DNA from: Vicinamibacterales bacterium
GTDB taxonomy: Bacteria; Acidobacteriota; Vicinamibacteria; Vicinamibacterales; SCN-69-37
Direction of reading: 5' to 3'
Assembly: GCA_030827135.1 (NCBI GenBank)
Contig: JAURFE010000001.1
Span: forward strand, 338,569-402,568
DNA length: 64,000 bases
Below are positions 1 to 64,000 of the stretch, piece by piece (within the stretch, counting starts at the first letter, position 1; every line of letters begins with the position of its first letter). A program made the position numbers and the translations under genes. The notes beneath the pieces were generated by a model, which was not told the DNA's origin, did no database searches, and worked only from the letters and a program-made list of their open reading frames with translations.

Positions 1-1
1 G

Positions 2-802
2 GGCATGTCGGTGACGGCCTGCAATATCAACACCTGGACCAACCCGAAGTTCCGCCTCGGCGGTCCGTGTAATCCCGATCCGGCGATTCGCAAGGCCGCC
101 CTCGAGGAAGTGCTCAAAGGCGTCGAGATCTGCAGGTTGATGAACATTCCCGTGTTGAGCGTGTGGCCGGGGTCTGACGGCGCCGATTATCACTTCCAGA
201 TCGACTACAAGGAGTCGATCGAATGGTTCACGGAGGCTCTGGCGACGGTGAACAAGGCGTGCCTCAGCCACGGCATCAAACTCGCCATCGAACCGAAACC
301 GTACGAGCCCCGCGAGCTCTACATGATCATTCCGACCGCGGCCTCGGCGATTCTCGTCGCGCAGCAGGTGAACAAGGCGACCGGCGGCAACAACTGCGGC
401 TTGACGATCGATTACGGCCATCAGAAGATGGAAGCGACGACGGCGTCGACGGCCTGCGACCTCGCGGAATACGCCGGGGTGCCTGTCCACAAGTTCGACG
501 TGAACGATGCGCGACAGGGCCGCAACGACCAGGACTGCATGTTCGGCACGCTCTCGATTCCCGAGTCGGTCGAATACCTCTACACCACGTTCGTGCGGAA
601 CTACCGCGGCTATTACAGCCAGGACCAGTTCACATACCGCGAAGATCCGACGCGCGCGATCGAACGGAGCATGATCAACTTCGCGAACCTGTCGCTGAAG
701 GCCGTCCGCTTGTACGAGCGTCAGGCCGACATCGCGACGGCGCGCACGGCGGGCACCGGGCCGGACATCCTCGATATCGTCTCGCCGGTGCTCGTGGGCT
801 GA
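2..802 (+). CDS. Xylose-isomerase-like aldose/ketose isomerase (5' partial)
   Basis: The reading frame is open to the window edge, so the true start lies upstream. Residues here are counted from the first ATG at position 5. The fold looks like a sugar-isomerase TIM barrel. EPKPYEPR (E96, K98), DYGHQKM (D136, H139), D165 and the D175/D177 pair line up with the metal- and substrate-binding set of actinobacterial-type xylose isomerases (E181, K183, E217, H220, D245, D255, D257), with one Glu-to-Asp change. Family members are about 380-390 residues, so roughly 100 residues are missing here. It is followed after 6 bases by an L-ribulokinase gene and then AraD, so its natural substrate may be L-arabinose or another sugar feeding L-ribulose rather than xylose; that is inference from context. 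No classical AraA is visible. Confidence 0.8.
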   Translation, partial: GMSVTACNINTWTNPKFRLGGPCNPDPAIRKAALEEVLKGVEICRLMNIPVLSVWPGSDGADYHFQIDYKESIEWFTEALATVNKACLSHGIKLAIEPKPYEPRELYMIIPTAASAILVAQQVNKATGGNNCGLTIDYGHQKMEATTASTACDLAEYAGVPVHKFDVNDARQGRNDQDCMFGTLSIPESVEYLYTTFVRNYRGYYSQDQFTYREDPTRAIERSMINFANLSLKAVRLYERQADIATARTAGTGPDILDIVSPVLVG

Positions 803-808
803 CGTCGC

Positions 809-2491
809 ATGGCTTTCACGATCGGGATTGACTACGGCACCAACTCCGTCCGCGCCGTGGTCGTGGACTGTGCGGATGGACGGACGGTCGGCACGTCGGT
901 GTTCACCTATCCGAGTGGCGACCACGGGGTCCTGCTGCATCCGAAGGATCCGCACCTCGCCCGACAGCATCCCGGCGACTACATCAAGGGGCTCGAAGCC
1001 AGCGTCATCGGCGCCTTGAAACAGGCCGCCGCTGTTGACGGATTCTCGGCGGCGAACGTCATCGGCATCGGCGTGGACACCACGGGCTCAACGCCGCTGC
1101 CGGTGGACGCGCAGGCGCGTCCCCTCGCGCTTGATCCGGCATGGGAAGGCCATCTCGCGGCTCATGCCTGGCTGTGGAAGGACCATACCTCAGCGGAGGA
1201 AGCCGAGGCCATCACCGCGACCGCGCGCGTGCATGCGCCGCACCTGCTCGCGCCGATCGGCGGCACCTATTCCTCCGAGTGGTGGTGGTCGAAGATCTGG
1301 CGCTGCCTGAAGGTCGCGCCGGACGTGTTCGACGCCGCCGCAAGCTGGGTCGAGCTCGCCGACTTCGTGCCGGCCGTGCTGGCGGGCGTCACCGACTCCA
1401 CGAAGATTGTCCGCGGCATGTGCGCGGCCGGACACAAAGCGATGTACTCCGACGTGTGGGGCGGCCTGCCGGACAAGGCATTCCTGGCGCGCCTCGACCC
1501 GAGGCTGGCGACACTGCGCGACCGGCTCTACGACAGGGCGCTGCCGACCGGGACACCAGCCGGACATCTCTGCGCGGACTGGGCCACGCGCCTCGGGTTA
1601 CGGGAAGGCATTCCGATCGCGATGGGCGCCTTCGATGCGCACTACGCCGCGATTGGCGCCGGCGTCACCACGGGCACCTGGGTGAAGATCATCGGCACCT
1701 CGACGTGTGACTGCGCCGTGGCGCCGGCCACGACGCCCATCGCCGACATCCCCGGCATCTGCGGCATTGTGAATGGCTCGATCCTGCCCGGGTACTACGG
1801 GATTGAGGCCGGCCAGTCCGCGGTGGGTGACATTCTCCGCTGGTGGGTGGAGGAAGTCTGCAAGGGTGATGATCTGGAGCACACCCATCTCTCGGTGGAA
1901 GCCTCGCGATTGCGACCGGCTGAATCCGGATTATTGGCGCTCGACTGGAACAACGGCAACCGCACCATTCTTGTCGACCCGCGCCTCACAGGCGTGATCC
2001 TCGGCCAGACGCTGCACACGACACGCGCGGAGGTCTACCGCGCCTTGATCGAGGCGACGGCGTTCGGCGCCCGCGCGATCATCGAACGCGTGCGTGAGTA
2101 CGGCGTCACGGTGGACCGGGTGGTGTGCTGCGGCGGTATCGCGGAAAAAAACCCGCTGTTTATGCAGATCTACGCAGACGTCATTGGCCAGCCGATGCTG
2201 ATCGCCGGCTCACCGCAGACACCCGCGCTCGGGTCCGCGGTCGCCGCTGCCGTGACCGCCGGCGCCTCCGCGGGTGGATACGACGACTGGCAGGTCGCGC
2301 AGCATCGCATGACCTCGGTCAGGCTCGAGCGGTACGACCCGCAGCCTGATGCCGTCGCGGTCTACACCCGTCTGTATGCCATGTACCGGGAATTGCACGA
2401 CACCTTCGGCGGTGTGCCTGGGGCGACGGCGGACATCCCGACGCTGATGAAGCGACTCCTCGCGCTCCGGCATGAGATCATGACGTCATGA
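809..2491 (+). CDS. araB: L-ribulokinase (FGGY family)
   Basis: ATP-dependent kinase predicted to convert L-ribulose to L-ribulose 5-phosphate in the cytoplasm. The 560-residue length matches ribulokinases. The N-terminal phosphate-binding segment GIDYGTNSVRAVVVDC, the VDTTGSTP motif, the LWKDHTSAEEA segment and IGGTYSSEWWWSKIW are typical of AraB rather than of xylulokinase or glycerol kinase. The C-terminal FGGY half contains CCGGIAEKNPLFMQIYADV. The ATG at 809 begins just after the upstream isomerase stop, and araD follows after 10 bases, so the genes are very probably one transcript. Related carbohydrate kinases with other ketose substrates cannot be excluded, but the AraB-like motifs and the araD neighbour make this call strong. 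Confidence 0.92.
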   Translation: MAFTIGIDYGTNSVRAVVVDCADGRTVGTSVFTYPSGDHGVLLHPKDPHLARQHPGDYIKGLEASVIGALKQAAAVDGFSAANVIGIGVDTTGSTPLPVDAQARPLALDPAWEGHLAAHAWLWKDHTSAEEAEAITATARVHAPHLLAPIGGTYSSEWWWSKIWRCLKVAPDVFDAAASWVELADFVPAVLAGVTDSTKIVRGMCAAGHKAMYSDVWGGLPDKAFLARLDPRLATLRDRLYDRALPTGTPAGHLCADWATRLGLREGIPIAMGAFDAHYAAIGAGVTTGTWVKIIGTSTCDCAVAPATTPIADIPGICGIVNGSILPGYYGIEAGQSAVGDILRWWVEEVCKGDDLEHTHLSVEASRLRPAESGLLALDWNNGNRTILVDPRLTGVILGQTLHTTRAEVYRALIEATAFGARAIIERVREYGVTVDRVVCCGGIAEKNPLFMQIYADVIGQPMLIAGSPQTPALGSAVAAAVTAGASAGGYDDWQVAQHRMTSVRLERYDPQPDAVAVYTRLYAMYRELHDTFGGVPGATADIPTLMKRLLALRHEIMTS

Positions 2492-2501
2492 GGACGTCGA
2501 C

Positions 2502-3200
2502 ATGAACATCGACGCGCTGAAGGCGCAGGTGTATGCCGCGAACGTCGAGCTGGCCGGCACCGGGCTGGTCATGGGCACGTTCGGCAACCTCTCGATCGTG
2601 GATCGGGCGGCGGGCGTGATGGTCATCAAGCCGAGTGGCGTGCCGTACCACGAGCTGACGCCCGGCCACATGGTGGCCGTCTCGCTGGACACGGGACTCG
2701 CGCTCGACGACCGGTACCGCCCCTCGTCTGACACGCCGACGCACCTGGAGCTGTACCGCGCGTTCCCCTGCGGGGCGGTCGTCCACACGCATTCCGAACA
2801 GGCGACCACACTGGCCCAGGCGCGGCGCCCCGTGCGCTGCCTCGGCACCACGCATGCGGACTACTTCAGAGGGGATGTGCCGATCACCCGCGCCCTTCGC
2901 GAAGACGAAGTGACCACCGACTACGAGCGGAACACCGGCCTCGTGATTGTCGAAACATTCCGGCAGGCCGGCGTCGATCCATCAGACGTGCAGGCGGTGC
3001 TCGTGGCCAACCACGCGCCCTTCACGTGGGGGCCCACCGCGGCGGCGGCCATCGACAACGCCCGTGTCCTCGAGTTCCTCGCCGCGATCGAGTGTCGCAT
3101 CCTCGCCATGGGCGTCGATGTCCCAAGGCCCGACGGGTTCCTCATCGACAAACACTACCGGCGCAAACACGGCCCGTCGAAGTATTACGGGCAGCCATGA
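2502..3200 (+). CDS. araD: L-ribulose-5-phosphate 4-epimerase
   Basis: Class II aldolase-fold, zinc-dependent enzyme converting L-ribulose 5-phosphate to D-xylulose 5-phosphate, which enters the pentose phosphate pathway. The length is 232 residues, close to E. coli AraD (231). GTFGNLS near residues 25-31 and KPSGV form the phosphate-binding part. The zinc ligands are visible as H95 and H97 (VHTHS) and H171 (NHAPF), the same numbers as in E. coli. The SSDTPTH segment (D77), TTHADYF, and the C-terminal DKHYRRKHGPSKYYGQ are AraD signatures. It overlaps the next gene at ATGA, which implies translational coupling. Confidence 0.95.
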   Translation: MNIDALKAQVYAANVELAGTGLVMGTFGNLSIVDRAAGVMVIKPSGVPYHELTPGHMVAVSLDTGLALDDRYRPSSDTPTHLELYRAFPCGAVVHTHSEQATTLAQARRPVRCLGTTHADYFRGDVPITRALREDEVTTDYERNTGLVIVETFRQAGVDPSDVQAVLVANHAPFTWGPTAAAAIDNARVLEFLAAIECRILAMGVDVPRPDGFLIDKHYRRKHGPSKYYGQP

Positions 3201-3838
3201 CGCGCGCAGTGCTCTGGGATCTCGACGGCACCCTCGTCGATTCGGGAGAGATGCACTGGTGGTCGTGGCGTGATGCGATGGGCGCCGCGGGGCTGCCGGT
3301 GACCTACGACCAGTTCCAGCAGACCTTCGGCCAGAAGAACGATCGCATCCTGCGCGGCTGGCTCGGCCCCCAGGCCACCGCCGCCCGCATTGCGGAACTG
3401 GCTGAAGCCAAAGAGTCCGAGTACCGGCGCCTCGTGTCGGTCCATGGCCTTCAGGCGCTGCCGGGGGCGCGCGAGTGGGTCGCACGCCTGCGCGCCGACG
3501 GCTGGCGTCAGGCCATCGCGTCGTCGGCACCGCGAAAAAATGTCAACGTGATGCTTGCTGCGATCGGGCTTGCGGATGCCTTTGACACAATTGTCGCGTC
3601 GGAGGATGTCGGCAGGGGCAAGCCGGACCCTGAAGTCTTTCTCACGGCCGCCGCCAGGCTCGGCGCGTCCCCCGACCGCGCGATCGTGGTTGAAGATGCC
3701 GCGGCCGGCGTCGAAGCCGCCCGCCGCGCCGGCATGCGGGTGATTGGCGTGGTGGACGTGTCGTTACCGGCGGACGTCGTGGTGGGCTCGCTGGCCGATC
3801 TGGCCGGCGACGCGTTCGACCGCTTCTGTCCCGCGTAG
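3197..3838 (+). CDS. HAD-superfamily hydrolase, beta-phosphoglucomutase-like
   Basis: The 213-residue protein has the full HAD set: DLDGT with the nucleophile D8 and acid D10, the Ser motif in IASSAP, a Lys in GRGKPDPEVF, and VVEDAAAGVEAA. A cap domain of subclass I lies between motifs I and II, as in phosphoglucomutase-like and sugar-phosphate phosphatases. The start chosen is the ATG at 3197, which overlaps the araD stop; a longer upstream frame would run deep into araD. Its place at the end of the pentose operon suggests a role in removing or balancing a sugar phosphate, but the substrate cannot be read from sequence. Its 3' end overlaps in antisense the tail of the metalloprotease pseudogene. 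Confidence 0.82.
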   Translation: MTRAVLWDLDGTLVDSGEMHWWSWRDAMGAAGLPVTYDQFQQTFGQKNDRILRGWLGPQATAARIAELAEAKESEYRRLVSVHGLQALPGAREWVARLRADGWRQAIASSAPRKNVNVMLAAIGLADAFDTIVASEDVGRGKPDPEVFLTAAARLGASPDRAIVVEDAAAGVEAARRAGMRVIGVVDVSLPADVVVGSLADLAGDAFDRFCPA

Positions 3839-4846
3839 CTGCAGCGCGCGGAGCGGCAGTCCCTCGCCGCGGCTCCACACACCGGCACTGAGACTGTTGA
3901 GCGACACCGACGTCGGATCCGCATCCGGTCGCTGATTGCCGGGCGGGCGCTGAAAGGCGATCCGCGTGGCCTGCCGATCAAAGTCCGTCGGTTCCACGTC
4001 CGTCGCGTTCATCACGGAGGCGGTCGTCGCCGTGACGTGTGTATAGCCGAGCGCGTGGCCCAGTTCGTGAATGCGGACCAGGCGCACCTGCGGTGAACCA
4101 GCGGCGTCGAAATCACGGTCGAGCATGATGGTGCCCGCGAGGACGGCCCCGTCCGATCGAAGCTGCCACCGGGCATACCCCACAAAGCCCGTCGCCTCGG
4201 TTAATCCCGTGTACCGTGCGACCGTGATGACCGCATCCCGGAGAATGTCGGTGCTGGCGTCAACGGCCGCCTGTTCGCGGGTGACCGAGGCAAACGCCGT
4301 GTACCGGTTTCCTGTCAGGATCGGCAGTCCGGAGGTGAGATCGGATTCAAGTCGATCGCGTTAACTGGTGGTCATGACGTCGTCAATCGCGACGCCCGAC
4401 GACTGCTGAACCGACGCAAACCGCATCGTGCGCGTGAGAACGCGCAGGGGCGGCGCGGCGATCCACCGCTGCAGGCGTGACACGCGCGCCATCTCATCAA
4501 AGGCGCTGACGTTGAACGAGGCAGGAATCATCGTGACTGCCGCTGCGGCTCCGGGGACCTTGAGCGCAAACGACCGCGGCAGATAGCCGGCCGCGTTCAG
4601 CGTCGCGGTCTCGGGCGAATCCGAGCGGCGCTCGACCGAGATCGTCATCACGCCGGATGCTGACGACGGCTGCGCCTGAAGCGGCGCGGTCACGACCGTC
4701 ACGCCGGCAATCGGCGCACCGGTCACGGCATCGGTGACGGTGACGGTGGCCGTCAGTGCCGTCGCACCCGGACCGGTCGGGGTGCTTGCACCGCCGGAAC
4801 AGGCGACGAGAGAAACACTGATGAGAGCAGCGGAAAGACGACGCAC
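3764..4846 (-). pseudogene. Exported metzincin-type zinc metalloprotease, broken by an in-frame TAA
   Basis: One reading frame on the minus strand runs from the start at 4846 to 3764 but is interrupted by TAA at 4363-4361. The first part (161 codons) begins with a lipoprotein-like signal (LISVSLVACSGG) followed by a small beta-rich domain. After the stop the same frame continues with a segment that reads as ordinary protein (GLPILTGNRYTAFASVTREQ) and then the catalytic motif HELGHALGYTH, which fits HExxHxxGxxH, followed by a Met-turn candidate (ASVMNA). No frameshift is needed, so a single nonsense change splits an otherwise complete protease of about 360 residues. The last codons overlap the HAD gene in antisense, so the real C-terminus may be earlier. 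It sits 9 bases after the sulfatase gene. Either recent inactivation or a sequence error would explain the stop. Confidence 0.78.
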
Positions 4847-4855
4847 AACGTAATC

Positions 4856-6187
4856 CTACCGGTATCGCTCCTCGAGTGGTGCGGGTGGAAGCATCTCGGA
4901 CTCCCAGGCGGCCAGGCGGCCACGGAGATCCGCCGCGTCGGTGGGCCGGACGTCGAGCAGATTTGTGCGCTCGGCCGGGTCAGCGGCCAGATCGAACAGG
5001 TGCGTCCCATCCTCGTTCACCACATATTTCAGATCGCCGTGGCGAACAGCCTTCTGCTGGCGCCGCTGAGTGACGCGCCAGCACAACGTGCGGGACACCG
5101 GCGTCGCCCCGGTGAGTGCCGGCCCCAGGTCAATGGCATCCACGGGACGCGGCATCGTGGCACCCGCGATACCGGCAAACGTGGCGGCCCAGTCCATCGT
5201 GACCGCCACCTGGTCGGAGTGGCTGCCGCCCGTGACACGCGCCGGCCATCGCACGGCGGTTGCCACCCGCAGTCCGCCCTCGCCCACCGTCATCTTCGCG
5301 TGGCTGAACGGCCCCATGTGCGAAAACCGTTCGCCACCGTTGTCGCTGGTGAACACCAACACCGTGTCGCGTGTCATATCGGCAGCGTCAAGCGCTGCGA
5401 GCACACGCCCGACTCCGTCGTCGAGACTCCGCATCATCGCCGCATACACCTCAGGTGACCCACCGGCCTTCCAGTCGTCCACGGAAGGGCGATGGTGATC
5501 AGCAGGCCCCTGCCAGGGCCAGTGCGGCGCCGTGTATTGGAGGCTGAGGAACAGCGGCGCGTCTGAGGGCGCGCTGATGATCTGCTCCGCTCGCGCCGTG
5601 AGCAGATCCGTGAAGTACCCGTCATCGGCAACAGGCTCGTGACTGTCGAAGAACATCGGCCGGCGGTACTCCGAGTCTTCCTTCGTGAAGTAATCACCCG
5701 CCGCCCCGAGAAAGCCGTAGAACTCATCGAAGCCGTGCGCGAGCGGATGAAACTCAGGCGCAACGCCGAGGTGCCACTTGCCGACCAGTGCGGTGCGGTA
5801 CCCGGCATCCTTGAGCACCCGTGGCAACGTGGCCGGGGTGGCCGGCAGGCCGACGGGATGTGTCGTGAGCGGTTCGTGCAGCCCGGCCACCTCGCGGGCG
5901 GGATACCGCCCGGTCATCAGCGCCACGCGTGTGGGCGAACACACAGGCGCCGCCGAATACGCCTGGCGCAGGACCATCCCCTCACGGGCGATGCGGTCGA
6001 TATGTGGTGTGGTGTACGCCGTCGCCCCGGTGAAGCCGACGTCGCCGTAGCCGAGGTCGTCGCACATGATCAGCACGATGTGCGGACGCCGACGGCCGCG
6101 CAGACCACAGCCGGCCAGTGAGCCACCGAAGGTCAGCGTGGCAGACGCCGCGAGTGCCGTGCCGAGGAACTCCCGTCGGCTGACCAC
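4856..6187 (-). CDS. Tat-exported sulfatase (arylsulfatase family)
   Basis: A 443-residue sulfatase predicted to cleave sulfate esters outside the cytoplasm. The N-terminus has a twin-arginine signal (SRREFLG) and a hydrophobic stretch ending near GSLAGCG, so it may also be lipid-anchored. MCDDLGYGD supplies metal-binding aspartates near residues 43-44. C83 in CSPTR fits CxPxR, where Cys is converted to formylglycine by a separate maturase not seen in this window. Later segments KWHLG and FTSDNGGE are also typical. It lies 4 bases downstream of the aminotransferase stop, so both are probably cotranscribed with the broken protease behind. The substrate cannot be deduced. Confidence 0.92.
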   Translation of the reverse strand: MVSRREFLGTALAASATLTFGGSLAGCGLRGRRRPHIVLIMCDDLGYGDVGFTGATAYTTPHIDRIAREGMVLRQAYSAAPVCSPTRVALMTGRYPAREVAGLHEPLTTHPVGLPATPATLPRVLKDAGYRTALVGKWHLGVAPEFHPLAHGFDEFYGFLGAAGDYFTKEDSEYRRPMFFDSHEPVADDGYFTDLLTARAEQIISAPSDAPLFLSLQYTAPHWPWQGPADHHRPSVDDWKAGGSPEVYAAMMRSLDDGVGRVLAALDAADMTRDTVLVFTSDNGGERFSHMGPFSHAKMTVGEGGLRVATAVRWPARVTGGSHSDQVAVTMDWAATFAGIAGATMPRPVDAIDLGPALTGATPVSRTLCWRVTQRRQQKAVRHGDLKYVVNEDGTHLFDLAADPAERTNLLDVRPTDAADLRGRLAAWESEMLPPAPLEERYR

Positions 6188-6191
6188 GGTC

Positions 6192-7415
6192 TCAGGCCCG
6201 GTACCGTTCGATCAGTTGTGCGATTCGCTGCACGGCCTGCACCGCCGCCTCATGGTTCTGCGAAAAGTTCAGGCGGATGCTGTCGGTGGACTCGGGGCTG
6301 AATTCGGTGCCTGGCGTGACCGTGACACCAGCCTGCACCCGCAACGCCCGCACAAACGCATGCAGCGGGATGCTCAGCGCCGGCAGCTTCGGAAACAGGT
6401 AGCTGCCTGCCTCGGGCGTGCGCACGACAAGCCCCGGCACGGTGCGGAACACCTGAATCAACGCGTCACGAATGGCCTCGTGCTTCGCGGTGCGGTCCTG
6501 CATCCATCCGGCAGGCTCCGCAAACCACGTGCGCAGCACCGCCTGTGAATACCCTGGAGCGCGCAGCGACACGATCGCCTGCAGCTTCTCCATGCGATCG
6601 ATCAACCGGGGGGCGCCAAACGCGACGCCCAGCCGGTAGCCACTGAGCGACTCCGTCTTCGACGGTCCCATGATGGTCACCACACGATTGGCGTCGATCG
6701 ACGAAGCGCGGAGGTGGGTGTAGGTCTGGCCGGAGTACAGCAGCCGGGAATACAGCTGGTCCGCGATGACGGTGACGCCATGTCGATTCGCCAGCTCTGC
6801 AATGCCGGTGATTTCAGCGGGCGAATAAATCACACCTGCCGGATTGTTCGGGTTGGAAAAGAGGAACGTGCGAACGCCTGACGTGAAGGCATCCTCAAGC
6901 TGCTGCAGGTCGATCCCGGCCCCTGCTGTCTGGCCGAGGTAGTCCATCCGGACCGGCACGACTTCCCCACCGAGGAACTCGACCAGCTTTCGATTTGCAA
7001 AGTAGTCGGGCCGCACGATGGCCACGCGATCGCCTGTCGTCACCGTCGCACCCAGCGCGAGGAACAAGGCGCCCTGTGTGCCCGGCGTGATGATCAGTCC
7101 ATTGGCGCCCGACACGGGGCAGCCCGTAAAGGCGGCGAGGTGTCCGGCGACCTCGTCCCGCAACGCCGCGCCGCCGCGGTATTCGGTGTACGCCTGGGAG
7201 CCTCCACGATGGACGCCGGAAACGAATTCATCGAGCGACCCTGGAGTCGGTGCAAAGGCGGTGTCATTCACGTCGCCGTGCGAAAAATCGACCGGGGTGC
7301 CCGGCAGCACGTCCCCGCGCAGCATCGTGGCCGGCACATCGGCGCCCTGTCGCACTTCCTGCCCCGGCGCGTGGTCCGTGCCGAGCTTCGCAAACTTCGC
7401 TTCGATTAATTCCAT
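6192..7415 (-). CDS. PLP-dependent class I/II aminotransferase
   Basis: A fold-type I aminotransferase of 407 residues. FSNPNNPAGVIYS is the substrate/cofactor Asn-Pro motif, ADQLYSRLLY carries the pyridine-N Asp and the following Tyr, and K253 in GPSKTESLSGYRLG is the expected Schiff-base lysine. The C-terminal SIRLNFSQN contains the carboxylate-binding Arg region. Start ATG at 7415 is followed directly by a typical N-terminal arm. It is the first gene of a minus-strand group that continues with the sulfatase. The amino acid substrate is unknown; aspartate-type or alanine/valine-type enzymes share these motifs. Confidence 0.85.
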   Translation of the reverse strand: MELIEAKFAKLGTDHAPGQEVRQGADVPATMLRGDVLPGTPVDFSHGDVNDTAFAPTPGSLDEFVSGVHRGGSQAYTEYRGGAALRDEVAGHLAAFTGCPVSGANGLIITPGTQGALFLALGATVTTGDRVAIVRPDYFANRKLVEFLGGEVVPVRMDYLGQTAGAGIDLQQLEDAFTSGVRTFLFSNPNNPAGVIYSPAEITGIAELANRHGVTVIADQLYSRLLYSGQTYTHLRASSIDANRVVTIMGPSKTESLSGYRLGVAFGAPRLIDRMEKLQAIVSLRAPGYSQAVLRTWFAEPAGWMQDRTAKHEAIRDALIQVFRTVPGLVVRTPEAGSYLFPKLPALSIPLHAFVRALRVQAGVTVTPGTEFSPESTDSIRLNFSQNHEAAVQAVQRIAQLIERYRA

Positions 7416-7447
7416 AAGGACGGAATTTTATTACGGAACTGACGGCA

Positions 7448-8500
7448 ATGTGCGGCGCGGGCTATGCTCGAACCGTGGTGTCACTTCTGAGACTGTTGCG
7501 TCCGCTCCGTCCCTTTCTCGCGCTGACCATCGGCGTGCTTGTCCTCTCCCCCATCGTGCCGGCAGCGCAAGACGATGAGACCGCCAGAATTAATGCGTGG
7601 TTCGAGAAGAAGTTCGAGGAACAGCTGGCGTTCAGTCCGATCCAGCAGACGTTTTTGGGTCGCAAAGTCCGGGGCGATCGACGACATGTCCATTGCCGCC
7701 CAGGACCGGGTGGTCCGTTCAAGTCGGCCTATCTCGAGCTGATCGCCTGGCAGAAGCAGGACCGCGCGAAGACGTCGGAGACCACTTCCGGTGTGGGCGC
7801 CTTGCCGAACGGGCGGGCCTACTACAACGAACGACTGGCGAACCAGACAACGACCACGCTCACCGCCGCTGAGATTCACGCGATCGGCCTCTCGGAAGTG
7901 GCGCGGTTGCGCGCAGAGATGCTCGCGATCAAGGACGAAGTCGGCTGCACGGGGAACCTGCCGGCCGTCAGGCCTACACCGACGATTCCACAGCCGCCAT
8001 CAACAAGATCAAGGCCGTGCTGCCGAAGTACTTCGGCATCCTCCCCAAGGCCGATCTCGTCGTGAAGCGTGTTGAACCGTTCCGCGCGCAGAAGGGCGCC
8101 GCCCAACACTACTTCCCAGGCACACCCGACGGGTCGAGGCCCGGCGTCTATTACGCGCATCTCTCAGAGATGACGGCGATGCCGAAGGCCGAGCTGGAAG
8201 TCATCGCATATCACGAAGGTCTGCCGGGGCATCATATGCAGCTGGCGATCGCGCAAGAGTTGACGACCGTGCCGACATTCAGGCGGCAGGCGGGCTTCAC
8301 GGCCTATTCGGAAGGCTGGGGACTGTACTCGGAGTGGCTCGCGCGCGAGATGCCGAGCACCTATCAGGACCGGTACTCGTGATTCGGCCGGCTCGGCTCG
8401 GAAATCTGGCGGGCGATCCGTCTGGTCGTGGACACGGGCCTGCATGCGAAGGGCTGGTCCGAGGAGCAGGCCGTGCAGTACTTCCTCGCCATCCATGGTG
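7448..8500 (+). pseudogene. DUF885-family peptidase remnant
   Basis: This stretch holds pieces of one DUF885 protein (normally about 600 residues) in three frames. It begins with a signal peptide and FSPIQQTFLGRK in one frame, switches to a second frame for AIDDMSIAAQD (about 7675-7710), then returns to the first frame for SAYLELIAWQKQD through EIHAIGLSEVARLRAEM after loss of what should be roughly 150 residues. A further deletion near 7945-7970 shifts to a third frame carrying AYTDDSTAAINKIKAVLPKY and the HExxxH-like motif YHEGLPGHHMQ. That frame is stopped by TGA at 8380-8382, yet homology continues (FGRLGSEIWRAIRLVVDTG) to about 8490, where the family C-terminus is absent. The multiple lesions show decay, not a single sequencing error. 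Confidence 0.85.
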
Positions 8501-8563
8501 AAGATCTTTCCCTGAAGATCTTTCCCGTAGATCTCCCAGCCCTCCATGCCTCGCTGTGGCTCT

Positions 8564-10762
8564 CTACCGACCGGGTTTGTACTCCCGTTCGATATGCCGC
8601 TCGAGCTGCGAGCGATAGAAGTAGACATCGCGGAGGTTCCCGGTCGCGTAGCGCTCGGCCTGGTCGTTGAAATGTTTTGAGCCGGGCACACCGTTCAACC
8701 CGCCGGCAGTAACCGCCTTGGCCCTCACCTGATCACCGAACTCCACGACCGCGACAAAGCTGTTGCCGCTGGTGCCGTACCACTTCTTCGTCTGGGGATA
8801 GGCACGCGCACCGAATGAGGCGAGCGATCCCCAGCGCGCCGACGCAAACATCACCGGGGTGCTCGGCATCGCGTCATTAAACGGCTGCACGATATCGCCG
8901 GTCAGGCGCTGGAACCGGTTGATTTCCCCCCATGGCGTCTGCCACGTCCCGAAGTCGGCGGCGAGTTTTGTGACGGCGGCATCCAGCGACTCCAGTCGCT
9001 GCCGAGGCGTCGCCCGCAGCTTCATGTAGTCGTACACCGACAGGCCGACCCGGCGCGCCTCGGCGCTCACCCGCTGCCAGAGGTCTTCGCCGTAGAAGAT
9101 CGCCACCGACGTCGGCACCGACGTGACCGACCAGCGATAGTCCCACCCTCGAAGAAGCGCGATGGGGTCGGCCAGTTTCGCTTTCAGCGGATTGGAGGCC
9201 GGCAGCGCCGCATACGCGCGCAGCAGCAGCGGAATCTGGATATCGAACTCCGGCAGGTAGCTGTCATACGCGGCCGCGATCAGCGAGTCGAGCGTAAACC
9301 CCTTCTTCCCGTTCAGTACACGAATCGCATGCACACCGCGCGGATTCTCGGAGCCCGAGTCCATGTAGGGCGGATAGTCCACCTGCTTCGGACTGTACGG
9401 GCCCGCCGCGGAATACGGATAGTTGTTCGTGTTGTAGACCCACCCATTCGGCGGATTCACCACGTTCGGCGACTCGTCAAACGTGTGCAGGCCATTCCAC
9501 TCGGTCGCCGGGTCGCTGCCATCCACCGGCTGCGTCCAGTCAAACCTGGCGTCGCGCCTCGGGACGAAGTTGGAGTGGAAGTACGCAATGTTCCCGTCCG
9601 CATCCGCGTAGAGGGTGTTGTTCGACGAGTTGGTGTGGAGGGCCATCACGTTCTTGTATTCGTCGATCGATCGGGCCTTGGTGCGCAGGTACGACTGCGA
9701 CAGCGCCTTGAGCGGCTCATGCATGAGCCGCACACTCACCCATTGGCCATCGACCTGCCGCACGATGGGACCACGATGCGTGCGGTACACGGTGAAGGTC
9801 TTCTCCGCCCGGCCGGATGCCGATGCATACGGAATCGTGATGGTGTTCGACTGCAGTGGCCGCTCCTCAGTCCCGACCCGGTAGGTGTACCGGCCGTCAG
9901 CCTGCTTCGTCACCGTCTCCAGATACTCGTCGATGTTGTCCACGCTGCTCGACGTATGCATCCAGCCGGCCCTGTCGTTGAACCCCTGGTAGATGAAGAA
10001 CTGGCCCCACGTCAGCGCGCCGTACGCGTTGAGTCCCTCCTCACTCACCATCTGGGCCTCCTCGCGGAAGAAGAACGACGTATGGGGATTGATGAGCAGT
10101 TGGGCCTTGCCGGATGCCGTGTTCGAGCCGGCGATCGCGAAGCCATTCGATCCGGTCGGTTCGGCCGGCCAGGCAAATTCGGGAGCATCGAGGCGAGCCA
10201 CCGTGACACCCGGTGCCGGTCCGCCATAAAAGGCCTCGAGCTGCCCGAGGCTGATGCTCTCGATATCCCCGCCGATGCTGCCCTCGCTGAAACTGAGCGC
10301 CATCCACGGTTCGAACCTGCCGATGACGCGCGGCTTCACATCGGGGTGCGTATGCAGGTAGAAGTTCAGGCCATCCGCCCAGGCATCCATCAGCGCCTTC
10401 AGCCACGGTTCAGCCTGCGCGTACATCGCCTGAAGCTCCGTCGGATTGATGAACAACTTCATCCGCAGGTCGCGATAGATCGCCCCCTCGCCTTCCGCTT
10501 CAGCCAGCCGGCCCTGCGAGTTGATGAAGTTGGTCTCGACCCGATGGAAGTCGTCCTCTGCCTGCGCATACATCAAGCCGAACACCACGTCGGCGTCGGT
10601 CTTGCCGTAGATGTGGGGCACACCCCAGTCGTCGCGAATAATCGTGATGCCGTCCGCCCTCGCCTGCCAGGCCGCGACCTCCGGACTCACCGCTGGTTCC
10701 TGGGCGCAGGAGGCGGCAAACAGGACCAGAAGCACCAACCACGTCGTCTTCAGCATCTTCAT
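8564..10762 (-). CDS. Penicillin-acylase-family N-terminal nucleophile hydrolase
   Basis: A 732-residue exported amidase, probably periplasmic, of the family that includes penicillin G acylase, cephalosporin acylases and acyl-homoserine-lactone acylases. The start is placed at the ATG at 10762, giving a lipoprotein-type signal (LLVLFAASCAQ); the frame extends 40 codons further upstream without protein-like sequence. DDWGVPHIYGKTDADVVFG is the family N-terminal motif. Autocatalytic processing is expected before S205 in TGSNGFAIAG, which would separate a small alpha chain from a large beta chain starting with the Ser nucleophile. Later family-type segments include RTHRGP and NNTLYADADGNIAY. It is divergent from the next gene, with 44 bases between starts. 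Whether the acyl substrate is a signal lactone, peptide or lipid cannot be told. Confidence 0.88.
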   Translation of the reverse strand: MKMLKTTWLVLLVLFAASCAQEPAVSPEVAAWQARADGITIIRDDWGVPHIYGKTDADVVFGLMYAQAEDDFHRVETNFINSQGRLAEAEGEGAIYRDLRMKLFINPTELQAMYAQAEPWLKALMDAWADGLNFYLHTHPDVKPRVIGRFEPWMALSFSEGSIGGDIESISLGQLEAFYGGPAPGVTVARLDAPEFAWPAEPTGSNGFAIAGSNTASGKAQLLINPHTSFFFREEAQMVSEEGLNAYGALTWGQFFIYQGFNDRAGWMHTSSSVDNIDEYLETVTKQADGRYTYRVGTEERPLQSNTITIPYASASGRAEKTFTVYRTHRGPIVRQVDGQWVSVRLMHEPLKALSQSYLRTKARSIDEYKNVMALHTNSSNNTLYADADGNIAYFHSNFVPRRDARFDWTQPVDGSDPATEWNGLHTFDESPNVVNPPNGWVYNTNNYPYSAAGPYSPKQVDYPPYMDSGSENPRGVHAIRVLNGKKGFTLDSLIAAAYDSYLPEFDIQIPLLLRAYAALPASNPLKAKLADPIALLRGWDYRWSVTSVPTSVAIFYGEDLWQRVSAEARRVGLSVYDYMKLRATPRQRLESLDAAVTKLAADFGTWQTPWGEINRFQRLTGDIVQPFNDAMPSTPVMFASARWGSLASFGARAYPQTKKWYGTSGNSFVAVVEFGDQVRAKAVTAGGLNGVPGSKHFNDQAERYATGNLRDVYFYRSQLERHIEREYKPGR

Positions 10763-10806
10763 GGCGGGCATTCTGCCATGGATGCCGCGCGCATATACTC
10801 TGGCCC

Positions 10807-11994
10807 ATGATGACCCCCTCGTGGCTTCGCAGTATGGTGGTGCTCGGTGTGCTGGCCTGTGGCGCGGCGCTGGTGACCGCACAAGGTCGTGGCGGCCAGG
10901 CCGGCACGGCCTTCCCTGGCGGGCGGATGAATGACGACGGCTCGCTCCTGCCGGCCGGGCCCGTGTCCACGCTGTTCTCCCAGGAGGCGTATACCCAATA
11001 CGAAATCCTGGAGCCCGGCTCCGAGGCCTTCGCCATCACGTATCTGCTCGAGAGTGCACGCGCGGGAGCCACCGAGATCACAAACGCCACGCGCGCCGGC
11101 AGCATGGGCACCAATATTTCCGTGTTTGACCCGCGCACGGGCCAGCCGGTGAAGTTCACCTACGACCTCGGTGCCAACGGGCAGTATGCCATCCGCGCGA
11201 CGCTCCCCTTCCCAGTGCCCGAGGGCGGCATCGGCCGCGTGCTCATCTACAAGACCTACACCGACGCGCGCACGTACCAGGTCAGCGGCGACACTATCAC
11301 CTGGGTCCGCAGTCTCAGCGGCTATCGCCTCGGCGTGGTGCTGCCGAAGGGCTATGCTTTTGTGTCCTCAAATGTCGCGGCGCAGATGTCGACGCTTCCG
11401 GACGGGCGGCTCAAGCTGGCCTTTGCCAATCCGAGCGGCCAGGCGAACAACCTGACCATCCACGCGAAGAAGACCACCGCCGCATTTACGCCGAGTCCGT
11501 ACAGGGACATGTTCTTCGACGACGTCAAGACGTTGTACGACCTTGGCGCACCGGAGGCGGGCACATTTTCGGTGGAACAGACCTACAGCGATTCCCGCAA
11601 AGGCCCCACCGCCACGCTCGACATCCTCACCTATCTCCCGCTGTCGAATCTCAAGGTGGTGGATCTGGACACGGCCACGGCGCTGACACCGGTCAAGTCC
11701 GGGGCGGTGACGCGTGTGACGCTCGGAGTCCCCATCACGAATGACAAGCAGAGCGCCCACCTGCGCGTGACCGGCACCGGCAGCGACGGCTACCGGCTTG
11801 TGAACGGCGAACTGGTCTTCGACCGTGAGTTGCACGGGCTTCGCAACACCGTCGTCCTTCCCGCGGGCTGGGACGTGTCTGGGGTGTCGCAGTCTGGCAC
11901 GGTCGGCCGCACACGCGAAGGCCGGGTGTTTGTCGCGTTCGTCAACCTGAACGCCGAGAACCACTTCCGCGTCACAATTCGAGCGCGGAAGTAG
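10807..11994 (+). CDS. Exported protein of unknown function
   Basis: A 395-residue protein with a clear signal peptide (MVVLGVLACGAALVTAQ). The mature part appears to consist of beta-rich domains, with segments such as FSQEAYTQYEILEPGSEAFAITYLLE and later a sandwich-like region ending in NAENHFRVTIRARK. I recognise no catalytic motif and no membrane segment after the signal. It is transcribed divergently from the acylase gene with a short shared upstream region, which might imply common regulation. A periplasmic or outer-surface role is inferred from the signal peptide only. Confidence 0.7.
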   Translation: MMTPSWLRSMVVLGVLACGAALVTAQGRGGQAGTAFPGGRMNDDGSLLPAGPVSTLFSQEAYTQYEILEPGSEAFAITYLLESARAGATEITNATRAGSMGTNISVFDPRTGQPVKFTYDLGANGQYAIRATLPFPVPEGGIGRVLIYKTYTDARTYQVSGDTITWVRSLSGYRLGVVLPKGYAFVSSNVAAQMSTLPDGRLKLAFANPSGQANNLTIHAKKTTAAFTPSPYRDMFFDDVKTLYDLGAPEAGTFSVEQTYSDSRKGPTATLDILTYLPLSNLKVVDLDTATALTPVKSGAVTRVTLGVPITNDKQSAHLRVTGTGSDGYRLVNGELVFDRELHGLRNTVVLPAGWDVSGVSQSGTVGRTREGRVFVAFVNLNAENHFRVTIRARK

Positions 11995-12117
11995 CCCCTG
12001 ATGTCGCGCTGAAGTACCGGCGAATGGTCTCGGCCGGCATGATGTCAAGATCCGGCCACGTCTCGATCACAAACCTCGTGGCCGGCAGATCAAACGGAAG
12101 GCCGTGGGGCACGCGGA
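11972..12117 (-). other. Possible coding remnant between two convergent genes
   Basis: On the minus strand, the short gap after the ankyrin gene reads as a protein-like frame ending at TGA 11974-11972 (for example FVIETWPDLDIMPAET), with G/C-rich third codon positions like real genes here. There is no start codon or ribosome site of its own, and both ends overlap neighbouring genes. It may be the tail of a lost gene or chance; I do not recognise the family. Confidence 0.2.
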
Positions 12118-13890
12118 CTACTTGCAGGCCTGACAGTTGTGGTTGTTCTTCGCGCCCATGCCTTCGAGCAGTTTGATGGTTTCCGGGAACGGCTGGGTCC
12201 GCTGTTCCGGGCTGTTGGCCATGTCCACGGTCGTCTGTCCGCTCCGGTTGACCGCCATCACGTTCGCGCCCTTCTTCACGAGATACAGAATCATCTCGTT
12301 GTCGCCGCGCGCGGCGGCGTGATGCAGGGCGGTGAACCCGTCGGCATCACGGATGTTCACGTCCACCCCGAGTTCCTCGAGAAAATACTTCGCCGCCGGC
12401 ATCCAGCCATCCGGCACGTACCGGTGCTGCTGCGCGACACGCGAGGTGCCATACCCCACACCGCTGGCGGCATGGAACGGCGGTATGTGCGCGCCCCCCG
12501 TGGGCACACCGGGCAATCCGGATGGATCATTGGCCCGCGCCGCCGACCCGAACGTCATCGTCGGCACATGCGGGTCGGCCCCCATCGAGACCAGCAACTT
12601 CATGGCCTCGACATCCAGAGCGTAGGCCGCGCGCCAGAAGGCCGTCGCGCCCGTGAACTCGACGCCCATGCGGCCGGCGTTGTACGCCGCATGCCAGATG
12701 TGGGACTTCACGCGGGCATTGGGATCGGCGCCCGCCGCCGCCAGGCGCTTCATCAACTCAAGGTACGAGGTCCGCTGCTGATGGCCGGCGGTCGGCTGCG
12801 GGTACCACGTTCGCAGCGCCCACTCGTTGTTGACAACCGCAAACAGCGGCGCCATCTCGTCGTCATTGGGCTGGTTCGCATCAGCCCCCTTCTCAAGCAG
12901 CGTCATGGCGATGTCGTACTGACCGTTCACAATGGCGACGAGCAGCGGTGTCGACTTGTCACCGGCCGTCGGCGTGTTCACGGGCTGCCCGGCCGCCAGC
13001 AGCAGGTCGACTGCGCCGGCAAACCCGTCACGGGCCGCATAGTGCAGCGCGGTGAGGCCACCCTGCTTGCCGATGTTGTCAATGTCCGAGGGGCCACGAG
13101 CTCCACCGCCCGCACGACCACCACCCGCGGCCGGTCCTGCGCCTCGCGCCTGTCCACGACCGCCTGCCGGAGTCTGCCCCCGTCCCGCCAGAGGCTGACC
13201 GCCACCAACGGTCGCCACGGGATCGTTCGTCGGAATCTCCGCGACAGGACGGCCCGTCGCCGCCGTCACCGCGCGATTGCGCTCCGCGCGTTCGGTCGAG
13301 TCCGCGCGCGAGCGCTGGACGTAATCGATCACCGTGGTCGGCCGCAGAATGTCGGCGCCCTGCGCGATCAGCACCCGCATGGCGTCGAGCCGGTTCTGCG
13401 AGACGGCAAACACCAACGGCGTGCGCCCATGCGTCCGATCCTGCACGTTCACATCGGCGCCACGCGCGAGCAGGGTCGCAACCGCGTCGGCCACACCCGC
13501 CTGCGCCGCCAGATGAATCGGCTGCACGCCCGTGTCGGTCACGGCCGCCACGGCGCTGCCGCCATCAAGCAGGCGTGAGATCACCTCGACGTGACCACGC
13601 GAACTCGCCAGGTGCAGCGGTGTGTAGTTGCCCAGCCGCGTCGGCAGGTCCACCTTCGCACCTGCCGACAGGAGCAGCGCGGTGGTCGCCGCGTCGCCGT
13701 TCAGCGACGTCCAGTGCAGGGCGGTCATGCCATCACCCTGCGCCGCGTTCACGTCGGCGCCGCCGGTGAGAAGCGCCTTCACCGCCGCCGCATCTCCGCG
13801 CATGGCCGCGTCAGCGACCGGCGTGTCGGATGACGATGCCGACAGGGTAGCCGTCAGCACGAAGGCGACGCCCGCGACGAGGCGCGTCAC
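12118..13890 (-). CDS. Exported ankyrin-repeat protein
   Basis: A 590-residue protein with an N-terminal signal (LVAGVAFVLTATLSASS) followed by many ankyrin repeats, seen as recurring GxTPLHxA-type units: GMTALHWTSLNGD, NYTPLHLASSRGH, GRTPLVFAVSQNR, GLTALHYAARDG, KSTPLLVAIVNGQ, GFTALHHAAARGDN. A Gly/Ala/Arg-rich linker around residues 230-265 separates the first block from the second. The C-terminus has two Cys (NCQACK). Ankyrin stacks bind partner proteins, so a scaffolding role outside the cytoplasm is likely. Its start overlaps the stop of the DUF1552 gene by 4 bases, so it is coupled to that gene and to the DUF1592-type gene before it. The association suggests that it binds one of these two partners. 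Confidence 0.85.
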   Translation of the reverse strand: MTRLVAGVAFVLTATLSASSSDTPVADAAMRGDAAAVKALLTGGADVNAAQGDGMTALHWTSLNGDAATTALLLSAGAKVDLPTRLGNYTPLHLASSRGHVEVISRLLDGGSAVAAVTDTGVQPIHLAAQAGVADAVATLLARGADVNVQDRTHGRTPLVFAVSQNRLDAMRVLIAQGADILRPTTVIDYVQRSRADSTERAERNRAVTAATGRPVAEIPTNDPVATVGGGQPLAGRGQTPAGGRGQARGAGPAAGGGRAGGGARGPSDIDNIGKQGGLTALHYAARDGFAGAVDLLLAAGQPVNTPTAGDKSTPLLVAIVNGQYDIAMTLLEKGADANQPNDDEMAPLFAVVNNEWALRTWYPQPTAGHQQRTSYLELMKRLAAAGADPNARVKSHIWHAAYNAGRMGVEFTGATAFWRAAYALDVEAMKLLVSMGADPHVPTMTFGSAARANDPSGLPGVPTGGAHIPPFHAASGVGYGTSRVAQQHRYVPDGWMPAAKYFLEELGVDVNIRDADGFTALHHAAARGDNEMILYLVKKGANVMAVNRSGQTTVDMANSPEQRTQPFPETIKLLEGMGAKNNHNCQACK

Positions 13891-15272
13891 AGCGCAAACT
13901 CCCCGGTGCTGTCGCCAAAACTCTTCACGTCGTCCATCCCGAGCCTGTGCATCATCGTGAGCATCACGTTCGCCATCGGCGTGTTGTCGGGCGCCTTGAC
14001 GTGAACGCCGCCTTCGAGCGCGCCGTTGCCCTTGCCGAGCATGATGAACGGACAGTTGCGATGGTTGTGCACGTTGCCGTTCGCCATCGGCGAGCCGTAC
14101 ATGATGAGCGTCTTGTCGAGCAGGCTGGCCTCGCCTTCCATCGTCGTCTTCAGCTTCTCGAGGAAGTACGGCAGGACGGAGACGTGGAACCTGTTCACCT
14201 CGGCGAACTCGCGGATGCGCGCTTCGGCGGTGCCGTGGTGCGACGCATTGTGGAAACCCGTGTCGACGCCGCTGCCCGGATACACGCGGCCGGAGCCGTC
14301 GCGGCCGAACTTGAACGAGAAGACCCGCGTGGTGTCGGAGATGAAGGCCTGCAGCTGCAGATCGAACATCAGCTTGACGTGTTCGTCCCAGGAGTCGGGG
14401 ACGCCCGCAGGCGCGCCGGGGAGCGCGCGCTCTTCTCCGCTGGTGTTCCTGGCTTCGATGCGCTGAATCCGCTGTTCAATCTCCCGCAGATTGGTCGCGT
14501 ACTGGTCGAGCCGCTGGCGGTCTGCGGGGCCGAGGTCGCGGCGCAACCCGTCCATCTGTCCCAGCAGCATGTCGAGAATGCTGCGGTCCGTGGCGCGCTG
14601 CATGGCGCGCTGTTCCGGCGTGCCGCCGACGCCGAACAATTGTTCAAACAGCACGCGCGGGTCCCGCACCATCGGCAGCGGCGTGTCGGGCGCCGCCCAG
14701 CTGATCGTGTCGGTATACACACAGGCGTAGCCATACGCGCACCCGCCGGACTGGTCGACCGGCTCGATGCTGATCTGCATCGACGGGATCGGCGTGTCCT
14801 TCCCGAACTGCTGCACATAGAGCTGGTCGAGCGACGTCCCGACGCGCACGTCCGAGCCCTCGGTCAGCTTTGGATGGGCGTGCGTATACATGACTGCACT
14901 CGACCGGAAGTGGTCACCGCCGACCTCTGCCGGCGATTGCGCCTCCGCCATCCGGGCGTCGGTGTTGCTGACGATGGTCAGGTAGTCGCGGAAGGGTTCG
15001 AGCGGGCTCAGGCTGCTGGTGGACAGGTCAAAACCCCGTCCGACCTTTTCGGGATTCCAGAGGTACTGCGACGCGCCCCACTCGCTGCAACCGGCGGCGC
15101 CATGCACCTGCTCGATGCAGATGAGCCGCGTGTGGTTCGCGGCCTGTCCTGCGGCGGTCCGGTCAAAAAGCGCGCGGGCGGGCACCATCGCGTCGAACAT
15201 CGGCAGCGCGACGGTGGCGCCGAGCCCTCGCAGGACGGTGCGGCGTGAGAGGTGTTTTCCAGTCAGAAACAT
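13887..15272 (-). CDS. DUF1552 protein with Tat signal
   Basis: A 461-residue protein of the DUF1552 family. The N-terminus LSRRTVLRGLGATVALPMFDAM is a twin-arginine signal, so it is exported folded, possibly with a cofactor. The body shows family features: CIEQVHGAAGCSEWG near residues 50-65, GGDHFRSSAVMYTHAHP, an FGRDGSGRVYPG segment, and LDKTLIMYGSPMANGNVHNHRNCPFIMLG near the C-terminus, rich in conserved His, Asn and Cys. The domain appears related to the alkaline-phosphatase-like DUF1501 group, but no activity is established as far as I know. It lies 11 bases downstream of the two-heme gene and overlaps the ankyrin gene, forming a three-gene operon. Confidence 0.88.
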   Translation of the reverse strand: MFLTGKHLSRRTVLRGLGATVALPMFDAMVPARALFDRTAAGQAANHTRLICIEQVHGAAGCSEWGASQYLWNPEKVGRGFDLSTSSLSPLEPFRDYLTIVSNTDARMAEAQSPAEVGGDHFRSSAVMYTHAHPKLTEGSDVRVGTSLDQLYVQQFGKDTPIPSMQISIEPVDQSGGCAYGYACVYTDTISWAAPDTPLPMVRDPRVLFEQLFGVGGTPEQRAMQRATDRSILDMLLGQMDGLRRDLGPADRQRLDQYATNLREIEQRIQRIEARNTSGEERALPGAPAGVPDSWDEHVKLMFDLQLQAFISDTTRVFSFKFGRDGSGRVYPGSGVDTGFHNASHHGTAEARIREFAEVNRFHVSVLPYFLEKLKTTMEGEASLLDKTLIMYGSPMANGNVHNHRNCPFIMLGKGNGALEGGVHVKAPDNTPMANVMLTMMHRLGMDDVKSFGDSTGEFAL

Positions 15273-15283
15273 GGCGGCGGCTC

Positions 15284-17707
15284 CTAGTGACTTGCGGCAA
15301 ACGCGGTGCTGAACGCGGCACTGCGCGTGATTCCGAGAATCAGGGATGACATACGGTAGTTGTTCCGGGCGGCCTCGCGCACGATGCGCCGGATGGTGGG
15401 CATGTCGCCCGGCTCGATGCGCCGGCCCAGCGCATAGGCCATCAGCGATTCCGTGAGGTGGGTGATCATGACGTCCGAGCGCTTCAGCAGCGCCGCGCGA
15501 AGGTCGGCAATCCCGGCAAGGGGCGTTCCGTCGTACATCACGCTGGATGTCAACACGGCCACGCCGCGATCCTTGATGCGCCAGGAGCCGTCCACGTCAA
15601 AGTTGTCCAGCGACAACCCAATCGGGTCGATCACGTTGTGGCAGGAACTGCACGCCGGGTTGGCCCGATGCGCGGCGAGCTGCTCGGCGACGGAGAGAAA
15701 GCGGCCGTCCTTGGCCTCACCGGCCTCCTCGAGATCAGGCACATTCGGCGGAGGGGGCGGAGGCGGACTGCCCAGCAGCACCTCAAGAATCCACTTGCCA
15801 CGCAACACCGGCGACGTGCGGTTGCCGTGGGACGTGAGGGTGAGAATACTGCCGTGTCCGAGCACCCCTCGACGTGTGGCATCGGGATACGACACGCGTC
15901 GGAAGGCCGGCCCCGCGACGCCGGCGATGCCGTAGTGCCGCGCGAGCCGCTCATTCACGAACGTATAGTCGGCCGTCAGCAACTCGGTGACCGGTCTGTC
16001 CGCGCGCACGAGATGATCAAAGAAGGCCTCGGTCTCCAGCGCCATGGACTCCGCGAGTAATTCGTCAAAGTATGGATAGTCCAGCGCGTCGGGTTCCACC
16101 TTGTCGAGGTCCTGCAGACGCATCCACTGCGAGGCGAATCGCGTCGCCAACGCTTCCGACCGGTGGTCGGCGAGCATGCGCTTCACCTGCTGGTCGAAGA
16201 CCTCGGGCCGGGACAGCTGTCCGCGGCTGGCAAGATCGATCAGCGTCTGGTCGGGAATCGTGCCCCACAGGAAGAACGACAGCCGCGACGCCAGGTCGAC
16301 GTCGGTGACGCGGTACACGCCGCCTGACGTCCCAGCCGCCGGCGCCTCTTCCAAGCGGAACAGGAAATGCAGACTCGACAACATCGCCTGCAGCGCCGTG
16401 CGCATGCCCGCGTCGAACCCGCCGGGGTTGCCCTGCGTCGCACCCTGCGTGTAGAAACGCAGCAACTCGTCCACGTCCGCCGCGGAGACGGGGCGCCGGT
16501 ACGCCGTCGCCGCCACCCGTTCGAGAATGCGGCGCGCACACGGGAGTTCCTCGGAGGCCGTCGCCGGCCGGCACGTCAGCACCGCGCGACGCGTCGGATT
16601 GTCGGACACACCGCGCACGTTGAACGGGCCGGTGATGGCGACATTGCGCAGGTGCGGCACGGTGGTGACGCCGTAGCCCAGACCGATCTGCGTGTCGGCC
16701 AGTGTGTGCTCCACCGGCTTGATGTAGTCGTCGACGACGCCTTCAAACTCTTTGAGAAACGCCACCGACACCCGGCGCGATCCCGCCGTGACGGCGATCG
16801 GCTCGGTGACCACCGACAGCCCCATGGGCGACGACTCCGAAATCCAGCGATCCACTTTCACCAGCGCCGCGCGCGCGCCGTCAATCGCCACTTCGAGATG
16901 AATCGGCCCCACGGTGCGTCCGTACAATTCGCCTTCCGGCGCACCGTGCAGCAGCATCTGGAACTTGTATTCGCCGTCGGCCGGGAAGTTGTGGACGACC
17001 GCGGTGCCTCCACGCGTGCCGAAGGGGGCGCCCTCGACGCGATCCAGTTGCGACCGGGTGCGCGGCACATCGTAGATCGTGGACCCGGCATCTGCCGCCG
17101 GGTCACCCAGCACCACGCGGCTCACGTGCGCCGCCGCGCGCAGATAGCCCTGCATCACGGTAGCGGACGGCATCTGCACGTCCGCAATATTGTCGAAACT
17201 GGCGCTGATGGTGTCTGCGGGCAGGAAGGCGTTGACGTCGATCGACACGCCGAACAACGTGGTCACGGCCGCCGCGTATTCGGCGCGATTCAATCGCTGA
17301 AACGATCGGCGCCCCGGGGGCGGCGTCGTCGCTGCGGCGTCAAGGGTCGCTTCCAGCCCTGCCACCAGCGCCGCCCGGATCGCCGGGTCCGGCTGATCAA
17401 ATCCCGCGGGCGGCATCATGCCGGCCCGCAGCTTGCGCACGACCTTCTCGGCGATCTCGGCCCGGTCACCGGCCTGCGCCGCCTTGAACCCATCCAGCGA
17501 CAACTCCCCCTTGAGGTCGTCGTCGTTGTGGCAGCTGCCGCAGTACTGCTCGATGACCTTGTCTTGCGCGGCGTGATCCAACGGCGCCACAGCCGGCGGC
17601 CCCGCCGGCCCCACCAGCGCGACCGTCGGCGCGGCAAACCCACCGGCGCGTACCGTCAGCGCGGTCAAAAAGAGCGCTGCCACCAGACCAAGTCCGACCT
17701 TCGTCAT
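15284..17707 (-). CDS. Two-heme DUF1587/DUF1592/DUF1588/DUF1585-type protein
   Basis: An 807-residue exported protein of the type common in Planctomycetes, Verrucomicrobia, Myxococcota and Acidobacteriota. After a signal peptide a planctomycete-type cytochrome c motif appears at C56-GS-C59-H60. The middle carries a DUF1587-like segment (FQRLNRAEYAAAVTTLFG), a beta-sandwich region, and DUF1592/DUF1588-like parts (LRFYTQGA, LDYPYFDELLAESMALETEAFF). A second heme motif lies at C686-SS-C689-H690 (CSSCHNVIDPIGLSLDNFD), followed by a C-terminal DUF1585-like domain (SDVMITHLTESLMAYALGRR). It should be a periplasmic or outer-surface diheme redox protein. Substrate and electron partner are unknown. 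It begins the operon with the DUF1552 and ankyrin genes. Confidence 0.9.
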   Translation of the reverse strand: MTKVGLGLVAALFLTALTVRAGGFAAPTVALVGPAGPPAVAPLDHAAQDKVIEQYCGSCHNDDDLKGELSLDGFKAAQAGDRAEIAEKVVRKLRAGMMPPAGFDQPDPAIRAALVAGLEATLDAAATTPPPGRRSFQRLNRAEYAAAVTTLFGVSIDVNAFLPADTISASFDNIADVQMPSATVMQGYLRAAAHVSRVVLGDPAADAGSTIYDVPRTRSQLDRVEGAPFGTRGGTAVVHNFPADGEYKFQMLLHGAPEGELYGRTVGPIHLEVAIDGARAALVKVDRWISESSPMGLSVVTEPIAVTAGSRRVSVAFLKEFEGVVDDYIKPVEHTLADTQIGLGYGVTTVPHLRNVAITGPFNVRGVSDNPTRRAVLTCRPATASEELPCARRILERVAATAYRRPVSAADVDELLRFYTQGATQGNPGGFDAGMRTALQAMLSSLHFLFRLEEAPAAGTSGGVYRVTDVDLASRLSFFLWGTIPDQTLIDLASRGQLSRPEVFDQQVKRMLADHRSEALATRFASQWMRLQDLDKVEPDALDYPYFDELLAESMALETEAFFDHLVRADRPVTELLTADYTFVNERLARHYGIAGVAGPAFRRVSYPDATRRGVLGHGSILTLTSHGNRTSPVLRGKWILEVLLGSPPPPPPPNVPDLEEAGEAKDGRFLSVAEQLAAHRANPACSSCHNVIDPIGLSLDNFDVDGSWRIKDRGVAVLTSSVMYDGTPLAGIADLRAALLKRSDVMITHLTESLMAYALGRRIEPGDMPTIRRIVREAARNNYRMSSLILGITRSAAFSTAFAASH

Positions 17708-17753
17708 GCATCCCCCGGGAAAACCGTGCCTATGGTAACCCGAGGTGGCGGGA

Positions 17754-17785
17754 TTCCGGAGTTCCTGGGTTCCGAAGTCCTAGGA
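17754..17785. repeat. 8-nt-period array (4 units), overlapping the MFS stop codon
   Basis: Four contiguous 8-mers: TTCCGGAG, TTCCTGGG, TTCCGAAG, TCCTAGGA. The last unit contains the stop codon of the minus-strand MFS gene (TAG, 17782-17780). It lies between the MFS gene and the two-heme gene. Confidence 0.75.
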
Positions 17786-19003
17786 CAGGGTCCGGTTTTT
17801 GGTCTCGGGGATCGCGAGCCAGAAGACGGCCGCAAGCAGGTAGGCGATGGCGGTGATGGACAAGGCCGCGGGATATCCCCGCGACTGGGCCATGCCGCCG
17901 ACCAGCCACGGGGCGGCGGCGCTCGCGATTCGGCCGACGTTGTAGGTGATGCCCTGAGCGGTGGCGCGGACGCTCGTGGGATACAACTCGGCGGTCACGG
18001 CGCCGAAACCGCTGAAATAGCCGGTGCCGAAAAACGCGACCACGGGGCCGAGCAGCAACAACATCCACGGGGTCGGCGTGGAGGCGTACGCCAGCACCAG
18101 GCCCGACGCCAGCACGAGATAGCTCACATAGGTCCGGCGGCGGCCTGCGCGATCACTGATGTAGCCGAAGCTGACGTACCCGAACCACATCCCGATCTGC
18201 ATCACGATGATGAACCAGTTCATCGTGGCGTTCGACAGCCCGATGCCGCCCGCATCCGCGCCGGCGCGCAGGTAGGACGGAATCCACGAGTTCAGCCCCC
18301 ACCACGCGAACATCGTGCACGCGTTCATCAGGGTGACCGCCACCGTCACGCGAAGCATCGGTCCGGCCATCGCCTCGCGCAGTGACACGCGGGACGGCTT
18401 CACCCGTTCCTGCATCCACAGCACCGGCTCTTCCACATGCCGCCGCACCCAGAACGCATACAACGCCGGCAGCACGCCGACAAAAAACACGGCGCGCCAG
18501 TCGAGGCCCGCCAGGTCCTGCACGATCCAGTTGACGACGGCGGCCAGCGCGTAGCCGATGGCCCAGGAGCTCTGCATGAACCCGAGCGCCTTGCCGCGAT
18601 GTTCCGCAGGCCACGTCTCGGAGACCAGTGCCGCGCCGCTCGCCCATTCACCGCCCATGCCCAGGCCGAGGAAGATCCGGAAGACGGCCAGTTGGGCCAC
18701 CGTCTGCGCAAACCCGCAGGCGGCGGTGAACACCGAATACAGCAGCACGCTGAGCATCAGCGCGCGCGTACGGCCCCACTTGTCGGCGAGGACACCGAAG
18801 AGAAGACCACCCACCGCCGACGCGACGAGCGTCAGCGACTGCAGCGATCCGGCCGTCGACGCATCCATCCCGAGGTCCTGGCGCACCGCCACCAGCACGA
18901 GGGCGTAGAGCATGACGTCGAACGAGTCGAGCATCCAACCGAGCGACGCCGCCACCAGCGATCGGCGCGCCGTCCGGTCGGCCCCCTTCCACCAGTCAAA
19001 CAT
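17780..19003 (-). CDS. MFS transporter, sugar/acid:H+ symporter type
   Basis: A 407-residue inner-membrane protein with about 12 hydrophobic segments. LGWMLDSFDVMLYALVL is the first helix, GVLADKWGRTRALM is the loop 2-3 MFS signature, and SETWPAEHRGKALGFMQSSWAIGYALA is the helix 4-5 region of the metabolite:H+ symporter branch that includes ShiA- and NanT-like carriers. GYISDRAGRRRTY repeats the signature in the second half, and ELYPTSVRATAQGITYNVGR is also typical. The start is taken at the ATG at 19003; the frame runs 18 codons further upstream without support. The substrate is unknown; an organic acid or sugar acid is likely for this branch. Confidence 0.85.
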   Translation of the reverse strand: MFDWWKGADRTARRSLVAASLGWMLDSFDVMLYALVLVAVRQDLGMDASTAGSLQSLTLVASAVGGLLFGVLADKWGRTRALMLSVLLYSVFTAACGFAQTVAQLAVFRIFLGLGMGGEWASGAALVSETWPAEHRGKALGFMQSSWAIGYALAAVVNWIVQDLAGLDWRAVFFVGVLPALYAFWVRRHVEEPVLWMQERVKPSRVSLREAMAGPMLRVTVAVTLMNACTMFAWWGLNSWIPSYLRAGADAGGIGLSNATMNWFIIVMQIGMWFGYVSFGYISDRAGRRRTYVSYLVLASGLVLAYASTPTPWMLLLLGPVVAFFGTGYFSGFGAVTAELYPTSVRATAQGITYNVGRIASAAAPWLVGGMAQSRGYPAALSITAIAYLLAAVFWLAIPETKNRTLS

Positions 19004-19169
19004 AGCCAAGCCTCTTGTCGAGCGATTGTAAGATGCCACATGCCGATCACGCCGCACCGATTTGTGCGAATCGCCGCACTGGGGCTCGCCGTGATGGCCG
19101 GCGACGCGCCGTGATCGCGGGGGTGGTTCTGGGCCTGTCGGCTGCGCTGAAGCCGCAGGTCTGTGGGCG

Positions 19170-20081
19170 TTAGTGCAGCCGGAATTCCATCTGGATGATC
19201 ACGACCATGGGCACGGCCTGCCCCTGGTAGCGCGCCGGACGGAATAGCCACTGACGGGCCACGCGCATCGCCTCTTCATCGAGGCCGAACCCGCGGTCCA
19301 GCGACTTGTGAATCCGCACCTCGGTGATCTGTCCGTTCACCCCGACGACGGCTTCGAGTTCGACGATGCCCTGGATCTTCGCGCGCATGGCTTCCGGGGT
19401 GTATTTCGGATCCACCTGCTTGATGACGACCGGGTTGTCGGCCCCAGACCCCGGACGGAACGCACCGCCTCCAAAGCCTCCACCCGTGCCGGGCCCGATG
19501 CCGGAACCGGTGCCGGATCCGGACCCGGTGCCGCGGCCCGTGCCGCCGCCACCGCCGGTGCCGGTCCCCAGTGACGGCGCGGCGGACAGCCCGGAGACGA
19601 CACCTGAGGTCACCGGCAACGTCGCGTCGGTGCGAATGGGAGCCAGCAGGGGTGCGGGAGGCGGCGGCGGGATATCAACCTTCGGCACCTCGATTTTCGG
19701 CGCCTCAGGCACGACCGCCTTCATTTCCAGCCTGGCCGGCGGCGCCACCGATTCATTGCCGCCCCCACCGCCACCGCCGCCGGGGCCTTCCACCCGCACA
19801 AACGTCAGCTCGTACTTCTCGATGGGCGTGACCTCAGGGGGTGGAGCGGGTGGCCGCCAGGCCAGGACAAGAGCAATCAGCAGGACGGCCCCGCCATGGA
19901 GGCCCAGCGAGGCGGACATCGCCCGGCCCATTTTGCGTTGATCGGCGTGAGAAAACTCGGACGTGGCCGCCAGCCAGCCCTGGGCCACAACACCAGGCGC
20001 ACCGGCAGCCGCGCCTGCTCCGCCCGCAGGCGTCGAAGGCGTCGCAGGGGCCGGCCCGGGGAATTCAGGGTTCTGGCTCAT
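19170..20081 (-). CDS. TonB-like energy transducer / periplasmic spanning protein
   Basis: A 303-residue TonB-family protein. A cytoplasmic Ala/Gly/Pro-rich N-terminus leads to one membrane helix (LGLHGGAVLLIALVLAW), then Pro-rich (PKIEVPKVDIPPPPPAP) and long Gly/Thr/Ser-rich spacers suited to cross the periplasm, and a C-terminal TonB domain: DPKYTPEAMRAKIQGIVELEAVVGVNGQITEVRIHKSL, with the final RPARYQGQAVPMVVIIQMEF. Such proteins couple proton motive force to outer-membrane receptors. The ATG at 20081 is chosen because the 18 codons before it look non-coding. No exbB/exbD or receptor is adjacent. Confidence 0.85.
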   Translation of the reverse strand: MSQNPEFPGPAPATPSTPAGGAGAAAGAPGVVAQGWLAATSEFSHADQRKMGRAMSASLGLHGGAVLLIALVLAWRPPAPPPEVTPIEKYELTFVRVEGPGGGGGGGGNESVAPPARLEMKAVVPEAPKIEVPKVDIPPPPPAPLLAPIRTDATLPVTSGVVSGLSAAPSLGTGTGGGGGTGRGTGSGSGTGSGIGPGTGGGFGGGAFRPGSGADNPVVIKQVDPKYTPEAMRAKIQGIVELEAVVGVNGQITEVRIHKSLDRGFGLDEEAMRVARQWLFRPARYQGQAVPMVVIIQMEFRLH

Positions 20082-20169
20082 GTGAGGTGTCCTAACCAGT
20101 ATACGCATCGAACGTGATAACCGTTGCCGGCGCAAAACCGGTGCCTGGATACGGTGCTAGAATCGAAAC

Positions 20170-20349
20170 ATGTTTGCTCTTATCGGTCCCATCGGCCTGC
20201 CCGAGTTGCTGATCATTCTCTTCATCATCATTCTGGTCTTCGGCGCGAGCCGCCTGCCGGAACTCGGCAAAGGCATCGGCAAAGGCATCCGCAACTTCAA
20301 GGAAGCCAACAAGGAAGGCCTGAGCGACACGAAGAAGCTCGACCAGTAA
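20170..20349 (+). CDS. tatA: Sec-independent protein translocase TatA/TatE
   Basis: A 59-residue protein with the whole TatA pattern: a short periplasmic N-terminus, one hydrophobic helix beginning [38 protein letters not shown], the conserved FG at the helix end, then an amphipathic helix and a charged tail. TatA forms the size-adjustable pore of the twin-arginine pathway. This fits the Tat signals on the sulfatase and the DUF1552 protein in this window. It is a single-gene unit divergent from the TonB-like gene and convergent with selB; tatB and tatC are not in the window. Confidence 0.93.
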
Positions 20350-20362
20350 GACGCCGGCCCCG

Positions 20363-20386
20363 GGACCTTGGACCTATAGGACCACC
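20363..20386. repeat. Weak approximately 8-nt array overlapping the selB stop codon
   Basis: GGACC recurs at 20363, 20370 and 20379 (spacing 7 and 9). The selB stop (TAG, 20376-20374) falls inside it. It resembles the other 8-nt arrays but is too short and irregular to be sure. Confidence 0.35.
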
Positions 20387-22296
20387 CGTTTATTCCCGGT
20401 CCTGCGCGTGATGTGTTCCCGATCCAGGTGCTCCAGCAGCGGAATCGCAAACTTGCGGCTCACGCCAAACCTCGCCTTCGCCTCAGCCACATCAAACACC
20501 GTACCCGCCCCCAGCGCACGCACCTGACTGCGCAACTCGTCCAGCACCTCGCCGTGAAACCACAGGTCGGTGAGCTTCACGACCCGGCGGTCCTTGCTCA
20601 ACGTGATCAGGGCGCGCTGGACACGCGCCACCTCCGCGCCAGCACCGTGGGCCACGCCCGCCACGTCCGGCGGTTGCAGTCCGGCCGCGCGAAGCACCTG
20701 CAGCACTCCATCCCGAATCCGCGCATCGTCGTCACTCACAACCGGCCGATGGGACGACAGCGACACACGGTCGCCGTTCACCACTCCCGCCGCTGCAAGG
20801 ACTACGTCGAATGTGGCCGGAGTGGATGTCTTCGCGACGCGCATCCGGAGTTCCTCGCGGGGCGGGCCCACTTCGTCCGGGTGCGCCTTGTGGTGGGCTG
20901 TCAGATACGCTGTCACCGCGGCGACAGCCGCGGCCACGCTCTCGGCGCTGACGACTGACGCACCGGCGGGCACCACACGCGCCTCGCCGGCCAGCGTGCG
21001 CAAGGCCATCTCAGTCATCGCGATTCCGATGCCGGCCCGGCGGGCGATCTCCGGGACCGTCAGCCCGGCAAGACCCGCTTCATCGAGCCAGCGCCGCATC
21101 ACCACCTCGATCCGGGTGCCATCACTCTCAAGAAACCGCGTCACCATGCCGGACCGCCGCACACCACTCCGGGGCGGTTCCGGGTCCAGCACCACGCCGC
21201 CGCCGATCGTCCGCGCCGGCGAGGGCGCACGGACCACAAATCGATCGCCGCGCGTGATCACCATTGGTTCGGCCAGCCGCAGTCGCGCGTAGGCCTGCCC
21301 GCCCGGGGGGACGGCGACCTCCGCGCGACTCGGGGGGGACGCGACCCATGGATCCGCCGGCGTCGTCCGGGTCGCCGACACCGAGATGCGCGCGCCGACC
21401 TCGGCGGTCCCCTGGTGCACGCGCACACGCGCGCCCTGGCGCACGGCTGGGCTGCCGGGCAACAGGTCGAGCCTTACATCCACCCGTCGCGTCACGGGGT
21501 AGGCATCGGGCGCCGCCAGCGTCATGCCGCGGCGCACATGTCGCAGATCCACGCCGCCGAGATTCACCGCGACACGCCGCGGTGCCTGGACGGTCGACAC
21601 GGTTGCACCATGCACCTGCAGGCCACGCACGCGGGCGCGTCCGTCGCCCGGCAGCACCTGCACGTCATCTTCAAGCGTCAGTGCCCCACTCCCGAGCGTG
21701 CCGGTGACGACGGTGCCAAAGCCTTTGACGGAGAATGCGCGATCAATCGGCACACGCGCCGCGCCCGTCGCGCGCCGGTCCCCGGCCCTGGCAGCCAGCG
21801 CCACGATCGCGTCGCGCAACGCCGGCAGTCCCGCCCCCGTGCGCGCCGACACCGCCAGCACGGGCGACGCCGCCAGCGGCGTGCCGGCCACCAGGTCGCG
21901 CGCCTCAAGCGTGGTCAACGCGAGCATGTCGTCATCCACCAGATCCGATTTTGTGAGCACGATCAGCCCGCGATCGACGCCGAGCAGACGACAGATGTCG
22001 AGATGCTCGCGCGTCTGCGGCATCACGGACTCGTTGGCGGCAATCACGAGGAGCACAGCATCCAGCCCGCCGGCGCCGGCAAGCATCGTGCGGACGAAGC
22101 GTTCGTGCCCCGGCACGTCCACCAGAGCCACGGACACGTCACCGACCTGGGCGTGGGCAAAGCCCAGTTCGATGGTGATCCCGCGCGCCTGTTCTTCCTT
22201 CAGCCGATCGGGGTGTGTCCCGGTGAGCGCCTCCACGAGTGCGCTCTTGCCGTGGTCGATATGCCCCGCGGTGCCAAGTACCAGCGTCCGCACCAT
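20374..22296 (-). CDS. selB: Selenocysteine-specific translation elongation factor SelB
   Basis: A 640-residue GTPase that brings Sec-tRNA to UGA codons in mRNAs with a SECIS hairpin. The G domain shows GHIDHGKS (residues 11-18), RGITIELGFAHA, DVPGHERFVRTM, and LTKSD. Instead of EF-Tu length, it continues through beta-barrel domains (RVPIDRAFSVKGFGTVVTGTL is the diagnostic domain 2 start) into about 270 residues of winged-helix repeats ending in AKARFGVSRKFAIPLLEHLDREHITRRTGNKRVVL, which in SelB bind the SECIS RNA. Its start is 5 bases after the rnr stop, so the two are probably cotranscribed. It implies that this organism makes selenoproteins; selA, selC and selD are not in the window. Confidence 0.95.
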   Translation of the reverse strand: MVRTLVLGTAGHIDHGKSALVEALTGTHPDRLKEEQARGITIELGFAHAQVGDVSVALVDVPGHERFVRTMLAGAGGLDAVLLVIAANESVMPQTREHLDICRLLGVDRGLIVLTKSDLVDDDMLALTTLEARDLVAGTPLAASPVLAVSARTGAGLPALRDAIVALAARAGDRRATGAARVPIDRAFSVKGFGTVVTGTLGSGALTLEDDVQVLPGDGRARVRGLQVHGATVSTVQAPRRVAVNLGGVDLRHVRRGMTLAAPDAYPVTRRVDVRLDLLPGSPAVRQGARVRVHQGTAEVGARISVSATRTTPADPWVASPPSRAEVAVPPGGQAYARLRLAEPMVITRGDRFVVRAPSPARTIGGGVVLDPEPPRSGVRRSGMVTRFLESDGTRIEVVMRRWLDEAGLAGLTVPEIARRAGIGIAMTEMALRTLAGEARVVPAGASVVSAESVAAAVAAVTAYLTAHHKAHPDEVGPPREELRMRVAKTSTPATFDVVLAAAGVVNGDRVSLSSHRPVVSDDDARIRDGVLQVLRAAGLQPPDVAGVAHGAGAEVARVQRALITLSKDRRVVKLTDLWFHGEVLDELRSQVRALGAGTVFDVAEAKARFGVSRKFAIPLLEHLDREHITRRTGNKRVVL

Positions 22297-22301
22297 GCTG
22301 C

Positions 22302-24566
22302 TCAGCGCTTCTTCCGGCGCGCCGCCTTCTTGAAGGCCCGCTCCCTGGGACCAGCCCGCTTGGCGCCTTTTCGCCTGGGCGGGGGGGCCTGGCTGCGGCG
22401 CGGACCGCGGTGCTTTTCCGATCGCGCGACCGCCTCGAGGATTGCGGTCAATCCCAGATCCACCAGACGACGTTCCAGGTCGACGCGAATCACCTGTACC
22501 GACACCTTGTCGCCGAGCCGGAAGATGCGGCCGTGTTTTTCACCCTTCAGCAGGTGGGCCTTTTCCAGGAACCGGTAATAGTCATCGGCCATCGTCGACA
22601 CATGGACCATGCCCTCGACAAAATGTTCGACCAGTTCGATGTGCAGCCCGAACGCACTCACGCCGGTGACGAACCCGGTGAACTCATCGCCGACCTTGTC
22701 GGCCATGAAGCGCACTTTCTTCCACTGTACGAGTTCGCGCTCCGCGTCGTTCGCGCGGCGCTCGCGTTCGGAGGTATGGCGCCCCATCTCCGGCAGGTCC
22801 TCCTGCAATTCGGCGAGCCGTTCATCGTCCAGGCCGCCACGCGAGGCCCGCAGCGACCGATGCACCACGAGATCCGGATAGCGGCGAATCGGTGACGTGA
22901 AGTGGGCATAGTGCCGCGTCGCCAGACCGAAGTGGCCGATCGGCGTCTCCTCGTACCGGGCCTTCTGCATCGTGCGCAGCATCAGCATCGCGATGGGCTT
23001 TTCTTCTGGGGTCCCACGGATCTTCTCCACGAGCCGCTGGAAATGGCGCGGCTCCAGCCGATCGGACGGACCGGACAACGAATAACCGAGCGCGCCGATG
23101 AAGGTTTCGAATTCCTCGACCTTCATCGGATCGGGGTCTTCATGTACTCGATACAACGTCGGTGTGCCGTGATCTTCGAGATGTTCCGCTACCGTTTCAT
23201 TGGCCAGCAGCATGAACTCCTCGATCAGGCGATGCGCGATGTTCCGCTGCGCCGCGACGATCGCCTCAATCATCCCGTCGTCACCGATCAGGATTTCGGA
23301 TTCCTTCAGATCAAAGTCGACCGACCCGCGGCGACGCCGGCGCTGGTTGAGAATCTCAAAGAGATCCTTCATGCGCTCGAAGAGCGGTACAAGCGCTGCG
23401 TACTGCTTCCGCAGCACGGGATCCCTGTCGGTGAGGATCTGATTCACCTGCGTGTACGTCATGCGGGCGTGGCTGTGAATCACGCCGTCGTGCATCTCGT
23501 GCCGCCGCACCATGCCGGTGCGGCGATCCACTTCCATCAGACACGACTGCACAAGCCGATCCACGTGGGGATTGAGACTGCACAGGCCGGTGGACAGTTC
23601 CGACGGAAACATGTGCACCGCGCGCTCCGGAAAATACACGGACGTACTGCGCTCGTAGGCCTCGCGATCCAGCGCCGTGCCTTCGCGCACGTAGTGCGAC
23701 ACGTCGGCGATGTGCACGGCGAGCCAGTAATTGCCGTTCGGCAATTCGTCGAGCGAAATCGCGTCGTCGAAGTCCCTCGCGTGTTCGCCGTCGATGGTGA
23801 CGGTGGGCCACTTCCGGAAGTCCGTGCGGCCTTCCCGATCACGCGGCTTCACGCTGGTGCCGAGTTTGAGGGCTTCGGCGACGGCCTCGTCGGAGTGTGT
23901 GTCCTGGATGTTGTATTTGCGAATGATGACGGCGGTATCGACGCCAGGCGCATTGATGTCGCCCAGCACCTCGAAGACCCGGCCTTGCGCCGGACGTGTC
24001 TGCGTCGGCCACGTCGTGATGGCCAGCGTGACCATCTCGCCGGGTTTGGCGCCCATCGATTCCCCGGGTGGCACCTCGACGTCCATCACCAGGCGCCGAT
24101 CAAACGGCACCACAAATCCCCGCCCCTGTTCCGACACGTCGTAGCGGCCGACGATGGAGGAGGTACCGCGCTCGAGGATCCGAATGATGCGGCCTTCGGC
24201 ACGGTCGCCGTCGCGTGTGCGCTCCACACGCACGACTACCCGATCGCCGTGGACTGCCTGATTGAGATGGACCCCGGGAATAAAGATGCTCGTCGGGCCG
24301 TCGTCCGACGGGCGTTCGGCTTCCACGAAGCCGAAGCCTCGGGGGTTGGTGGTGACGCGGCCCACCACCAGGTTCATGCGATCCGGCAGACCGAACCGTT
24401 CGCCTCGAATTTCAATCAGCTCGCCGGCATCGACCAATTTTTTGAGGACACGCTTGAAGGTGGCGCGCGACTCGCGCGGAATTTTCAGGGCTTGCAGCAG
24501 TTCCTTGGCGGTGGCCGGATGGTCCACCCGGTCGCGGATTTTCTGCAGAATTTCTTCGGCGGTCAT
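22302..24566 (-). CDS. rnr: Ribonuclease R
   Basis: A 754-residue 3'-5' exoribonuclease (RNB family) that degrades structured RNA. The order is an N-terminal winged-helix domain (TAKELLQALKIPRESRATFKRVLKKLVDAGEL), cold-shock domains (GRVTTNPRGFGFVEAE), the RNB catalytic domain with DGEHARDFDDAISL, where the metal-binding Asp cluster lies, and FTSPIRRYPDLVVHR, then an S1 domain (VGDEFTGFVTGVSAFGLHIELVEHFVEGMVHVS) and a Lys/Arg-rich tail. The ATG at 24566 is preferred over a TTG 24 bases upstream. It is divergent from an ECF sigma gene and precedes selB by 5 bases. Confidence 0.95.
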   Translation of the reverse strand: MTAEEILQKIRDRVDHPATAKELLQALKIPRESRATFKRVLKKLVDAGELIEIRGERFGLPDRMNLVVGRVTTNPRGFGFVEAERPSDDGPTSIFIPGVHLNQAVHGDRVVVRVERTRDGDRAEGRIIRILERGTSSIVGRYDVSEQGRGFVVPFDRRLVMDVEVPPGESMGAKPGEMVTLAITTWPTQTRPAQGRVFEVLGDINAPGVDTAVIIRKYNIQDTHSDEAVAEALKLGTSVKPRDREGRTDFRKWPTVTIDGEHARDFDDAISLDELPNGNYWLAVHIADVSHYVREGTALDREAYERSTSVYFPERAVHMFPSELSTGLCSLNPHVDRLVQSCLMEVDRRTGMVRRHEMHDGVIHSHARMTYTQVNQILTDRDPVLRKQYAALVPLFERMKDLFEILNQRRRRRGSVDFDLKESEILIGDDGMIEAIVAAQRNIAHRLIEEFMLLANETVAEHLEDHGTPTLYRVHEDPDPMKVEEFETFIGALGYSLSGPSDRLEPRHFQRLVEKIRGTPEEKPIAMLMLRTMQKARYEETPIGHFGLATRHYAHFTSPIRRYPDLVVHRSLRASRGGLDDERLAELQEDLPEMGRHTSERERRANDAERELVQWKKVRFMADKVGDEFTGFVTGVSAFGLHIELVEHFVEGMVHVSTMADDYYRFLEKAHLLKGEKHGRIFRLGDKVSVQVIRVDLERRLVDLGLTAILEAVARSEKHRGPRRSQAPPPRRKGAKRAGPRERAFKKAARRKKR

Positions 24567-24619
24567 GTCCTGAGTGTACTTCCGACCCAACCAAGGCCCG
24601 GCGGCGAAGGTCTACATCC

Positions 24620-25237
24620 GTGGTGACGACCGCTGCTGCCGTGTTGGACATAACTGCCGCCTCCCCGCTTGTTGGCGATACGCCCCAAGTGCAGGCATGG
24701 GTGCGGGCGGCGAAGGCCGGGGACCGCGCCGCATTCGACGCACTGGTCGGCCTGTATTACCGCTCGGTTTACCGGACCGCGATGGCAGCCCTCCAGCGGT
24801 CGGAAGATGCCGACGACGCGACCCAGGACGCCTTCGTGCTGGCCTGGCGGAAGGTCGCCGGCTTTCGGGGTGACTCCAGTTTCAAGACCTGGCTGCTGAC
24901 GATTGTCTGGCGTCAGGCGCTCGATCGTCGAAAACGCCGTGACCGCTGGTGGCGCCGGCAGCACCTCCCCGCCGGCTCTGGAGATGGGGCGGTGGAGGAT
25001 GGGGTCGACACCCTGGTCACCACGGAGGCCGACCCGGAACGCCTCGCCTCGGGACGCGCGCAGTTGGCGCAGGTGCAGGCCGCCATTGCGGCACTGACGC
25101 CCAAACTGCGCGACACCCTGATCCTCGCCTCGTCGGGCGACCACTCCTACGACGACATTGCCGTGATGTTGAACGTGCCCATCGGTACCGTGAAGTGGCG
25201 CGTGGCTGAAGCCCGGAGATTGCTCAAATGTCGATGA
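24620..25237 (+). CDS. ECF-type RNA polymerase sigma factor
   Basis: A 205-residue sigma-70 family factor with only regions 2 and 4. Region 2 is ALVGLYYRSVYRTAMAALQRSEDADDATQDAFVLAWRKVAGFRGDSSFKTWLLTI, and region 4 is IAALTPKLRDTLILASSGDHSYDDIAVMLNVPIGTVKWRVAEARRLLK, joined by a linker. It starts with GTG at 24620. The stop overlaps the next gene, whose product has one membrane helix, as is usual for a sigma/anti-sigma pair. The signal and regulon cannot be read from sequence. Confidence 0.9.
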   Translation: MVTTAAAVLDITAASPLVGDTPQVQAWVRAAKAGDRAAFDALVGLYYRSVYRTAMAALQRSEDADDATQDAFVLAWRKVAGFRGDSSFKTWLLTIVWRQALDRRKRRDRWWRRQHLPAGSGDGAVEDGVDTLVTTEADPERLASGRAQLAQVQAAIAALTPKLRDTLILASSGDHSYDDIAVMLNVPIGTVKWRVAEARRLLKCR

Positions 25238-25722
25238 CACACGACGACGTCACCCGTGCGGCCCGCACGATGATCGACGTTGAACCACCGCAGGATCTGG
25301 AAGCGCGCATCAGGCTGAGGCTTGATTCGGTCACGCCTGTTGCGAGTGCGCGCCGGTGGCCGTGGGTTGCCGGATTGGCCACGGCGGCGACCGTGACGCT
25401 GACGTTGATCGTCATGCTGTCTCGGAGTTCCGAGGTTCCGGAGTTTCGAGGTTCCGCAGTGCCGGAGTTCCGCAGCGCCGGAGTTCAGGAGTCCAGAAGT
25501 CCAGAGGTCCAGAAGTTCAGGGGTCCGGTCGTCTCCGCGCCGGTTCGGCTGCCGGCGTACCGAACGATATCCGCGTCGGAGTTGGAGTGGATGGCGCGCA
25601 GGGTGCCGGCGCTTGATCTCATCGATCCCATCCAACCAGAACCAGTGTGGATCGCTCCACTCACCATGGCCCCGCTCATGACCTCGCCGATGCACGGCGA
25701 TATTGACGAGGGGCGGCAGTAA
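25228..25722 (+). CDS. Membrane-anchored protein, putative anti-sigma factor, with embedded 8-residue repeats
   Basis: A 164-residue protein coupled to the sigma gene: the stop of sigma lies inside its first codons, and an alternative ATG at 25234 would give a 4-base ATGA overlap. The N-terminal 45 residues are cytoplasmic and charged; one helix follows (WVAGLATAATVTLTLIVML). Immediately after it comes a low-complexity block, residues 65-99, with 8-residue periodicity (SSEVPEFRG, SAVPEFRS, AGVQESRS, PEVQKFRG), which is the translation of an 8-nt tandem array. The last 55 residues look normal (ISASELEWMARRVPALDLIDP). No zinc-binding anti-sigma motif is seen, so the anti-sigma role is inferred from position and topology only. 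Confidence 0.65.
   Translation: MSMTHDDVTRAARTMIDVEPPQDLEARIRLRLDSVTPVASARRWPWVAGLATAATVTLTLIVMLSRSSEVPEFRGSAVPEFRSAGVQESRSPEVQKFRGPVVSAPVRLPAYRTISASELEWMARRVPALDLIDPIQPEPVWIAPLTMAPLMTSPMHGDIDEGRQ
25420..25523 (+). repeat. 13-unit 8-nt tandem array inside a coding sequence
   Basis: Thirteen contiguous 8-mers without any indel: TCTCGGAG, TTCCGAGG, TTCCGGAG, TTTCGAGG, TTCCGCAG, TGCCGGAG, TTCCGCAG, CGCCGGAG, TTCAGGAG, TCCAGAAG, TCCAGAGG, TCCAGAAG, TTCAGGGG. Since 24 is the common multiple of 8 and 3, the reading frame stays open and repeats every 8 residues. The units match the intergenic arrays elsewhere in the window. Confidence 0.92.
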
Positions 25723-25741
25723 AGTTTCTCAAGGAGTTCAC

Positions 25742-26320
25742 ATGCGTAGACTGATTCTCGTACTTGGTTTCGTCGTTTCCACCGGCGCGTTCGCGGTACC
25801 GGCTCTGGCGCAGACCGCCGGGGCGACCGCGCCTTCGGTGCCGCGGATCGTCAACGCGTTGCCGCCCGCGCAGGGACAGACGGCCCCGGCGGCCCCACAG
25901 CCGCAGAACCGGCTCCCGAACCTGCCGACGCTGCCCAATACGACAAACATCCAGCTGGATTTGACGATCACCGACACGCTGAGCGGCAATCCGAGCACCA
26001 AGACCGTCTCGATGGTGATCCTGAACGGCAGCAACGGCATGATCCGCACGTCGCAGCCTGGCTACGATCACGTGCTCAATGTGGACGCGATGGCGACCGC
26101 GTATCAGAACGGCATGATTGGTGTGCGGCTGAGCTTTGAGTTCACGCCGCCCGGCCCGGCAGCCGTCGAGGGTCGCCCGAACACCCGCGCGCCGAGGCTC
26201 AACGAATCCCTGACCGTGGTTGTGCTCGACGGCAAGCCACTGGTCGTCTCACAGTCCGCCGACGCCGCCTCGAACCGCACGGTCACGGCGTCGATTACAG
26301 CCAAGGTACTGAAGTTCTGA
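25742..26320 (+). CDS. Exported protein of unknown function
   Basis: A 192-residue protein preceded by a good ribosome site (AAGGAG about 6 bases before ATG 25742). It has a signal peptide ending near VPALAQTA, a Pro/Gln/Ala-rich segment (about residues 25-60), and a beta-rich domain (NIQLDLTITDTLSG, SKTVSMVILNGSNGMIR-like strands, VGVRLSFEFTPP-like, LNESLTVVVLDGKPLVVSQSAD, RTVTASITAKVLKF). It follows the sigma and putative anti-sigma genes by 19 bases, so it may be a product of the same transcript and a target or sensor of that system. I do not recognise the family. Confidence 0.7.
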   Translation: MRRLILVLGFVVSTGAFAVPALAQTAGATAPSVPRIVNALPPAQGQTAPAAPQPQNRLPNLPTLPNTTNIQLDLTITDTLSGNPSTKTVSMVILNGSNGMIRTSQPGYDHVLNVDAMATAYQNGMIGVRLSFEFTPPGPAAVEGRPNTRAPRLNESLTVVVLDGKPLVVSQSADAASNRTVTASITAKVLKF

Positions 26321-26325
26321 GTCGC

Positions 26326-26355
26326 TGGCCCGCTTCAAACCAGCGGGCCCTACTT
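26326..26355. repeat. REP-like palindrome
   Basis: GGCCCGCT (26327-26334), a 7-base loop, then AGCGGGCC (26342-26349), followed by CTACTTC. The 8-base stem is perfect. Sequence and architecture resemble the tandem palindromes at 47423-47493. It may also stop transcription of the exported-protein gene, but it has no T-run. Confidence 0.6.
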
Positions 26356-26400
26356 CGGCACTTCGGAACCTCGGAACTTCGGACCTACGGCCCTTCGGTG
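26353..26400. repeat. 8-nt-period array (6 units), overlapping a stop codon
   Basis: Six contiguous 8-mers in the complementary orientation: CTTCGGCA, CTTCGGAA, CCTCGGAA, CTTCGGAC, CTACGGCC, CTTCGGTG. The stop (TAG, 26387-26385) and last codons of the minus-strand gene lie within it. Confidence 0.85.
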
Positions 26401-26783
26401 AGCGCGCGCAACGCTTCCTCCGCTGCGTTCTGGGCGGCGGAGTCGAACGCTGAGGCGAGGTGCTGGGCGTCGCGAAGGTGCGCGATGGGAATCTGGAGAC
26501 GGCCCGCGCGTTCGGCCTGGGCCGTCTCACGCAACCGTGACTGCACACGTTCGAGCACGGTGCGGGCGGATTCGAAGTGACGGCTGGCGTCGCCGAAGTT
26601 CGTCAGGAACAGACTGACCCGTCCCTCCAGAATGTGCGCGCGCACCTCAGCCAGATCGGCGCGCTGTGCCTCGGCCAGACGCGCCTGCTCCCGCGCTGAG
26701 GAGCCGCTCGCGCCATAGACCCAGCCACCGAGGCCGGCAATCAGAACGGCCGCAGCAGTGAGTCCGATCTGTTTTGAAGACAT
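26385..26783 (-). CDS. Small membrane-anchored protein of unknown function
   Basis: A 132-residue protein with one N-terminal membrane helix (IGLTAAAVLIAGLGGWVYGA) and a mainly helical, charged remainder: AREQARLAEAQRADLAEVRAHILEGRVSLFLTNFGDASRHFESARTVLERVQSRL and a second helical part rich in Ala and Glu, suited to coiled-coil or TPR-like packing. No known domain is recognised. Its last codons are formed by an 8-nt repeat array. It is convergent with the exported-protein gene at 25742. Confidence 0.65.
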   Translation of the reverse strand: MSSKQIGLTAAAVLIAGLGGWVYGASGSSAREQARLAEAQRADLAEVRAHILEGRVSLFLTNFGDASRHFESARTVLERVQSRLRETAQAERAGRLQIPIAHLRDAQHLASAFDSAAQNAAEEALRALTEGP

Positions 26784-26792
26784 TCAGTTCAG

Positions 26793-26827
26793 AACCGATG
26801 AACCATGAACCGATGGACCATGAACCC
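26793..26827. repeat. Short tandem repeat, 15-nt unit (2+ copies)
   Basis: Two 15-base units (26793-26807 and 26808-26822) that differ at one base, built from AACCGATG and AACCATG halves, and a partial third. It fills the gap between two small minus-strand genes. The period (15, or 8+7) differs from the 8-nt arrays. Confidence 0.7.
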
Positions 26828-26829
26828 GG

Positions 26830-27144
26830 CTAGTGCAGCCGTTCAGGGTCGGTCCACGCCGACAGGTTCGTAACCATGTCGAGCTGGCGGAGCAACCCCT
26901 CAATCAACGCGCACGCGTCATCGCGCTGCGAGAGTTGATCAATTTGGGAGAGGATGCGGGAGAGGACGTCTTCGGCCTGGACGATGGCGAGTTCGGAGAA
27001 GTACTCACGTTGTTGTTCAAGGCACTGGTGGTGCTTGACGAACTCTTCCTTGAAAAACGCCGACAGGCAATGGCACGGGGCACCAACCAGAGGCCAGTGC
27101 ACCTGCGAGCCGTCAACCGTGACCAGTCGAGTCTTGGCAACCAT
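26830..27144 (-). CDS. Small hypothetical protein
   Basis: A frame of 104 residues from ATG 27144. It reads as a compact, mostly helical protein with a His/Cys pair near the front (GAPCHCLSAFFKEEFVKHHQCLEQQREYF) and a helical C-terminal half (VLSRILSQIDQLSQRDDACALIEGLLRQLDMVTNL). It has no signal peptide or membrane helix. It lies 50 bases downstream of gatB on the same strand. The reverse strand is also open here, but its codon pattern and composition look less protein-like. I do not recognise the family. Confidence 0.45.
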   Translation of the reverse strand: MVAKTRLVTVDGSQVHWPLVGAPCHCLSAFFKEEFVKHHQCLEQQREYFSELAIVQAEDVLSRILSQIDQLSQRDDACALIEGLLRQLDMVTNLSAWTDPERLH

Positions 27145-27194
27145 TCGCAGCAGTGGACACCCCAAAAGTAAGACAGGTTGAACGAGGCTGTCAA

Positions 27195-28658
27195 CTACTC
27201 CGACTCGGAGTGTCCCTGTCCGGCGTCGAGTCGACCGCGCAGAATGTTGCTGGCTGCGGCCGGATTGGCCTTCCCCTTTGACGCTTTCATCACGGCCCCG
27301 ACCAGAAATCCGAACGTCTGGGTCTTGCCGGATCGGTATTGCGCGACGGGGCCCGGGTTTGCGGCGATCACGGCATCGGCCAGGGCGGCGAGCGCCTCAA
27401 GGTCGCCGATCTGCGCGAGGCCGCGCGCGTCAACGATGGCGCGGGCGCCGGTGCCGGTCACCCACATCTCGTCAAACACGTCTTTGGCGACGGAGGTGCT
27501 GACAATGTTCGTGTCCACAAGTGTCGTCAACTCAGCCAACTGCGCCGGCCCGACGGGCGAGGCGGACAGATCATCGGCGCCCGCGTCCTTGAGCCTGCGC
27601 CGCACTTCGCCCTGGATCCAGTTGCTCGCGGTCTTGGCGGACGCGCCGCTGCGCACCGCCGCTTCGAAGTAGGGTGCCGCGCCCGGAATCAGACGACCCA
27701 ACACATCGGCGTCGTACTCACTCAGCGCGTACTCGCGGATGAACCGTGCGACCCGCGCCGCCGGCAACTCCGGCATCGTCTCGCGCACGGAAGCCACCCA
27801 GGCGGCATCCACCACCAGCGCCGGCAGATCCGGTTCGGGAAAATAGCGATAGTCGTTGGCTTCTTCCTTCGAGCGCATCGACTCTGTCGTGCCGGTCGCG
27901 CTGTCCCACAACCGCGTCTCCTGCGCGACCCGACCGCCTGATTCGAGAATGCCGCGCTGCCGTTCGATCTCGAACTCCAGCGCCTTCTCGAGAAAGCGGA
28001 ACGAGTTGACGTTCTTGACCTCCGCCTTCGCGCCATACGCGGCCTGTCCGACCGGCCGCAGCGACACGTTGGCGTCGCAGCGCAGACTGCCCTCTTCCAT
28101 GTTGCCGTCGTTCACGCCGATCGCGACCAGAATTTCGCGCAGCCGGCTGAAACAGTCCGCCGCCTCGGCCGCAGATCGAAGGTCAGGTTCCGTGACGATC
28201 TCAATCAGCGGCGTGCCGGCGCGATTGAAGTCGAGATACGTGTGGCCGGCGGAATCGGGAAAGCCATGATGCAGCGACTTGCCTGCGTCTTCTTCCATGT
28301 GAATACGCGTCAGCGCCACCGTACCGTGCGACAACGGCACGCGGCCGCCGAGCGCAAGCGGCCTGTCGTACTGGGAGATCTGATAGCCCTTGGGCAGGTC
28401 CGGATAGAAGTAGTTCTTGCGCGCAAAGATCGACACCGGCTGGATCTCGCATTCGAGCGCCAGCGCCGCGCGCAATGCACACGCCACCGCCTGCCGGTTG
28501 AGCACCGGCAGCGCCCCGGGCAGCCCGAGGCACACCGGACAGACATGGGTATTGGGTGCCGCACCAAACGCCGTGCGGCACCCACAAAAAATCTTCGTCT
28601 CGGTCAGCAGCTGGCAGTGAATTTCCAGCCCGATGACCGTTTCGAAGCTAGCCGGCAA
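27195..28658 (-). CDS. gatB: Aspartyl/glutamyl-tRNA(Asn/Gln) amidotransferase subunit B
   Basis: A 487-residue GatB, the kinase/transamidase subunit of GatCAB, which converts Glu-tRNA(Gln) and Asp-tRNA(Asn) to the amide forms. The N-terminus VIGLEIHCQLLTETKIFCGC, the zinc site partner CPVCLGLPGALPVLN, the KNYFYPDLPKGYQISQYD motif, GRVPLSHGTVALTRIHMEEDAGKS, and the C-terminal YqeY-like tail (ALADAVIAANPGPVAQYRSGKTQTFGFLVGAVMKASKGKANP) are all present. The best start is TTG at 28658, overlapping the pckA stop by 11 bases, so it is translationally coupled to pckA. gatA and gatC are not adjacent. Confidence 0.95.
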   Translation of the reverse strand: MPASFETVIGLEIHCQLLTETKIFCGCRTAFGAAPNTHVCPVCLGLPGALPVLNRQAVACALRAALALECEIQPVSIFARKNYFYPDLPKGYQISQYDRPLALGGRVPLSHGTVALTRIHMEEDAGKSLHHGFPDSAGHTYLDFNRAGTPLIEIVTEPDLRSAAEAADCFSRLREILVAIGVNDGNMEEGSLRCDANVSLRPVGQAAYGAKAEVKNVNSFRFLEKALEFEIERQRGILESGGRVAQETRLWDSATGTTESMRSKEEANDYRYFPEPDLPALVVDAAWVASVRETMPELPAARVARFIREYALSEYDADVLGRLIPGAAPYFEAAVRSGASAKTASNWIQGEVRRRLKDAGADDLSASPVGPAQLAELTTLVDTNIVSTSVAKDVFDEMWVTGTGARAIVDARGLAQIGDLEALAALADAVIAANPGPVAQYRSGKTQTFGFLVGAVMKASKGKANPAAASNILRGRLDAGQGHSESE

Positions 28659-30240
28659 TCGGTCCCGCCGCCTTCACGGCCGGCGACGCCGTGGCTTCAA
28701 ACTTCCTGAAGTTGTCCACGAACATCTGCGCCAGGTTCTTCGCCTGCGCGTCGTACGCCGCCGGGTCCTTCCAGGTGTTGCGCGGCGTCAGCACTTCGAC
28801 CGGCACATGCGGGCAGCTCGTGGGCACGTCGAGATTGAAGATCGGATCCCGCTCGTAGCCCACGTTGTCGAGGGCGCCCGAGAGAGCCGCGTGGATCATC
28901 GCGCGCGTATGCGCAATCTTCATGCGCGAGCCGACGCCGTACGGGCCGCCCGTCCAGCCCGTGTTCACCAGCCACACGCGCGACTTGTGCTTCGCGATGC
29001 GCTCGCCGAGCAGCTTGGCGTACACATTGGGATCCCACACCATGAACGGCGCGCCAAAACACGTGCTGAACGTGGCGCTCGGTTCCTTGACCCCGCGTTC
29101 GGTGCCCGCGACCTTCGCGGTGTACCCCGAGAGGAAGTGATACATGGCCGCTTCGGGTGACAGCCGCGCAATCGGCGGCAGGACGCCATACGCGTCCGCC
29201 GTGAGCATCACGACGTTGGTGGGATGTCCGGCGCGACCGGCCGGGACGGCATTGTCGATGAACGTCAGCGGATACGCGCAGCGCGTATTCTCGGTGATGG
29301 CGTCGCTGTCAAAATCCGGCTTGCGGGTGACGGGATCCATGACGACGTTTTCGATCAACGTGCCGAACCGTTCGGTCGTCGCATAGATCTGGGGCTCGGC
29401 TTCCCGCGACAGGCGAATGGTCTTGGCGTAGCAACCGCCCTCGAAGTTGAACACGCCATGGGCGCTCCACCCGTGCTCGTCGTCGCCAATGAGGCCACGA
29501 TGCGGGTCGCTCGACAGCGTGGTTTTGCCCGTGCCCGAGAGGCCGAAGAACAACGCCACATCGCCCTTCTCGCCCACGTTCGCCGAGCAGTGCATCGGCA
29601 TGGTGTCGCGCAGCGGCAACAGGTAGTTCATGACGGTGAAGATCGACTTCTTCATCTCCCCCGCATAGTTGGTGCCGCCGATCAGCACCAGCTTCTTTGC
29701 AAAATTGAGCAGAATAAACGTCTCGCTCCGGGTGCCGTCCACCGCGGGGTTCGCCTTGAAGCTCGGAATATCGACGACCGTGAACTGCGGGTCGTGCTGG
29801 AGACGCACCTTGTCGTCCGGCTCGTTGATGAACATGTGATGCACGAACAGGCTGTGCCACGCCTTCTCGGTGATGAGGCGCACCGGCAGCCGATACGCGG
29901 GATCCGCGCCGGCGTAGACGTCCTGCACAAACAGTTCCTTGCCCTCGAGGGCCTTCATCATCCTGGCGTGCAGGGCGTCGAACCTGGCGGGATCGATCGG
30001 CCGATTCACCTTGCCCCAGTCCACGTGGGCCTCGCTGGAGGCCTCCTTCACCACGAATTTGTCATTGGGCGAACGGCCCGTATGCGGCGACGTGATGCAG
30101 ACGATCGGGCCGTCGGCCGACAGGGCGCCTTCGCCGCGCCGGATGGCCTGTTCATACAGCGCCGAAACGCCAAGACTCCAGTGCACCGTGCCCGGATTCT
30201 GAATCCCTAACGCTGACAACTCGACTTTACGACCTGACAT
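28648..30240 (-). CDS. pckA: Phosphoenolpyruvate carboxykinase (ATP)
   Basis: A 530-residue enzyme that converts oxaloacetate and ATP to phosphoenolpyruvate and CO2, the first step of gluconeogenesis. Family motifs seen are the substrate loop SPHTGRSPNDKFVV, the P-loop GLSGTGKTTLSSDP, the metal-binding kinase-2 segment LIGDDEHGW, and FNFEGGCYAKTI. The ATG at 30240 has a good ribosome site (AAGGAG); the 31 codons upstream in frame are not protein-like. It lies 35 bases after a sensor kinase gene on the same strand and overlaps gatB. Confidence 0.96.
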   Translation of the reverse strand: MSGRKVELSALGIQNPGTVHWSLGVSALYEQAIRRGEGALSADGPIVCITSPHTGRSPNDKFVVKEASSEAHVDWGKVNRPIDPARFDALHARMMKALEGKELFVQDVYAGADPAYRLPVRLITEKAWHSLFVHHMFINEPDDKVRLQHDPQFTVVDIPSFKANPAVDGTRSETFILLNFAKKLVLIGGTNYAGEMKKSIFTVMNYLLPLRDTMPMHCSANVGEKGDVALFFGLSGTGKTTLSSDPHRGLIGDDEHGWSAHGVFNFEGGCYAKTIRLSREAEPQIYATTERFGTLIENVVMDPVTRKPDFDSDAITENTRCAYPLTFIDNAVPAGRAGHPTNVVMLTADAYGVLPPIARLSPEAAMYHFLSGYTAKVAGTERGVKEPSATFSTCFGAPFMVWDPNVYAKLLGERIAKHKSRVWLVNTGWTGGPYGVGSRMKIAHTRAMIHAALSGALDNVGYERDPIFNLDVPTSCPHVPVEVLTPRNTWKDPAAYDAQAKNLAQMFVDNFRKFEATASPAVKAAGPIAG

Positions 30241-30275
30241 GAAAGACTCCTTTGGAGCGCAATAAACGGCCCATT

Positions 30276-32699
30276 TTAGCCCGTTCCGCGCCCACCTTTC
30301 AAAGCGGCCATCAGCGCGTCCCGCAGGGCGCACAATTCATACGGGGCGGCCAACCTGGCGGCGGCATCGCCGAACGCGCCGGAGTTTTCATCGTCGGCGC
30401 CCCGTGCGAGGGCGATGAGGGCCACGTGATCCCGCACGCGCGCCCACGCCTCGGTCCACGGGTGCGGGTCACCCTCGATCACGGTGCGATCGACGACCGC
30501 CAGCGTCACGGCGTCCTCGACCAGACTCTCGAGCGCCTCCCGCGCGTTGGGGACCGGGCGCACCGCACATCCCCATCCTGCGAGCGCCGCGGCAATAAAG
30601 TCCCGGGTCACCGAATCCGCATGCGCCACAAGGGCGAGCGGCTGGAATTGGCCCGAGGCGGGATCCCAGACGGCCGCCGTCCGCACCGGCAGTCGAATCG
30701 AGAAGGTCGTGCCTTTTCCGACCTCACTGTCGATCCAGATCTGCCCGCCATGGTCGCGCACGATGCCGTAGACAATGCTCAACCCAAGACCGGTACCTTC
30801 GCCGACGCCGCGTGTCGTGAAGAACGGGTCAAACACCCGGGTGCGATTCCCGGCCTCGATGCCGTGCCCCGTGTCCGCGACGCGCAGAACGATGGCGCCG
30901 CACGCGGGCTCCGACGCCACGGCCAGGGTCAGACGCCGGTCCTTGGACTCCTTCATCGCCTGTTCGGCGTTCAGCACCAGATTCAACAGCGCCTGCTGGA
31001 TCTGTCCGCCATCGACGTAAATCGGCGGCAGACCGTCCTCGTACTCCGACACGACCTCGATGCCATTGAGCCGCGAATCGTAGGCCCGCAGGTCCACGAC
31101 GTGCTGGCACAGCTCGACGATGTCATGGCGGCTGCGCTCGGCCGTCTGCTGTCGCGCAAAGGTCAGCAGGTTGCGGACAATTCGCGCCGCGCGATCCGAC
31201 TCCGACACAATGCGCGAGACGTCTTCGGTCAGGCCCCGGCCCGCCGCCGCCAGGGCGGGCTTGCTCATGACTGCCTCCTGCACAAGCTGGGCGTAGCCGA
31301 TCACACTGGTCAACGGATTGTTGAGTTCATGCGCGACGCCGGCGACCAACTGGCCGATGGCTGACAATTTTTCCGCCTGCACCAACTGCGTCTGCGTGGT
31401 GCGCAGGCGGTTCACGGTGGCGACCAGTTCGGCGTTGGTGGCCGACACTTCCCGACTGAGTGTCCGCAGTTGCCGCGCCCGCCGATGCTCCTCAGTCATT
31501 TCCTTCGCGATCAGCACGGCCGCACCTGACGCGTCCGCCACCGGCACCGTGGTGACGGCAAAAATGCGGCCGGCTGTCGTCGTAATCTCCTGAGCGAGCC
31601 GCTCGCCGTCGCGAAGGGTGCGACCAACCAGACAGTCAGGACATCCGCCACCGCAGAGTCCCACCTCGTCGCACGTCCGGCCATGCGTATGGTGAATCGG
31701 CCACCCCTGCACCTCCGCCAACGCGGCGTTGACACGCAGGGTACGCGCGCGGCTGTCAAACAGTGCGATGGGATCGCTGATCGCGTCGAACGTCCGCTCC
31801 CACTGGACCTTGGCACGATGCACGCGTTCGTACAGCTGGCCATTCGCGACCGCAACGCCGAACTGGCGCCCAATTGCCATCAGCACACGCTCGTCATGGT
31901 CGTCAAAGCGCTGCGCCACCTCCGACGCCAGCGTCAACACGCCGTGCGCCTCGGCGCCCGCCTGCACGGGCACGGACAGCGCACTGCGAATCGTACACGT
32001 GGCCTGAAGCGCGCCCATGAGATCCCCGGGGATGTTTCCATCGCGCACGGGGGTCCGGTCACGCATCACCGCGTCCGAGGGCCAGTCTGCACGACCGGCA
32101 TACAGCTGACTGACCAGATCAATCGGCGCGCCGTGCGCGGCGCGCACCACCAGAGGTCCTCCGTCAAGCGGTCGCAGGCGCAACACCCCCCACCGCACCT
32201 GATAGGCGTCGGCGACCTGCTCGAGTCCCCCCTGCAGCGCTTCCGTAATCTCGATGGAGGACGAAACGGTGGTCGCGACCTCCTTCAGGAGGCGCAGTTC
32301 CCAGGTGGGGCGCTGGCGTTCGAGCGCGCCGCGTCGCCGTTCCAGCGCCCGCTCGACGGTGGCGACCAGTTGCACAGGGTCGAAGGGTTTGGGCACGAAC
32401 GCAAACACGTCCTGCGCATAACTCTCGAGGGCACTCGACTGCCGCCGGTCCGCCGAGATGACAATCGCCTCGGCCGGCGCGTCCTGGGCGCGCGCCTCCC
32501 GGACCACATCCAGACCGGACTTGGCGCCCAGATGCAGGTCCACGACCACCACCCCAAATGGCTGGCGCGCCAGGGCCGTGGCGGCCTCAGCGCTGGACGA
32601 CACCCCGACCATCTCAAGGCCGCGTACGCGGCCGACGCGCAACAACAGCCCCAGCATGACAGGGTCGTCATCAACTACAAGAATTGCGTCGGAAATCAT
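30276..32699 (-). CDS. Sensor histidine kinase with N-terminal receiver, GAF and Cys-rich PAS domains
   Basis: A soluble 807-residue signalling kinase. Order: receiver (residues 1-125, acidic D10/D11, phospho-site D54, K104), GAF-like domain (about 140-300), PAS domain (about 310-410) with an unusual cysteine cluster C343, C349, C353, C356, then the dimerisation/phosphoacceptor domain with H457 (GVAHELNNPLTSV), the ATPase domain (NLVLNAEQAM, ADTGHGIEAG, GTGLGLSIVYGIV) and a C-terminal degenerate receiver-like domain (about 670-807). It has no membrane helix. The four Cys could bind metal, heme or an iron-sulfur cluster, giving a redox or gas sensor; this is inference. The start is ATG 32699 (a GTG lies 6 bases earlier). 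It precedes pckA by 35 bases. Confidence 0.88.
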   Translation of the reverse strand: MISDAILVVDDDPVMLGLLLRVGRVRGLEMVGVSSSAEAATALARQPFGVVVVDLHLGAKSGLDVVREARAQDAPAEAIVISADRRQSSALESYAQDVFAFVPKPFDPVQLVATVERALERRRGALERQRPTWELRLLKEVATTVSSSIEITEALQGGLEQVADAYQVRWGVLRLRPLDGGPLVVRAAHGAPIDLVSQLYAGRADWPSDAVMRDRTPVRDGNIPGDLMGALQATCTIRSALSVPVQAGAEAHGVLTLASEVAQRFDDHDERVLMAIGRQFGVAVANGQLYERVHRAKVQWERTFDAISDPIALFDSRARTLRVNAALAEVQGWPIHHTHGRTCDEVGLCGGGCPDCLVGRTLRDGERLAQEITTTAGRIFAVTTVPVADASGAAVLIAKEMTEEHRRARQLRTLSREVSATNAELVATVNRLRTTQTQLVQAEKLSAIGQLVAGVAHELNNPLTSVIGYAQLVQEAVMSKPALAAAGRGLTEDVSRIVSESDRAARIVRNLLTFARQQTAERSRHDIVELCQHVVDLRAYDSRLNGIEVVSEYEDGLPPIYVDGGQIQQALLNLVLNAEQAMKESKDRRLTLAVASEPACGAIVLRVADTGHGIEAGNRTRVFDPFFTTRGVGEGTGLGLSIVYGIVRDHGGQIWIDSEVGKGTTFSIRLPVRTAAVWDPASGQFQPLALVAHADSVTRDFIAAALAGWGCAVRPVPNAREALESLVEDAVTLAVVDRTVIEGDPHPWTEAWARVRDHVALIALARGADDENSGAFGDAAARLAAPYELCALRDALMAALKGGRGTG

Positions 32700-32769
32700 T
32701 TTCACGGGGACACGCCGGACTGGTTACCGAGTGGGACGGACAGCAGTGGACATAAAATACGACGAAATC

Positions 32770-33726
32770 ATGCGCCACGGAACCCGAATCGCGCGCACCC
32801 TGCTGATGCTCGCCGCGGTGGCGGGCGTGACCGCCGCGTGTGGTCCGGGCCGCGCCCGCATGCCGGGCGCCATCGCCGCGCCCCCCGATGTCGTCCTGCA
32901 GGTGCGCGTGAACGGCCGGGTGCATGCGGTGCCGCTCGAGCGGTATGTGCTCGGCGCCGCATTGTCGGAAGTCACGCCCGGTGGAGAGGCCCCAGCCGTC
33001 GTCACCCGAGTGTACGAGGTACAGGCGGTCATCGCCCGCACCTATGCCCTGTCGCACCAGCGGCGGCACGCGCGTGAAGGGTTTGACCTGTGTGACGAGA
33101 CTCACTGTCAGGTCTACCAGCCGGATCGGATCCGGACGTCGTCGTTCACCCGCGCGGCGGAGGCCGCCGTCCAGCGGACGCGCGGCCAGGTGCTTCGTGC
33201 CGGCAGCGTCATCATTGACGCGCTGTTCCACGCCGACTGTGGCGGGCATACCACCACGCCGGCGGCGGCCTGGGCCGGGACCAATCACCCCTACCTGCCG
33301 GCTCGCGAAGATGCGGTGCCGGGCCTGCACCACCGCGCATGGACATTCGAGGCGTCGATGGCCGACTGGCGGACCCTGCTGAACAGTGATCCCCGGACAT
33401 CCGTCGGTGCCACGCTCACCCGCATGACGGTGGACGCGACCGGGCCGGGTGCCCGCGTCACAGCCATCCGCCTGATCGGCGCCCGGGAACGCGTCGTCAC
33501 CGGCGAGGTCCTGCGATCGGTCGTCACGGCCACCAGAGGGCCACGGGCCGTGATGAGCACCAGATTCACGGCCGTCCAAACCCCTGCCGGCTTCCGGTTG
33601 ACCGGCACCGGCTTTGGCCACGGCGTCGGATTGTGCCAGACGGGGGCCATCGCCCGGGCCCGCCGGGGCGATTCCCTCGCCGCCATCCTTGAGCACTATT
33701 ACCCCGGCGCCCGGGTCAGCGCCTGA
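32770..33726 (+). CDS. SpoIID/LytB-domain lipoprotein
   Basis: A 318-residue protein with a lipoprotein signal (LLMLAAVAGVTAACGPG). The SpoIID/LytB domain is seen in PLERYVLGAALSEV, the long stretch VIARTYALSHQRRHAREGFDLCDETHCQVYQ, YFHADCGGHTT-like FHADCGGHT, and the C-terminal TGFGHGVGLCQTGAIARARRG. Related SpoIID proteins are peptidoglycan lytic transglycosylases, and LytB-type proteins stimulate amidases. It is therefore likely to act on cell-wall glycan strands in the periplasm of this non-sporulating type of organism. It is divergent from the sensor kinase gene, with 70 bases between starts. Confidence 0.87.
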   Translation: MRHGTRIARTLLMLAAVAGVTAACGPGRARMPGAIAAPPDVVLQVRVNGRVHAVPLERYVLGAALSEVTPGGEAPAVVTRVYEVQAVIARTYALSHQRRHAREGFDLCDETHCQVYQPDRIRTSSFTRAAEAAVQRTRGQVLRAGSVIIDALFHADCGGHTTTPAAAWAGTNHPYLPAREDAVPGLHHRAWTFEASMADWRTLLNSDPRTSVGATLTRMTVDATGPGARVTAIRLIGARERVVTGEVLRSVVTATRGPRAVMSTRFTAVQTPAGFRLTGTGFGHGVGLCQTGAIARARRGDSLAAILEHYYPGARVSA

Positions 33727-33727
33727 A

Positions 33728-33743
33728 CCTCGGAACCTCGGTA
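33728..33743. repeat. 8-nt-period array (2 units)
   Basis: CCTCGGAA and CCTCGGTA directly after the SpoIID-like stop codon, followed by AAC. The end (CGGTAAAC) is shared with the array at 35048-35087. Confidence 0.55.
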
Positions 33744-33780
33744 AACAGCTGTATCCTTGAGCCGTATACCTTCATAGTTG

Positions 33781-34476
33781 ATGGCTGCTGAGACCACCCG
33801 TGAGGCCGATGCGCGAGTTGCGATAGACGTCAAGGCGATGCAGGCCGCCGGACGGCTGGATGCTGCCCGCGAGCGTTATGCCGAATTGGTTGAGCGACAT
33901 CAGCGCCGTGCCGTTCGGATCGCGTATCACTACCTTCGCGACTCGGCGGACGCCGACGAAGCGGTGCAGGACGCGTTTGTGAAGGCCTATACCCATCTGG
34001 GCACGTTCCGCGAGGAACTGCCGTTTGAAGTCTGGTTCACCCGGATCCTGATTAACGGATGCCTGGATCGCATTAAGGCCAGGCGCCGCCGGGAACGGTG
34101 GATCGCCCGGCCGACCGTGGACGCCGATGGTATCGAACGCGACCCGGCCGAGCACCTGCCGTCGCTCAGTCCCAGCCCTGAGGCGCAGTTGCTCCAGAGC
34201 GAGCGGCGCCGTCGGCTGAAGGAAGCCATGGTCCAGTTGCCGGAACGCCAGCGGCTGGTGTTTGTGTTGAGTCACTTTGAGGGGCGCACGTCTCGGGAAG
34301 TCAGTGCCGTCACCGGCCTGAACGAGTCGACTGTCCGTGTGCACTTGTTCCGAGCCATCCGCCGGCTCCGGTCGCTGCTCGCACCAGGCAGCGGCAACGA
34401 CACCGAGGAGACCGGCGGGGCCACGGGCACGGGAACAACGATTGTGAAAGGTAGGGTTCGCCATGGGTCTCGCTGA
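33781..34476 (+). CDS. ECF-type RNA polymerase sigma factor
   Basis: A 231-residue sigma factor. Region 2 is YAELVERHQRRAVRIAYHYLRDSADADEAVQDAFVKAYTHLGTFREELPFEVWFTRILINGCLD, and region 4 is LPERQRLVFVLSHFEGRTSREVSAVTGLNESTVRVHLFRAIRRLRSLL. A Thr/Gly-rich tail of about 30 residues follows. The ATG at 33781 is chosen over a TTG just upstream. Its stop overlaps the start of a gene for a membrane protein with a zinc-binding HxxxCxxC motif, a typical anti-sigma arrangement. It is a separate system from the sigma factor at 24620. Confidence 0.92.
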   Translation: MAAETTREADARVAIDVKAMQAAGRLDAARERYAELVERHQRRAVRIAYHYLRDSADADEAVQDAFVKAYTHLGTFREELPFEVWFTRILINGCLDRIKARRRRERWIARPTVDADGIERDPAEHLPSLSPSPEAQLLQSERRRRLKEAMVQLPERQRLVFVLSHFEGRTSREVSAVTGLNESTVRVHLFRAIRRLRSLLAPGSGNDTEETGGATGTGTTIVKGRVRHGSR

Positions 34477-35041
34477 TGCCGTTTTGCGGCGTGGACATCT
34501 CTCGGAACGCTCGCTCATCGATGTGTGGACAACGGGGATGCGCCCCGCCCACCTGGATCGCTGCGACCAGTGTGCCGATCGTGCGCTTGAGATGAGCCGG
34601 TGGCTCGAAGGCATCCAGGTGGCCGGTCGCGAGGACGCCGACGCGGTGTGCACACACGACGCGCTGGCCCTCCAGCGGAGTCAGATCATGTCGCGGCTCG
34701 CGCAGCTCGACCGACCGTCAAAGGTCATCAGCTTTCCGGCCGCGCCCCCGGCCACCCGCCAGCCCTACGCGGAACGCCGCGTCAGCACGGGCTGGCTCGC
34801 CGCGGCCGCAGCGGCAGGCCTCATGATCGGTGTGGTCAGCATGGAGTTGAGCCACATGCTTCCGTTCGGCGGCTCCACGACGACGCCGCCGCAGGTCGTG
34901 ACGGCCCCGCCGTCGTCGTACGACGACAGCGAACTGCTCCACACCACCTACGCGAACCCCTCAGTCGGCGGCCTCGACGCGCTCGACGACATGACACCGC
35001 GCGTGGTGGATGTCGTGCTCGCCAGTAACCGAAACCGGTAG
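34463..35041 (+). CDS. Putative zinc-finger anti-sigma factor
   Basis: A 192-residue protein whose start overlaps the end of the sigma gene by 14 bases. The N-terminal part contains HLDRCDQCADRAL, which fits the H-x3-C-x2-C core of zinc-binding anti-sigma domains. One membrane helix follows (TGWLAAAAAAGLMIGVVSMEL), then a periplasmic tail of about 60 residues with Thr/Pro-rich and acidic segments. The role as the inhibitor of the upstream ECF factor is inferred from this motif, the topology and the overlap. Confidence 0.78.
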   Translation: MGLADAVLRRGHLSERSLIDVWTTGMRPAHLDRCDQCADRALEMSRWLEGIQVAGREDADAVCTHDALALQRSQIMSRLAQLDRPSKVISFPAAPPATRQPYAERRVSTGWLAAAAAAGLMIGVVSMELSHMLPFGGSTTTPPQVVTAPPSSYDDSELLHTTYANPSVGGLDALDDMTPRVVDVVLASNRNR

Positions 35042-35047
35042 CGCGAA

Positions 35048-35087
35048 CTCCGGAACTCCGGAACTCCGGAACTTCGATACTCCGGTA
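35048..35087. repeat. 8-nt-period array (5 units) upstream of ispH
   Basis: CTCCGGAA three times, then CTTCGATA and CTCCGGTA, contiguous and without indels, between the anti-sigma stop and the ispH start. It is the complementary orientation of the array at 25420. Confidence 0.9.
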
Positions 35088-35100
35088 AACTACTCGGTCT

Positions 35101-36303
35101 GTGCCCCCCATCATTTTCCGCAAAGGCCTCGACATGAAGGCTGCCGTGGCCGGAGACCTGGCGGCGGCGTATGACTCGGCCATTGTTGAGGAACTGCGGC
35201 AGTCCGGATTTGTCCGCACGCGCGGACGACTGACCATTCACCTCGCCCGGGAATTCGGATTCTGCTACGGCGTCGACCGCGCGGTGGACTACGCCTACCA
35301 GACGCGCAAGCGCTTCCCCACCAAGCGGGTCTTTCTGACCGGCGAAATCATTCACAACCCGCACGTCAACGATCAACTGCGCGCGCAGGGCATCCGGTTC
35401 CTGACCGATCCCGGGGAAGACGACTCGACGCTCGGCCCTGACGATGTCGTGATTCTGCCGGCGTTCGGCGTATCGGTTGGCGACATGGCGCGGCTGGACC
35501 AGCAGGGGTGCACGCTGGTGGACACGACCTGCGGGTCGGTGCTCACGGTCTGGAAAAACGTGAAGCGCTACGCCCAGGACGGCTTTACGTCCGTCATCCA
35601 TGGCAAGGTGACCCACGAGGAAACCCGGGCGACGGCGTCGCAAGCGACGCAGTATCCCGACGGTCACTACCTCGTTGTTCTCAACAAGGATGAAGCCGCG
35701 TTTGTGTGCGACTACATCGTCTCCGGCGGGGACCGGTCGGCGTTTCTGGCCCGGTTTGGCCGGGCGGTGTCTGCGGGCTTTGACCCCGACGTGCATCTGC
35801 AGCGGATTGGGTGCGCGAACCAGACGACCATGCTGATGAGCGAATCGCTGGAAATCGGCGAGATGTTCGGGAACGCCATGACCCGCCGGTATGGGCCCGA
35901 CGCCTTGCCGGCCGTCTTTCGGGCGTTCGACACTATCTGCAGCGCGACCCAGGAACGGCAGGACGCCGTGGTTGCGCTCTTGGATGAGGTGCCGCTGGAC
36001 CTGATGGTGGTCATCGGCGGCTATAACTCCAGCAACACCTGCAATTTGGCCAAGATCTGCGCCGAACGCTGTCCCACCTTTCATGTTGCCGCACCGGACT
36101 GCCTCGTCTCGGCCTCGGAGCTGCGACACCGGCCGATCGGGCTCCCGTCGACGTCTGCAGTCGCGGAAGCCATCGCCGCCGACTGGCTCCCCCGTGGACC
36201 GGTGACCATTGGCCTCACAGCCGGCGCGTCGACCCCCAACAACATCGTCGGACAGGTGGTCAGCCGGCTCGAGGCCCTGGCGGGCCCCGCGGGCCGGTCG
36301 TAA
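35101..36303 (+). CDS. ispH: 4-hydroxy-3-methylbut-2-enyl diphosphate reductase
   Basis: Last enzyme of the MEP isoprenoid pathway, giving IPP and DMAPP by a reductive dehydroxylation on a [4Fe-4S] cluster. The three cluster cysteines are C55 (GFCYGVDRA), C144 (DTTCGSV) and C280 (TICSATQ). The 400-residue length and the extended N-terminus (FRKGLDMKA) match the long form seen in cyanobacteria and plants rather than the approximately 310-residue E. coli enzyme. The frame starts with GTG at 35101, which keeps the FRKGLD segment typical of this form; ATG 35134 is an alternative. An 8-nt array occupies the region just upstream. Confidence 0.94.
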   Translation: MPPIIFRKGLDMKAAVAGDLAAAYDSAIVEELRQSGFVRTRGRLTIHLAREFGFCYGVDRAVDYAYQTRKRFPTKRVFLTGEIIHNPHVNDQLRAQGIRFLTDPGEDDSTLGPDDVVILPAFGVSVGDMARLDQQGCTLVDTTCGSVLTVWKNVKRYAQDGFTSVIHGKVTHEETRATASQATQYPDGHYLVVLNKDEAAFVCDYIVSGGDRSAFLARFGRAVSAGFDPDVHLQRIGCANQTTMLMSESLEIGEMFGNAMTRRYGPDALPAVFRAFDTICSATQERQDAVVALLDEVPLDLMVVIGGYNSSNTCNLAKICAERCPTFHVAAPDCLVSASELRHRPIGLPSTSAVAEAIAADWLPRGPVTIGLTAGASTPNNIVGQVVSRLEALAGPAGRS

Positions 36304-36336
36304 ACAAGCGATTTTGGCTGGGCGTAAGAGAAAGGT

Positions 36337-36867
36337 GTGAAAAGCAGATTTTCAGTTGTCGGCGCCGTGATCCTGGCCGTGACGGTGTTGAACCCGGGTT
36401 CCAGGGCGGAATCGGTGCAGACCACGGCCACTCAGACGAAGCCCCAGCCCCAGTCCGGCGGTCGCTCGGACGGCCAGACCCGTGACACCCAGCGAAGCCG
36501 CCTGCCCTTCTGGAAAGATCCCGCCATCATCAAGGAAGTCGGCCTGACCCCTGATCAGGCGAAGCGCATCGACACCCTGTGGCACGACCGCTGGAAGGAA
36601 ATGACGGGCCGGGCGGAAGAGCTGAGGAAGCAGGAAACCGAGTTGAAGCGGATAATTGCCGCGCGGACGGTCAGCCCCGATGTGGTGGCCCTGCAGATTG
36701 ACCGCGTTGAGGCCCAGCGCACCATGCTCTACAAGTCCCGGACCCTTATGCTGTATCGGATGGCCCTGGTGTTGACGCCCGAACAGAACAAGGGGATGCA
36801 GGATCTCTGGGACCGCCTGTTCGGGTTCTCATCCGGGGATGGCCGATCGGAATCCCGCGGCCGGTAA
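36337..36867 (+). CDS. Exported Spy/CpxP-like (LTxxQ) protein
   Basis: A 176-residue protein with a signal peptide (VVGAVILAVTVLNPGSRAES), a Gln/Arg-rich linker and a helical domain bracketed by two LTP-x-Q motifs, EVGLTPDQAKRIDTLW and MALVLTPEQNKGMQDLWDRLF, as in Spy/CpxP-type periplasmic proteins and metal-response regulators. It begins with GTG at 36337. It is 78 bases upstream of the TolC-like gene and on the same strand, so it may belong to the efflux cluster as a periplasmic stress sensor or chaperone; that role is inference. Confidence 0.7.
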   Translation: MKSRFSVVGAVILAVTVLNPGSRAESVQTTATQTKPQPQSGGRSDGQTRDTQRSRLPFWKDPAIIKEVGLTPDQAKRIDTLWHDRWKEMTGRAEELRKQETELKRIIAARTVSPDVVALQIDRVEAQRTMLYKSRTLMLYRMALVLTPEQNKGMQDLWDRLFGFSSGDGRSESRGR

Positions 36868-36945
36868 ATCAGGTTTCCACGAGTTGTTACAACCAGAAAG
36901 GTGCACAGCGCGCCCCCGGCGCGGCTGTCCAGACGGAGCAGGCAG

Positions 36946-38553
36946 ATGACGAAGCAAACGGCGAACGGAATGGCATGGGCGATTGTGGCGGCACTGGTGG
37001 TGCCGGCCATGGCGATGGCGCAGACGGCGGCGGTGCCGGTGCGCGGCGTGCAGGTGCAGGAGCAGGATCGCTACGTGGTGGGCCGTGCGTTGCCGCCCGA
37101 GGTGCCCGGTTCGCCGCGCGTCGAGCTGACGCTCGAGCAGGCGATTGAGCGCGCACTCGAGAAGAACCTCGACATCCAGAGTGCGAAGCTCAACCCGCAG
37201 ATCCAGGACTACACGCTGCAGGCGGCGCGCGCGAACTTCCGTCCGACGCTCAACGCGAACTACGGCTACACCAACTCGTCGCAGCAGTCGACCTCGCAGC
37301 TCGACGGTGGCGCGCGGGTTACGAGCCAGGTTAACGCCTTCGGCTCGTCAATGAGCCAGCGCCTGCCCTGGCAGGGCGGCAACGTGTCGGTCAACTTCAG
37401 CAACAACCGCAACGCGACCGACAGTGCCTTCTCCACGCGCAATCCGAGCTACTCGTCGAACCTGAATCTCCAGTACACGCAGCCGCTGCTGGCGGGCCGC
37501 ACCATTGACGGCCAGCGCAACGCCCTGCGCACCGGGGAAATCCAGAAGCAGATCGTCGACATCCAGTTGCAGACGCAGATCGAAAACATCAAGAACCAGG
37601 TGCGGACGCGGTACTGGGCGCTGCGCCAGTCCATCGAGGCGATTGAAATCCAGCGCCGCGCGCTCGACCTCGCCAATCGCCAGCTGGCCGACCAGCGCAT
37701 CCGCGTAGAAATCGGCACACTCGCGGAGATCGACCTCGTGCTCCAGGAAGCCCAGATCGCCACGACCGAGCAGGGGCTGCTCGCCACGGAAATCGCGTGG
37801 CGCAACGCCGAACTCGCGTTTAAACGCCTGCTGGTGGACAGCACGACGGACGAGTTCTTCCGGTCGACCATCAATCCGGTGGACCAGGTGTCGTTTGCCA
37901 TCCAGACCGTCGACATTCCCGGCGCCGTCACGCGCGCCATTGCCGAGCGCTCGGACATTGTGATCGCCCGCGAGCAGATTCGGGTGTCTGAGATGGGCCT
38001 CGAACTCTCGAAGAACAGCATTCTGCCGAGCCTGGGCCTGACCGCCTCGTACCGTCTTGCCGGCGTCGGCGGCAACGAATTCGCCCGATCGAGTCTGGGC
38101 GGCGCGCCGGTGCTCGTCAAGGAGAGCGGCTACCTGGATGCCCTGCGGTCGATTGCCGGGCTCGACACGCCGACGTGGTCGCTGAGCTTCAACTTCAGCA
38201 AGCCCCTCGGGCTCTCGGCGGCACGGGCGAGCCATCTGCAGTCGGCGTTGCGGCTTGAACAGCAGAAGACGACCCTCCGCTCCACCGAGCTCAACATCGA
38301 GACGGCCGTCACGACGGCCGGCCTCGACGTGCAGAGCACCTACAAGCAGCTGCTCGCGGCGCAGAAGACGCGTGAAGCGTCGGAACGCACGCTGCAGGCG
38401 GAACTGACCCGCTTTGGCCTGGGCACCATCACCAACTTCCAGGTCATTCAGGCGCAGAACGCCCTGACCAGCGCGCGTAACAACGAATTGTCGGCCACGA
38501 TTCGGTACATCAACGCGGTGGCGGAGTTCGACCGCGTGCAGCGAATTCAGTAG
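36946..38553 (+). CDS. TolC-like outer membrane efflux channel
   Basis: A 535-residue outer-membrane factor. The signal peptide ends near AMAMAQTA, followed by two TolC-type repeats with long heptad-rich helices: LEQAIERALEKNLDIQSAKLNPQIQDYTLQAARANFRPTLNANYGY in the first half and LRLEQQKTTLRSTELNIETAVTTAGLDVQSTYKQLLAAQKTREASERTLQAELTRFGLGTITNFQVIQAQN in the second. TolC-like trimers connect the periplasm to the outside. It heads a run of six genes with close spacing that encodes both RND and MacAB pump parts, and probably serves both. The start is ATG 36946 with GGAGCAGG upstream. Confidence 0.92.
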   Translation: MTKQTANGMAWAIVAALVVPAMAMAQTAAVPVRGVQVQEQDRYVVGRALPPEVPGSPRVELTLEQAIERALEKNLDIQSAKLNPQIQDYTLQAARANFRPTLNANYGYTNSSQQSTSQLDGGARVTSQVNAFGSSMSQRLPWQGGNVSVNFSNNRNATDSAFSTRNPSYSSNLNLQYTQPLLAGRTIDGQRNALRTGEIQKQIVDIQLQTQIENIKNQVRTRYWALRQSIEAIEIQRRALDLANRQLADQRIRVEIGTLAEIDLVLQEAQIATTEQGLLATEIAWRNAELAFKRLLVDSTTDEFFRSTINPVDQVSFAIQTVDIPGAVTRAIAERSDIVIAREQIRVSEMGLELSKNSILPSLGLTASYRLAGVGGNEFARSSLGGAPVLVKESGYLDALRSIAGLDTPTWSLSFNFSKPLGLSAARASHLQSALRLEQQKTTLRSTELNIETAVTTAGLDVQSTYKQLLAAQKTREASERTLQAELTRFGLGTITNFQVIQAQNALTSARNNELSATIRYINAVAEFDRVQRIQ

Positions 38554-38560
38554 TCACGCC

Positions 38561-39817
38561 ATGAAGAAGGTCCTCGTCATCGCCGTTCTGCTCGCGGGAG
38601 CCGCCGGCGCCTATTACTACTACCGCCCCGGCTCGACCACGGCGACCGGCCCTGCAGCCGGTCCCGACGGCGCGGGAGGTCGGGGCGGCGGCATGGGTAT
38701 GGGACGCGGCTCCGGCCGGCCCGCGCTGACGGTCGACACGGCGCCGGTCGCCCGCGGTGAAGTGATCGAGTACATCACCGTCGTCGGCAACCTCGTGGGC
38801 CAGGCGACGGTGGACGTGGTGCCCCGCGTGGCGGGACGTCTTGACTCGCTGACCGCCAGACTGGGCGACCGCGTCGCGCGCGGCCAGCAGATTGCGAAGA
38901 TCGAAGATCGTGAACTCCAGCAGCAGGTGAAACAGGCGGAACAGAGTCTTGAAGTGAACCGCGCCACGTTGAAGCAGCGCGAAAGCGACCTGCAGCTCCG
39001 GAAGACGACCATGGCACGGCAGCAGGAATTGCTGTCGAAGGGGCTGCAGACGCGGCAGGCCGTCGAAGATGCCGAAGCGGCCTACAACTCGGCTGTCGCC
39101 GCCGTCGATCTCGCACAGGCGCAGTTGGCACAGACGCAGGCGCGCATCGATGAACTGAAGATCACGTTGTCGAACACGAAGATCGTGTCGCCGGTGGACG
39201 GCTTCGTCGGCCGCCGCAATCTGGATCAGGGCGCGTTCGCCGGCGCAAACACCGTCATCCTGCAGGTGGTGGACATCTCCACCGTGCGGATGGTGTCCAA
39301 CCTGGTCGAAAAGGACTTCAAGCGCATCACGCAGGGCGTCCAGGCGGAAGTTGAAGTGGACGCGTTCCCGGGCGAAACGTTCTCCGGCACGGTCAGCCGC
39401 GTGGCACCGGTGTTTGACGCGGCGACGCGGACCGCGTCGATGGAGATCGAGGTCCCGAATCCGGGGTACCGGCTCAAGCCCGGCATGTATGCCCGCGTCC
39501 GGCTCACAGCCGAACGCAAGCCTGATGCCCTGACGGTGCCGCGCAATGCCGTGGTGGACAGCGAGGGGCGGCGCGGCGTGTTTCTGCCGGACGGCCAGAC
39601 GGCGAAATTCCAGCCGGTGCGCACCGGGCTGCAGGACAACACGAGTGTCGAGATCCTCGAGGGGCTCACCGAAGGCCAACGCGTCATCACGACCGGGGCG
39701 CTGGCCCTGCGCGACGGCGATCGGATCACCCCGATGAACATGCCCGGCGGCGCGGCCCAGGGAAGGCGAGGCGGCGGACGCGCGGGCGCCCAACCCGGCG
39801 GCCGTGGCGGACAGTAA
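38561..39817 (+). CDS. RND periplasmic adaptor (HlyD/AcrA family)
   Basis: A 418-residue membrane fusion protein, 7 bases after the TolC-like gene. It has an N-terminal membrane anchor (VLVIAVLLAGAAGAYYYY), a Gly-rich linker (GAGGRGGGMGMGRGSG), the first half of the lipoyl domain (VDVVPRVAGRLDSLTARLGDRVARGQQIAKIED), a long helical hairpin, the second lipoyl half (IVSPVDGFVGRRNLDQGAFAGANTVILQVVDI), a beta-barrel (EVEVDAFPGETFSGTVSRVAPV) and a membrane-proximal domain (LPDGQTAKFQPVRTGLQ). The tail is again Gly/Arg-rich. It should link the RND pump that follows to the outer channel. Confidence 0.93.
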   Translation: MKKVLVIAVLLAGAAGAYYYYRPGSTTATGPAAGPDGAGGRGGGMGMGRGSGRPALTVDTAPVARGEVIEYITVVGNLVGQATVDVVPRVAGRLDSLTARLGDRVARGQQIAKIEDRELQQQVKQAEQSLEVNRATLKQRESDLQLRKTTMARQQELLSKGLQTRQAVEDAEAAYNSAVAAVDLAQAQLAQTQARIDELKITLSNTKIVSPVDGFVGRRNLDQGAFAGANTVILQVVDISTVRMVSNLVEKDFKRITQGVQAEVEVDAFPGETFSGTVSRVAPVFDAATRTASMEIEVPNPGYRLKPGMYARVRLTAERKPDALTVPRNAVVDSEGRRGVFLPDGQTAKFQPVRTGLQDNTSVEILEGLTEGQRVITTGALALRDGDRITPMNMPGGAAQGRRGGGRAGAQPGGRGGQ

Positions 39818-39847
39818 CAGGACCCGGCATTTTTCGGAGCGAATGAC

Positions 39848-42800
39848 ATGAGCGTCCCCCGTCTCGCGATCCACCGACCCGTCACGATGTTCATGTTGTC
39901 GGCGATTGTGATCCTCCTCGGATCGATCTCCGTCACCCGGCTGCCGGTGGACCTGATGCCGGACGTGACGTACCCCAGCCTGACGGTCCGCGTCGGGTAC
40001 GGCGGCGTCGGCCCGGTGGAAATTGAGGAACTGATCGTCCGACCGCTTGAGCAGTCGCTGGCGGCCGTCCCCGGTCTTGAACAGGTGAACTCGACCGCAT
40101 CGGAAGGCTCGGGCACGGTCCGCCTCAACTTCGCGTGGGGGTCGGACCTGAACGAAGCGGCCGACGAGGTGCGCACCCGCGTGGACCGCATCCGGGGCCG
40201 GCTGCCGGTCGACGCCGACCCGCCGACCATTTTCAAGTTTGATGCGAACTCGCAGCCCATCATCGGCATCGGTGTGGAAGGCGACTTCGACCGCGTCACG
40301 CTGCGCGAAATGGCGGAGATCGATCTCGTCCCCAGACTGGAGCGCGTCGAAGGCGTGGCGTCGGTCACCGTTGATGGCGGTCTCCGTCGGCAGATTCGTG
40401 TCGAGCTCTCGCGCGAGAAGATCACGGCGCTCGACCTGCCGGTCGACCGGATCATCCAGACCATCCGTACAGAAAACCAGAACGTCCCGCTGGGGGAAGT
40501 CAGCGAGGGCGATACCACGTTCCTGCTGCGTTCGACGAGCCAGTTCGATTCCATCGACGCCATTCGCGACCTGATTGTGTTCACCCGCAACGGCGTGCCG
40601 GTCTACCTGCGCGATGTCGCGGAGGTCCGCGACACGACCGAGGACTTCCGGTCGTTCACCCGCATCAATGGCAAGGCCGGGGTGCGCATGCGCGTCACCA
40701 AGCAGTCGGGGAAGAACACGGTGGCCATTGCCGAAGACGTCACGGCGGAGATCGAGCGGATCAACCGCGACGTCCAGGGGCTGCGGCTGACGGTGCTCGA
40801 AGACCAGGCCAAGTTCATCCAACAGTCGATCTCCGCGGTGCGGGAAGCCGCGCTCTTTGGCGCCGTCCTGGTCGTCATTGTCATCTTCTCGTTCCTGCGG
40901 AACCTGCGCTCGACGTTCATCATCTGCACGTCCATCCCCATTTCAATCATCGGCACGTTCGGCCTGCTCTACTTCGCCGGCTTCACGCTCAACACCATGA
41001 CGTTCGGCGGGCTGGCGCTTGGTGTCGGGATGATCGTCGACGCGTCCATCGTGGTCCTTGAGAACACCTTCCGTCATATGGAGATGGGCAAGCCGCGGAT
41101 GCAGGCCGCGATTGAGGGCTCCGAGGAAGTCTGGTCGGCGATCCTCGCGTCAACGCTCACACACGTCGCCGTGTTTGTGCCGCTGCTGTTCCTGACCGGT
41201 GTCTCCAGCATCATCTTCACGCAGCTGGCCATCGTGGTCATCTTCTCCCTGTCGATGTCGCTGTTTGTCGCCGTCACCATCGTGCCGGTGTTGTGTTCAC
41301 GTCTGCTGGTGCTGCCGACGCCCGTGTCCGAGCGCCGTGGCCTGTCGGGCACGCTTTTTACGCTCAGTGAGCGGGCGCTTGACGGACTCAACGAGGCGTA
41401 TCGCCGTGTGCTGCACGTGGCCCTGCACCATCGGCCGACGGTGCTGTTGACGGCGGCCGGCCTGACCGTCGCGGCGCTCATGATCCTGCCGACTATTCCT
41501 GCCGAGCTGATGCCGGCGACCGACGAAGGCGAGGTCTCGGTGAACGCCCGCCTGGCCGTGGGCAGTCGCATCGAGCGCAGCGAAGCGGTCGTCCTCCAGC
41601 TCGAGGACCTGGTGAATCAGCACGTGCCGGAAGTGGTGACCGTCGTGTCCTCGGCCGGCGGCGGCGGGTTCATGGGGGGCGGCAGCGGCACCGCGTCGTT
41701 GACGCTGAAGTTGACGCCGAAGGACCAGCGCACGCGCAGCAGCGAACAGATTGCCACCGACCTGCGCCGGGTGCTGGTCGGGCTGCCGGGCGTCACGGTG
41801 ACGACACGCGCCTCGGGCGGCAACCAGTCGCTGAACCGCGTGTTGGGAAATCTGAACTCCGACAGCCGGTTGTCGGTGGAGGTGCGCGGCTTCTCGCTGG
41901 ACGACTCCAACCGCGTGCAGCAGGACGTGCTCACCCTGCTGCAGCAGACCGACGGCATCGCGAATCCGCAGATTGCCCGGCAGGAAGGCCGGCCCGAGTT
42001 GTCCATCCGCGTGGACCGGCCGAAGGCCGCGCTGCTCGGGTTGTCGGTGACCAGCGTCGCCAACGCCATCCGCACGAACATGGCCGGCACACAGGCGGCC
42101 GTCTATCGCGAACGCGGCAAGGAGTTCCCCATCGTCGTGCGCCTCCGTGAGGAGGACCGGTCGCAGACCGAGTCGGTCAGCGACGTGCTGATCAGCACGC
42201 CGGGCGGCCAGGTCCTGCCGGCGAAGAATCTGCTCACCGTCGACAGCGCGCGGGGCCCGACCCAGATCGACCGCAAGAACCAGGAGCGGATTGCCCGCGT
42301 GAACGCCGAACTGGAAGCGGGCGTGCCGCTGGGCGCGGCGGTCAAGGCCGTCCAGGCCAGGCTCCTGGAACTGGATGTGCCTCAGGACTTCACCGTGGGG
42401 TTCGGTGCCGAGGTCGAAACCCAGGCGCAGGCCTTTAATCAGCTGCAGATACTCCTCCTGCTGGCCGTTCTGCTGGTCTACGCCGTCATGGCCTCGCAGT
42501 ATGAATCCCTGCGCGATCCCTTCATTGTCATGTTCGCCGTGCCGGTCGCCATCATCGGGGTGGTGGCCTCGCTGAAACTGACGTCAACATCCTTCAGCCT
42601 TCAGGCGTATATCGGAGTAATCATGCTGGCCGGCATTGTGGTGAGCAATGCCATCCTGCTGGTGGATTACACGAACATCCTCCGCAGACGCGACGGCAAG
42701 CCGTTGCGGGAGGCGGTCGAGGAGGCGGGACGCACCCGGCTCAGGCCGATTCTGATGACCACCCTGACGACCATTCTTGGCCTGGTGCCGATGTCGTTGG

Positions 42801-42973
42801 GAATCGGTGAGGGCGCCGAACTCCAGGCCCCTTTGGCGCGGGTCGTCATCGGAGGCCTGGCGGCTTCCACGCTGGTGACACTGGTGCTGGTGCCGACGGT
42901 CTACACGTTGTTTGAAGAGGGTTGGGCTGGCTTGCGCCGAGGGGCGGCGCAGGCAACTCCGGAACGGGCTTAG
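39848..42973 (+). CDS. RND efflux transporter (AcrB/MdtC superfamily)
   Basis: A 1041-residue proton-driven efflux pump with the usual plan: helix 1 near the N-terminus ([17 protein letters not shown]), large porter loops, helices 2-6, a second internal repeat, and helices 8-12. Helix 4 has [21 protein letters not shown], so only the first of the two Asp residues of AcrB-type pumps (here D398) is present, as in many pumps of the MdtC/SwrC-like branch. Early segments [14 protein letters not shown] and [21 protein letters not shown] are typical of hydrophobe/amphiphile exporters. It lies 30 bases after its adaptor. The substrate is unknown; drugs, lipids or secondary metabolites are likely. Confidence 0.94.
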
Positions 42974-42978
42974 TTGAC

Positions 42979-44760
42979 ATGAAGAAACTGATTTATCTGG
43001 TGATTGTTCTCGTCCTCGCGGGCGGTGGGTACTACTACTGGGACAGCCAAAAAGCCCCCGAGGTCCCGCAGTTCATGAAGGCCGCGATTTCCCAGGGCGA
43101 TGTCGTCGAAGTGGTCAGTGCCACCGGCACGCTGAAAGCGGAACGCACCTTCAACGTGGGCTCCAAAGTCTCGGGCGTTGTCGAGGAGCTGTATGTCGAC
43201 TTCAACGAGATTGTGCGCCGCGGGCAGGTGCTCGCCAAGGTGAACACCGACCTTCTCGAGACGCAGGTCAGAATTCAGGAGGCGAACATCGCGCGCCAGG
43301 AAGTGGACCTCGCCAACCAGCGGGTCCAGCTCGAGGACGCCCAGCGCAGCCTCGACCGGACCCGCAAGATGTTTGAGGCGAAGCTCGTCACGCAGCAGGC
43401 GCTCGAAGCCGCGGAACTGGCCGTCAAGAGCCGGATCGCCCAGATTGCCTCTGCCGAAAAATCGAAGGTGCAGGCCGACGTCAACCTCGACCAGGCCCGC
43501 CTGAACGTCACGGAAGCCACCATCATCTCCCCCATCGACGGCGTCGTGGTCAATCGCGTGGTCGACAAAGGGCAGACGATTGTCGGCTCGCAGCAGGCCA
43601 CCAAGTTCTTCGACATCGCGACCGAACTCACGACGCTGCGCCTCGAGGGCGGTGTCGACGAGGCCGAAATCGGCAAGGTGCGCCAGGGGATGAAAGTGGT
43701 GTTCACCGTCGACGCCTACCCGAACGTCAACTTCGAGGGCACGATTCAAATGGTCGGCATCAACCCGACCGTGCAGCAGAACGTCGTCACGTACACGACG
43801 GTGGCCGAAGTGAAAAACAACGACCTCCGCCTGAAGCCCGGCATGACGGCGTCGATGCGCATCGAAGTGGCGCGTCGCGACAACGTGATGCGGATCCCGG
43901 CGGGAGCCCTGCGGTTCCGCCCGACCAATGACATGTGGACAGCCCTCAAGCAGGAACCACCGACACCGGTGGGCCGCGGTGGCGGCGCCGGGCGCACTGG
44001 TGGCCCCTCCGCCGGGGCGGGCCAGACGGCCGCTCCAGGCGCGGCCCCCGGCCAGACGGCCGCTCCGGCCGCAACTGCCGGGCAGACGACGGCACCCGCG
44101 GCCCGCCCCGCGCAGCCGGCAGCCGCCGCCCCACAGCAGGCGGCCAACCCCTTCCAGGCGGGCAGCCGCGAAGGTCGACAGGGCACGCGCGAAGGCGACC
44201 GTGACAGTGGCGGCCGCACCGGCGGCGGCATGAGCACGCTCACGCCCGAACAGCAGAAACAGATGGAAGCGATTCGACAGCTTCCGCGCGATCAGCAGAT
44301 GGCGGCCATGGCGAAACTCGGGATCAACTTCGGCGGTCGTGGCGGCAGCGGCCGTGGCGGCCGTGGCGGCAACTCGGGCCAGACGGCACCGGCCGTCCCG
44401 ATGACGCAGCGCGGCGCGACGTCGATTGACGAACTGTTCCCCGAGTTGGTGCGACAGCCCACGCGCGGCCAGGTGTACGTCCTCCGCGCGGCAGACGCTG
44501 CACACCCCTTCGGCACGCTGGAGCGCCTCGACATCATGCAGGGCATCTCGGACGGGACGTTCACCGAACTCGTGTCCGGTCCGGCCGAACTGACGGTCGG
44601 CACCGAGCTGATCACCAACATCCTGATGCCATGGCTGACCACGACGACCACGGGCGCCGGCGCGCAGGGCAATCCCTTCTCCGGCCAGCAGGGCCGCGGC
44701 GGCATGCCCGGCGGCATGGGCGGCATGCCCACCGGCGGCGGCCGCGGCGGCGGACGCTAA
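42979..44760 (+). CDS. MacA-like adaptor with a large low-complexity insertion
   Basis: A 593-residue membrane fusion protein; MacA is about 370-400. An N-terminal helix (LIYLVIVLVLAGGGYYYW), a lipoyl half (VGSKVSGVVEELYVDFNEIVRRGQVLAKVN), a long coiled-coil hairpin, the second lipoyl half (IISPIDGVVVNRVVDKGQTIV), and a beta-barrel to about residue 312 (AGALRFRP) are present. The membrane-proximal domain should follow directly, but its next strand (GQVYVLRAAD) is at about residue 497. The intervening roughly 180 residues are Gly/Ala/Pro/Gln-rich and include a helical LTPEQQKQMEAIRQLPRDQQMA segment. A Gly-rich tail ends the protein. It starts 5 bases after the RND pump stop and precedes the ABC genes. 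Confidence 0.9.
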   Translation: MKKLIYLVIVLVLAGGGYYYWDSQKAPEVPQFMKAAISQGDVVEVVSATGTLKAERTFNVGSKVSGVVEELYVDFNEIVRRGQVLAKVNTDLLETQVRIQEANIARQEVDLANQRVQLEDAQRSLDRTRKMFEAKLVTQQALEAAELAVKSRIAQIASAEKSKVQADVNLDQARLNVTEATIISPIDGVVVNRVVDKGQTIVGSQQATKFFDIATELTTLRLEGGVDEAEIGKVRQGMKVVFTVDAYPNVNFEGTIQMVGINPTVQQNVVTYTTVAEVKNNDLRLKPGMTASMRIEVARRDNVMRIPAGALRFRPTNDMWTALKQEPPTPVGRGGGAGRTGGPSAGAGQTAAPGAAPGQTAAPAATAGQTTAPAARPAQPAAAAPQQAANPFQAGSREGRQGTREGDRDSGGRTGGGMSTLTPEQQKQMEAIRQLPRDQQMAAMAKLGINFGGRGGSGRGGRGGNSGQTAPAVPMTQRGATSIDELFPELVRQPTRGQVYVLRAADAAHPFGTLERLDIMQGISDGTFTELVSGPAELTVGTELITNILMPWLTTTTTGAGAQGNPFSGQQGRGGMPGGMGGMPTGGGRGGGR

Positions 44761-44762
44761 CG

Positions 44763-44802
44763 GCTGGGCAGATGGGCGGTTGGGTTGATGAGTAACTGGA
44801 GA
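44763..44802. repeat. 8-nt-period segment of different consensus
   Basis: GCTGGGCA, GATGGGCG, GTTGGGTT, GATGAGTA, ACTGGAGA: the 8-base spacing is kept but the shared core is TGGG. It fills the gap between the MacA-like and ATPase genes. The last unit carries GGAGAG, a possible ribosome site for the ATPase gene. Confidence 0.45.
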
Positions 44803-44810
44803 GTTGTCCC

Positions 44811-45590
44811 GTGCCGGTGATTTCTGTTCGTGATCTGATGCGCGTCTACCACATGGGCGACCATGAGGTGCGCGCGCTGCGTGGAGTGTCCCTCGACGTG
44901 GAACCAGGGGAGTTCGTGTCGGTCACGGGCCCCTCGGGGTCCGGCAAGTCGACCTTCATGCACATCATCGGAGCGCTCGATAAACCGACGAGCGGCAAGT
45001 ACATCCTCGATGGCAAGGACGTGTCCGAGCTGTCGAAGGACGATCTGGCCGGCGTGCGCAACCAGAAGATCGGCTTCGTCTTCCAGGGCTTCAACCTCTT
45101 GACGCGAACGACCGCGCTGGACAACGTCGAACTGCCCCTGCTCTACAACGGCGCCAAAAAATTCAAGGCGGCCGAACGGCACAAGCGCGCCATGGAGGCG
45201 CTCGACATCGTCGGTCTCGGGCAGCGGTTTCACCATATGCCCAACCAGCTGTCAGGCGGCCAGCAGCAGCGCGTCGCCATTGCGCGCGCGCTGATCAACG
45301 AACCGTCAATCATCCTGGCGGACGAACCGACCGGGAATCTCGACACGCGGACGAGCATCGAAGTGATGGGCATCTTCCAGCGCCTGAATGTCGAGCGCGG
45401 CATCACCGTCATGCTGATCACCCACGAGATGGACATCGCGGAATACGGCACGCGGCTCATCCGCTTCCGTGACGGCCGCGTCGTCGCCGACCAGAAAATC
45501 GCGCACCGTCGCAACGCAGCGGATGAACTGGCGGCGCTGCCGCCGCCGGAGCCCGACGAGATTCCGCACACGGACGCGGCGGCGCATTAA
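44811..45590 (+). CDS. MacB/LolD-type ABC transporter ATPase
   Basis: A 259-residue ATPase. Walker A is GPSGSGKST, the Q-loop is in [23 protein letters not shown], the signature is [15 protein letters not shown], Walker B is [12 protein letters not shown], and the His switch is [12 protein letters not shown]. The insertion and order of these motifs match the MacB/LolD/FtsE-like group, which energises tripartite efflux through a separate FtsX-type permease. The permease follows after 27 bases. A C-terminal extension of about 30 residues is acidic and Pro-rich. The start codon is GTG at 44811. Confidence 0.94.
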
Positions 45591-45595
45591 CGGGG

Positions 45596-45611
45596 TTCCG
45601 AAGTTCAGGAG
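45596..45611. repeat. 8-nt-period units (2), supplying a ribosome site
   Basis: TTCCGAAG and TTCAGGAG in the gap between the ATPase and permease genes. AGGAG (45607-45611) lies 6 bases before the permease ATG and probably acts as its ribosome binding site. Confidence 0.55.
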
Positions 45612-45617
45612 TGGACG

Positions 45618-46835
45618 ATGTCAGTGTTGATGGTGTTTCGTATTGCGCTCAAGGCGCTCGGGCGCAACAAAATGCGCACGGCGTTGACGATGCTGGGCAT
45701 GATCATCGGCGTCGGTGCCGTCATCACGATGGTGGCGCTCGGCACGGGTGCCCAGACCGCGATTGAGGAACAGATCCGGGCAACCGGCACCAACACCATC
45801 ACAGTCATGTCGGGCAACTTCACCCAGGGTGCCGTGCGGATGGGCGAAGGCAGTTCGAGCCGGTTGATGGCCGCGGACGCGGCAGCGCTGCGCAGCGTGC
45901 CCGGGGTGCAGTGGGTGGCCGAAGGCGCCTCGACGCGCCAGACTTTGATCGCCGGCAATCAGAACTGGCAGGCGCAGATCCAGGGTACGAACGTAGATTG
46001 GCCGCTGATTCGCGCGTGGCCGCTGAAGTTCGGCCAGTTCTTCACCGAACAGGACGTCCAGGCCGCCGCCAAGGTCATTGTGCTCGGGTCCAACGTAGCC
46101 GAGATGCTATACGGCGCCGACGTGGATCCGACCGGCCAGAACGTGCGTGTCCGGAACCATGTCTTCCGCATCGTCGGGGTCTTCGCGTCCAAGGGCGCGT
46201 CCTCGGGCGGGCAGAACCAGGACGACCAGGCGTTTGTCCCCTACACGACGGTCCAGAAGAAAATTGCGGGCATCCAGCACCTCAACAACATCACGGTGTC
46301 GGCGGTCTCCGGCAACCAGATCGCGGCAACGACCGAAGCCGTCAAGGCCTCGATGCGCCTGACCCAGGGCCTGGCGCCTGGCGAAGAGGATACCTTCCGC
46401 GTGGTCACGCAGGACGACATCATCGGCTTTGCCACCAGTCAGAGCAGCACGATGACAGACCTGCTGGCCGGCATCGCGGCTGTCTCGCTCATGGTGGGCG
46501 GGATCGGCATCATGAACATCATGCTGGTCTCGGTGACCGAGCGCACGCGCGAGATCGGCCTGCGCATGGCGATCGGCGCGCGCGGGAGTGACGTGTTGAT
46601 GCAGTTCCTCGTCGAGGCCATTGTGATTTCGCTGGTCGGTGGGAGCCTCGGCATTGCCATGGGCTTCGCGTTGGCGGAAGCCGTCAAGTTCTTCAACGGC
46701 TGGCCCGCCGTCATTCCAGTCGACTCGATCGTCATGGCCGTCGGATTTGCAGGGTTTGTCGGCATCTTCTTCGGTTTCTACCCCGCGCGGAAGGCGGCGG
46801 GCCTGGACCCGATCGAGGCGCTGCGGTTCGAGTAG
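45618..46835 (+). CDS. MacB-type ABC transporter permease
   Basis: A 405-residue FtsX-family permease. Helix 1 is preceded by ALGRNKMRTALTMLGMIIGVGAVITMVALGTGAQ, the hallmark MacB segment. A large periplasmic MacB_PCD domain follows (about residues 45-260), then three helices near the C-terminus with MVGGIGIMNIMLVSVTERTREIGLRMAIGARGSDV and the end GIFFGFYPARKAAGLDPIEALRFE. In family members the complex pushes substrates from the periplasm through the adaptor and TolC by a mechanical cycle. Here adaptor, ATPase, permease and channel are all in one cluster, so a MacAB-TolC-like pump is expected. Confidence 0.94.
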   Translation: MSVLMVFRIALKALGRNKMRTALTMLGMIIGVGAVITMVALGTGAQTAIEEQIRATGTNTITVMSGNFTQGAVRMGEGSSSRLMAADAAALRSVPGVQWVAEGASTRQTLIAGNQNWQAQIQGTNVDWPLIRAWPLKFGQFFTEQDVQAAAKVIVLGSNVAEMLYGADVDPTGQNVRVRNHVFRIVGVFASKGASSGGQNQDDQAFVPYTTVQKKIAGIQHLNNITVSAVSGNQIAATTEAVKASMRLTQGLAPGEEDTFRVVTQDDIIGFATSQSSTMTDLLAGIAAVSLMVGGIGIMNIMLVSVTERTREIGLRMAIGARGSDVLMQFLVEAIVISLVGGSLGIAMGFALAEAVKFFNGWPAVIPVDSIVMAVGFAGFVGIFFGFYPARKAAGLDPIEALRFE

Positions 46836-46893
46836 AACCACAATCTCGGCAGCGGCAGATCGCCGCTCCCGTATCTGGCAGGAGTATTTATTT

Positions 46894-47367
46894 ATGCGAC
46901 GTGTGGCAACATTCCTTGGAACGGCGGCGATCGTCCTGATGGCGACCAGCGCGTATGCACAGGCCCCGAACTTCGCGGGCACGTGGACGATTGACGCGGA
47001 GAAGACCGCCTCGGCCAACCCGGCACCGGCCGGTGGTGGCGGGGGCCGGATGGGGGGCGGCGGGCGCATGGGTGGCCCGCTGACCGTCACCCAGGACGCC
47101 GCGAAGCTCGTGATTTCGCGGACGATGGGCGAGAACGTAATGACAACGACCTACAACCTCGACGGCTCGCCCAGCAAGAACGCGGGCGGCCGTGGTGGCG
47201 AAGTGACGTCCACGGCGAAGTGGGACGGCGCGAAGCTCGTGGTCACGTCGGACAACGGCCAGACGGTCACCTACCACATGGACGGCGCGTGGCTCGTGCA
47301 GTCAACGACGCAGCCGGGCCGTGAAGGCGGCCCCGCGATGACGCGCATGACCTACTACAAGAAGTAA
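46894..47367 (+). CDS. Small exported Gly-rich protein
   Basis: A 157-residue protein with a signal peptide (FLGTAAIVLMATSAYAQAP) and a lipocalin-like or beta-rich domain: NFAGTWTIDAEKTAS, a Gly/Met/Arg-rich loop (GGGGGRMGGGGRMGG), then strands LTVTQDAAKLVISRTMG, VTSTAKWDGAKLVVTSDNGQ, and MDGAWLVQSTTQPG. This pattern is common in short exported proteins of Acidobacteriota, without known function. A GGAG site lies about 10 bases before ATG 46894. It is the last gene before a strong terminator, so it probably belongs to the efflux transcript. It shares Gly-rich segments with the adaptors. Confidence 0.75.
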   Translation: MRRVATFLGTAAIVLMATSAYAQAPNFAGTWTIDAEKTASANPAPAGGGGGRMGGGGRMGGPLTVTQDAAKLVISRTMGENVMTTTYNLDGSPSKNAGGRGGEVTSTAKWDGAKLVVTSDNGQTVTYHMDGAWLVQSTTQPGREGGPAMTRMTYYKK

Positions 47368-47390
47368 CCGTCCCCGCGACGGCGACCCGA

Positions 47391-47420
47391 GGGGCGACCG
47401 GCAACGGTCGCCCCTTTTTT
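47391..47420 (+). terminator. Rho-independent terminator of the efflux cluster
   Basis: GGGGCGACCG (47391-47400), a GCAA tetraloop, CGGTCGCCCC (47405-47414) and TTTTTT. The stem is 10 perfect pairs, followed by a T-run. It is the clearest terminator in the window. Confidence 0.95.
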
Positions 47421-47422
47421 GT

Positions 47423-47493
47423 TGGCGCGCTCCAGTTCAGCGCGCCCTACGTCACACCGGCGCGCTCCAGTTCAGCCCGCCCTGCGTCACACC
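47423..47493. repeat. Two tandem 35-bp REP-like palindromes
   Basis: Units 47424-47458 and 47459-47493 differ at two bases. Each holds GGCGCGCT, a CCAGTTC loop, and AGCGCGCC (one mismatch in the second copy), then CCTACGTCACACC or a near copy. The palindrome and following CTAC resemble the element at 26326. It lies between the terminator and folK. Confidence 0.85.
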
Positions 47494-47500
47494 GGCGCCG

Positions 47501-47908
47501 TCAGTCCCAGACTTCCCCGAGCGGGCGCGTCACAAATTCGCGCTCGCGCCAGCGGGGATGGGGCACGGTCAGGTCGGGGGTGTCGATGACCTGGTCACCA
47601 TAGAAGATCAAATCCAGGTCGAGTGTGCGGGAGGCGCGGAAGGACGGCCGCTCCCGGCCTCGTTCACGTTCGATGCGGAGCATCTGACCGAGCAGCTCGT
47701 GCGGACCGAGGGTGGTCCAGCCGGACATGGCCGCGTTGAGGTAGTCGGGCTGCGGTTCGACGACTTCCACAGCCGCCGTGTTGTGGAATGACGACACGCG
47801 AACGTCCGTCAGGAACGCCGACAGTCTGGTAATGGCGTAGCGCAGATGGGCGTCGCGGTCGCCGAGGTTGCTCCCGAGCGCGATGGCGACTCTCACGCCG
47901 GCAGGCAC
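47501..47908 (-). CDS. folK: 2-amino-4-hydroxy-6-hydroxymethyldihydropteridine pyrophosphokinase
   Basis: A 135-residue HPPK that transfers pyrophosphate from ATP to the pterin precursor of folate. ALGSNLGDRDAHLRYAI is the N-terminal signature; the GRERPSFRASRTLDLDLIFYGD segment contains the R-x-RxLDLD-type motif with the metal-binding Asp pair; VPHPRWREREFVTRPLGEV is the C-terminal signature. The length is somewhat short but complete. It is 7 bases after the ferritin-like gene on the same strand. No other folate genes are nearby. Confidence 0.93.
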   Translation of the reverse strand: MPAGVRVAIALGSNLGDRDAHLRYAITRLSAFLTDVRVSSFHNTAAVEVVEPQPDYLNAAMSGWTTLGPHELLGQMLRIERERGRERPSFRASRTLDLDLIFYGDQVIDTPDLTVPHPRWREREFVTRPLGEVWD

Positions 47909-47915
47909 GGGTGGA

Positions 47916-48404
47916 CTACTCGACCCAGCGGTCCGTCATCACGCCGTTTCCGGTGCCGGCGCCGGGCATCCGTTTGCCAAGGACCAGTTCGTGCCCCTGG
48001 GCGATCTGCGCGAAGAACCGCTGATGTTCGAGCGTCTCCCCGAGGATGACGCCGACCATCTTGGCGTGACGCGTGTTGGTGATGGTGGACACGCGCGGGC
48101 GCCATTTGGCGACGAGCGCCTCGGCGTCCTTTGCATCCTGCTCCACCAGCGGCGTGACACTGCCCTTCTTGCCGGGGGCCGCAATCGACGGCTCCGCCAC
48201 CTCGTCGGGCGCCCCGCCGAGTTCGTGAATCGCGCGCTCGAGCCACGAGAGGTGGACGTCTTCGCGATTGATCGCGTACTGATAGGTGTTGTTGAAGTCG
48301 TAGTGATCCACAAAACGGGCGACCGCCACATGCCGCTCACGAATCGTGAGCTTGTCGCGGTGCAGTTCTTTGAGGATCGACAGCAGGTCGGTGGGCTGGG
48401 ACAT
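47916..48404 (-). CDS. Hypothetical helical protein, possibly ferritin-like
   Basis: A 162-residue soluble protein. It is mostly helical, with His and acidic residues placed in two helices that could form a metal site: TIRERHVAVARFVDHYDFNN, EDVHLSWLERAIHELGG, and late in the protein NTRHAKMVGVILGETLEHQRFFAQIAQGHE. A Pro/Lys-rich linker of about 25 residues lies between. This resembles a ferritin-like or DinB-like bundle, but no exact ExxH pair pattern is certain. The start ATG 48404 abuts the stop of the DksA-family gene (1-base overlap), so the genes are coupled. I do not recognise a specific family. Confidence 0.55.
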   Translation of the reverse strand: MSQPTDLLSILKELHRDKLTIRERHVAVARFVDHYDFNNTYQYAINREDVHLSWLERAIHELGGAPDEVAEPSIAAPGKKGSVTPLVEQDAKDAEALVAKWRPRVSTITNTRHAKMVGVILGETLEHQRFFAQIAQGHELVLGKRMPGAGTGNGVMTDRWVE

Positions 48405-48766
48405 CACGCACTCTGTTTCTGTTTGCACTCGATGCAGACACGGGTCCAGGGAATCGCCTCAAGACGGGCCGGGGCGATCGGGTCCCCGCAGTCGCGGCAG
48501 ATGCCGTAGGTCCCTTTTTCCATCCGCACCAGCGCCTCTTCGGTCGCCTGCAGGATTTTGGCGTCGGTCTGCTTCAGTTTGAGGGCAATGTGGACTTCGT
48601 TGTTGCCGGTGGCCTGGTCGGCCAGGTCGCCCTGGCGACTGTTCACGTCGGCCGAAGCCGGAATGGGCTTGGTGCCGGTCGAACTTGCCAGAATCTCCGA
48701 GCGCCGCCTCAGCAGGACGTCTTTGAGCGACGCCAGCTGTGTGTCATCGAGCATCGTATGTGCCAT
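48404..48766 (-). CDS. DksA/TraR-family zinc-finger protein
   Basis: A 120-residue protein with an N-terminal coiled coil (LASLKDVLLRRRSEILAS and IALKLKQTDAKILQATEEALVRMEKGTYG) and a C4 zinc finger C-RD-C ... C-IE-C in GICRDCGDPIAPARLEAIPWTRVCIECKQKQ. Family members bind the RNA polymerase secondary channel and, with ppGpp, alter promoter choice. The two-acid tip of the coiled coil in true DksA is not evident, so it is called by family only. The ATG at 48766 is chosen because the 11 preceding codons are not conserved-looking. It is the first gene of a three-gene minus-strand set with the ferritin-like gene and folK. Confidence 0.88.
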   Translation of the reverse strand: MAHTMLDDTQLASLKDVLLRRRSEILASSTGTKPIPASADVNSRQGDLADQATGNNEVHIALKLKQTDAKILQATEEALVRMEKGTYGICRDCGDPIAPARLEAIPWTRVCIECKQKQSA

Positions 48767-48820
48767 CTTTCCACTCACCCGCTGTTCGACCCGCCCCACA
48801 GACGGGTCGGGAGTCCCCGA

Positions 48821-51352
48821 TTATACCCCTCGCAGGGTTCCCAGGGGCTTGCGCACGATGACATCAAAGCTGGAGGCAAGCCCCACCACGGCGACGACCA
48901 GTGCGGCCACCAGCACCCCACCCCCAAGCCCCAGCCAGTCGGGCCGCCATTCGATCTCGAACAGGCGGGTCGCCACCGCCCAGGACAGGCCCAGGGCCCC
49001 GAGGGCACCCAGCGTACCGGCCAGCACACCCAACAACCCGTATTCAATGGCTACCATCGCCGCGAGCCGTTTGGTGCTGGCACCAAGCGTCCGGTAAATC
49101 GCGGCGTCATACAACCGCTGGAACTTGGTCATGGCCACGGCGCCCACCAGGATCAGCAGGCCGCCCGCCACGGTCACGGTGCCGACGATGGTGATGGCGA
49201 CGGTGGCGTTTTCGACCACCTCACGGACCGAGTCGAGCACCGTGCTGACGTCGATGACCGAGACATTCGGAAACGCGCGCACGAGGTCCCGCTGCACCAG
49301 GCCGCGGGCATCGGGGGTGTCGTTGACCTGGAGGAAACCGACGACGGTATGCGGTGCGCGTTCAATGGCGGGACCGGGCCGGAACACGAAAATAAAGCCG
49401 CCGTTCTGGGTCTCGTCCCACGCCACTTTCCGGACGCTGGTGACCTGCGCCTCGACAACCCGCCCGGCAATGTCGAAGCGAATCCGATCGCCGAGATCGA
49501 TCTGGTGTTCGTCGCGGATACGTTGTTCGATCGAGACCTCAAGCGGCGCGTCCGGATCGTCGGTGCGGCTGGTCCAGAATTCTCCGGCGATCAGCCGTTC
49601 GTTGTCGGCGAGGCCCTCTCTGAACGTGAGGCCGTATTCGCGCGCGAGTTCCCCTTCGCGGCGCACGTCCTCCGCCGTCCGCAACTGCACGCGGCGGCCG
49701 TCCACCCCGACGATCCGCCCGCGCAGGAGCGGCAGCAGCGGTGGCGCCGCACGTTGATACGGGGCCAGCACCGCGCGCACACCGTCCACCTGATCCCGCT
49801 GGATATCGATGAGCACGAGGTCGGGGGCGTCCTGTCCGAGTTCCAGTGAAAACTCCGTCAACAGGTTGGTCTGCAGCGCCCGGACGCCGAGGATGAAGAA
49901 ACAGCCCAGCCCCACGGCCGTCAGAATCACGCGCGTCTGATTTCCGGGGCGCCCGAGGCTGACGACCGCGTGACGGACCGCGAAGATCTTCGACGCGGCC
50001 AGTGGGCGCACGAGCCGCACCAGCGCCGCGCCGGCGAGGGTGAGGACGCCGGCCACCACCGCCAATCCGAGTGACACATACACGCCCGGGGCCAGCGCAT
50101 CGGCCTGCCACACGGCCACGCCCATCAGGGCGAGTCCGATCCCGGCCGCGGTGAGGACACTCTGCCATCCGCGTTTGCGCGCACTCGATGCCGTATCGGC
50201 GCGCAACAGCAGCAGGGGCTTCACCTCGCGCACCTCAAGCAGGGGCACCAGCGCAAACAGCATCGAGACCAGCGCACCGACCGCGAGGCCCTGCCCGGCG
50301 GCCGACCACGTCACACCGATCGACGCCACCCCGACAAGCGACACCACCGAGGCGGGGATCAGGGCGATCGCCACGGCCGCCATGCCGACACCGAACACGC
50401 CACCCGCCAGCGACAAGCCGACAACCTGCAGTACGTATGTCGCCAGGATTTGCCGCGATGTGGCGCCGACACACTTGAGCACCGCCACGCTCTTCAGCTT
50501 CTGCTGGATGAAGACGCGCGTGACGCTCCAGACCCCGATCCCGCCGAGCACCACCATCGCAAACCCCACCAGGCTCAGGTAGTTCTCCGCGAGCGTCAAA
50601 TTGCGGCCGAGCCGATCCTCGACCGTCCGCCACGAGCGCACCGACACGAGATCACGCCGGAAGCCCCGGCGCAGGTCCTGCGTGAGTGACGCAAGGGCAC
50701 GATCGTCCACGCGGAGAAACCACTGATAGGTGGCCCGGCTCCCGAACTGCAGGATTGTGGTCGCGCGCAGGTCATCGACGGCGATATACACGCGGGGCCC
50801 GAGGGCAAACCCGCCGCGCCCCTGCACGCGGTCCTTCACGACCGTGTCGCGAATCGTGAACGGCTGCCCGGCCAGCCACACGGTGTCGCCCACCGCCGCG
50901 CCAATCTGCACGAGCAACTCGGGCTGGACGAGCGCCCCGCGGTCGCGGAGCAGGTCCCCCGAAAACGGCCGGCCGCTGCCCAGCGTGGGCGCTCCGTAAT
51001 ACGGAAACCCCTGGGCCACCGCGCGGACTTCGACAAGTTTGACCTGTCCGGTGACCGACGCCGCCATCGTCGCCGTCTCGATGACCTCGAGTCGCTCCAC
51101 GACGCCCTCGCGCTGCAGAGCCTCATCGAGGCGCGCGGCCACATCGGGCGTCCAGGGACGGCCGGATTGCACGACCATATCGGCCCCGACCAGCACCCGG
51201 GCCTCGCGCGTGAGCGCCTCACGCACTTCCTGGATGACGCTGCGTACGGCGACAATCGCGGCCACACCGACCGCGACACACAAAAAGAAGAAGACCAGCC
51301 GCGTCCACGACGACCGGATCTCCCGCCACGCCATGCGCAGGACGAACATCAT
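48821..51352 (-). CDS. YbbP-like ABC transporter permease (two FtsX units)
   Basis: An 843-residue permease. The N-terminus has one helix (LVFFFLCVAVGVAAIVAVRSVI), a large periplasmic part, a first FtsX group of helices (about residues 265-400) and a second group near the C-terminus (VAITIVGTVTVAGGLLILVGAVAM, IYRTLGASTKRLAAMVAIEYGLLGVLAGTLGAL). This double layout matches E. coli YbbP, linked by context to lysophospholipase TesA. The gene overlaps the ATPase gene by 4 bases. The function may be export or removal of lipids or acylated molecules from the inner membrane; that is inference. Confidence 0.88.
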   Translation of the reverse strand: MMFVLRMAWREIRSSWTRLVFFFLCVAVGVAAIVAVRSVIQEVREALTREARVLVGADMVVQSGRPWTPDVAARLDEALQREGVVERLEVIETATMAASVTGQVKLVEVRAVAQGFPYYGAPTLGSGRPFSGDLLRDRGALVQPELLVQIGAAVGDTVWLAGQPFTIRDTVVKDRVQGRGGFALGPRVYIAVDDLRATTILQFGSRATYQWFLRVDDRALASLTQDLRRGFRRDLVSVRSWRTVEDRLGRNLTLAENYLSLVGFAMVVLGGIGVWSVTRVFIQQKLKSVAVLKCVGATSRQILATYVLQVVGLSLAGGVFGVGMAAVAIALIPASVVSLVGVASIGVTWSAAGQGLAVGALVSMLFALVPLLEVREVKPLLLLRADTASSARKRGWQSVLTAAGIGLALMGVAVWQADALAPGVYVSLGLAVVAGVLTLAGAALVRLVRPLAASKIFAVRHAVVSLGRPGNQTRVILTAVGLGCFFILGVRALQTNLLTEFSLELGQDAPDLVLIDIQRDQVDGVRAVLAPYQRAAPPLLPLLRGRIVGVDGRRVQLRTAEDVRREGELAREYGLTFREGLADNERLIAGEFWTSRTDDPDAPLEVSIEQRIRDEHQIDLGDRIRFDIAGRVVEAQVTSVRKVAWDETQNGGFIFVFRPGPAIERAPHTVVGFLQVNDTPDARGLVQRDLVRAFPNVSVIDVSTVLDSVREVVENATVAITIVGTVTVAGGLLILVGAVAMTKFQRLYDAAIYRTLGASTKRLAAMVAIEYGLLGVLAGTLGALGALGLSWAVATRLFEIEWRPDWLGLGGGVLVAALVVAVVGLASSFDVIVRKPLGTLRGV

Positions 51353-52023
51353 CCGCGCGCCGTCCTCGACTCCACGCGGCCGTCACGCAGGGCGATGACC
51401 TCATCGGTCATCGCCGCCAGCTCGCGATCATGGGTCACCAGCACCAGGGTGCGCCCCTGCGTCCGATTCACAGACAACAGCAAATCGATCACCTGGTGCC
51501 CCGTGCCGCTGTCCAGATTGCCCGTGGGTTCGTCGGCGAGCAGGATGGGGGGATCATTCGCGAGCGCGCGGGCAATCGCGACGCGTTGCTGCTCACCGCC
51601 CGACAACTGCGACGGGTAGTGATGCCCGCGCCCGGTGAGTCCGACATCGTGCAGAAGGGACGCCGCGCGCGTGCGCGCATCCGCGAGTCCGGCCAACTCC
51701 ATCGGCACCAGCACGTTCTCAAGCGCCGTCAGCGACGGAATGAGATGGAAGAACTGGAAGACAATCCCGATCTTTTCGCCGCGCAGCGTCGCCAGGGCTT
51801 CCTCGCCAAGCGCGGTGATGTTCACGCCATCGATCACCACGCGCCCGGTGGTCGGCGAGTCGAGCCCGGCGAGCAACCCCAGCAACGTGGATTTGCCGCT
51901 GCCGGACGGCCCGGTGATGGCGACGGTCTGGCCGCTCTCAATGCGGAACGATGTGGGATGCAGGATGGTCAGCGGTCCGGCGCCGCTGGTCACGGTGCGG
52001 GACACTTCAACAAGTTCAATCAT
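51349..52023 (-). CDS. YbbA-like ABC transporter ATPase
   Basis: A 224-residue MacB/LolD-group ATPase. Walker A is [18 protein letters not shown], the Q-loop is FQFFHLIPSLTALENVLVPMEL, the signature is [16 protein letters not shown], Walker B is [16 protein letters not shown], and the switch is LVLVTHDRELA. It starts directly behind the esterase stop (no gap) and overlaps the large permease gene by 4 bases. The set esterase-ATPase-permease corresponds to E. coli tesA-ybbA-ybbP. Confidence 0.93.
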   Translation of the reverse strand: MIELVEVSRTVTSGAGPLTILHPTSFRIESGQTVAITGPSGSGKSTLLGLLAGLDSPTTGRVVIDGVNITALGEEALATLRGEKIGIVFQFFHLIPSLTALENVLVPMELAGLADARTRAASLLHDVGLTGRGHHYPSQLSGGEQQRVAIARALANDPPILLADEPTGNLDSGTGHQVIDLLLSVNRTQGRTLVLVTHDRELAAMTDEVIALRDGRVESRTARG

Positions 52024-52743
52024 TCAGCGGCTCAGCAGATCGTCGACCACGGGGCGAAGGACGGGATACACAAGCGCCGCAATCATCCGCTGGCCTTCCG
52101 CCGTCGGATGAATGCCGTCGTCCTGGTTGAGGCTTGGGATGCCGGCGACCCCCTCAAGCATGAACGGCAGGAGCGGCACGTTGTGTTCGTTGGAGAGTTC
52201 GCGGTACATCGCGCGGAAGGCGGCCCGATAATCGTCACCAAGATTCGGCGGCGCCTCCATGCCCAGGAGCAGGACCAGGCGACCCGAGGTCTTGGCCGTC
52301 GTGATGATGCGCGAGAGGTTGCGCCTGGTTTCATTGGGCGCGGTGCCGCGCAGGGCATCGTTGGCGCCGAGCGCGACGACGAGAATACGGACGGAGGGTT
52401 CAAGCACCCAGTCGAGGCGTGCCAGGCCGCCGGCGGATGTGTCCCCCGTGACACCGGCATTCACGATCGAGATCTCGTGGTAACCGTCGGTCTCGAGTTC
52501 CCGACCGATCAGGGCCGGATACGCCTCATTCTGCAGCAAGCCATAGCCGGCCGTCAGGCTGTCGCCCAGGAAGGCGACCTCGTACGTCGGGGGGGCTTCG
52601 CCTTTGAGTGCCGCGGCCTGCGCCTCCGACAACACGACCGGCTGTTCGAGCTGGCGCCCACACGCCGCATCACGGACCGAACACCCGGCCAGCACAAACA
52701 GCAGAAGCGGAGACAACCAGCGGGAGCGGCGCACATGTGACAT
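52024..52743 (-). CDS. tesA: SGNH-fold esterase/lysophospholipase L1 (TesA-like)
   Basis: A 239-residue exported lipase/esterase with a lipoprotein signal (LLLFVLAGCSVRD). The SGNH blocks are present: FLGDSLTAGYGL with the Ser nucleophile, the NAGVTGDTSAGG block with Gly, ALGANDALRG with Asn, and DGIHPTAEGQ with the catalytic Asp and His. TesA cleaves lysophospholipids and acyl thioesters in the periplasm. ATG 52743 is chosen; a much longer frame upstream is antisense to the permease gene. The ATPase gene begins at the next base. Confidence 0.9.
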   Translation of the reverse strand: MSHVRRSRWLSPLLLFVLAGCSVRDAACGRQLEQPVVLSEAQAAALKGEAPPTYEVAFLGDSLTAGYGLLQNEAYPALIGRELETDGYHEISIVNAGVTGDTSAGGLARLDWVLEPSVRILVVALGANDALRGTAPNETRRNLSRIITTAKTSGRLVLLLGMEAPPNLGDDYRAAFRAMYRELSNEHNVPLLPFMLEGVAGIPSLNQDDGIHPTAEGQRMIAALVYPVLRPVVDDLLSR

Positions 52744-52788
52744 GGTAAGGACCTTGTTCCCTAATTGTATCGGGGTAGAATCCTGCCC

Positions 52789-54099
52789 GTGACCCTCCGC
52801 CGCGCCCTCGGCCCCTTTGACGGCACGATGATCGTGATCGGCGGCATCATCGGGTCCGGGATCTTCATCAATCCCTATCTCGTGGCGCGCGCCCTCGACA
52901 CGCCGCTGCTCGTGCTGTCGGCCTGGGTGGCCGGTGGTGCGATTGCCCTGGCCGGCGCCTTCGCCTATGCCGAACTCGGCCAGCGGTTGCCACATGCGGG
53001 TGGCCAGTACGTCTACCTTCGCGAGGCCTGGCATCCGCTGGCCGGCTTCCTCTACGGCTGGGCGCTCCTGTTCATGATCGAGACGGGCGCGATGGCCGCC
53101 GTAGCGATCACCTTCGCGCAGTACGCATCGCGGATGGTGGGCGGCGACGGCGCTGACCCGCAGTTCATCGCGGTGGGGTCGATTCTGCTGCTGTCGGCCA
53201 TCAATTATTTCGGCGTCAAGCCGGGCAGCCGGATCCTGAACGTCTTTGTGGTGCTGAAAGTCGCCGCGCTCGGCGCACTCGTCCTCTTTGCGTGGACGGG
53301 GCCCGCCGCCCCGGAGTGGCTGTCGGCCTCGCGCGTGGACGACTCCCCGTCCACGGCCCTGACGTTCGGCGTCGCGTTGATTCCGATCCTTTTCGCGTAC
53401 GGCGGCTGGCAGAACGCCAATTACGTCGCGGAGGAAATGCGCGACCCGCGCCGGCACCTGCCGATCAGCCTCATCGTCGGCACCCTGATCGTCGTTGTCG
53501 TCTATCTGCTCGCAAACGTGGCGTATATGCGCACGTTGGGACTGGAGGGACTGGCGGCAACCGAGACGCCGGCCGCTGAAGTGGCGAGCCAGTGGTTCGG
53601 CGGCATGGGCGAACGCCTGATCGCGGGGGCCATCGCCATCTCGACCTTTGGATTTCTGAATCTGGCCATTCTCGCGCCCACCCGCGTGTATTTCGCGATG
53701 GCTCGTGATGGCGCGTTCCTGCCGGCGCTGGCGCGCGTGCATCCCAGGTACCAGTCACCGGCGGCCGCGATCATGCTGCAGTCCACCTGGGCGATTCTCC
53801 TGACGCTGACCGGCACCTACGGCGACCTGCTCAACACCGTCGTGTTCGCCGATTGGATCTTCTTCGGTCTGACCGTGGCCGGGCTGTTCGTGCTGCGACA
53901 CCGCGGCTCCACGGACGGATTCCGGACGCCGCTGTATCCGTTCCTGCCGGCCGCCTTTGTGCTGGTGGCGATTGCCGTGGTCGGCTCGGTGATTGCCACC
54001 GACCCCTGGCGGTCCGCCGCCGGCGCAGGGTTGCTCGTGCTTGGTGTGCCGGTCTACTACTTCTTCACGTCCCGCCCGAAGGCGCCTCATGCTGACTGA
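52789..54099 (+). CDS. APC-superfamily amino acid permease
   Basis: A 436-residue inner-membrane transporter with about 12 helices. The first helix contains the broken IGGIIGSGIFINPYLVA motif, which binds the amino acid backbone in APC/LAT carriers; AFAYAELGQRLPHAGGQYVYLREAW is helix 2 to loop 3, and IPILFAYGGWQNANYVAEEMRDPRRHLP is the helix 6 segment. It begins with GTG at 52789, near an in-frame TTG 24 bases earlier. It is divergent from tesA and overlaps the following aminotransferase gene by 11 bases, so the imported amino acid is probably the substrate of that enzyme. Confidence 0.9.
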   Translation: MTLRRALGPFDGTMIVIGGIIGSGIFINPYLVARALDTPLLVLSAWVAGGAIALAGAFAYAELGQRLPHAGGQYVYLREAWHPLAGFLYGWALLFMIETGAMAAVAITFAQYASRMVGGDGADPQFIAVGSILLLSAINYFGVKPGSRILNVFVVLKVAALGALVLFAWTGPAAPEWLSASRVDDSPSTALTFGVALIPILFAYGGWQNANYVAEEMRDPRRHLPISLIVGTLIVVVVYLLANVAYMRTLGLEGLAATETPAAEVASQWFGGMGERLIAGAIAISTFGFLNLAILAPTRVYFAMARDGAFLPALARVHPRYQSPAAAIMLQSTWAILLTLTGTYGDLLNTVVFADWIFFGLTVAGLFVLRHRGSTDGFRTPLYPFLPAAFVLVAIAVVGSVIATDPWRSAAGAGLLVLGVPVYYFFTSRPKAPHAD

Positions 54100-55186
54100 C
54101 CCTCTGGCACCCTACATGCTCTGGGCCAAGACCCGGACGCCGGCCGCCATCGATCTCGCAGGCAGCAACCTGCTGTCGTGCACGGTGGAGGATCTCCCCG
54201 GGGCTCGCGAGGCGCTTGCGTTGACCGCGCCGAACGACAACGGGTTCGCGCCGCTGCGCGACGCGATTGCCGCTCATGTCGGGGTGCCCGCGTCGCAGGT
54301 CGTCACGGCGACCGGATGTTCGGGCGCCAACTTCCTCACCATCGCCGCGCTCGTGGGCCCCGGCGACGACGTGCTGGTGGAGCAACCGGGGTACGACCCC
54401 CTCGTCGGCGCCTGCACATTACTCGGCGCTCGGGTCCACCGTTTTTCGCGCCCCTTCAATCGGCGCTTCGGCATCGACCTTGACGAAGTGCGATCGAAGC
54501 TGACCTTGCGGACGCGCCTGATCATCGTCACCAATCCGCACAACCCCTCGGGCGTCTGCCTGGACCACGACACGCTGGCGGGGCTCATCACGCTCGCGGA
54601 TGCCGCCGGCGCGTATCTGCTGGTGGATGAGGTTTACCTCGACGCCGTCAATCTCGCGGCACAGGACGCCGGCCGCGCCCTGTCCGCCACACGGCTTGAT
54701 GGCCCGGTCATCGTCACCAGCAGCCTGACCAAGTCGTATGGCCTCAACGGCCTGCGGTGCGGATGGGCGGTCGCGCCCCCGGCCCTGGTGCATCGTCTGT
54801 GGCGCGTCCGCGACCTCGTCGAGGCGGTCGGCAGTGCGGTCTCCGATCGACTGGGTGCGTTTGCCTTCACGCAGATGCCGCGCCTGCGCGAACGCACCTA
54901 CGCGATCGTCTCGGCGAACCTCGAACTGGCGCGCGGTTTCACGTCCGCACAAGTCAGGCTCGGGCTGGCGGCGCCGCCGTCGGCGACGGTCCTGTTTCCG
55001 CAGTTGCGCGGCGTGGAGGATGCCGAACCCTTTGTGAAGCGTCTCGCGGCGGAGTTCGGCGTCGCCGTCGCACCAGGACGTTTTTTCGACGCGCCTGATC
55101 ACTTCCGCATCAGCCTCGCCGGCGCAACAGCGCCGCTGGCCGAGGGGCTCTCCCGGATCGCCGAGGCGCTCCGCGCGGACGGCTGA
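54089..55186 (+). CDS. PLP-dependent class I aminotransferase
   Basis: A 365-residue fold-type I enzyme with the motifs TGCSGANFL (cofactor phosphate region), TNPHNPSGV, VDEVYLD, and the lysine K215 in SSLTKSYGLNGLRCGW. The final part HFRISLAGAT includes the substrate carboxylate-binding Arg. The ATG at 54089 lies inside the end of the APC permease gene. The pairing suggests that the permease and enzyme handle the same amino acid. Alanine- or aromatic-type specificity cannot be decided. Confidence 0.88.
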   Translation: MLTDPLAPYMLWAKTRTPAAIDLAGSNLLSCTVEDLPGAREALALTAPNDNGFAPLRDAIAAHVGVPASQVVTATGCSGANFLTIAALVGPGDDVLVEQPGYDPLVGACTLLGARVHRFSRPFNRRFGIDLDEVRSKLTLRTRLIIVTNPHNPSGVCLDHDTLAGLITLADAAGAYLLVDEVYLDAVNLAAQDAGRALSATRLDGPVIVTSSLTKSYGLNGLRCGWAVAPPALVHRLWRVRDLVEAVGSAVSDRLGAFAFTQMPRLRERTYAIVSANLELARGFTSAQVRLGLAAPPSATVLFPQLRGVEDAEPFVKRLAAEFGVAVAPGRFFDAPDHFRISLAGATAPLAEGLSRIAEALRADG

Positions 55187-55191
55187 CCCGC

Positions 55192-57758
55192 ATGTCCCGG
55201 AGACCCCGTCCCGCCATTTACCTCAACCCCGCCGAGGCGGCGGTCGCGCAGCGCGCGCGCCGGCACAAGTTCCACACCGAGGACGTACCGAAGCTCCGGT
55301 TGATCGGGTTTGCCTTCAACCCATCGGCGTCATCGTGCACAACTGGCTCGTGTTCGACACGCTGGAGTGGCGGGATGCGGCCCGGCACTCGGCGGTCCTG
55401 CTCGGCTACGCGTGTGTGGCCTGGGTGGTGCTCAGGTCGTACTGGGACCGGGTCCGCGCCGTCAACCTGGGCGACGTGTTCTTCGCACTCGATCTGGTGC
55501 CGATGGCGTACGTCGTGTACGTCACCGGCGCCGACCAGAGTTTGATGTGGTTCGTCTTCGCGGCCCGGGCGGCCGACCAGATGGCCATCTCGTTCCGACA
55601 CGCGCTGGTGTTTTCCCATCTGGCCACGGCGAGCTACGCCGGATTGATTCTGTGGGTCTCGTTTGGCGAAGGGCGCGACGTGCACTGGGCCGTCGAGGTC
55701 GCCAAGATCCTGTTCCTCTACATCCTGTGCCTCTACATGACGCTGTCGGCGCGCGCCGTGGCCGACCGCCGCCGCACGTTCGACGAAGCGCGACGGATGG
55801 CCGAACAAGCCGTGCGTGACGCCGACGACCGCCGCCGCGATCTGGAACACGCGATGACCCGGCTGGAAGCCGCCAACCGGACGAAGACCGAGTTCATGGC
55901 CACCGTGAGCTACGAAATCCGCACGCCCCTCAACAGCGTGATCGGCAACGCCGATCTGCTGATGGACACACCGCTCTCGATCGATCAGCGCGAAATGCTG
56001 GGGGTCATGCGCGATTCAGCCGAGTCCCTGACGCGGATTGTCGACGACATCCTCGACCTGTCGAGGATCGAGGCCGAGCGGCTGCCGCTCGAATCCATTC
56101 CCCTGCGCATCCGCGAGGTGGCCGGACAGACCGTGCGGATGTTCGCCGCCCGCGCCCACCACAAAGGCCTGACGCTTGTTTGCCACGTGCATCGCACCGT
56201 GCCCGACGTCGTGCAGGGCGACCCCCACCGTCTTCGCCAGGTCCTCACCAACCTCGTCAGCAACGCGATCAAGTTCACCGCGCAGGGCGACGTCACACTG
56301 CGCGTTGAGGTGGATGCCCTCTAGGCCTCCCGCGTCGCCCTGCGGTTCGCCATCCGCGACACGGGCATCGGCATTCCCAAGGCGAGACAAGCGGCCATCT
56401 TCGACGCCTTCACGCAGGCCGACGGATCGGACACCCGCCGCTACGGCGGGACCGGACTCGGTTTGACGATCGCGGCCCATCTGGTCGGGCTCATGCAGGG
56501 CCGCCTGTGGGTCGAGAGCGAAGAAGGCGCCGGCAGCACGTTCCGGTTCGTCGCCTGGTTCGGCACCCACGGTGGGAGACCGGCCACCGCGCCGTGGGGC
56601 GATCAACCGCTCCGCATCCTGGTTGCGCATGCACACGACGTGACCCGTTCCGCCATCGTCGAACTGCTGGCACCATGGCCGGGCGTGACGACCGCGGAGG
56701 CGGCCGGGGGCCGCGCGGCGATGGCCAGCCTCGAGGTGGCGGCGGCCGGTGACCAGCCGTGGGACGTCGTCCTGGTGGACGCCGGCCTGCCGGCGCTCGA
56801 CGGGTTTGAAATTGCCGAACGTGTCCGCGCCACGCCGGGCCTCGCACACCACGTTGTCATCCTGCTGCCGACAACGCAGTTGACCACGGGGGCGGAGCGC
56901 GCGGTCACGATGGGAGCGCGGTATCTCGCATTGCCGGTCGTATGGAAGACGCTCGCCGACACCCTGACCGCCCTCCTGGCCGGCCCTGATGCGCCGCACC
57001 CCGCCGTCACTGGACGACGGGTGTCCCACCGGCCATTGCGTGTGCTGGTGGTCGACGACCACGTCGTCAATCAGGCGGTTGTCTCTGCCGTACTGCGCAG
57101 ATGGGGGCACGCCGTGGCCACGGCGCTCGACGGCCGGGAGGCCGTGGACAAGTCGGCGGGCGAACCCTTCGATCTCGTCCTGATGGATCTGCAGATGCCG
57201 GAGATGGACGGACTGCAGGCGACGCGGCTGATTCGCGCGCGGGAACTCTCCCAGTCGTTGCCCCGGCTGCCGATCGTCGCCATGACGGCACGCGCCATGA
57301 CCGCGGATCGGGATCAGTGCCGGGCCGCGGGCATGGACGGATTCCTGTCCAAGCCCCTGGACCAGCCGGAACTCTTTGAGTTGCTCGAAGGGGTGGGACG
57401 CCGGATCAGTTCCGCCGCCCCCGGGTCCCCCGCGCCAGACCCCGCTGGCCGCCCGATCCTGCCGCTCATCGCGGACCCCGAGACGCAGCGGCATGTCATC
57501 GGACTCTTCCTCGACACCGCGCCCCGCCAGTTTGAACGCCTGCAGGCGGCCGTGGAGGCCGGCGATGCCGCCGTCATCGCCGCCACCGCCCACGCCCTGC
57601 GCGACGCCATGTCGCACTTCGCTATCGCGGACGTCTCGCACCTCGAGCACCTCGAGACACTCGGGCGCGAGGCGCGCCTGGCGTCCGCGCCGGCCGTGCT
57701 GGCGCAGGTGGACCGAGACATCACCACCCTGCTGACCGCACTGCGCGCCCTACAATAG
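55192..57758 (+). pseudogene. Hybrid sensor histidine kinase, broken (frameshift, His-to-Tyr, TAG)
   Basis: A multidomain kinase gene with three lesions. The N-terminus (LRLIGFAFNP) is in one frame, and membrane-like helices (IGVIVHNWLVFD) continue in another frame near 55310-55325. In the phosphoacceptor helix VSYEIRTPLNSVIGN the essential His is a Tyr (TAC, 55911-55913). After the N-box (NLVSNAIKFT) the frame stops at TAG 56322-56324 but runs on to the rest of the ATPase domain (IRDTGIGIPKARQAAIFDAF, GGTGLGLTIAAHLVG), a degenerate receiver, an intact receiver (VLVVDDHVVN, LVLMDLQMPEMDG, LSKPLD), and a C-terminal HPt domain (AHALRDAMSHF). Translation could restart near the ATPase end to make the two-receiver-HPt part, but no ribosome site is evident. 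The start follows the aminotransferase stop by 5 bases. Confidence 0.85.
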
Positions 57759-57762
57759 CGGT

Positions 57763-58707
57763 ATGTCACGATGCTCCCGCTCCCTGTGCGGCCTGCTTCT
57801 GGTCGCCGCCTCTGCGGCTGTCGCGTTTGCGCAGTCCCAGGCGTCCGCTGTTCCAGTCAACCGAGCGCAGTTGCTGAAAGATCTCCAGACGCTGTCCGCC
57901 GACGACATGGAAGGCCGGCTGGTCGGCACGCCCGGCGGTGCCAGGGCGCGCGCCTACGTCGTCGACCGCTTCAAGGCCAGCGGCATCGCCCCGCTGGGAG
58001 CCTCCTACGAACATCCCTTTGCATTCACGTCGGGTCGGGGCGGTGCCGCCACGCCACGCACCGGCGTCAACGTGCTCGGTGTCATCAGGGGCACCCGCAC
58101 ACCGGATCGCTACATCGTGATCACGGCGCACTACGATCACATCGGCGTCAGAAACGGCGCGATCTTCAACGGCGCGGATGACAACGCGTCGGGCACCGCC
58201 GCGCTGTTTGCCCTCGGCGACTACTTCACGGCGAATCCACCCGCACACTCGCTGATTTTCGCGGCGCTCGATGCGGAAGAAGCGGGACTGCAGGGCGCGC
58301 GGCGGTTTGTGGCCGACCCGCCGGTGCCGCTCGAGCAGTTGCTGATCAATATCAACATGGACATGATCGGGCGCGACGCCAACAACCTGCTCTACGTCGT
58401 CGGGACCCATACCCAGCGGTTCCTCAAGCCGACCATCGAACACATTGCGGCTGCGGCCAACGTCACCCTGCGCATGGGCCACGACAACCCCGACGAGAAG
58501 GGCGTCGAAGACTGGACCCGGGCATCCGACCATTTCCCGTTCTGCGAGGCGAAAGTGCCGTGCCTCTATTTCGGCGTCGAGGACTTTGAGAATCACCACA
58601 AGGCCACGGACAAGTACGAGACGATGACGCACGATTTTTATGTGCGGGTGGTGCAGACGATGGTGGTCGCCGTGAAGACGTTTGATGACAGAGGCGTGAC
58701 CCGGTAA
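57763..58707 (+). CDS. Exported M28-family zinc peptidase
   Basis: A 314-residue aminopeptidase-like protein with a signal peptide (LLLVAASAAVAFAQ). M28 metal ligands and acid are visible in order: HYDHIGVRNG, NGADDNASGTAAL, DAEEAGLQGARR, NMDMIGRD, and the late His in ASDHFPF. An N-terminal LSADDMEGRLVGTPGGARA segment is typical of bacterial M28 proteins. It follows the broken kinase by 4 bases. It most likely trims peptides in the periplasm; other M28 roles are possible. Confidence 0.92.
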   Translation: MSRCSRSLCGLLLVAASAAVAFAQSQASAVPVNRAQLLKDLQTLSADDMEGRLVGTPGGARARAYVVDRFKASGIAPLGASYEHPFAFTSGRGGAATPRTGVNVLGVIRGTRTPDRYIVITAHYDHIGVRNGAIFNGADDNASGTAALFALGDYFTANPPAHSLIFAALDAEEAGLQGARRFVADPPVPLEQLLININMDMIGRDANNLLYVVGTHTQRFLKPTIEHIAAAANVTLRMGHDNPDEKGVEDWTRASDHFPFCEAKVPCLYFGVEDFENHHKATDKYETMTHDFYVRVVQTMVVAVKTFDDRGVTR

Positions 58708-58712
58708 CCCCC

Positions 58713-59975
58713 ATGCTCCCCCCGGTGCCCCTCGGCGCGCTGGCCGCCGCCACGTTGGCGGGGCTTGCGGTTGGCGTGGAACGCCAGTGGAGCGGTCACG
58801 CGTCCGGGGAAAACGCACGATTCGGAGGCCTGCGCACCTTCACGATGATCGGCCTGGTGGCGGGCGTCGCGGGCTGGTGGATGACCACCGGCCTGGCCGT
58901 CGCCGCCGCCGTGTTGCTGTCGGGCCTGGTCGCCATCATTGCGATCGCGTATGTCGCCACGAGCCGGCTCGACATCGACGCCACCACCGAAATCGCCGCG
59001 CTGGTCGTCGTCGTCGCCGGCGCGTTGGCGGGGAGCGGCCAGACCGGACCGGCGTCCGGCATCACGGCCCTGACGGTCCTGCTGCTGGCGGAAAAATCCC
59101 AGCTGCATGGTCTGGTTGGCCGGCTGGGCGCGACGGAGTTGCGGGCGGGCGCGCGGTTCGCGGTGATGGCGACCGTGATCCTGCCGCTGCTCCCGGGGGA
59201 ACCACTCGGCCCATTCGGGCCCTTCGGCACCATCCAGCTGCGCCTGCTGTGGGCACTCGTTCTGTTCTTCTCGGGCTTGAGTTTTCTTGGATTCCTCGCG
59301 CGACGGGCGTTTGGCGCCAGGCACGGATACGCGATTGCGGGAGCCCTGGCCGGCCTGATGTCGTCCACGTCGGTGACGCTGACGTTCGCCCGGCTCAGCC
59401 GCGAACAACCAGAGAGCGGACGCATGCTCGCGGCCGGCGTCATGGGCGCCAACGTGATGTTGTTCCCGCGAGTGCTGCTGGCGACGGCGGTGCTCGCCCC
59501 GCCGTTGGCGCTGTCGTTGTGGCCGGCGTTTCTCGCCCCAGTGGCGATCGGCCTGCTGCTGCTCGCACGAGGCGTCTCGGCCGACGCGCCGGCGGGAGAC
59601 GCCCCCGAGGATCCCAACCCGCTGCAGGTCGGTGCCGCCCTGCAGATGGCCGTCGTCTTCCAGTTTGTGCTGTTCGTCGTGTCGCTGGCTGAATCCTGGT
59701 TCGGCTCCGCGGGACTCTACGCGTCGGCGGCGGTCCTCGGCCTCACCGACGTGGACGCCCTGACGGTGTCCCTGTCACAGCTGGCGACGTCCGGCACTGC
59801 GATTCCCGTCGCCACAGCCGCGCTGACGCTGGGCATCTTCACAAACACCGTGGTGAAGACGGGAATCGCGCTGGCCGTCGGATGCGGCAGGTTCCGCCTG
59901 CTCGCCACCATCGGCCTTGCGGCGATGGCGGCGTCGTTGGCAGCGGGACTGGTGGTGCTTACTTCGTTTCTTTGA
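58713..59975 (+). CDS. DUF4010 / MgtC-like membrane protein
   Basis: A 420-residue membrane protein with about 12 hydrophobic segments. The N-terminal half resembles MgtC/SapB: AATLAGLAVGVERQWSG, ENARFGGLRTFTMIGLVAGVAG. The C-terminal half is the DUF4010 part, with ALAGLMSSTSVTLTFARLSRE and an SAAVLGLTDVDALTVSLSQLA segment. Its function is unknown; MgtC-like proteins are linked to low-magnesium growth in pathogens, but that does not transfer to this family. The start is ATG 58713, 5 bases after the peptidase stop. It overlaps in convergent manner with the SPFH gene by 17 bases. Confidence 0.87.
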   Translation: MLPPVPLGALAAATLAGLAVGVERQWSGHASGENARFGGLRTFTMIGLVAGVAGWWMTTGLAVAAAVLLSGLVAIIAIAYVATSRLDIDATTEIAALVVVVAGALAGSGQTGPASGITALTVLLLAEKSQLHGLVGRLGATELRAGARFAVMATVILPLLPGEPLGPFGPFGTIQLRLLWALVLFFSGLSFLGFLARRAFGARHGYAIAGALAGLMSSTSVTLTFARLSREQPESGRMLAAGVMGANVMLFPRVLLATAVLAPPLALSLWPAFLAPVAIGLLLLARGVSADAPAGDAPEDPNPLQVGAALQMAVVFQFVLFVVSLAESWFGSAGLYASAAVLGLTDVDALTVSLSQLATSGTAIPVATAALTLGIFTNTVVKTGIALAVGCGRFRLLATIGLAAMAASLAAGLVVLTSFL

Positions 59976-60876
59976 AGACCTTCGACGCCATGGCGACCAT
60001 GCCGGCCACGTCTGAGACGTTCGCCGGAAGGATCATCGTGGTGCTCTTCTGCGCCAGTTCACCGAACTGCGAGACGTACTGTTCGGCGACACGCAGCTGG
60101 GTGGCTTCGACGCCGCCGGGCTGACGGATGGCATCGGCCACCTGGCGAATGCCTTCCGCCGTCGCCGAGGCCACCGCCAGAATTGCCGCGGCCTCACCCT
60201 CGGCTTCGTTGATCTGCTGCTGCTTGCGGGCTTCCGACGCCTTGATGACCTGCTGCTTCTGGCCTTCGGCTTCGTTGATGGCCGCGTCGCGCTGGCCCTC
60301 CGACGTCAGAATCACGGCGCGCTTTTCGCGCTCGGCGCGCATCTGTTTTTCCATCGCCGCGAGCACATCGTGGGGAGGCGTGATGTTCTTGATTTCGTAG
60401 CGGAGCACCTTGACGCCCCAGGCTTCGCTGGCCTTGTCGAGCTCGGCCACGATCGACTGGTTGATATTCATCCGCTCTTCGAACGTCCGATCGAGATCGA
60501 TCTTGCCGACTTCGCTTCGGAGCGTGGTCTGTGCGAGCTGGGTGATCGCAAAGCCGAAGTCGGAAATGCCGTAGGACGCCCGTTCCGGATTCAGCACCTT
60601 CAGATACAGGATGCCGTCCACGCCGACCTGCACGTTGTCGCGTGTGATGCAGACCTGCGCCGGGATGTCGAGCGCGATTTCCTTCAGCGAGTGCTTGTAC
60701 CGGATGACGTCAAAAAACGGCACCAGCAGATGGAACCCGGCGCTGAGGACCCCGGAGAACCTCCCGAGGCGTTCAACGACGTACGCGCTCTGCTGCGGCA
60801 CCACCACCGCCGTCTTGGCGATGACGATGATGACGAGCAGCGCAAAGACAATGAATACAATGACACCTTCGTTCAC
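59959..60876 (-). CDS. SPFH/Band 7 (stomatin-like, QmcA-type) protein
   Basis: A 305-residue membrane scaffold protein. An N-terminal membrane helix (EGVIVFIVFALLVIIVIAKTAVVVPQQSAYVVERLGRFSGVL) is followed by the Band 7 domain (DVIRYKHSLKEIALDIPAQVCITRDNVQVGVDGILYLKV) and a long coiled coil of Ala/Glu-rich repeats (MEKQMRAEREKRAVILTSEGQRDAAINEAEGQKQQ), ending in a conserved tail. Family members form ring-like oligomers on the membrane and bind FtsH-type proteases. It overlaps the NfeD-like gene by 4 bases, the usual pair. Confidence 0.93.
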   Translation of the reverse strand: MNEGVIVFIVFALLVIIVIAKTAVVVPQQSAYVVERLGRFSGVLSAGFHLLVPFFDVIRYKHSLKEIALDIPAQVCITRDNVQVGVDGILYLKVLNPERASYGISDFGFAITQLAQTTLRSEVGKIDLDRTFEERMNINQSIVAELDKASEAWGVKVLRYEIKNITPPHDVLAAMEKQMRAEREKRAVILTSEGQRDAAINEAEGQKQQVIKASEARKQQQINEAEGEAAAILAVASATAEGIRQVADAIRQPGGVEATQLRVAEQYVSQFGELAQKSTTMILPANVSDVAGMVAMASKVFKETK

Positions 60877-61322
60877 GAGCGGGCTCCTTCCGGTTCGATG
60901 TCGAGCATGAGGCCATCCACCCGGATGACGCGGACGCGGGTCCCCGGCGTCACCGCTGCGGCGGAGGTGTTTCTCGCAGACCAGGCGGCGCCGCGCACTT
61001 CGACCCGGCCGACCGACCCCGGCGCGAGCGCATCGTTCGCGATGCCGATTTCGCCGACCAGCGTGTCAATCTCCGGGCGCTGAGGATCGGGCTGCACCCA
61101 CTGCAGGAGCCGGGCGCGGAACATCACCAACGTCGCGACCGACAGCACCGAGAACAGCAACAACTGGACCCAGAGCGGCCCGGCCGCACCGAAGCCCGCC
61201 AGCACGCCGACGGTCAGCGCCGCGATGCCGAAAAAGATCACGTAGAACCCGCCGGCGGTGGCGAGCTCCGCCAACACCAGTAACAAACCCAGTACCAGCC
61301 AGTGCCACCAGAGGATTTCCAT
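60873..61322 (-). CDS. NfeD-like membrane protein
   Basis: A 149-residue protein with two to three helices (WWHWLVLGLLLVLAELATAGGFYVIFFGIAALTVGVLAG and LWVQLLLFSVLSVATLVMF) and a C-terminal OB-fold domain of the short NfeD class: LVGEIGIANDALAPGSVGRVEVRGAAWSARNTSAAAVTPGTRVRVIRVDGLMLDI. Partner of the SPFH gene downstream, with which it overlaps. It was chosen to start at ATG 61322. Confidence 0.9.
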   Translation of the reverse strand: MEILWWHWLVLGLLLVLAELATAGGFYVIFFGIAALTVGVLAGFGAAGPLWVQLLLFSVLSVATLVMFRARLLQWVQPDPQRPEIDTLVGEIGIANDALAPGSVGRVEVRGAAWSARNTSAAAVTPGTRVRVIRVDGLMLDIEPEGARS

Positions 61323-61364
61323 GGGACGCTCCGCTCGACATCATATACGGACTGCGCCCCGGGG

Positions 61365-61396
61365 TTCCGAAGTGCCGGAGTGCCGAAGTTCCGAAG

Positions 61397-61404
<8 letters not shown>
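61365..61404. repeat. 8-nt-period array (5 units) running into the tRNA-Leu 3' end
   Basis: TTCCGAAG, TGCCGGAG, TGCCGAAG, TTCCGAAG, TGCCGGGG, contiguous with no indel. The last unit begins at 61397, exactly the 3' end of the minus-strand tRNA, whose acceptor stem supplies TGCCGGGG. Confidence 0.85.
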
Positions 61405-61482
<78 letters not shown>

Positions 61483-61545
61483 CTGCCACAAGTGTACTGC
61501 GGGTTCGTCGTTCATCGGTTTCTGGTTCAAGGTAACGTGTAGCCG

Positions 61546-63234
61546 ATGAAGACCCTCGGCGCCCTCGTCACGTCATCCCTGCACAGCCGGCAGCAGCGCA
61601 CCAATTTCCGGATCCTCGTCAACCTGCTGCTGGTGTTGACACTGATCGTCGGCGCGTACACGGTGGCGTTCCATCTGATCATGGCGCGCGAGGGGCAGGA
61701 CCACTCCTGGCTCTCGGGGTTCTACTGGACGATGGTGACGATGTCGACGCTGGGGTACGGCGACGTGTCGTTCCACTCGGACCTCGGCCGCATGTTTTCG
61801 GTGCTGGTGGTCATGTCGGGCACGGTGTTCATGCTGATCCTGCTGCCCTTCACCTTCATCCAGTTCTTCTACGCCCCCTGGTTGGAGGCACGCAATGCCG
61901 CCCGCGCACCAAAGGCGCTGCCGGCCGGCACCAAAGACCACGTCCTGTTGACCCAGTACGGCGCCATCGATGCGGCACTCATCCGGCGTCTCGATCAGTT
62001 TCACATCCCCTATGCGGTCATCGTGCAGGACCTCGCGGAGGCGCTGGCGCTCCACGACCAGGGCATCACAGTGATGGTTGGCGACCTTGACGACCCGGAG
62101 ACATATCGAGCCGCGCACGCCGATCGCGCGGCCCTGGTGGCGACCACGCGCACCGACGTCACCAACACCAACGTCACCTTCACGGTGCGGGAAATCGCGC
62201 CGAACATCCCGATTGTCGCCACGGCATCCTCGCCGGCGTGTGTGGACAACCTGGAACTGGCCGGGTGCCGGCAGGTACTGCAACTGGGCGACCTTCTCGG
62301 GAAGTTTCTGGCGCGCCGGGTCACGGGCCGCGACCGCCGCGCACACGTCATCGGGGAACTCGACACGCTGCTGATCGCCGAAGCCTCGGTGGCGGGCACA
62401 CCGCTGGTGGGCAAGACTCTGCGCGACGCCCGGTTGCGCGATCGGTTCCGCCTGAACGTGGCCGGGGTCTGGGAGCGGGGTGCCTTCGAGGTGGGTCTCC
62501 CGGACACGACGCTGACAGAGACGAGTGTGTTGTTTCTGGCAGGGCCCCGCGACGCCCTCGATGCCTACGACGCCGAATACAGCGCCAGCGACCCAGGCAG
62601 GGCCTTTGTGTTGATCCTCGGCGGCGGCCGCGTGGGCCGGGCGACCGCTGAACACCTCGCCGCCACCGGCATCGACTACTGCCTCGTGGAGAAACTTGCC
62701 GATCGCGCGAGCAAACTCCCCCACACCGTCGTTGGGGACGCGGCCGAGATCGAGATTCTGAAGGCGGCCGGCCTCGACCGCGCGACGACCGTGGCGGTCA
62801 CCACGCATGACGACGACATGAATGTGTATCTGACCCTGTATTGCCGCCGGCTGAAACCCGGCCTGCAGATTCTCAGTCGCGCCACGCTCGATCGGAACGT
62901 CTCCACCCTGTATCGCGCCGGCGCCGATATCGTGTTGTCCTATGCGTCGATGGGCGCCAATGCGATCTTCAATCTGCTCCGTCGCCGGGATCTCGTATTG
63001 CTCGGCGAGGGCCTGGACGTGTTCCAGGTGGCCACGCCGACGGCGCTGGTGGGACGCACCCTGGCGCAGGCCGGCATTCGTGAATCGTCCCGGTGCAACG
63101 TCCTGGCGATCGTCAGGGACGGCAAGACCATGGCCAGCCCCAGTGCGCATGAGGTGCTGGAGGCCGGCAGCGACCTCATCCTCATCGGCGACCACCGGGG
63201 CGAGGAGTCGTTCTTTCGGAACTATCGGAAGTAG
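61546..63234 (+). CDS. Potassium channel with two RCK/TrkA-type domains
   Basis: A 562-residue channel protein. Two transmembrane helices flank a pore loop with the selectivity filter T68-L-G-Y-G-D73 ([14 protein letters not shown]). A first TrkA_N-like domain (about residues 125-260) follows, then TrkA_C ([34 protein letters not shown]), then a second TrkA_N with [25 protein letters not shown], which has the GxGxxG nucleotide site, and a last TrkA_C. This is like Kch/MthK-type channels with fused gating domains. It is divergent from tRNA-Leu. Confidence 0.93.
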
Positions 63235-63323
63235 TGCCCGGCGCCGAGTGCGTGGCCGCCGCACGACGGCGGCGCACCTGGCACAGCGCACCAGGCACCA
63301 CGATCTGCGTTAGAGTCTTGCCC

Positions 63324-64000
63324 ATGTCAACGTCCGATACCCGCAAGGGCTGGATGTCCATTTTTCTCAACACGGTGGAACGGGGGGGGAATGCCCTGCC
63401 CCATCCGGCCAGCCTGTTTGCCATCTTCGCGTTCCTGATCCTGGTGGTGTCGGCGGTGGCCTCGTGGTCCGGCATCTCCGCCGTCCATCCCGGTACCGGT
63501 GCAACCATCGCACCCGTCAACCTCTTCAGCATCGCGGGGCTGCACCGCATCCTCACCAACATGGTGACGAACTTCACGGGATTCGCCCCATTGGGCACCG
63601 TGCTGGTCGCCATGCTCGGCATCGGCGTGATGGAGAGCTCAGGCCTGATGAGCGCCAGCCTCCGCAAGCTGGTGCTCTCGGCTCCGCCCAGGCTCCTCAC
63701 TGCGGTGCTGGTGTTTGCCGGCGTCATGTCGAACATGGCCAGCGAACTCGGGTATGTCCTGCTCGTCCCCCTGGCCGGCGTCATCTTTCTCGGCGCAGGC
63801 CGGCACCCGATTGCGGGCATGGCGGCCGCCTTCGCCGGCGTCTCCGGCGGGTACAGCGCCAACCTTCTGCTGGGCACCGTGGACCCGCTGCTCGCCGGTC
63901 TCTCCGAAGAAGCCGCACGCATCGTGAATCCCGAGTACACAGTCAGCGCCGCCGCCAACTATTACTTCATGGCGGCCTCGACGCCGATTCTGACGCTGGC
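63324..64000 (+). CDS. AbgT-family transporter (3' partial)
   Basis: The first 225 codons of a membrane protein, cut off by the window end. [37 protein letters not shown] is the AbgT N-terminal signature (NxLPxP) and first helix. Several more helices are visible, with [23 protein letters not shown] and [30 protein letters not shown] typical of the family. AbgT members take up p-aminobenzoyl-glutamate or export sulfonamides and p-aminobenzoate. A full-length member has about 500 residues. ATG 63324 lies 89 bases after the channel gene. Confidence 0.9.

Follow-up and report, generated by a model that had tools for sequence, protein, structure and literature searches.

An in-frame octamer array in a putative anti-sigma gene is probably a tolerated copy from a dispersed repeat population

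Results

An octamer array lies in frame in a putative anti-sigma gene

The window is the whole stretch of DNA that was analysed, 64,000 nt from a Vicinamibacterales genome (G000). It contains a three-gene module in which an ECF sigma factor gene is followed by genes for a single-pass membrane protein and a secreted protein (Table 1). The start of the membrane-protein ORF overlaps the stop of the sigma gene, and a homologue of the third gene is also found downstream in G003, G006, G008 and G011. The 164-aa membrane protein has no match in Pfam, and its match to the NCBIfam antisigma family (E=0.002) is far below cutoff. The name anti-sigma therefore comes from position and topology, and the protein is treated here as the putative anti-sigma of the adjacent sigma factor. 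An HxxxCxxC-type motif was sought in the translation and is absent. The protein contains no cysteine at all and is therefore not a zinc-binding anti-sigma (ZAS). A CxxC-type motif (HLDGCPAC) is present in distant members of the class beside related sigma factors, for example at L077.

Table 1. Genes and arrays of the module and related arrays elsewhere in the window
Feature	Position in window	Strand	Remarks
Ribonuclease R, divergent upstream neighbour	22302..24590	-	Synteny anchor
ECF sigma factor (Sigma70 r2 + r4_2)	24620..25237	+	PF04542 1e-15, PF08281 7e-10
Membrane-protein gene, 164 aa, single-pass, putative zinc-less anti-sigma	25228..25722	+	Array encodes residues about 66-99
Array, 13 degenerate octamers	25424..25527	+	Consensus about G-G/A-A/G-G-T-T/C-C-C/A
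Secreted protein of no recognised family, signal-peptide-like N-terminus	25742..26320	+	Third gene of module
Array of the same class, reverse	26352..26398	-	After third gene; absent there in G004
Array of the same class (GAACTCCG)	35045..35085	-	Intergenic; G004 interval has GCGGACT heptamers instead
Array of the same class (CCGAAGTG)	61359..61401	+	Intergenic

Within the membrane-protein ORF, 13 consecutive octamers run in frame and without an indel. Units 1 to 7 read GGAGTTCC GAGGTTCC GGAGTTTC GAGGTTCC GCAGTGCC GGAGTTCC GCAGCGCC, and units 8 to 13 read GGAGTTCA GGAGTCCA GAAGTCCA GAGGTCCA GAAGTTCA GGGGTCCG. The GGAGTTCC type makes up the 5' half and the GAAGTCCA type the 3' half. TRF reports the array as four overlapping rows, with periods 8 and 16, spanning 25423-25526. 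A unit-by-unit reading bears out the 13 uninterrupted octamers of the original prediction, which had placed them at 25420-25523, about 4 bases too early at either end. Self-identity is 0.70 at period 8, compared to 0.33 at period 7 and 0.30 at period 9. The units are imperfect. G is fixed at two of the eight positions, T or C is near-fixed at two more, and the longest exact period-8 tract is 16 bp.

The array follows a predicted membrane helix (residues 46-67), and its peptide repeats as SSEVPEFRG/SAVPEFRS/AGVQESRS/PEVQKFRG with the reading frame open throughout, both as first described. An 8-bp unit is not a whole number of codons, so each of the three frames gives an 8-residue repeat of the same type. 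In a structure model, residues 66-98 have pLDDT below 50 and lie between helices at 46-67 and 116-125; the model was built from a shallow alignment of 5 sequences (pTM 0.17), and the low pLDDT may partly reflect that shallowness. The model is consistent with a disordered spacer ahead of the conserved C-terminal segment. Folding of the array is modest on both strands (z about -2.6), and RNA structure within the gene was rejected as its explanation.

The array belongs to a genome-wide population

Elsewhere in the 3.24-Mb assembly, 38 places match the DNA of this array. We took a census of degenerate arrays in a 460-kb sample of the genome, using home-made gene calls. About 54 arrays of period 7 or 8 were found, and none in order-3 Markov shuffles. 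These two periods stand far above all others, harmonics excepted. By site, 40 arrays are intergenic, 11 are genic and 3 straddle a boundary, while coding calls cover about 91% of the sample. The intergenic excess, 40 of 51 classed arrays, is strong (p=6e-33). The main unit class, GTTCCGGA/GTCCAGGG-like and made of G[TG][TC]C-based octamers, accounts for 28 of 53 arrays, and a second, CAATGGGG/ATTGAGG-like, for 13 of 53. Units of the main octamer class do not each carry a G-tract of three, unlike the G-tract heptamers that can form a G-quadruplex. An intergenic GAACCGAT-type array of mixed period 7/8 and 15 also lies in the window, at 26792-26826.

Each array could have grown locally, a chance duplication being extended by polymerase slippage, with the loci unconnected. 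Unit length varies between genomes (7, 8 or 10), and local expansion is typical of slippage. Yet the units are common to distant loci far beyond what a period-preserving control yields. Among arrays more than 2 kb apart, 137 pairs share units above threshold, compared to 5-10 in eight sets in which unit positions were permuted consistently, keeping period, composition and imperfection. Independent slippage at each locus is thus insufficient; the sharing calls either for some form of copying or for selection on a common motif. We consider a purely local origin quite improbable. As the sole cause, independent slippage is strongly disfavoured by the permutation test and was rejected, although unit numbers may still change locally in this way.

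Several loci carry inverted array pairs with long arms. Long hairpins of octamer or heptamer arrays are seen at L057 and L060 (G000:C11:976823-977052 and 1020389-1020579), one of them with 39-nt arms that are 97% complementary. Such pairs raise the possibility that the arrays are regulatory elements at the nucleic-acid level, acting as hairpins, possibly at transcript 3' ends, with genic copies as spill-over. The median distance of 17.5 nt from an array to a gene 3' end, versus 47 nt to a 5' end, points the same way, but this preference is not significant in the sample (p=0.18). Arrays also vanish or switch unit between sister species, and the one in the 164-aa gene folds only modestly on either strand. 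A primarily regulatory nature is therefore unlikely.

Candidates for the spread of the units were also examined. A reverse transcriptase was rejected, since G000 (completeness 100) has no PF00078 match. Spread by a RAYT, as in REP/RAYT systems, was rejected as well. No array of this class lies within about 3 kb of either Y1_Tnp gene of G000, and some array-bearing genomes lack the family, with no PF01797 match in G020 and G058.

Other conserved genes contain arrays in frame

The putative anti-sigma gene is not alone in carrying an array. In-frame arrays occur in the linker of a DEAD-box RNA helicase, in RdgB, in GluQRS, in a PabB-type protein (two arrays, one in each part) and between regions 2 and 4 of another ECF sigma factor. 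A CtaA-like protein, a MutS-like protein and a cytochrome c, named by sequence features and matching no family, probably carry them too. At least one genic case, at 976946, sits in a doubtful ORF among the home-made gene calls. All three sense frames are open in 9 of 11 genic arrays, compared to 48 of 80 strands of intergenic arrays; the difference is in the direction that a stop-free filter on genic arrays would give, and not significant (p=0.20).

A genic array need not be an insertion. The GluQRS array region has no net extra length relative to solved relatives, so some arrays may have overwritten a loop rather than lengthened it. In the two genic arrays compared between G000 and its nearest relative, length differs with the frame kept: by 9 nt in the RdgB loop, and by 45 nt in the helicase linker, where the unit subtype also changes.

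The helicase linker peptide TEVPESRGSDVPKFRGAEGPKFRG (VPKFRG) is near-identical to that of the anti-sigma linker, and the frame is open along the whole array. One could thus suppose that the 8-residue repeat has been selected as protein, as a functional periplasmic repeat domain such as a ligand- or wall-binding segment. However, the helicase is a cytoplasmic protein, which makes a shared periplasmic role implausible. Moreover, a peptide of this type results from all three frames, the structure model leaves the linker unfolded, and its sequence differs among congeners. We regard a selected repeat domain as very unlikely.

The arrays change rapidly between relatives

The named relatives recovered are MAGs, mostly labelled Acidobacteria or Vicinamibacteria. 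The public record VFZF01000009.1 (L071) shows synteny with this acidobacterial lineage but carries the label Acidimicrobiia, which looks mistaken. The nearest relative compared, G004, shares 84.7% DNA identity across 140 kb of synteny. Among the intergenic or boundary arrays open to comparison, it keeps the unit of those at 227257, 236600, 247554 and 254086, and that of 217233 minus one octamer. The arrays at 213254, 246523, 278061 and 364920 are absent from it, and those at 216199 and 373613 are replaced by a different unit.

We surveyed GTYC-core patterns at periods 8 and 10 over 119 genomes of the class. The preferred period and unit vary between genomes. G000 has 117 at period 8 versus 0 at period 10; decamers are favoured in G045, G094 and G128, and other octamers in G015, G058, G093 and G105. 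Decamer arrays of GGTTCTGAAA and GGTTCGAGAA were seen in G094 and G045 (L195-L202, L218), and at several loci two arrays of opposite orientation meet end to end. Sampling of G016 and G028, each a single contig, gave 10-11 similar period-7 arrays per 100 kb, which rules out assembly artefact as their source.

At the anti-sigma linker itself, the original prediction had held that an insertion was tolerated, to be checked by whether orthologs lack the block or carry other unit numbers. The comparison supports this, in that the number and kind of units vary at the same spot. G005 has about 5 octamers, G006 has 5 heptamers of a related GTCCAGR unit, and G003 has a vestige, while no recognisable array is found in the linker in members of other genera. 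In G004 the membrane-protein gene is missing altogether, through a deletion that fuses the sigma gene, at about residue 115, with the end of the third gene (L061, G004:C9, around 19100-19450). Because the nearest relative has lost the gene, there is no high-identity ortholog with an empty site. In G006 the sigma gene is split over two frames, which may reflect a pseudogene or a sequence error, and G001 has only distant paralogs. On these grounds, the sigma/anti-sigma module looks dispensable in this genus.

A phase-variable switch is not favoured

It had been proposed that the array may act as a phase-variable switch of the sigma/anti-sigma pair, in which octamers gained or lost by slipped-strand mispairing would flip the downstream frame. 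The premise about frame holds in silico. Loss or gain of one or two octamers truncates the 164-aa protein before or within its conserved C-terminus, and three units restore it. Unit number at the linker also differs between species. Slippage-prone tracts, however, require perfect repeats. The array does not contain several perfect tandem units of the phase-variable kind, and with so short an exact tract a fast switch is unlikely. Comparable genic arrays, in RdgB and the helicase, vary between species by multiples of three bases. The population is mostly intergenic, and arrays are present across housekeeping genes as well. In congeners, ordinary deletions or frameshifts have removed or damaged the module, the gene being gone altogether from the sister species G004. 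The evidence thus speaks against the switch, to which we give hardly any credence.

Discussion

We favour, with good though not full confidence, the reading that a dispersed repeat population has intruded into this gene in frame and been tolerated, the octamer block serving as a length-flexible spacer rather than a fast on/off switch. The population consists of short degenerate arrays of 7-8 bp units, mainly between genes, with some inverted pairs able to form long hairpins. One copy would have arisen or landed in the codons just past the membrane helix of the putative anti-sigma. The lack of stop codons in all its sense frames, and its place in a disordered spacer ahead of the conserved C-terminal segment, would explain why it was tolerated. 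Selection would then retain an array only if its overall length puts the downstream sequence back in frame, and the array would work as a spacer of flexible length. Both the neutrality of the spacer and the history by which the array was acquired are what we infer from these comparisons.

More tentatively, species-specific families of degenerate 7-10 bp arrays in this acidobacterial order may spread by an undescribed process without a reverse transcriptase or a flanking Y1 transposase, repeatedly seeding in-frame peptide spacers in conserved genes. This broader proposal is possible rather than probable. The arrays change fast, use a genome-specific unit and occur in frame in conserved proteins, which makes them a tractable case for the origin of new disordered protein segments. 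They also raise the question of what carries a single short unit to so many places in a genome.

Several known systems invite comparison. Classical phase-variation simple sequence repeats resemble the array in that an ORF contains tandem units, and a change in their number could shift the frame. Those repeats depend on perfect units, whereas neighbouring units here are 70% identical. According to a recent survey (PMC12699852), short tandem repeats are on average not enriched in bacterial genomes. Since the arrays described here are degenerate, a perfect-repeat scan would probably miss many. Our literature search on octanucleotide or acidobacterial arrays found nothing direct.

Short tandem families spread over a genome and mainly intergenic, like those here, are known from the heptanucleotide repeats of the cyanobacterium Calothrix (cited in PMC4692102) and the TAACTGA repeats of Beggiatoaceae (PMC4679880). 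TAACTGA sets differ in lying directly upstream of start codons, in few copies and with one fixed unit. The closest described population is that of the GGGAATC heptamers of Xanthomonas and their GGGGA(T/C)T counterpart in Nostoc, with about 186 arrays per genome, 89% intergenic, heterogeneous and of no known function (PMC4692102). As there, many similar arrays occur per genome, and they are dispersed, degenerate and predominantly intergenic near ORFs, form some inverted pairs and vary strongly in length and sequence between close species. The present population, by contrast, belongs to another phylum and uses units of 7-8 bp in several classes, or of 10 bp in related genomes. Its most frequent class is no G-tract repeat, and copies lying in frame within conserved genes have been documented. 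A GGGAATC heptamer array with a unit identical to that of Xanthomonas was observed at G000:C11:873909-873980 (L052).

Rickettsia palindromic elements (Ogata et al., summarised in PMC10969869) are dispersed repeats that lie in frame within unrelated conserved genes and add a peptide, and the array family here is likewise in frame in several unrelated conserved genes. Those elements are palindromes of about 150 bp in conserved sequence families, whereas the present arrays vary in length and consist of degenerate octamers or heptamers in tandem; the anti-sigma copy is a 104-bp direct array with modest folding. The present case combines dispersal of the Xanthomonas/Nostoc type with coding intrusion of the Rickettsia type, in a different unit and a different phylum.
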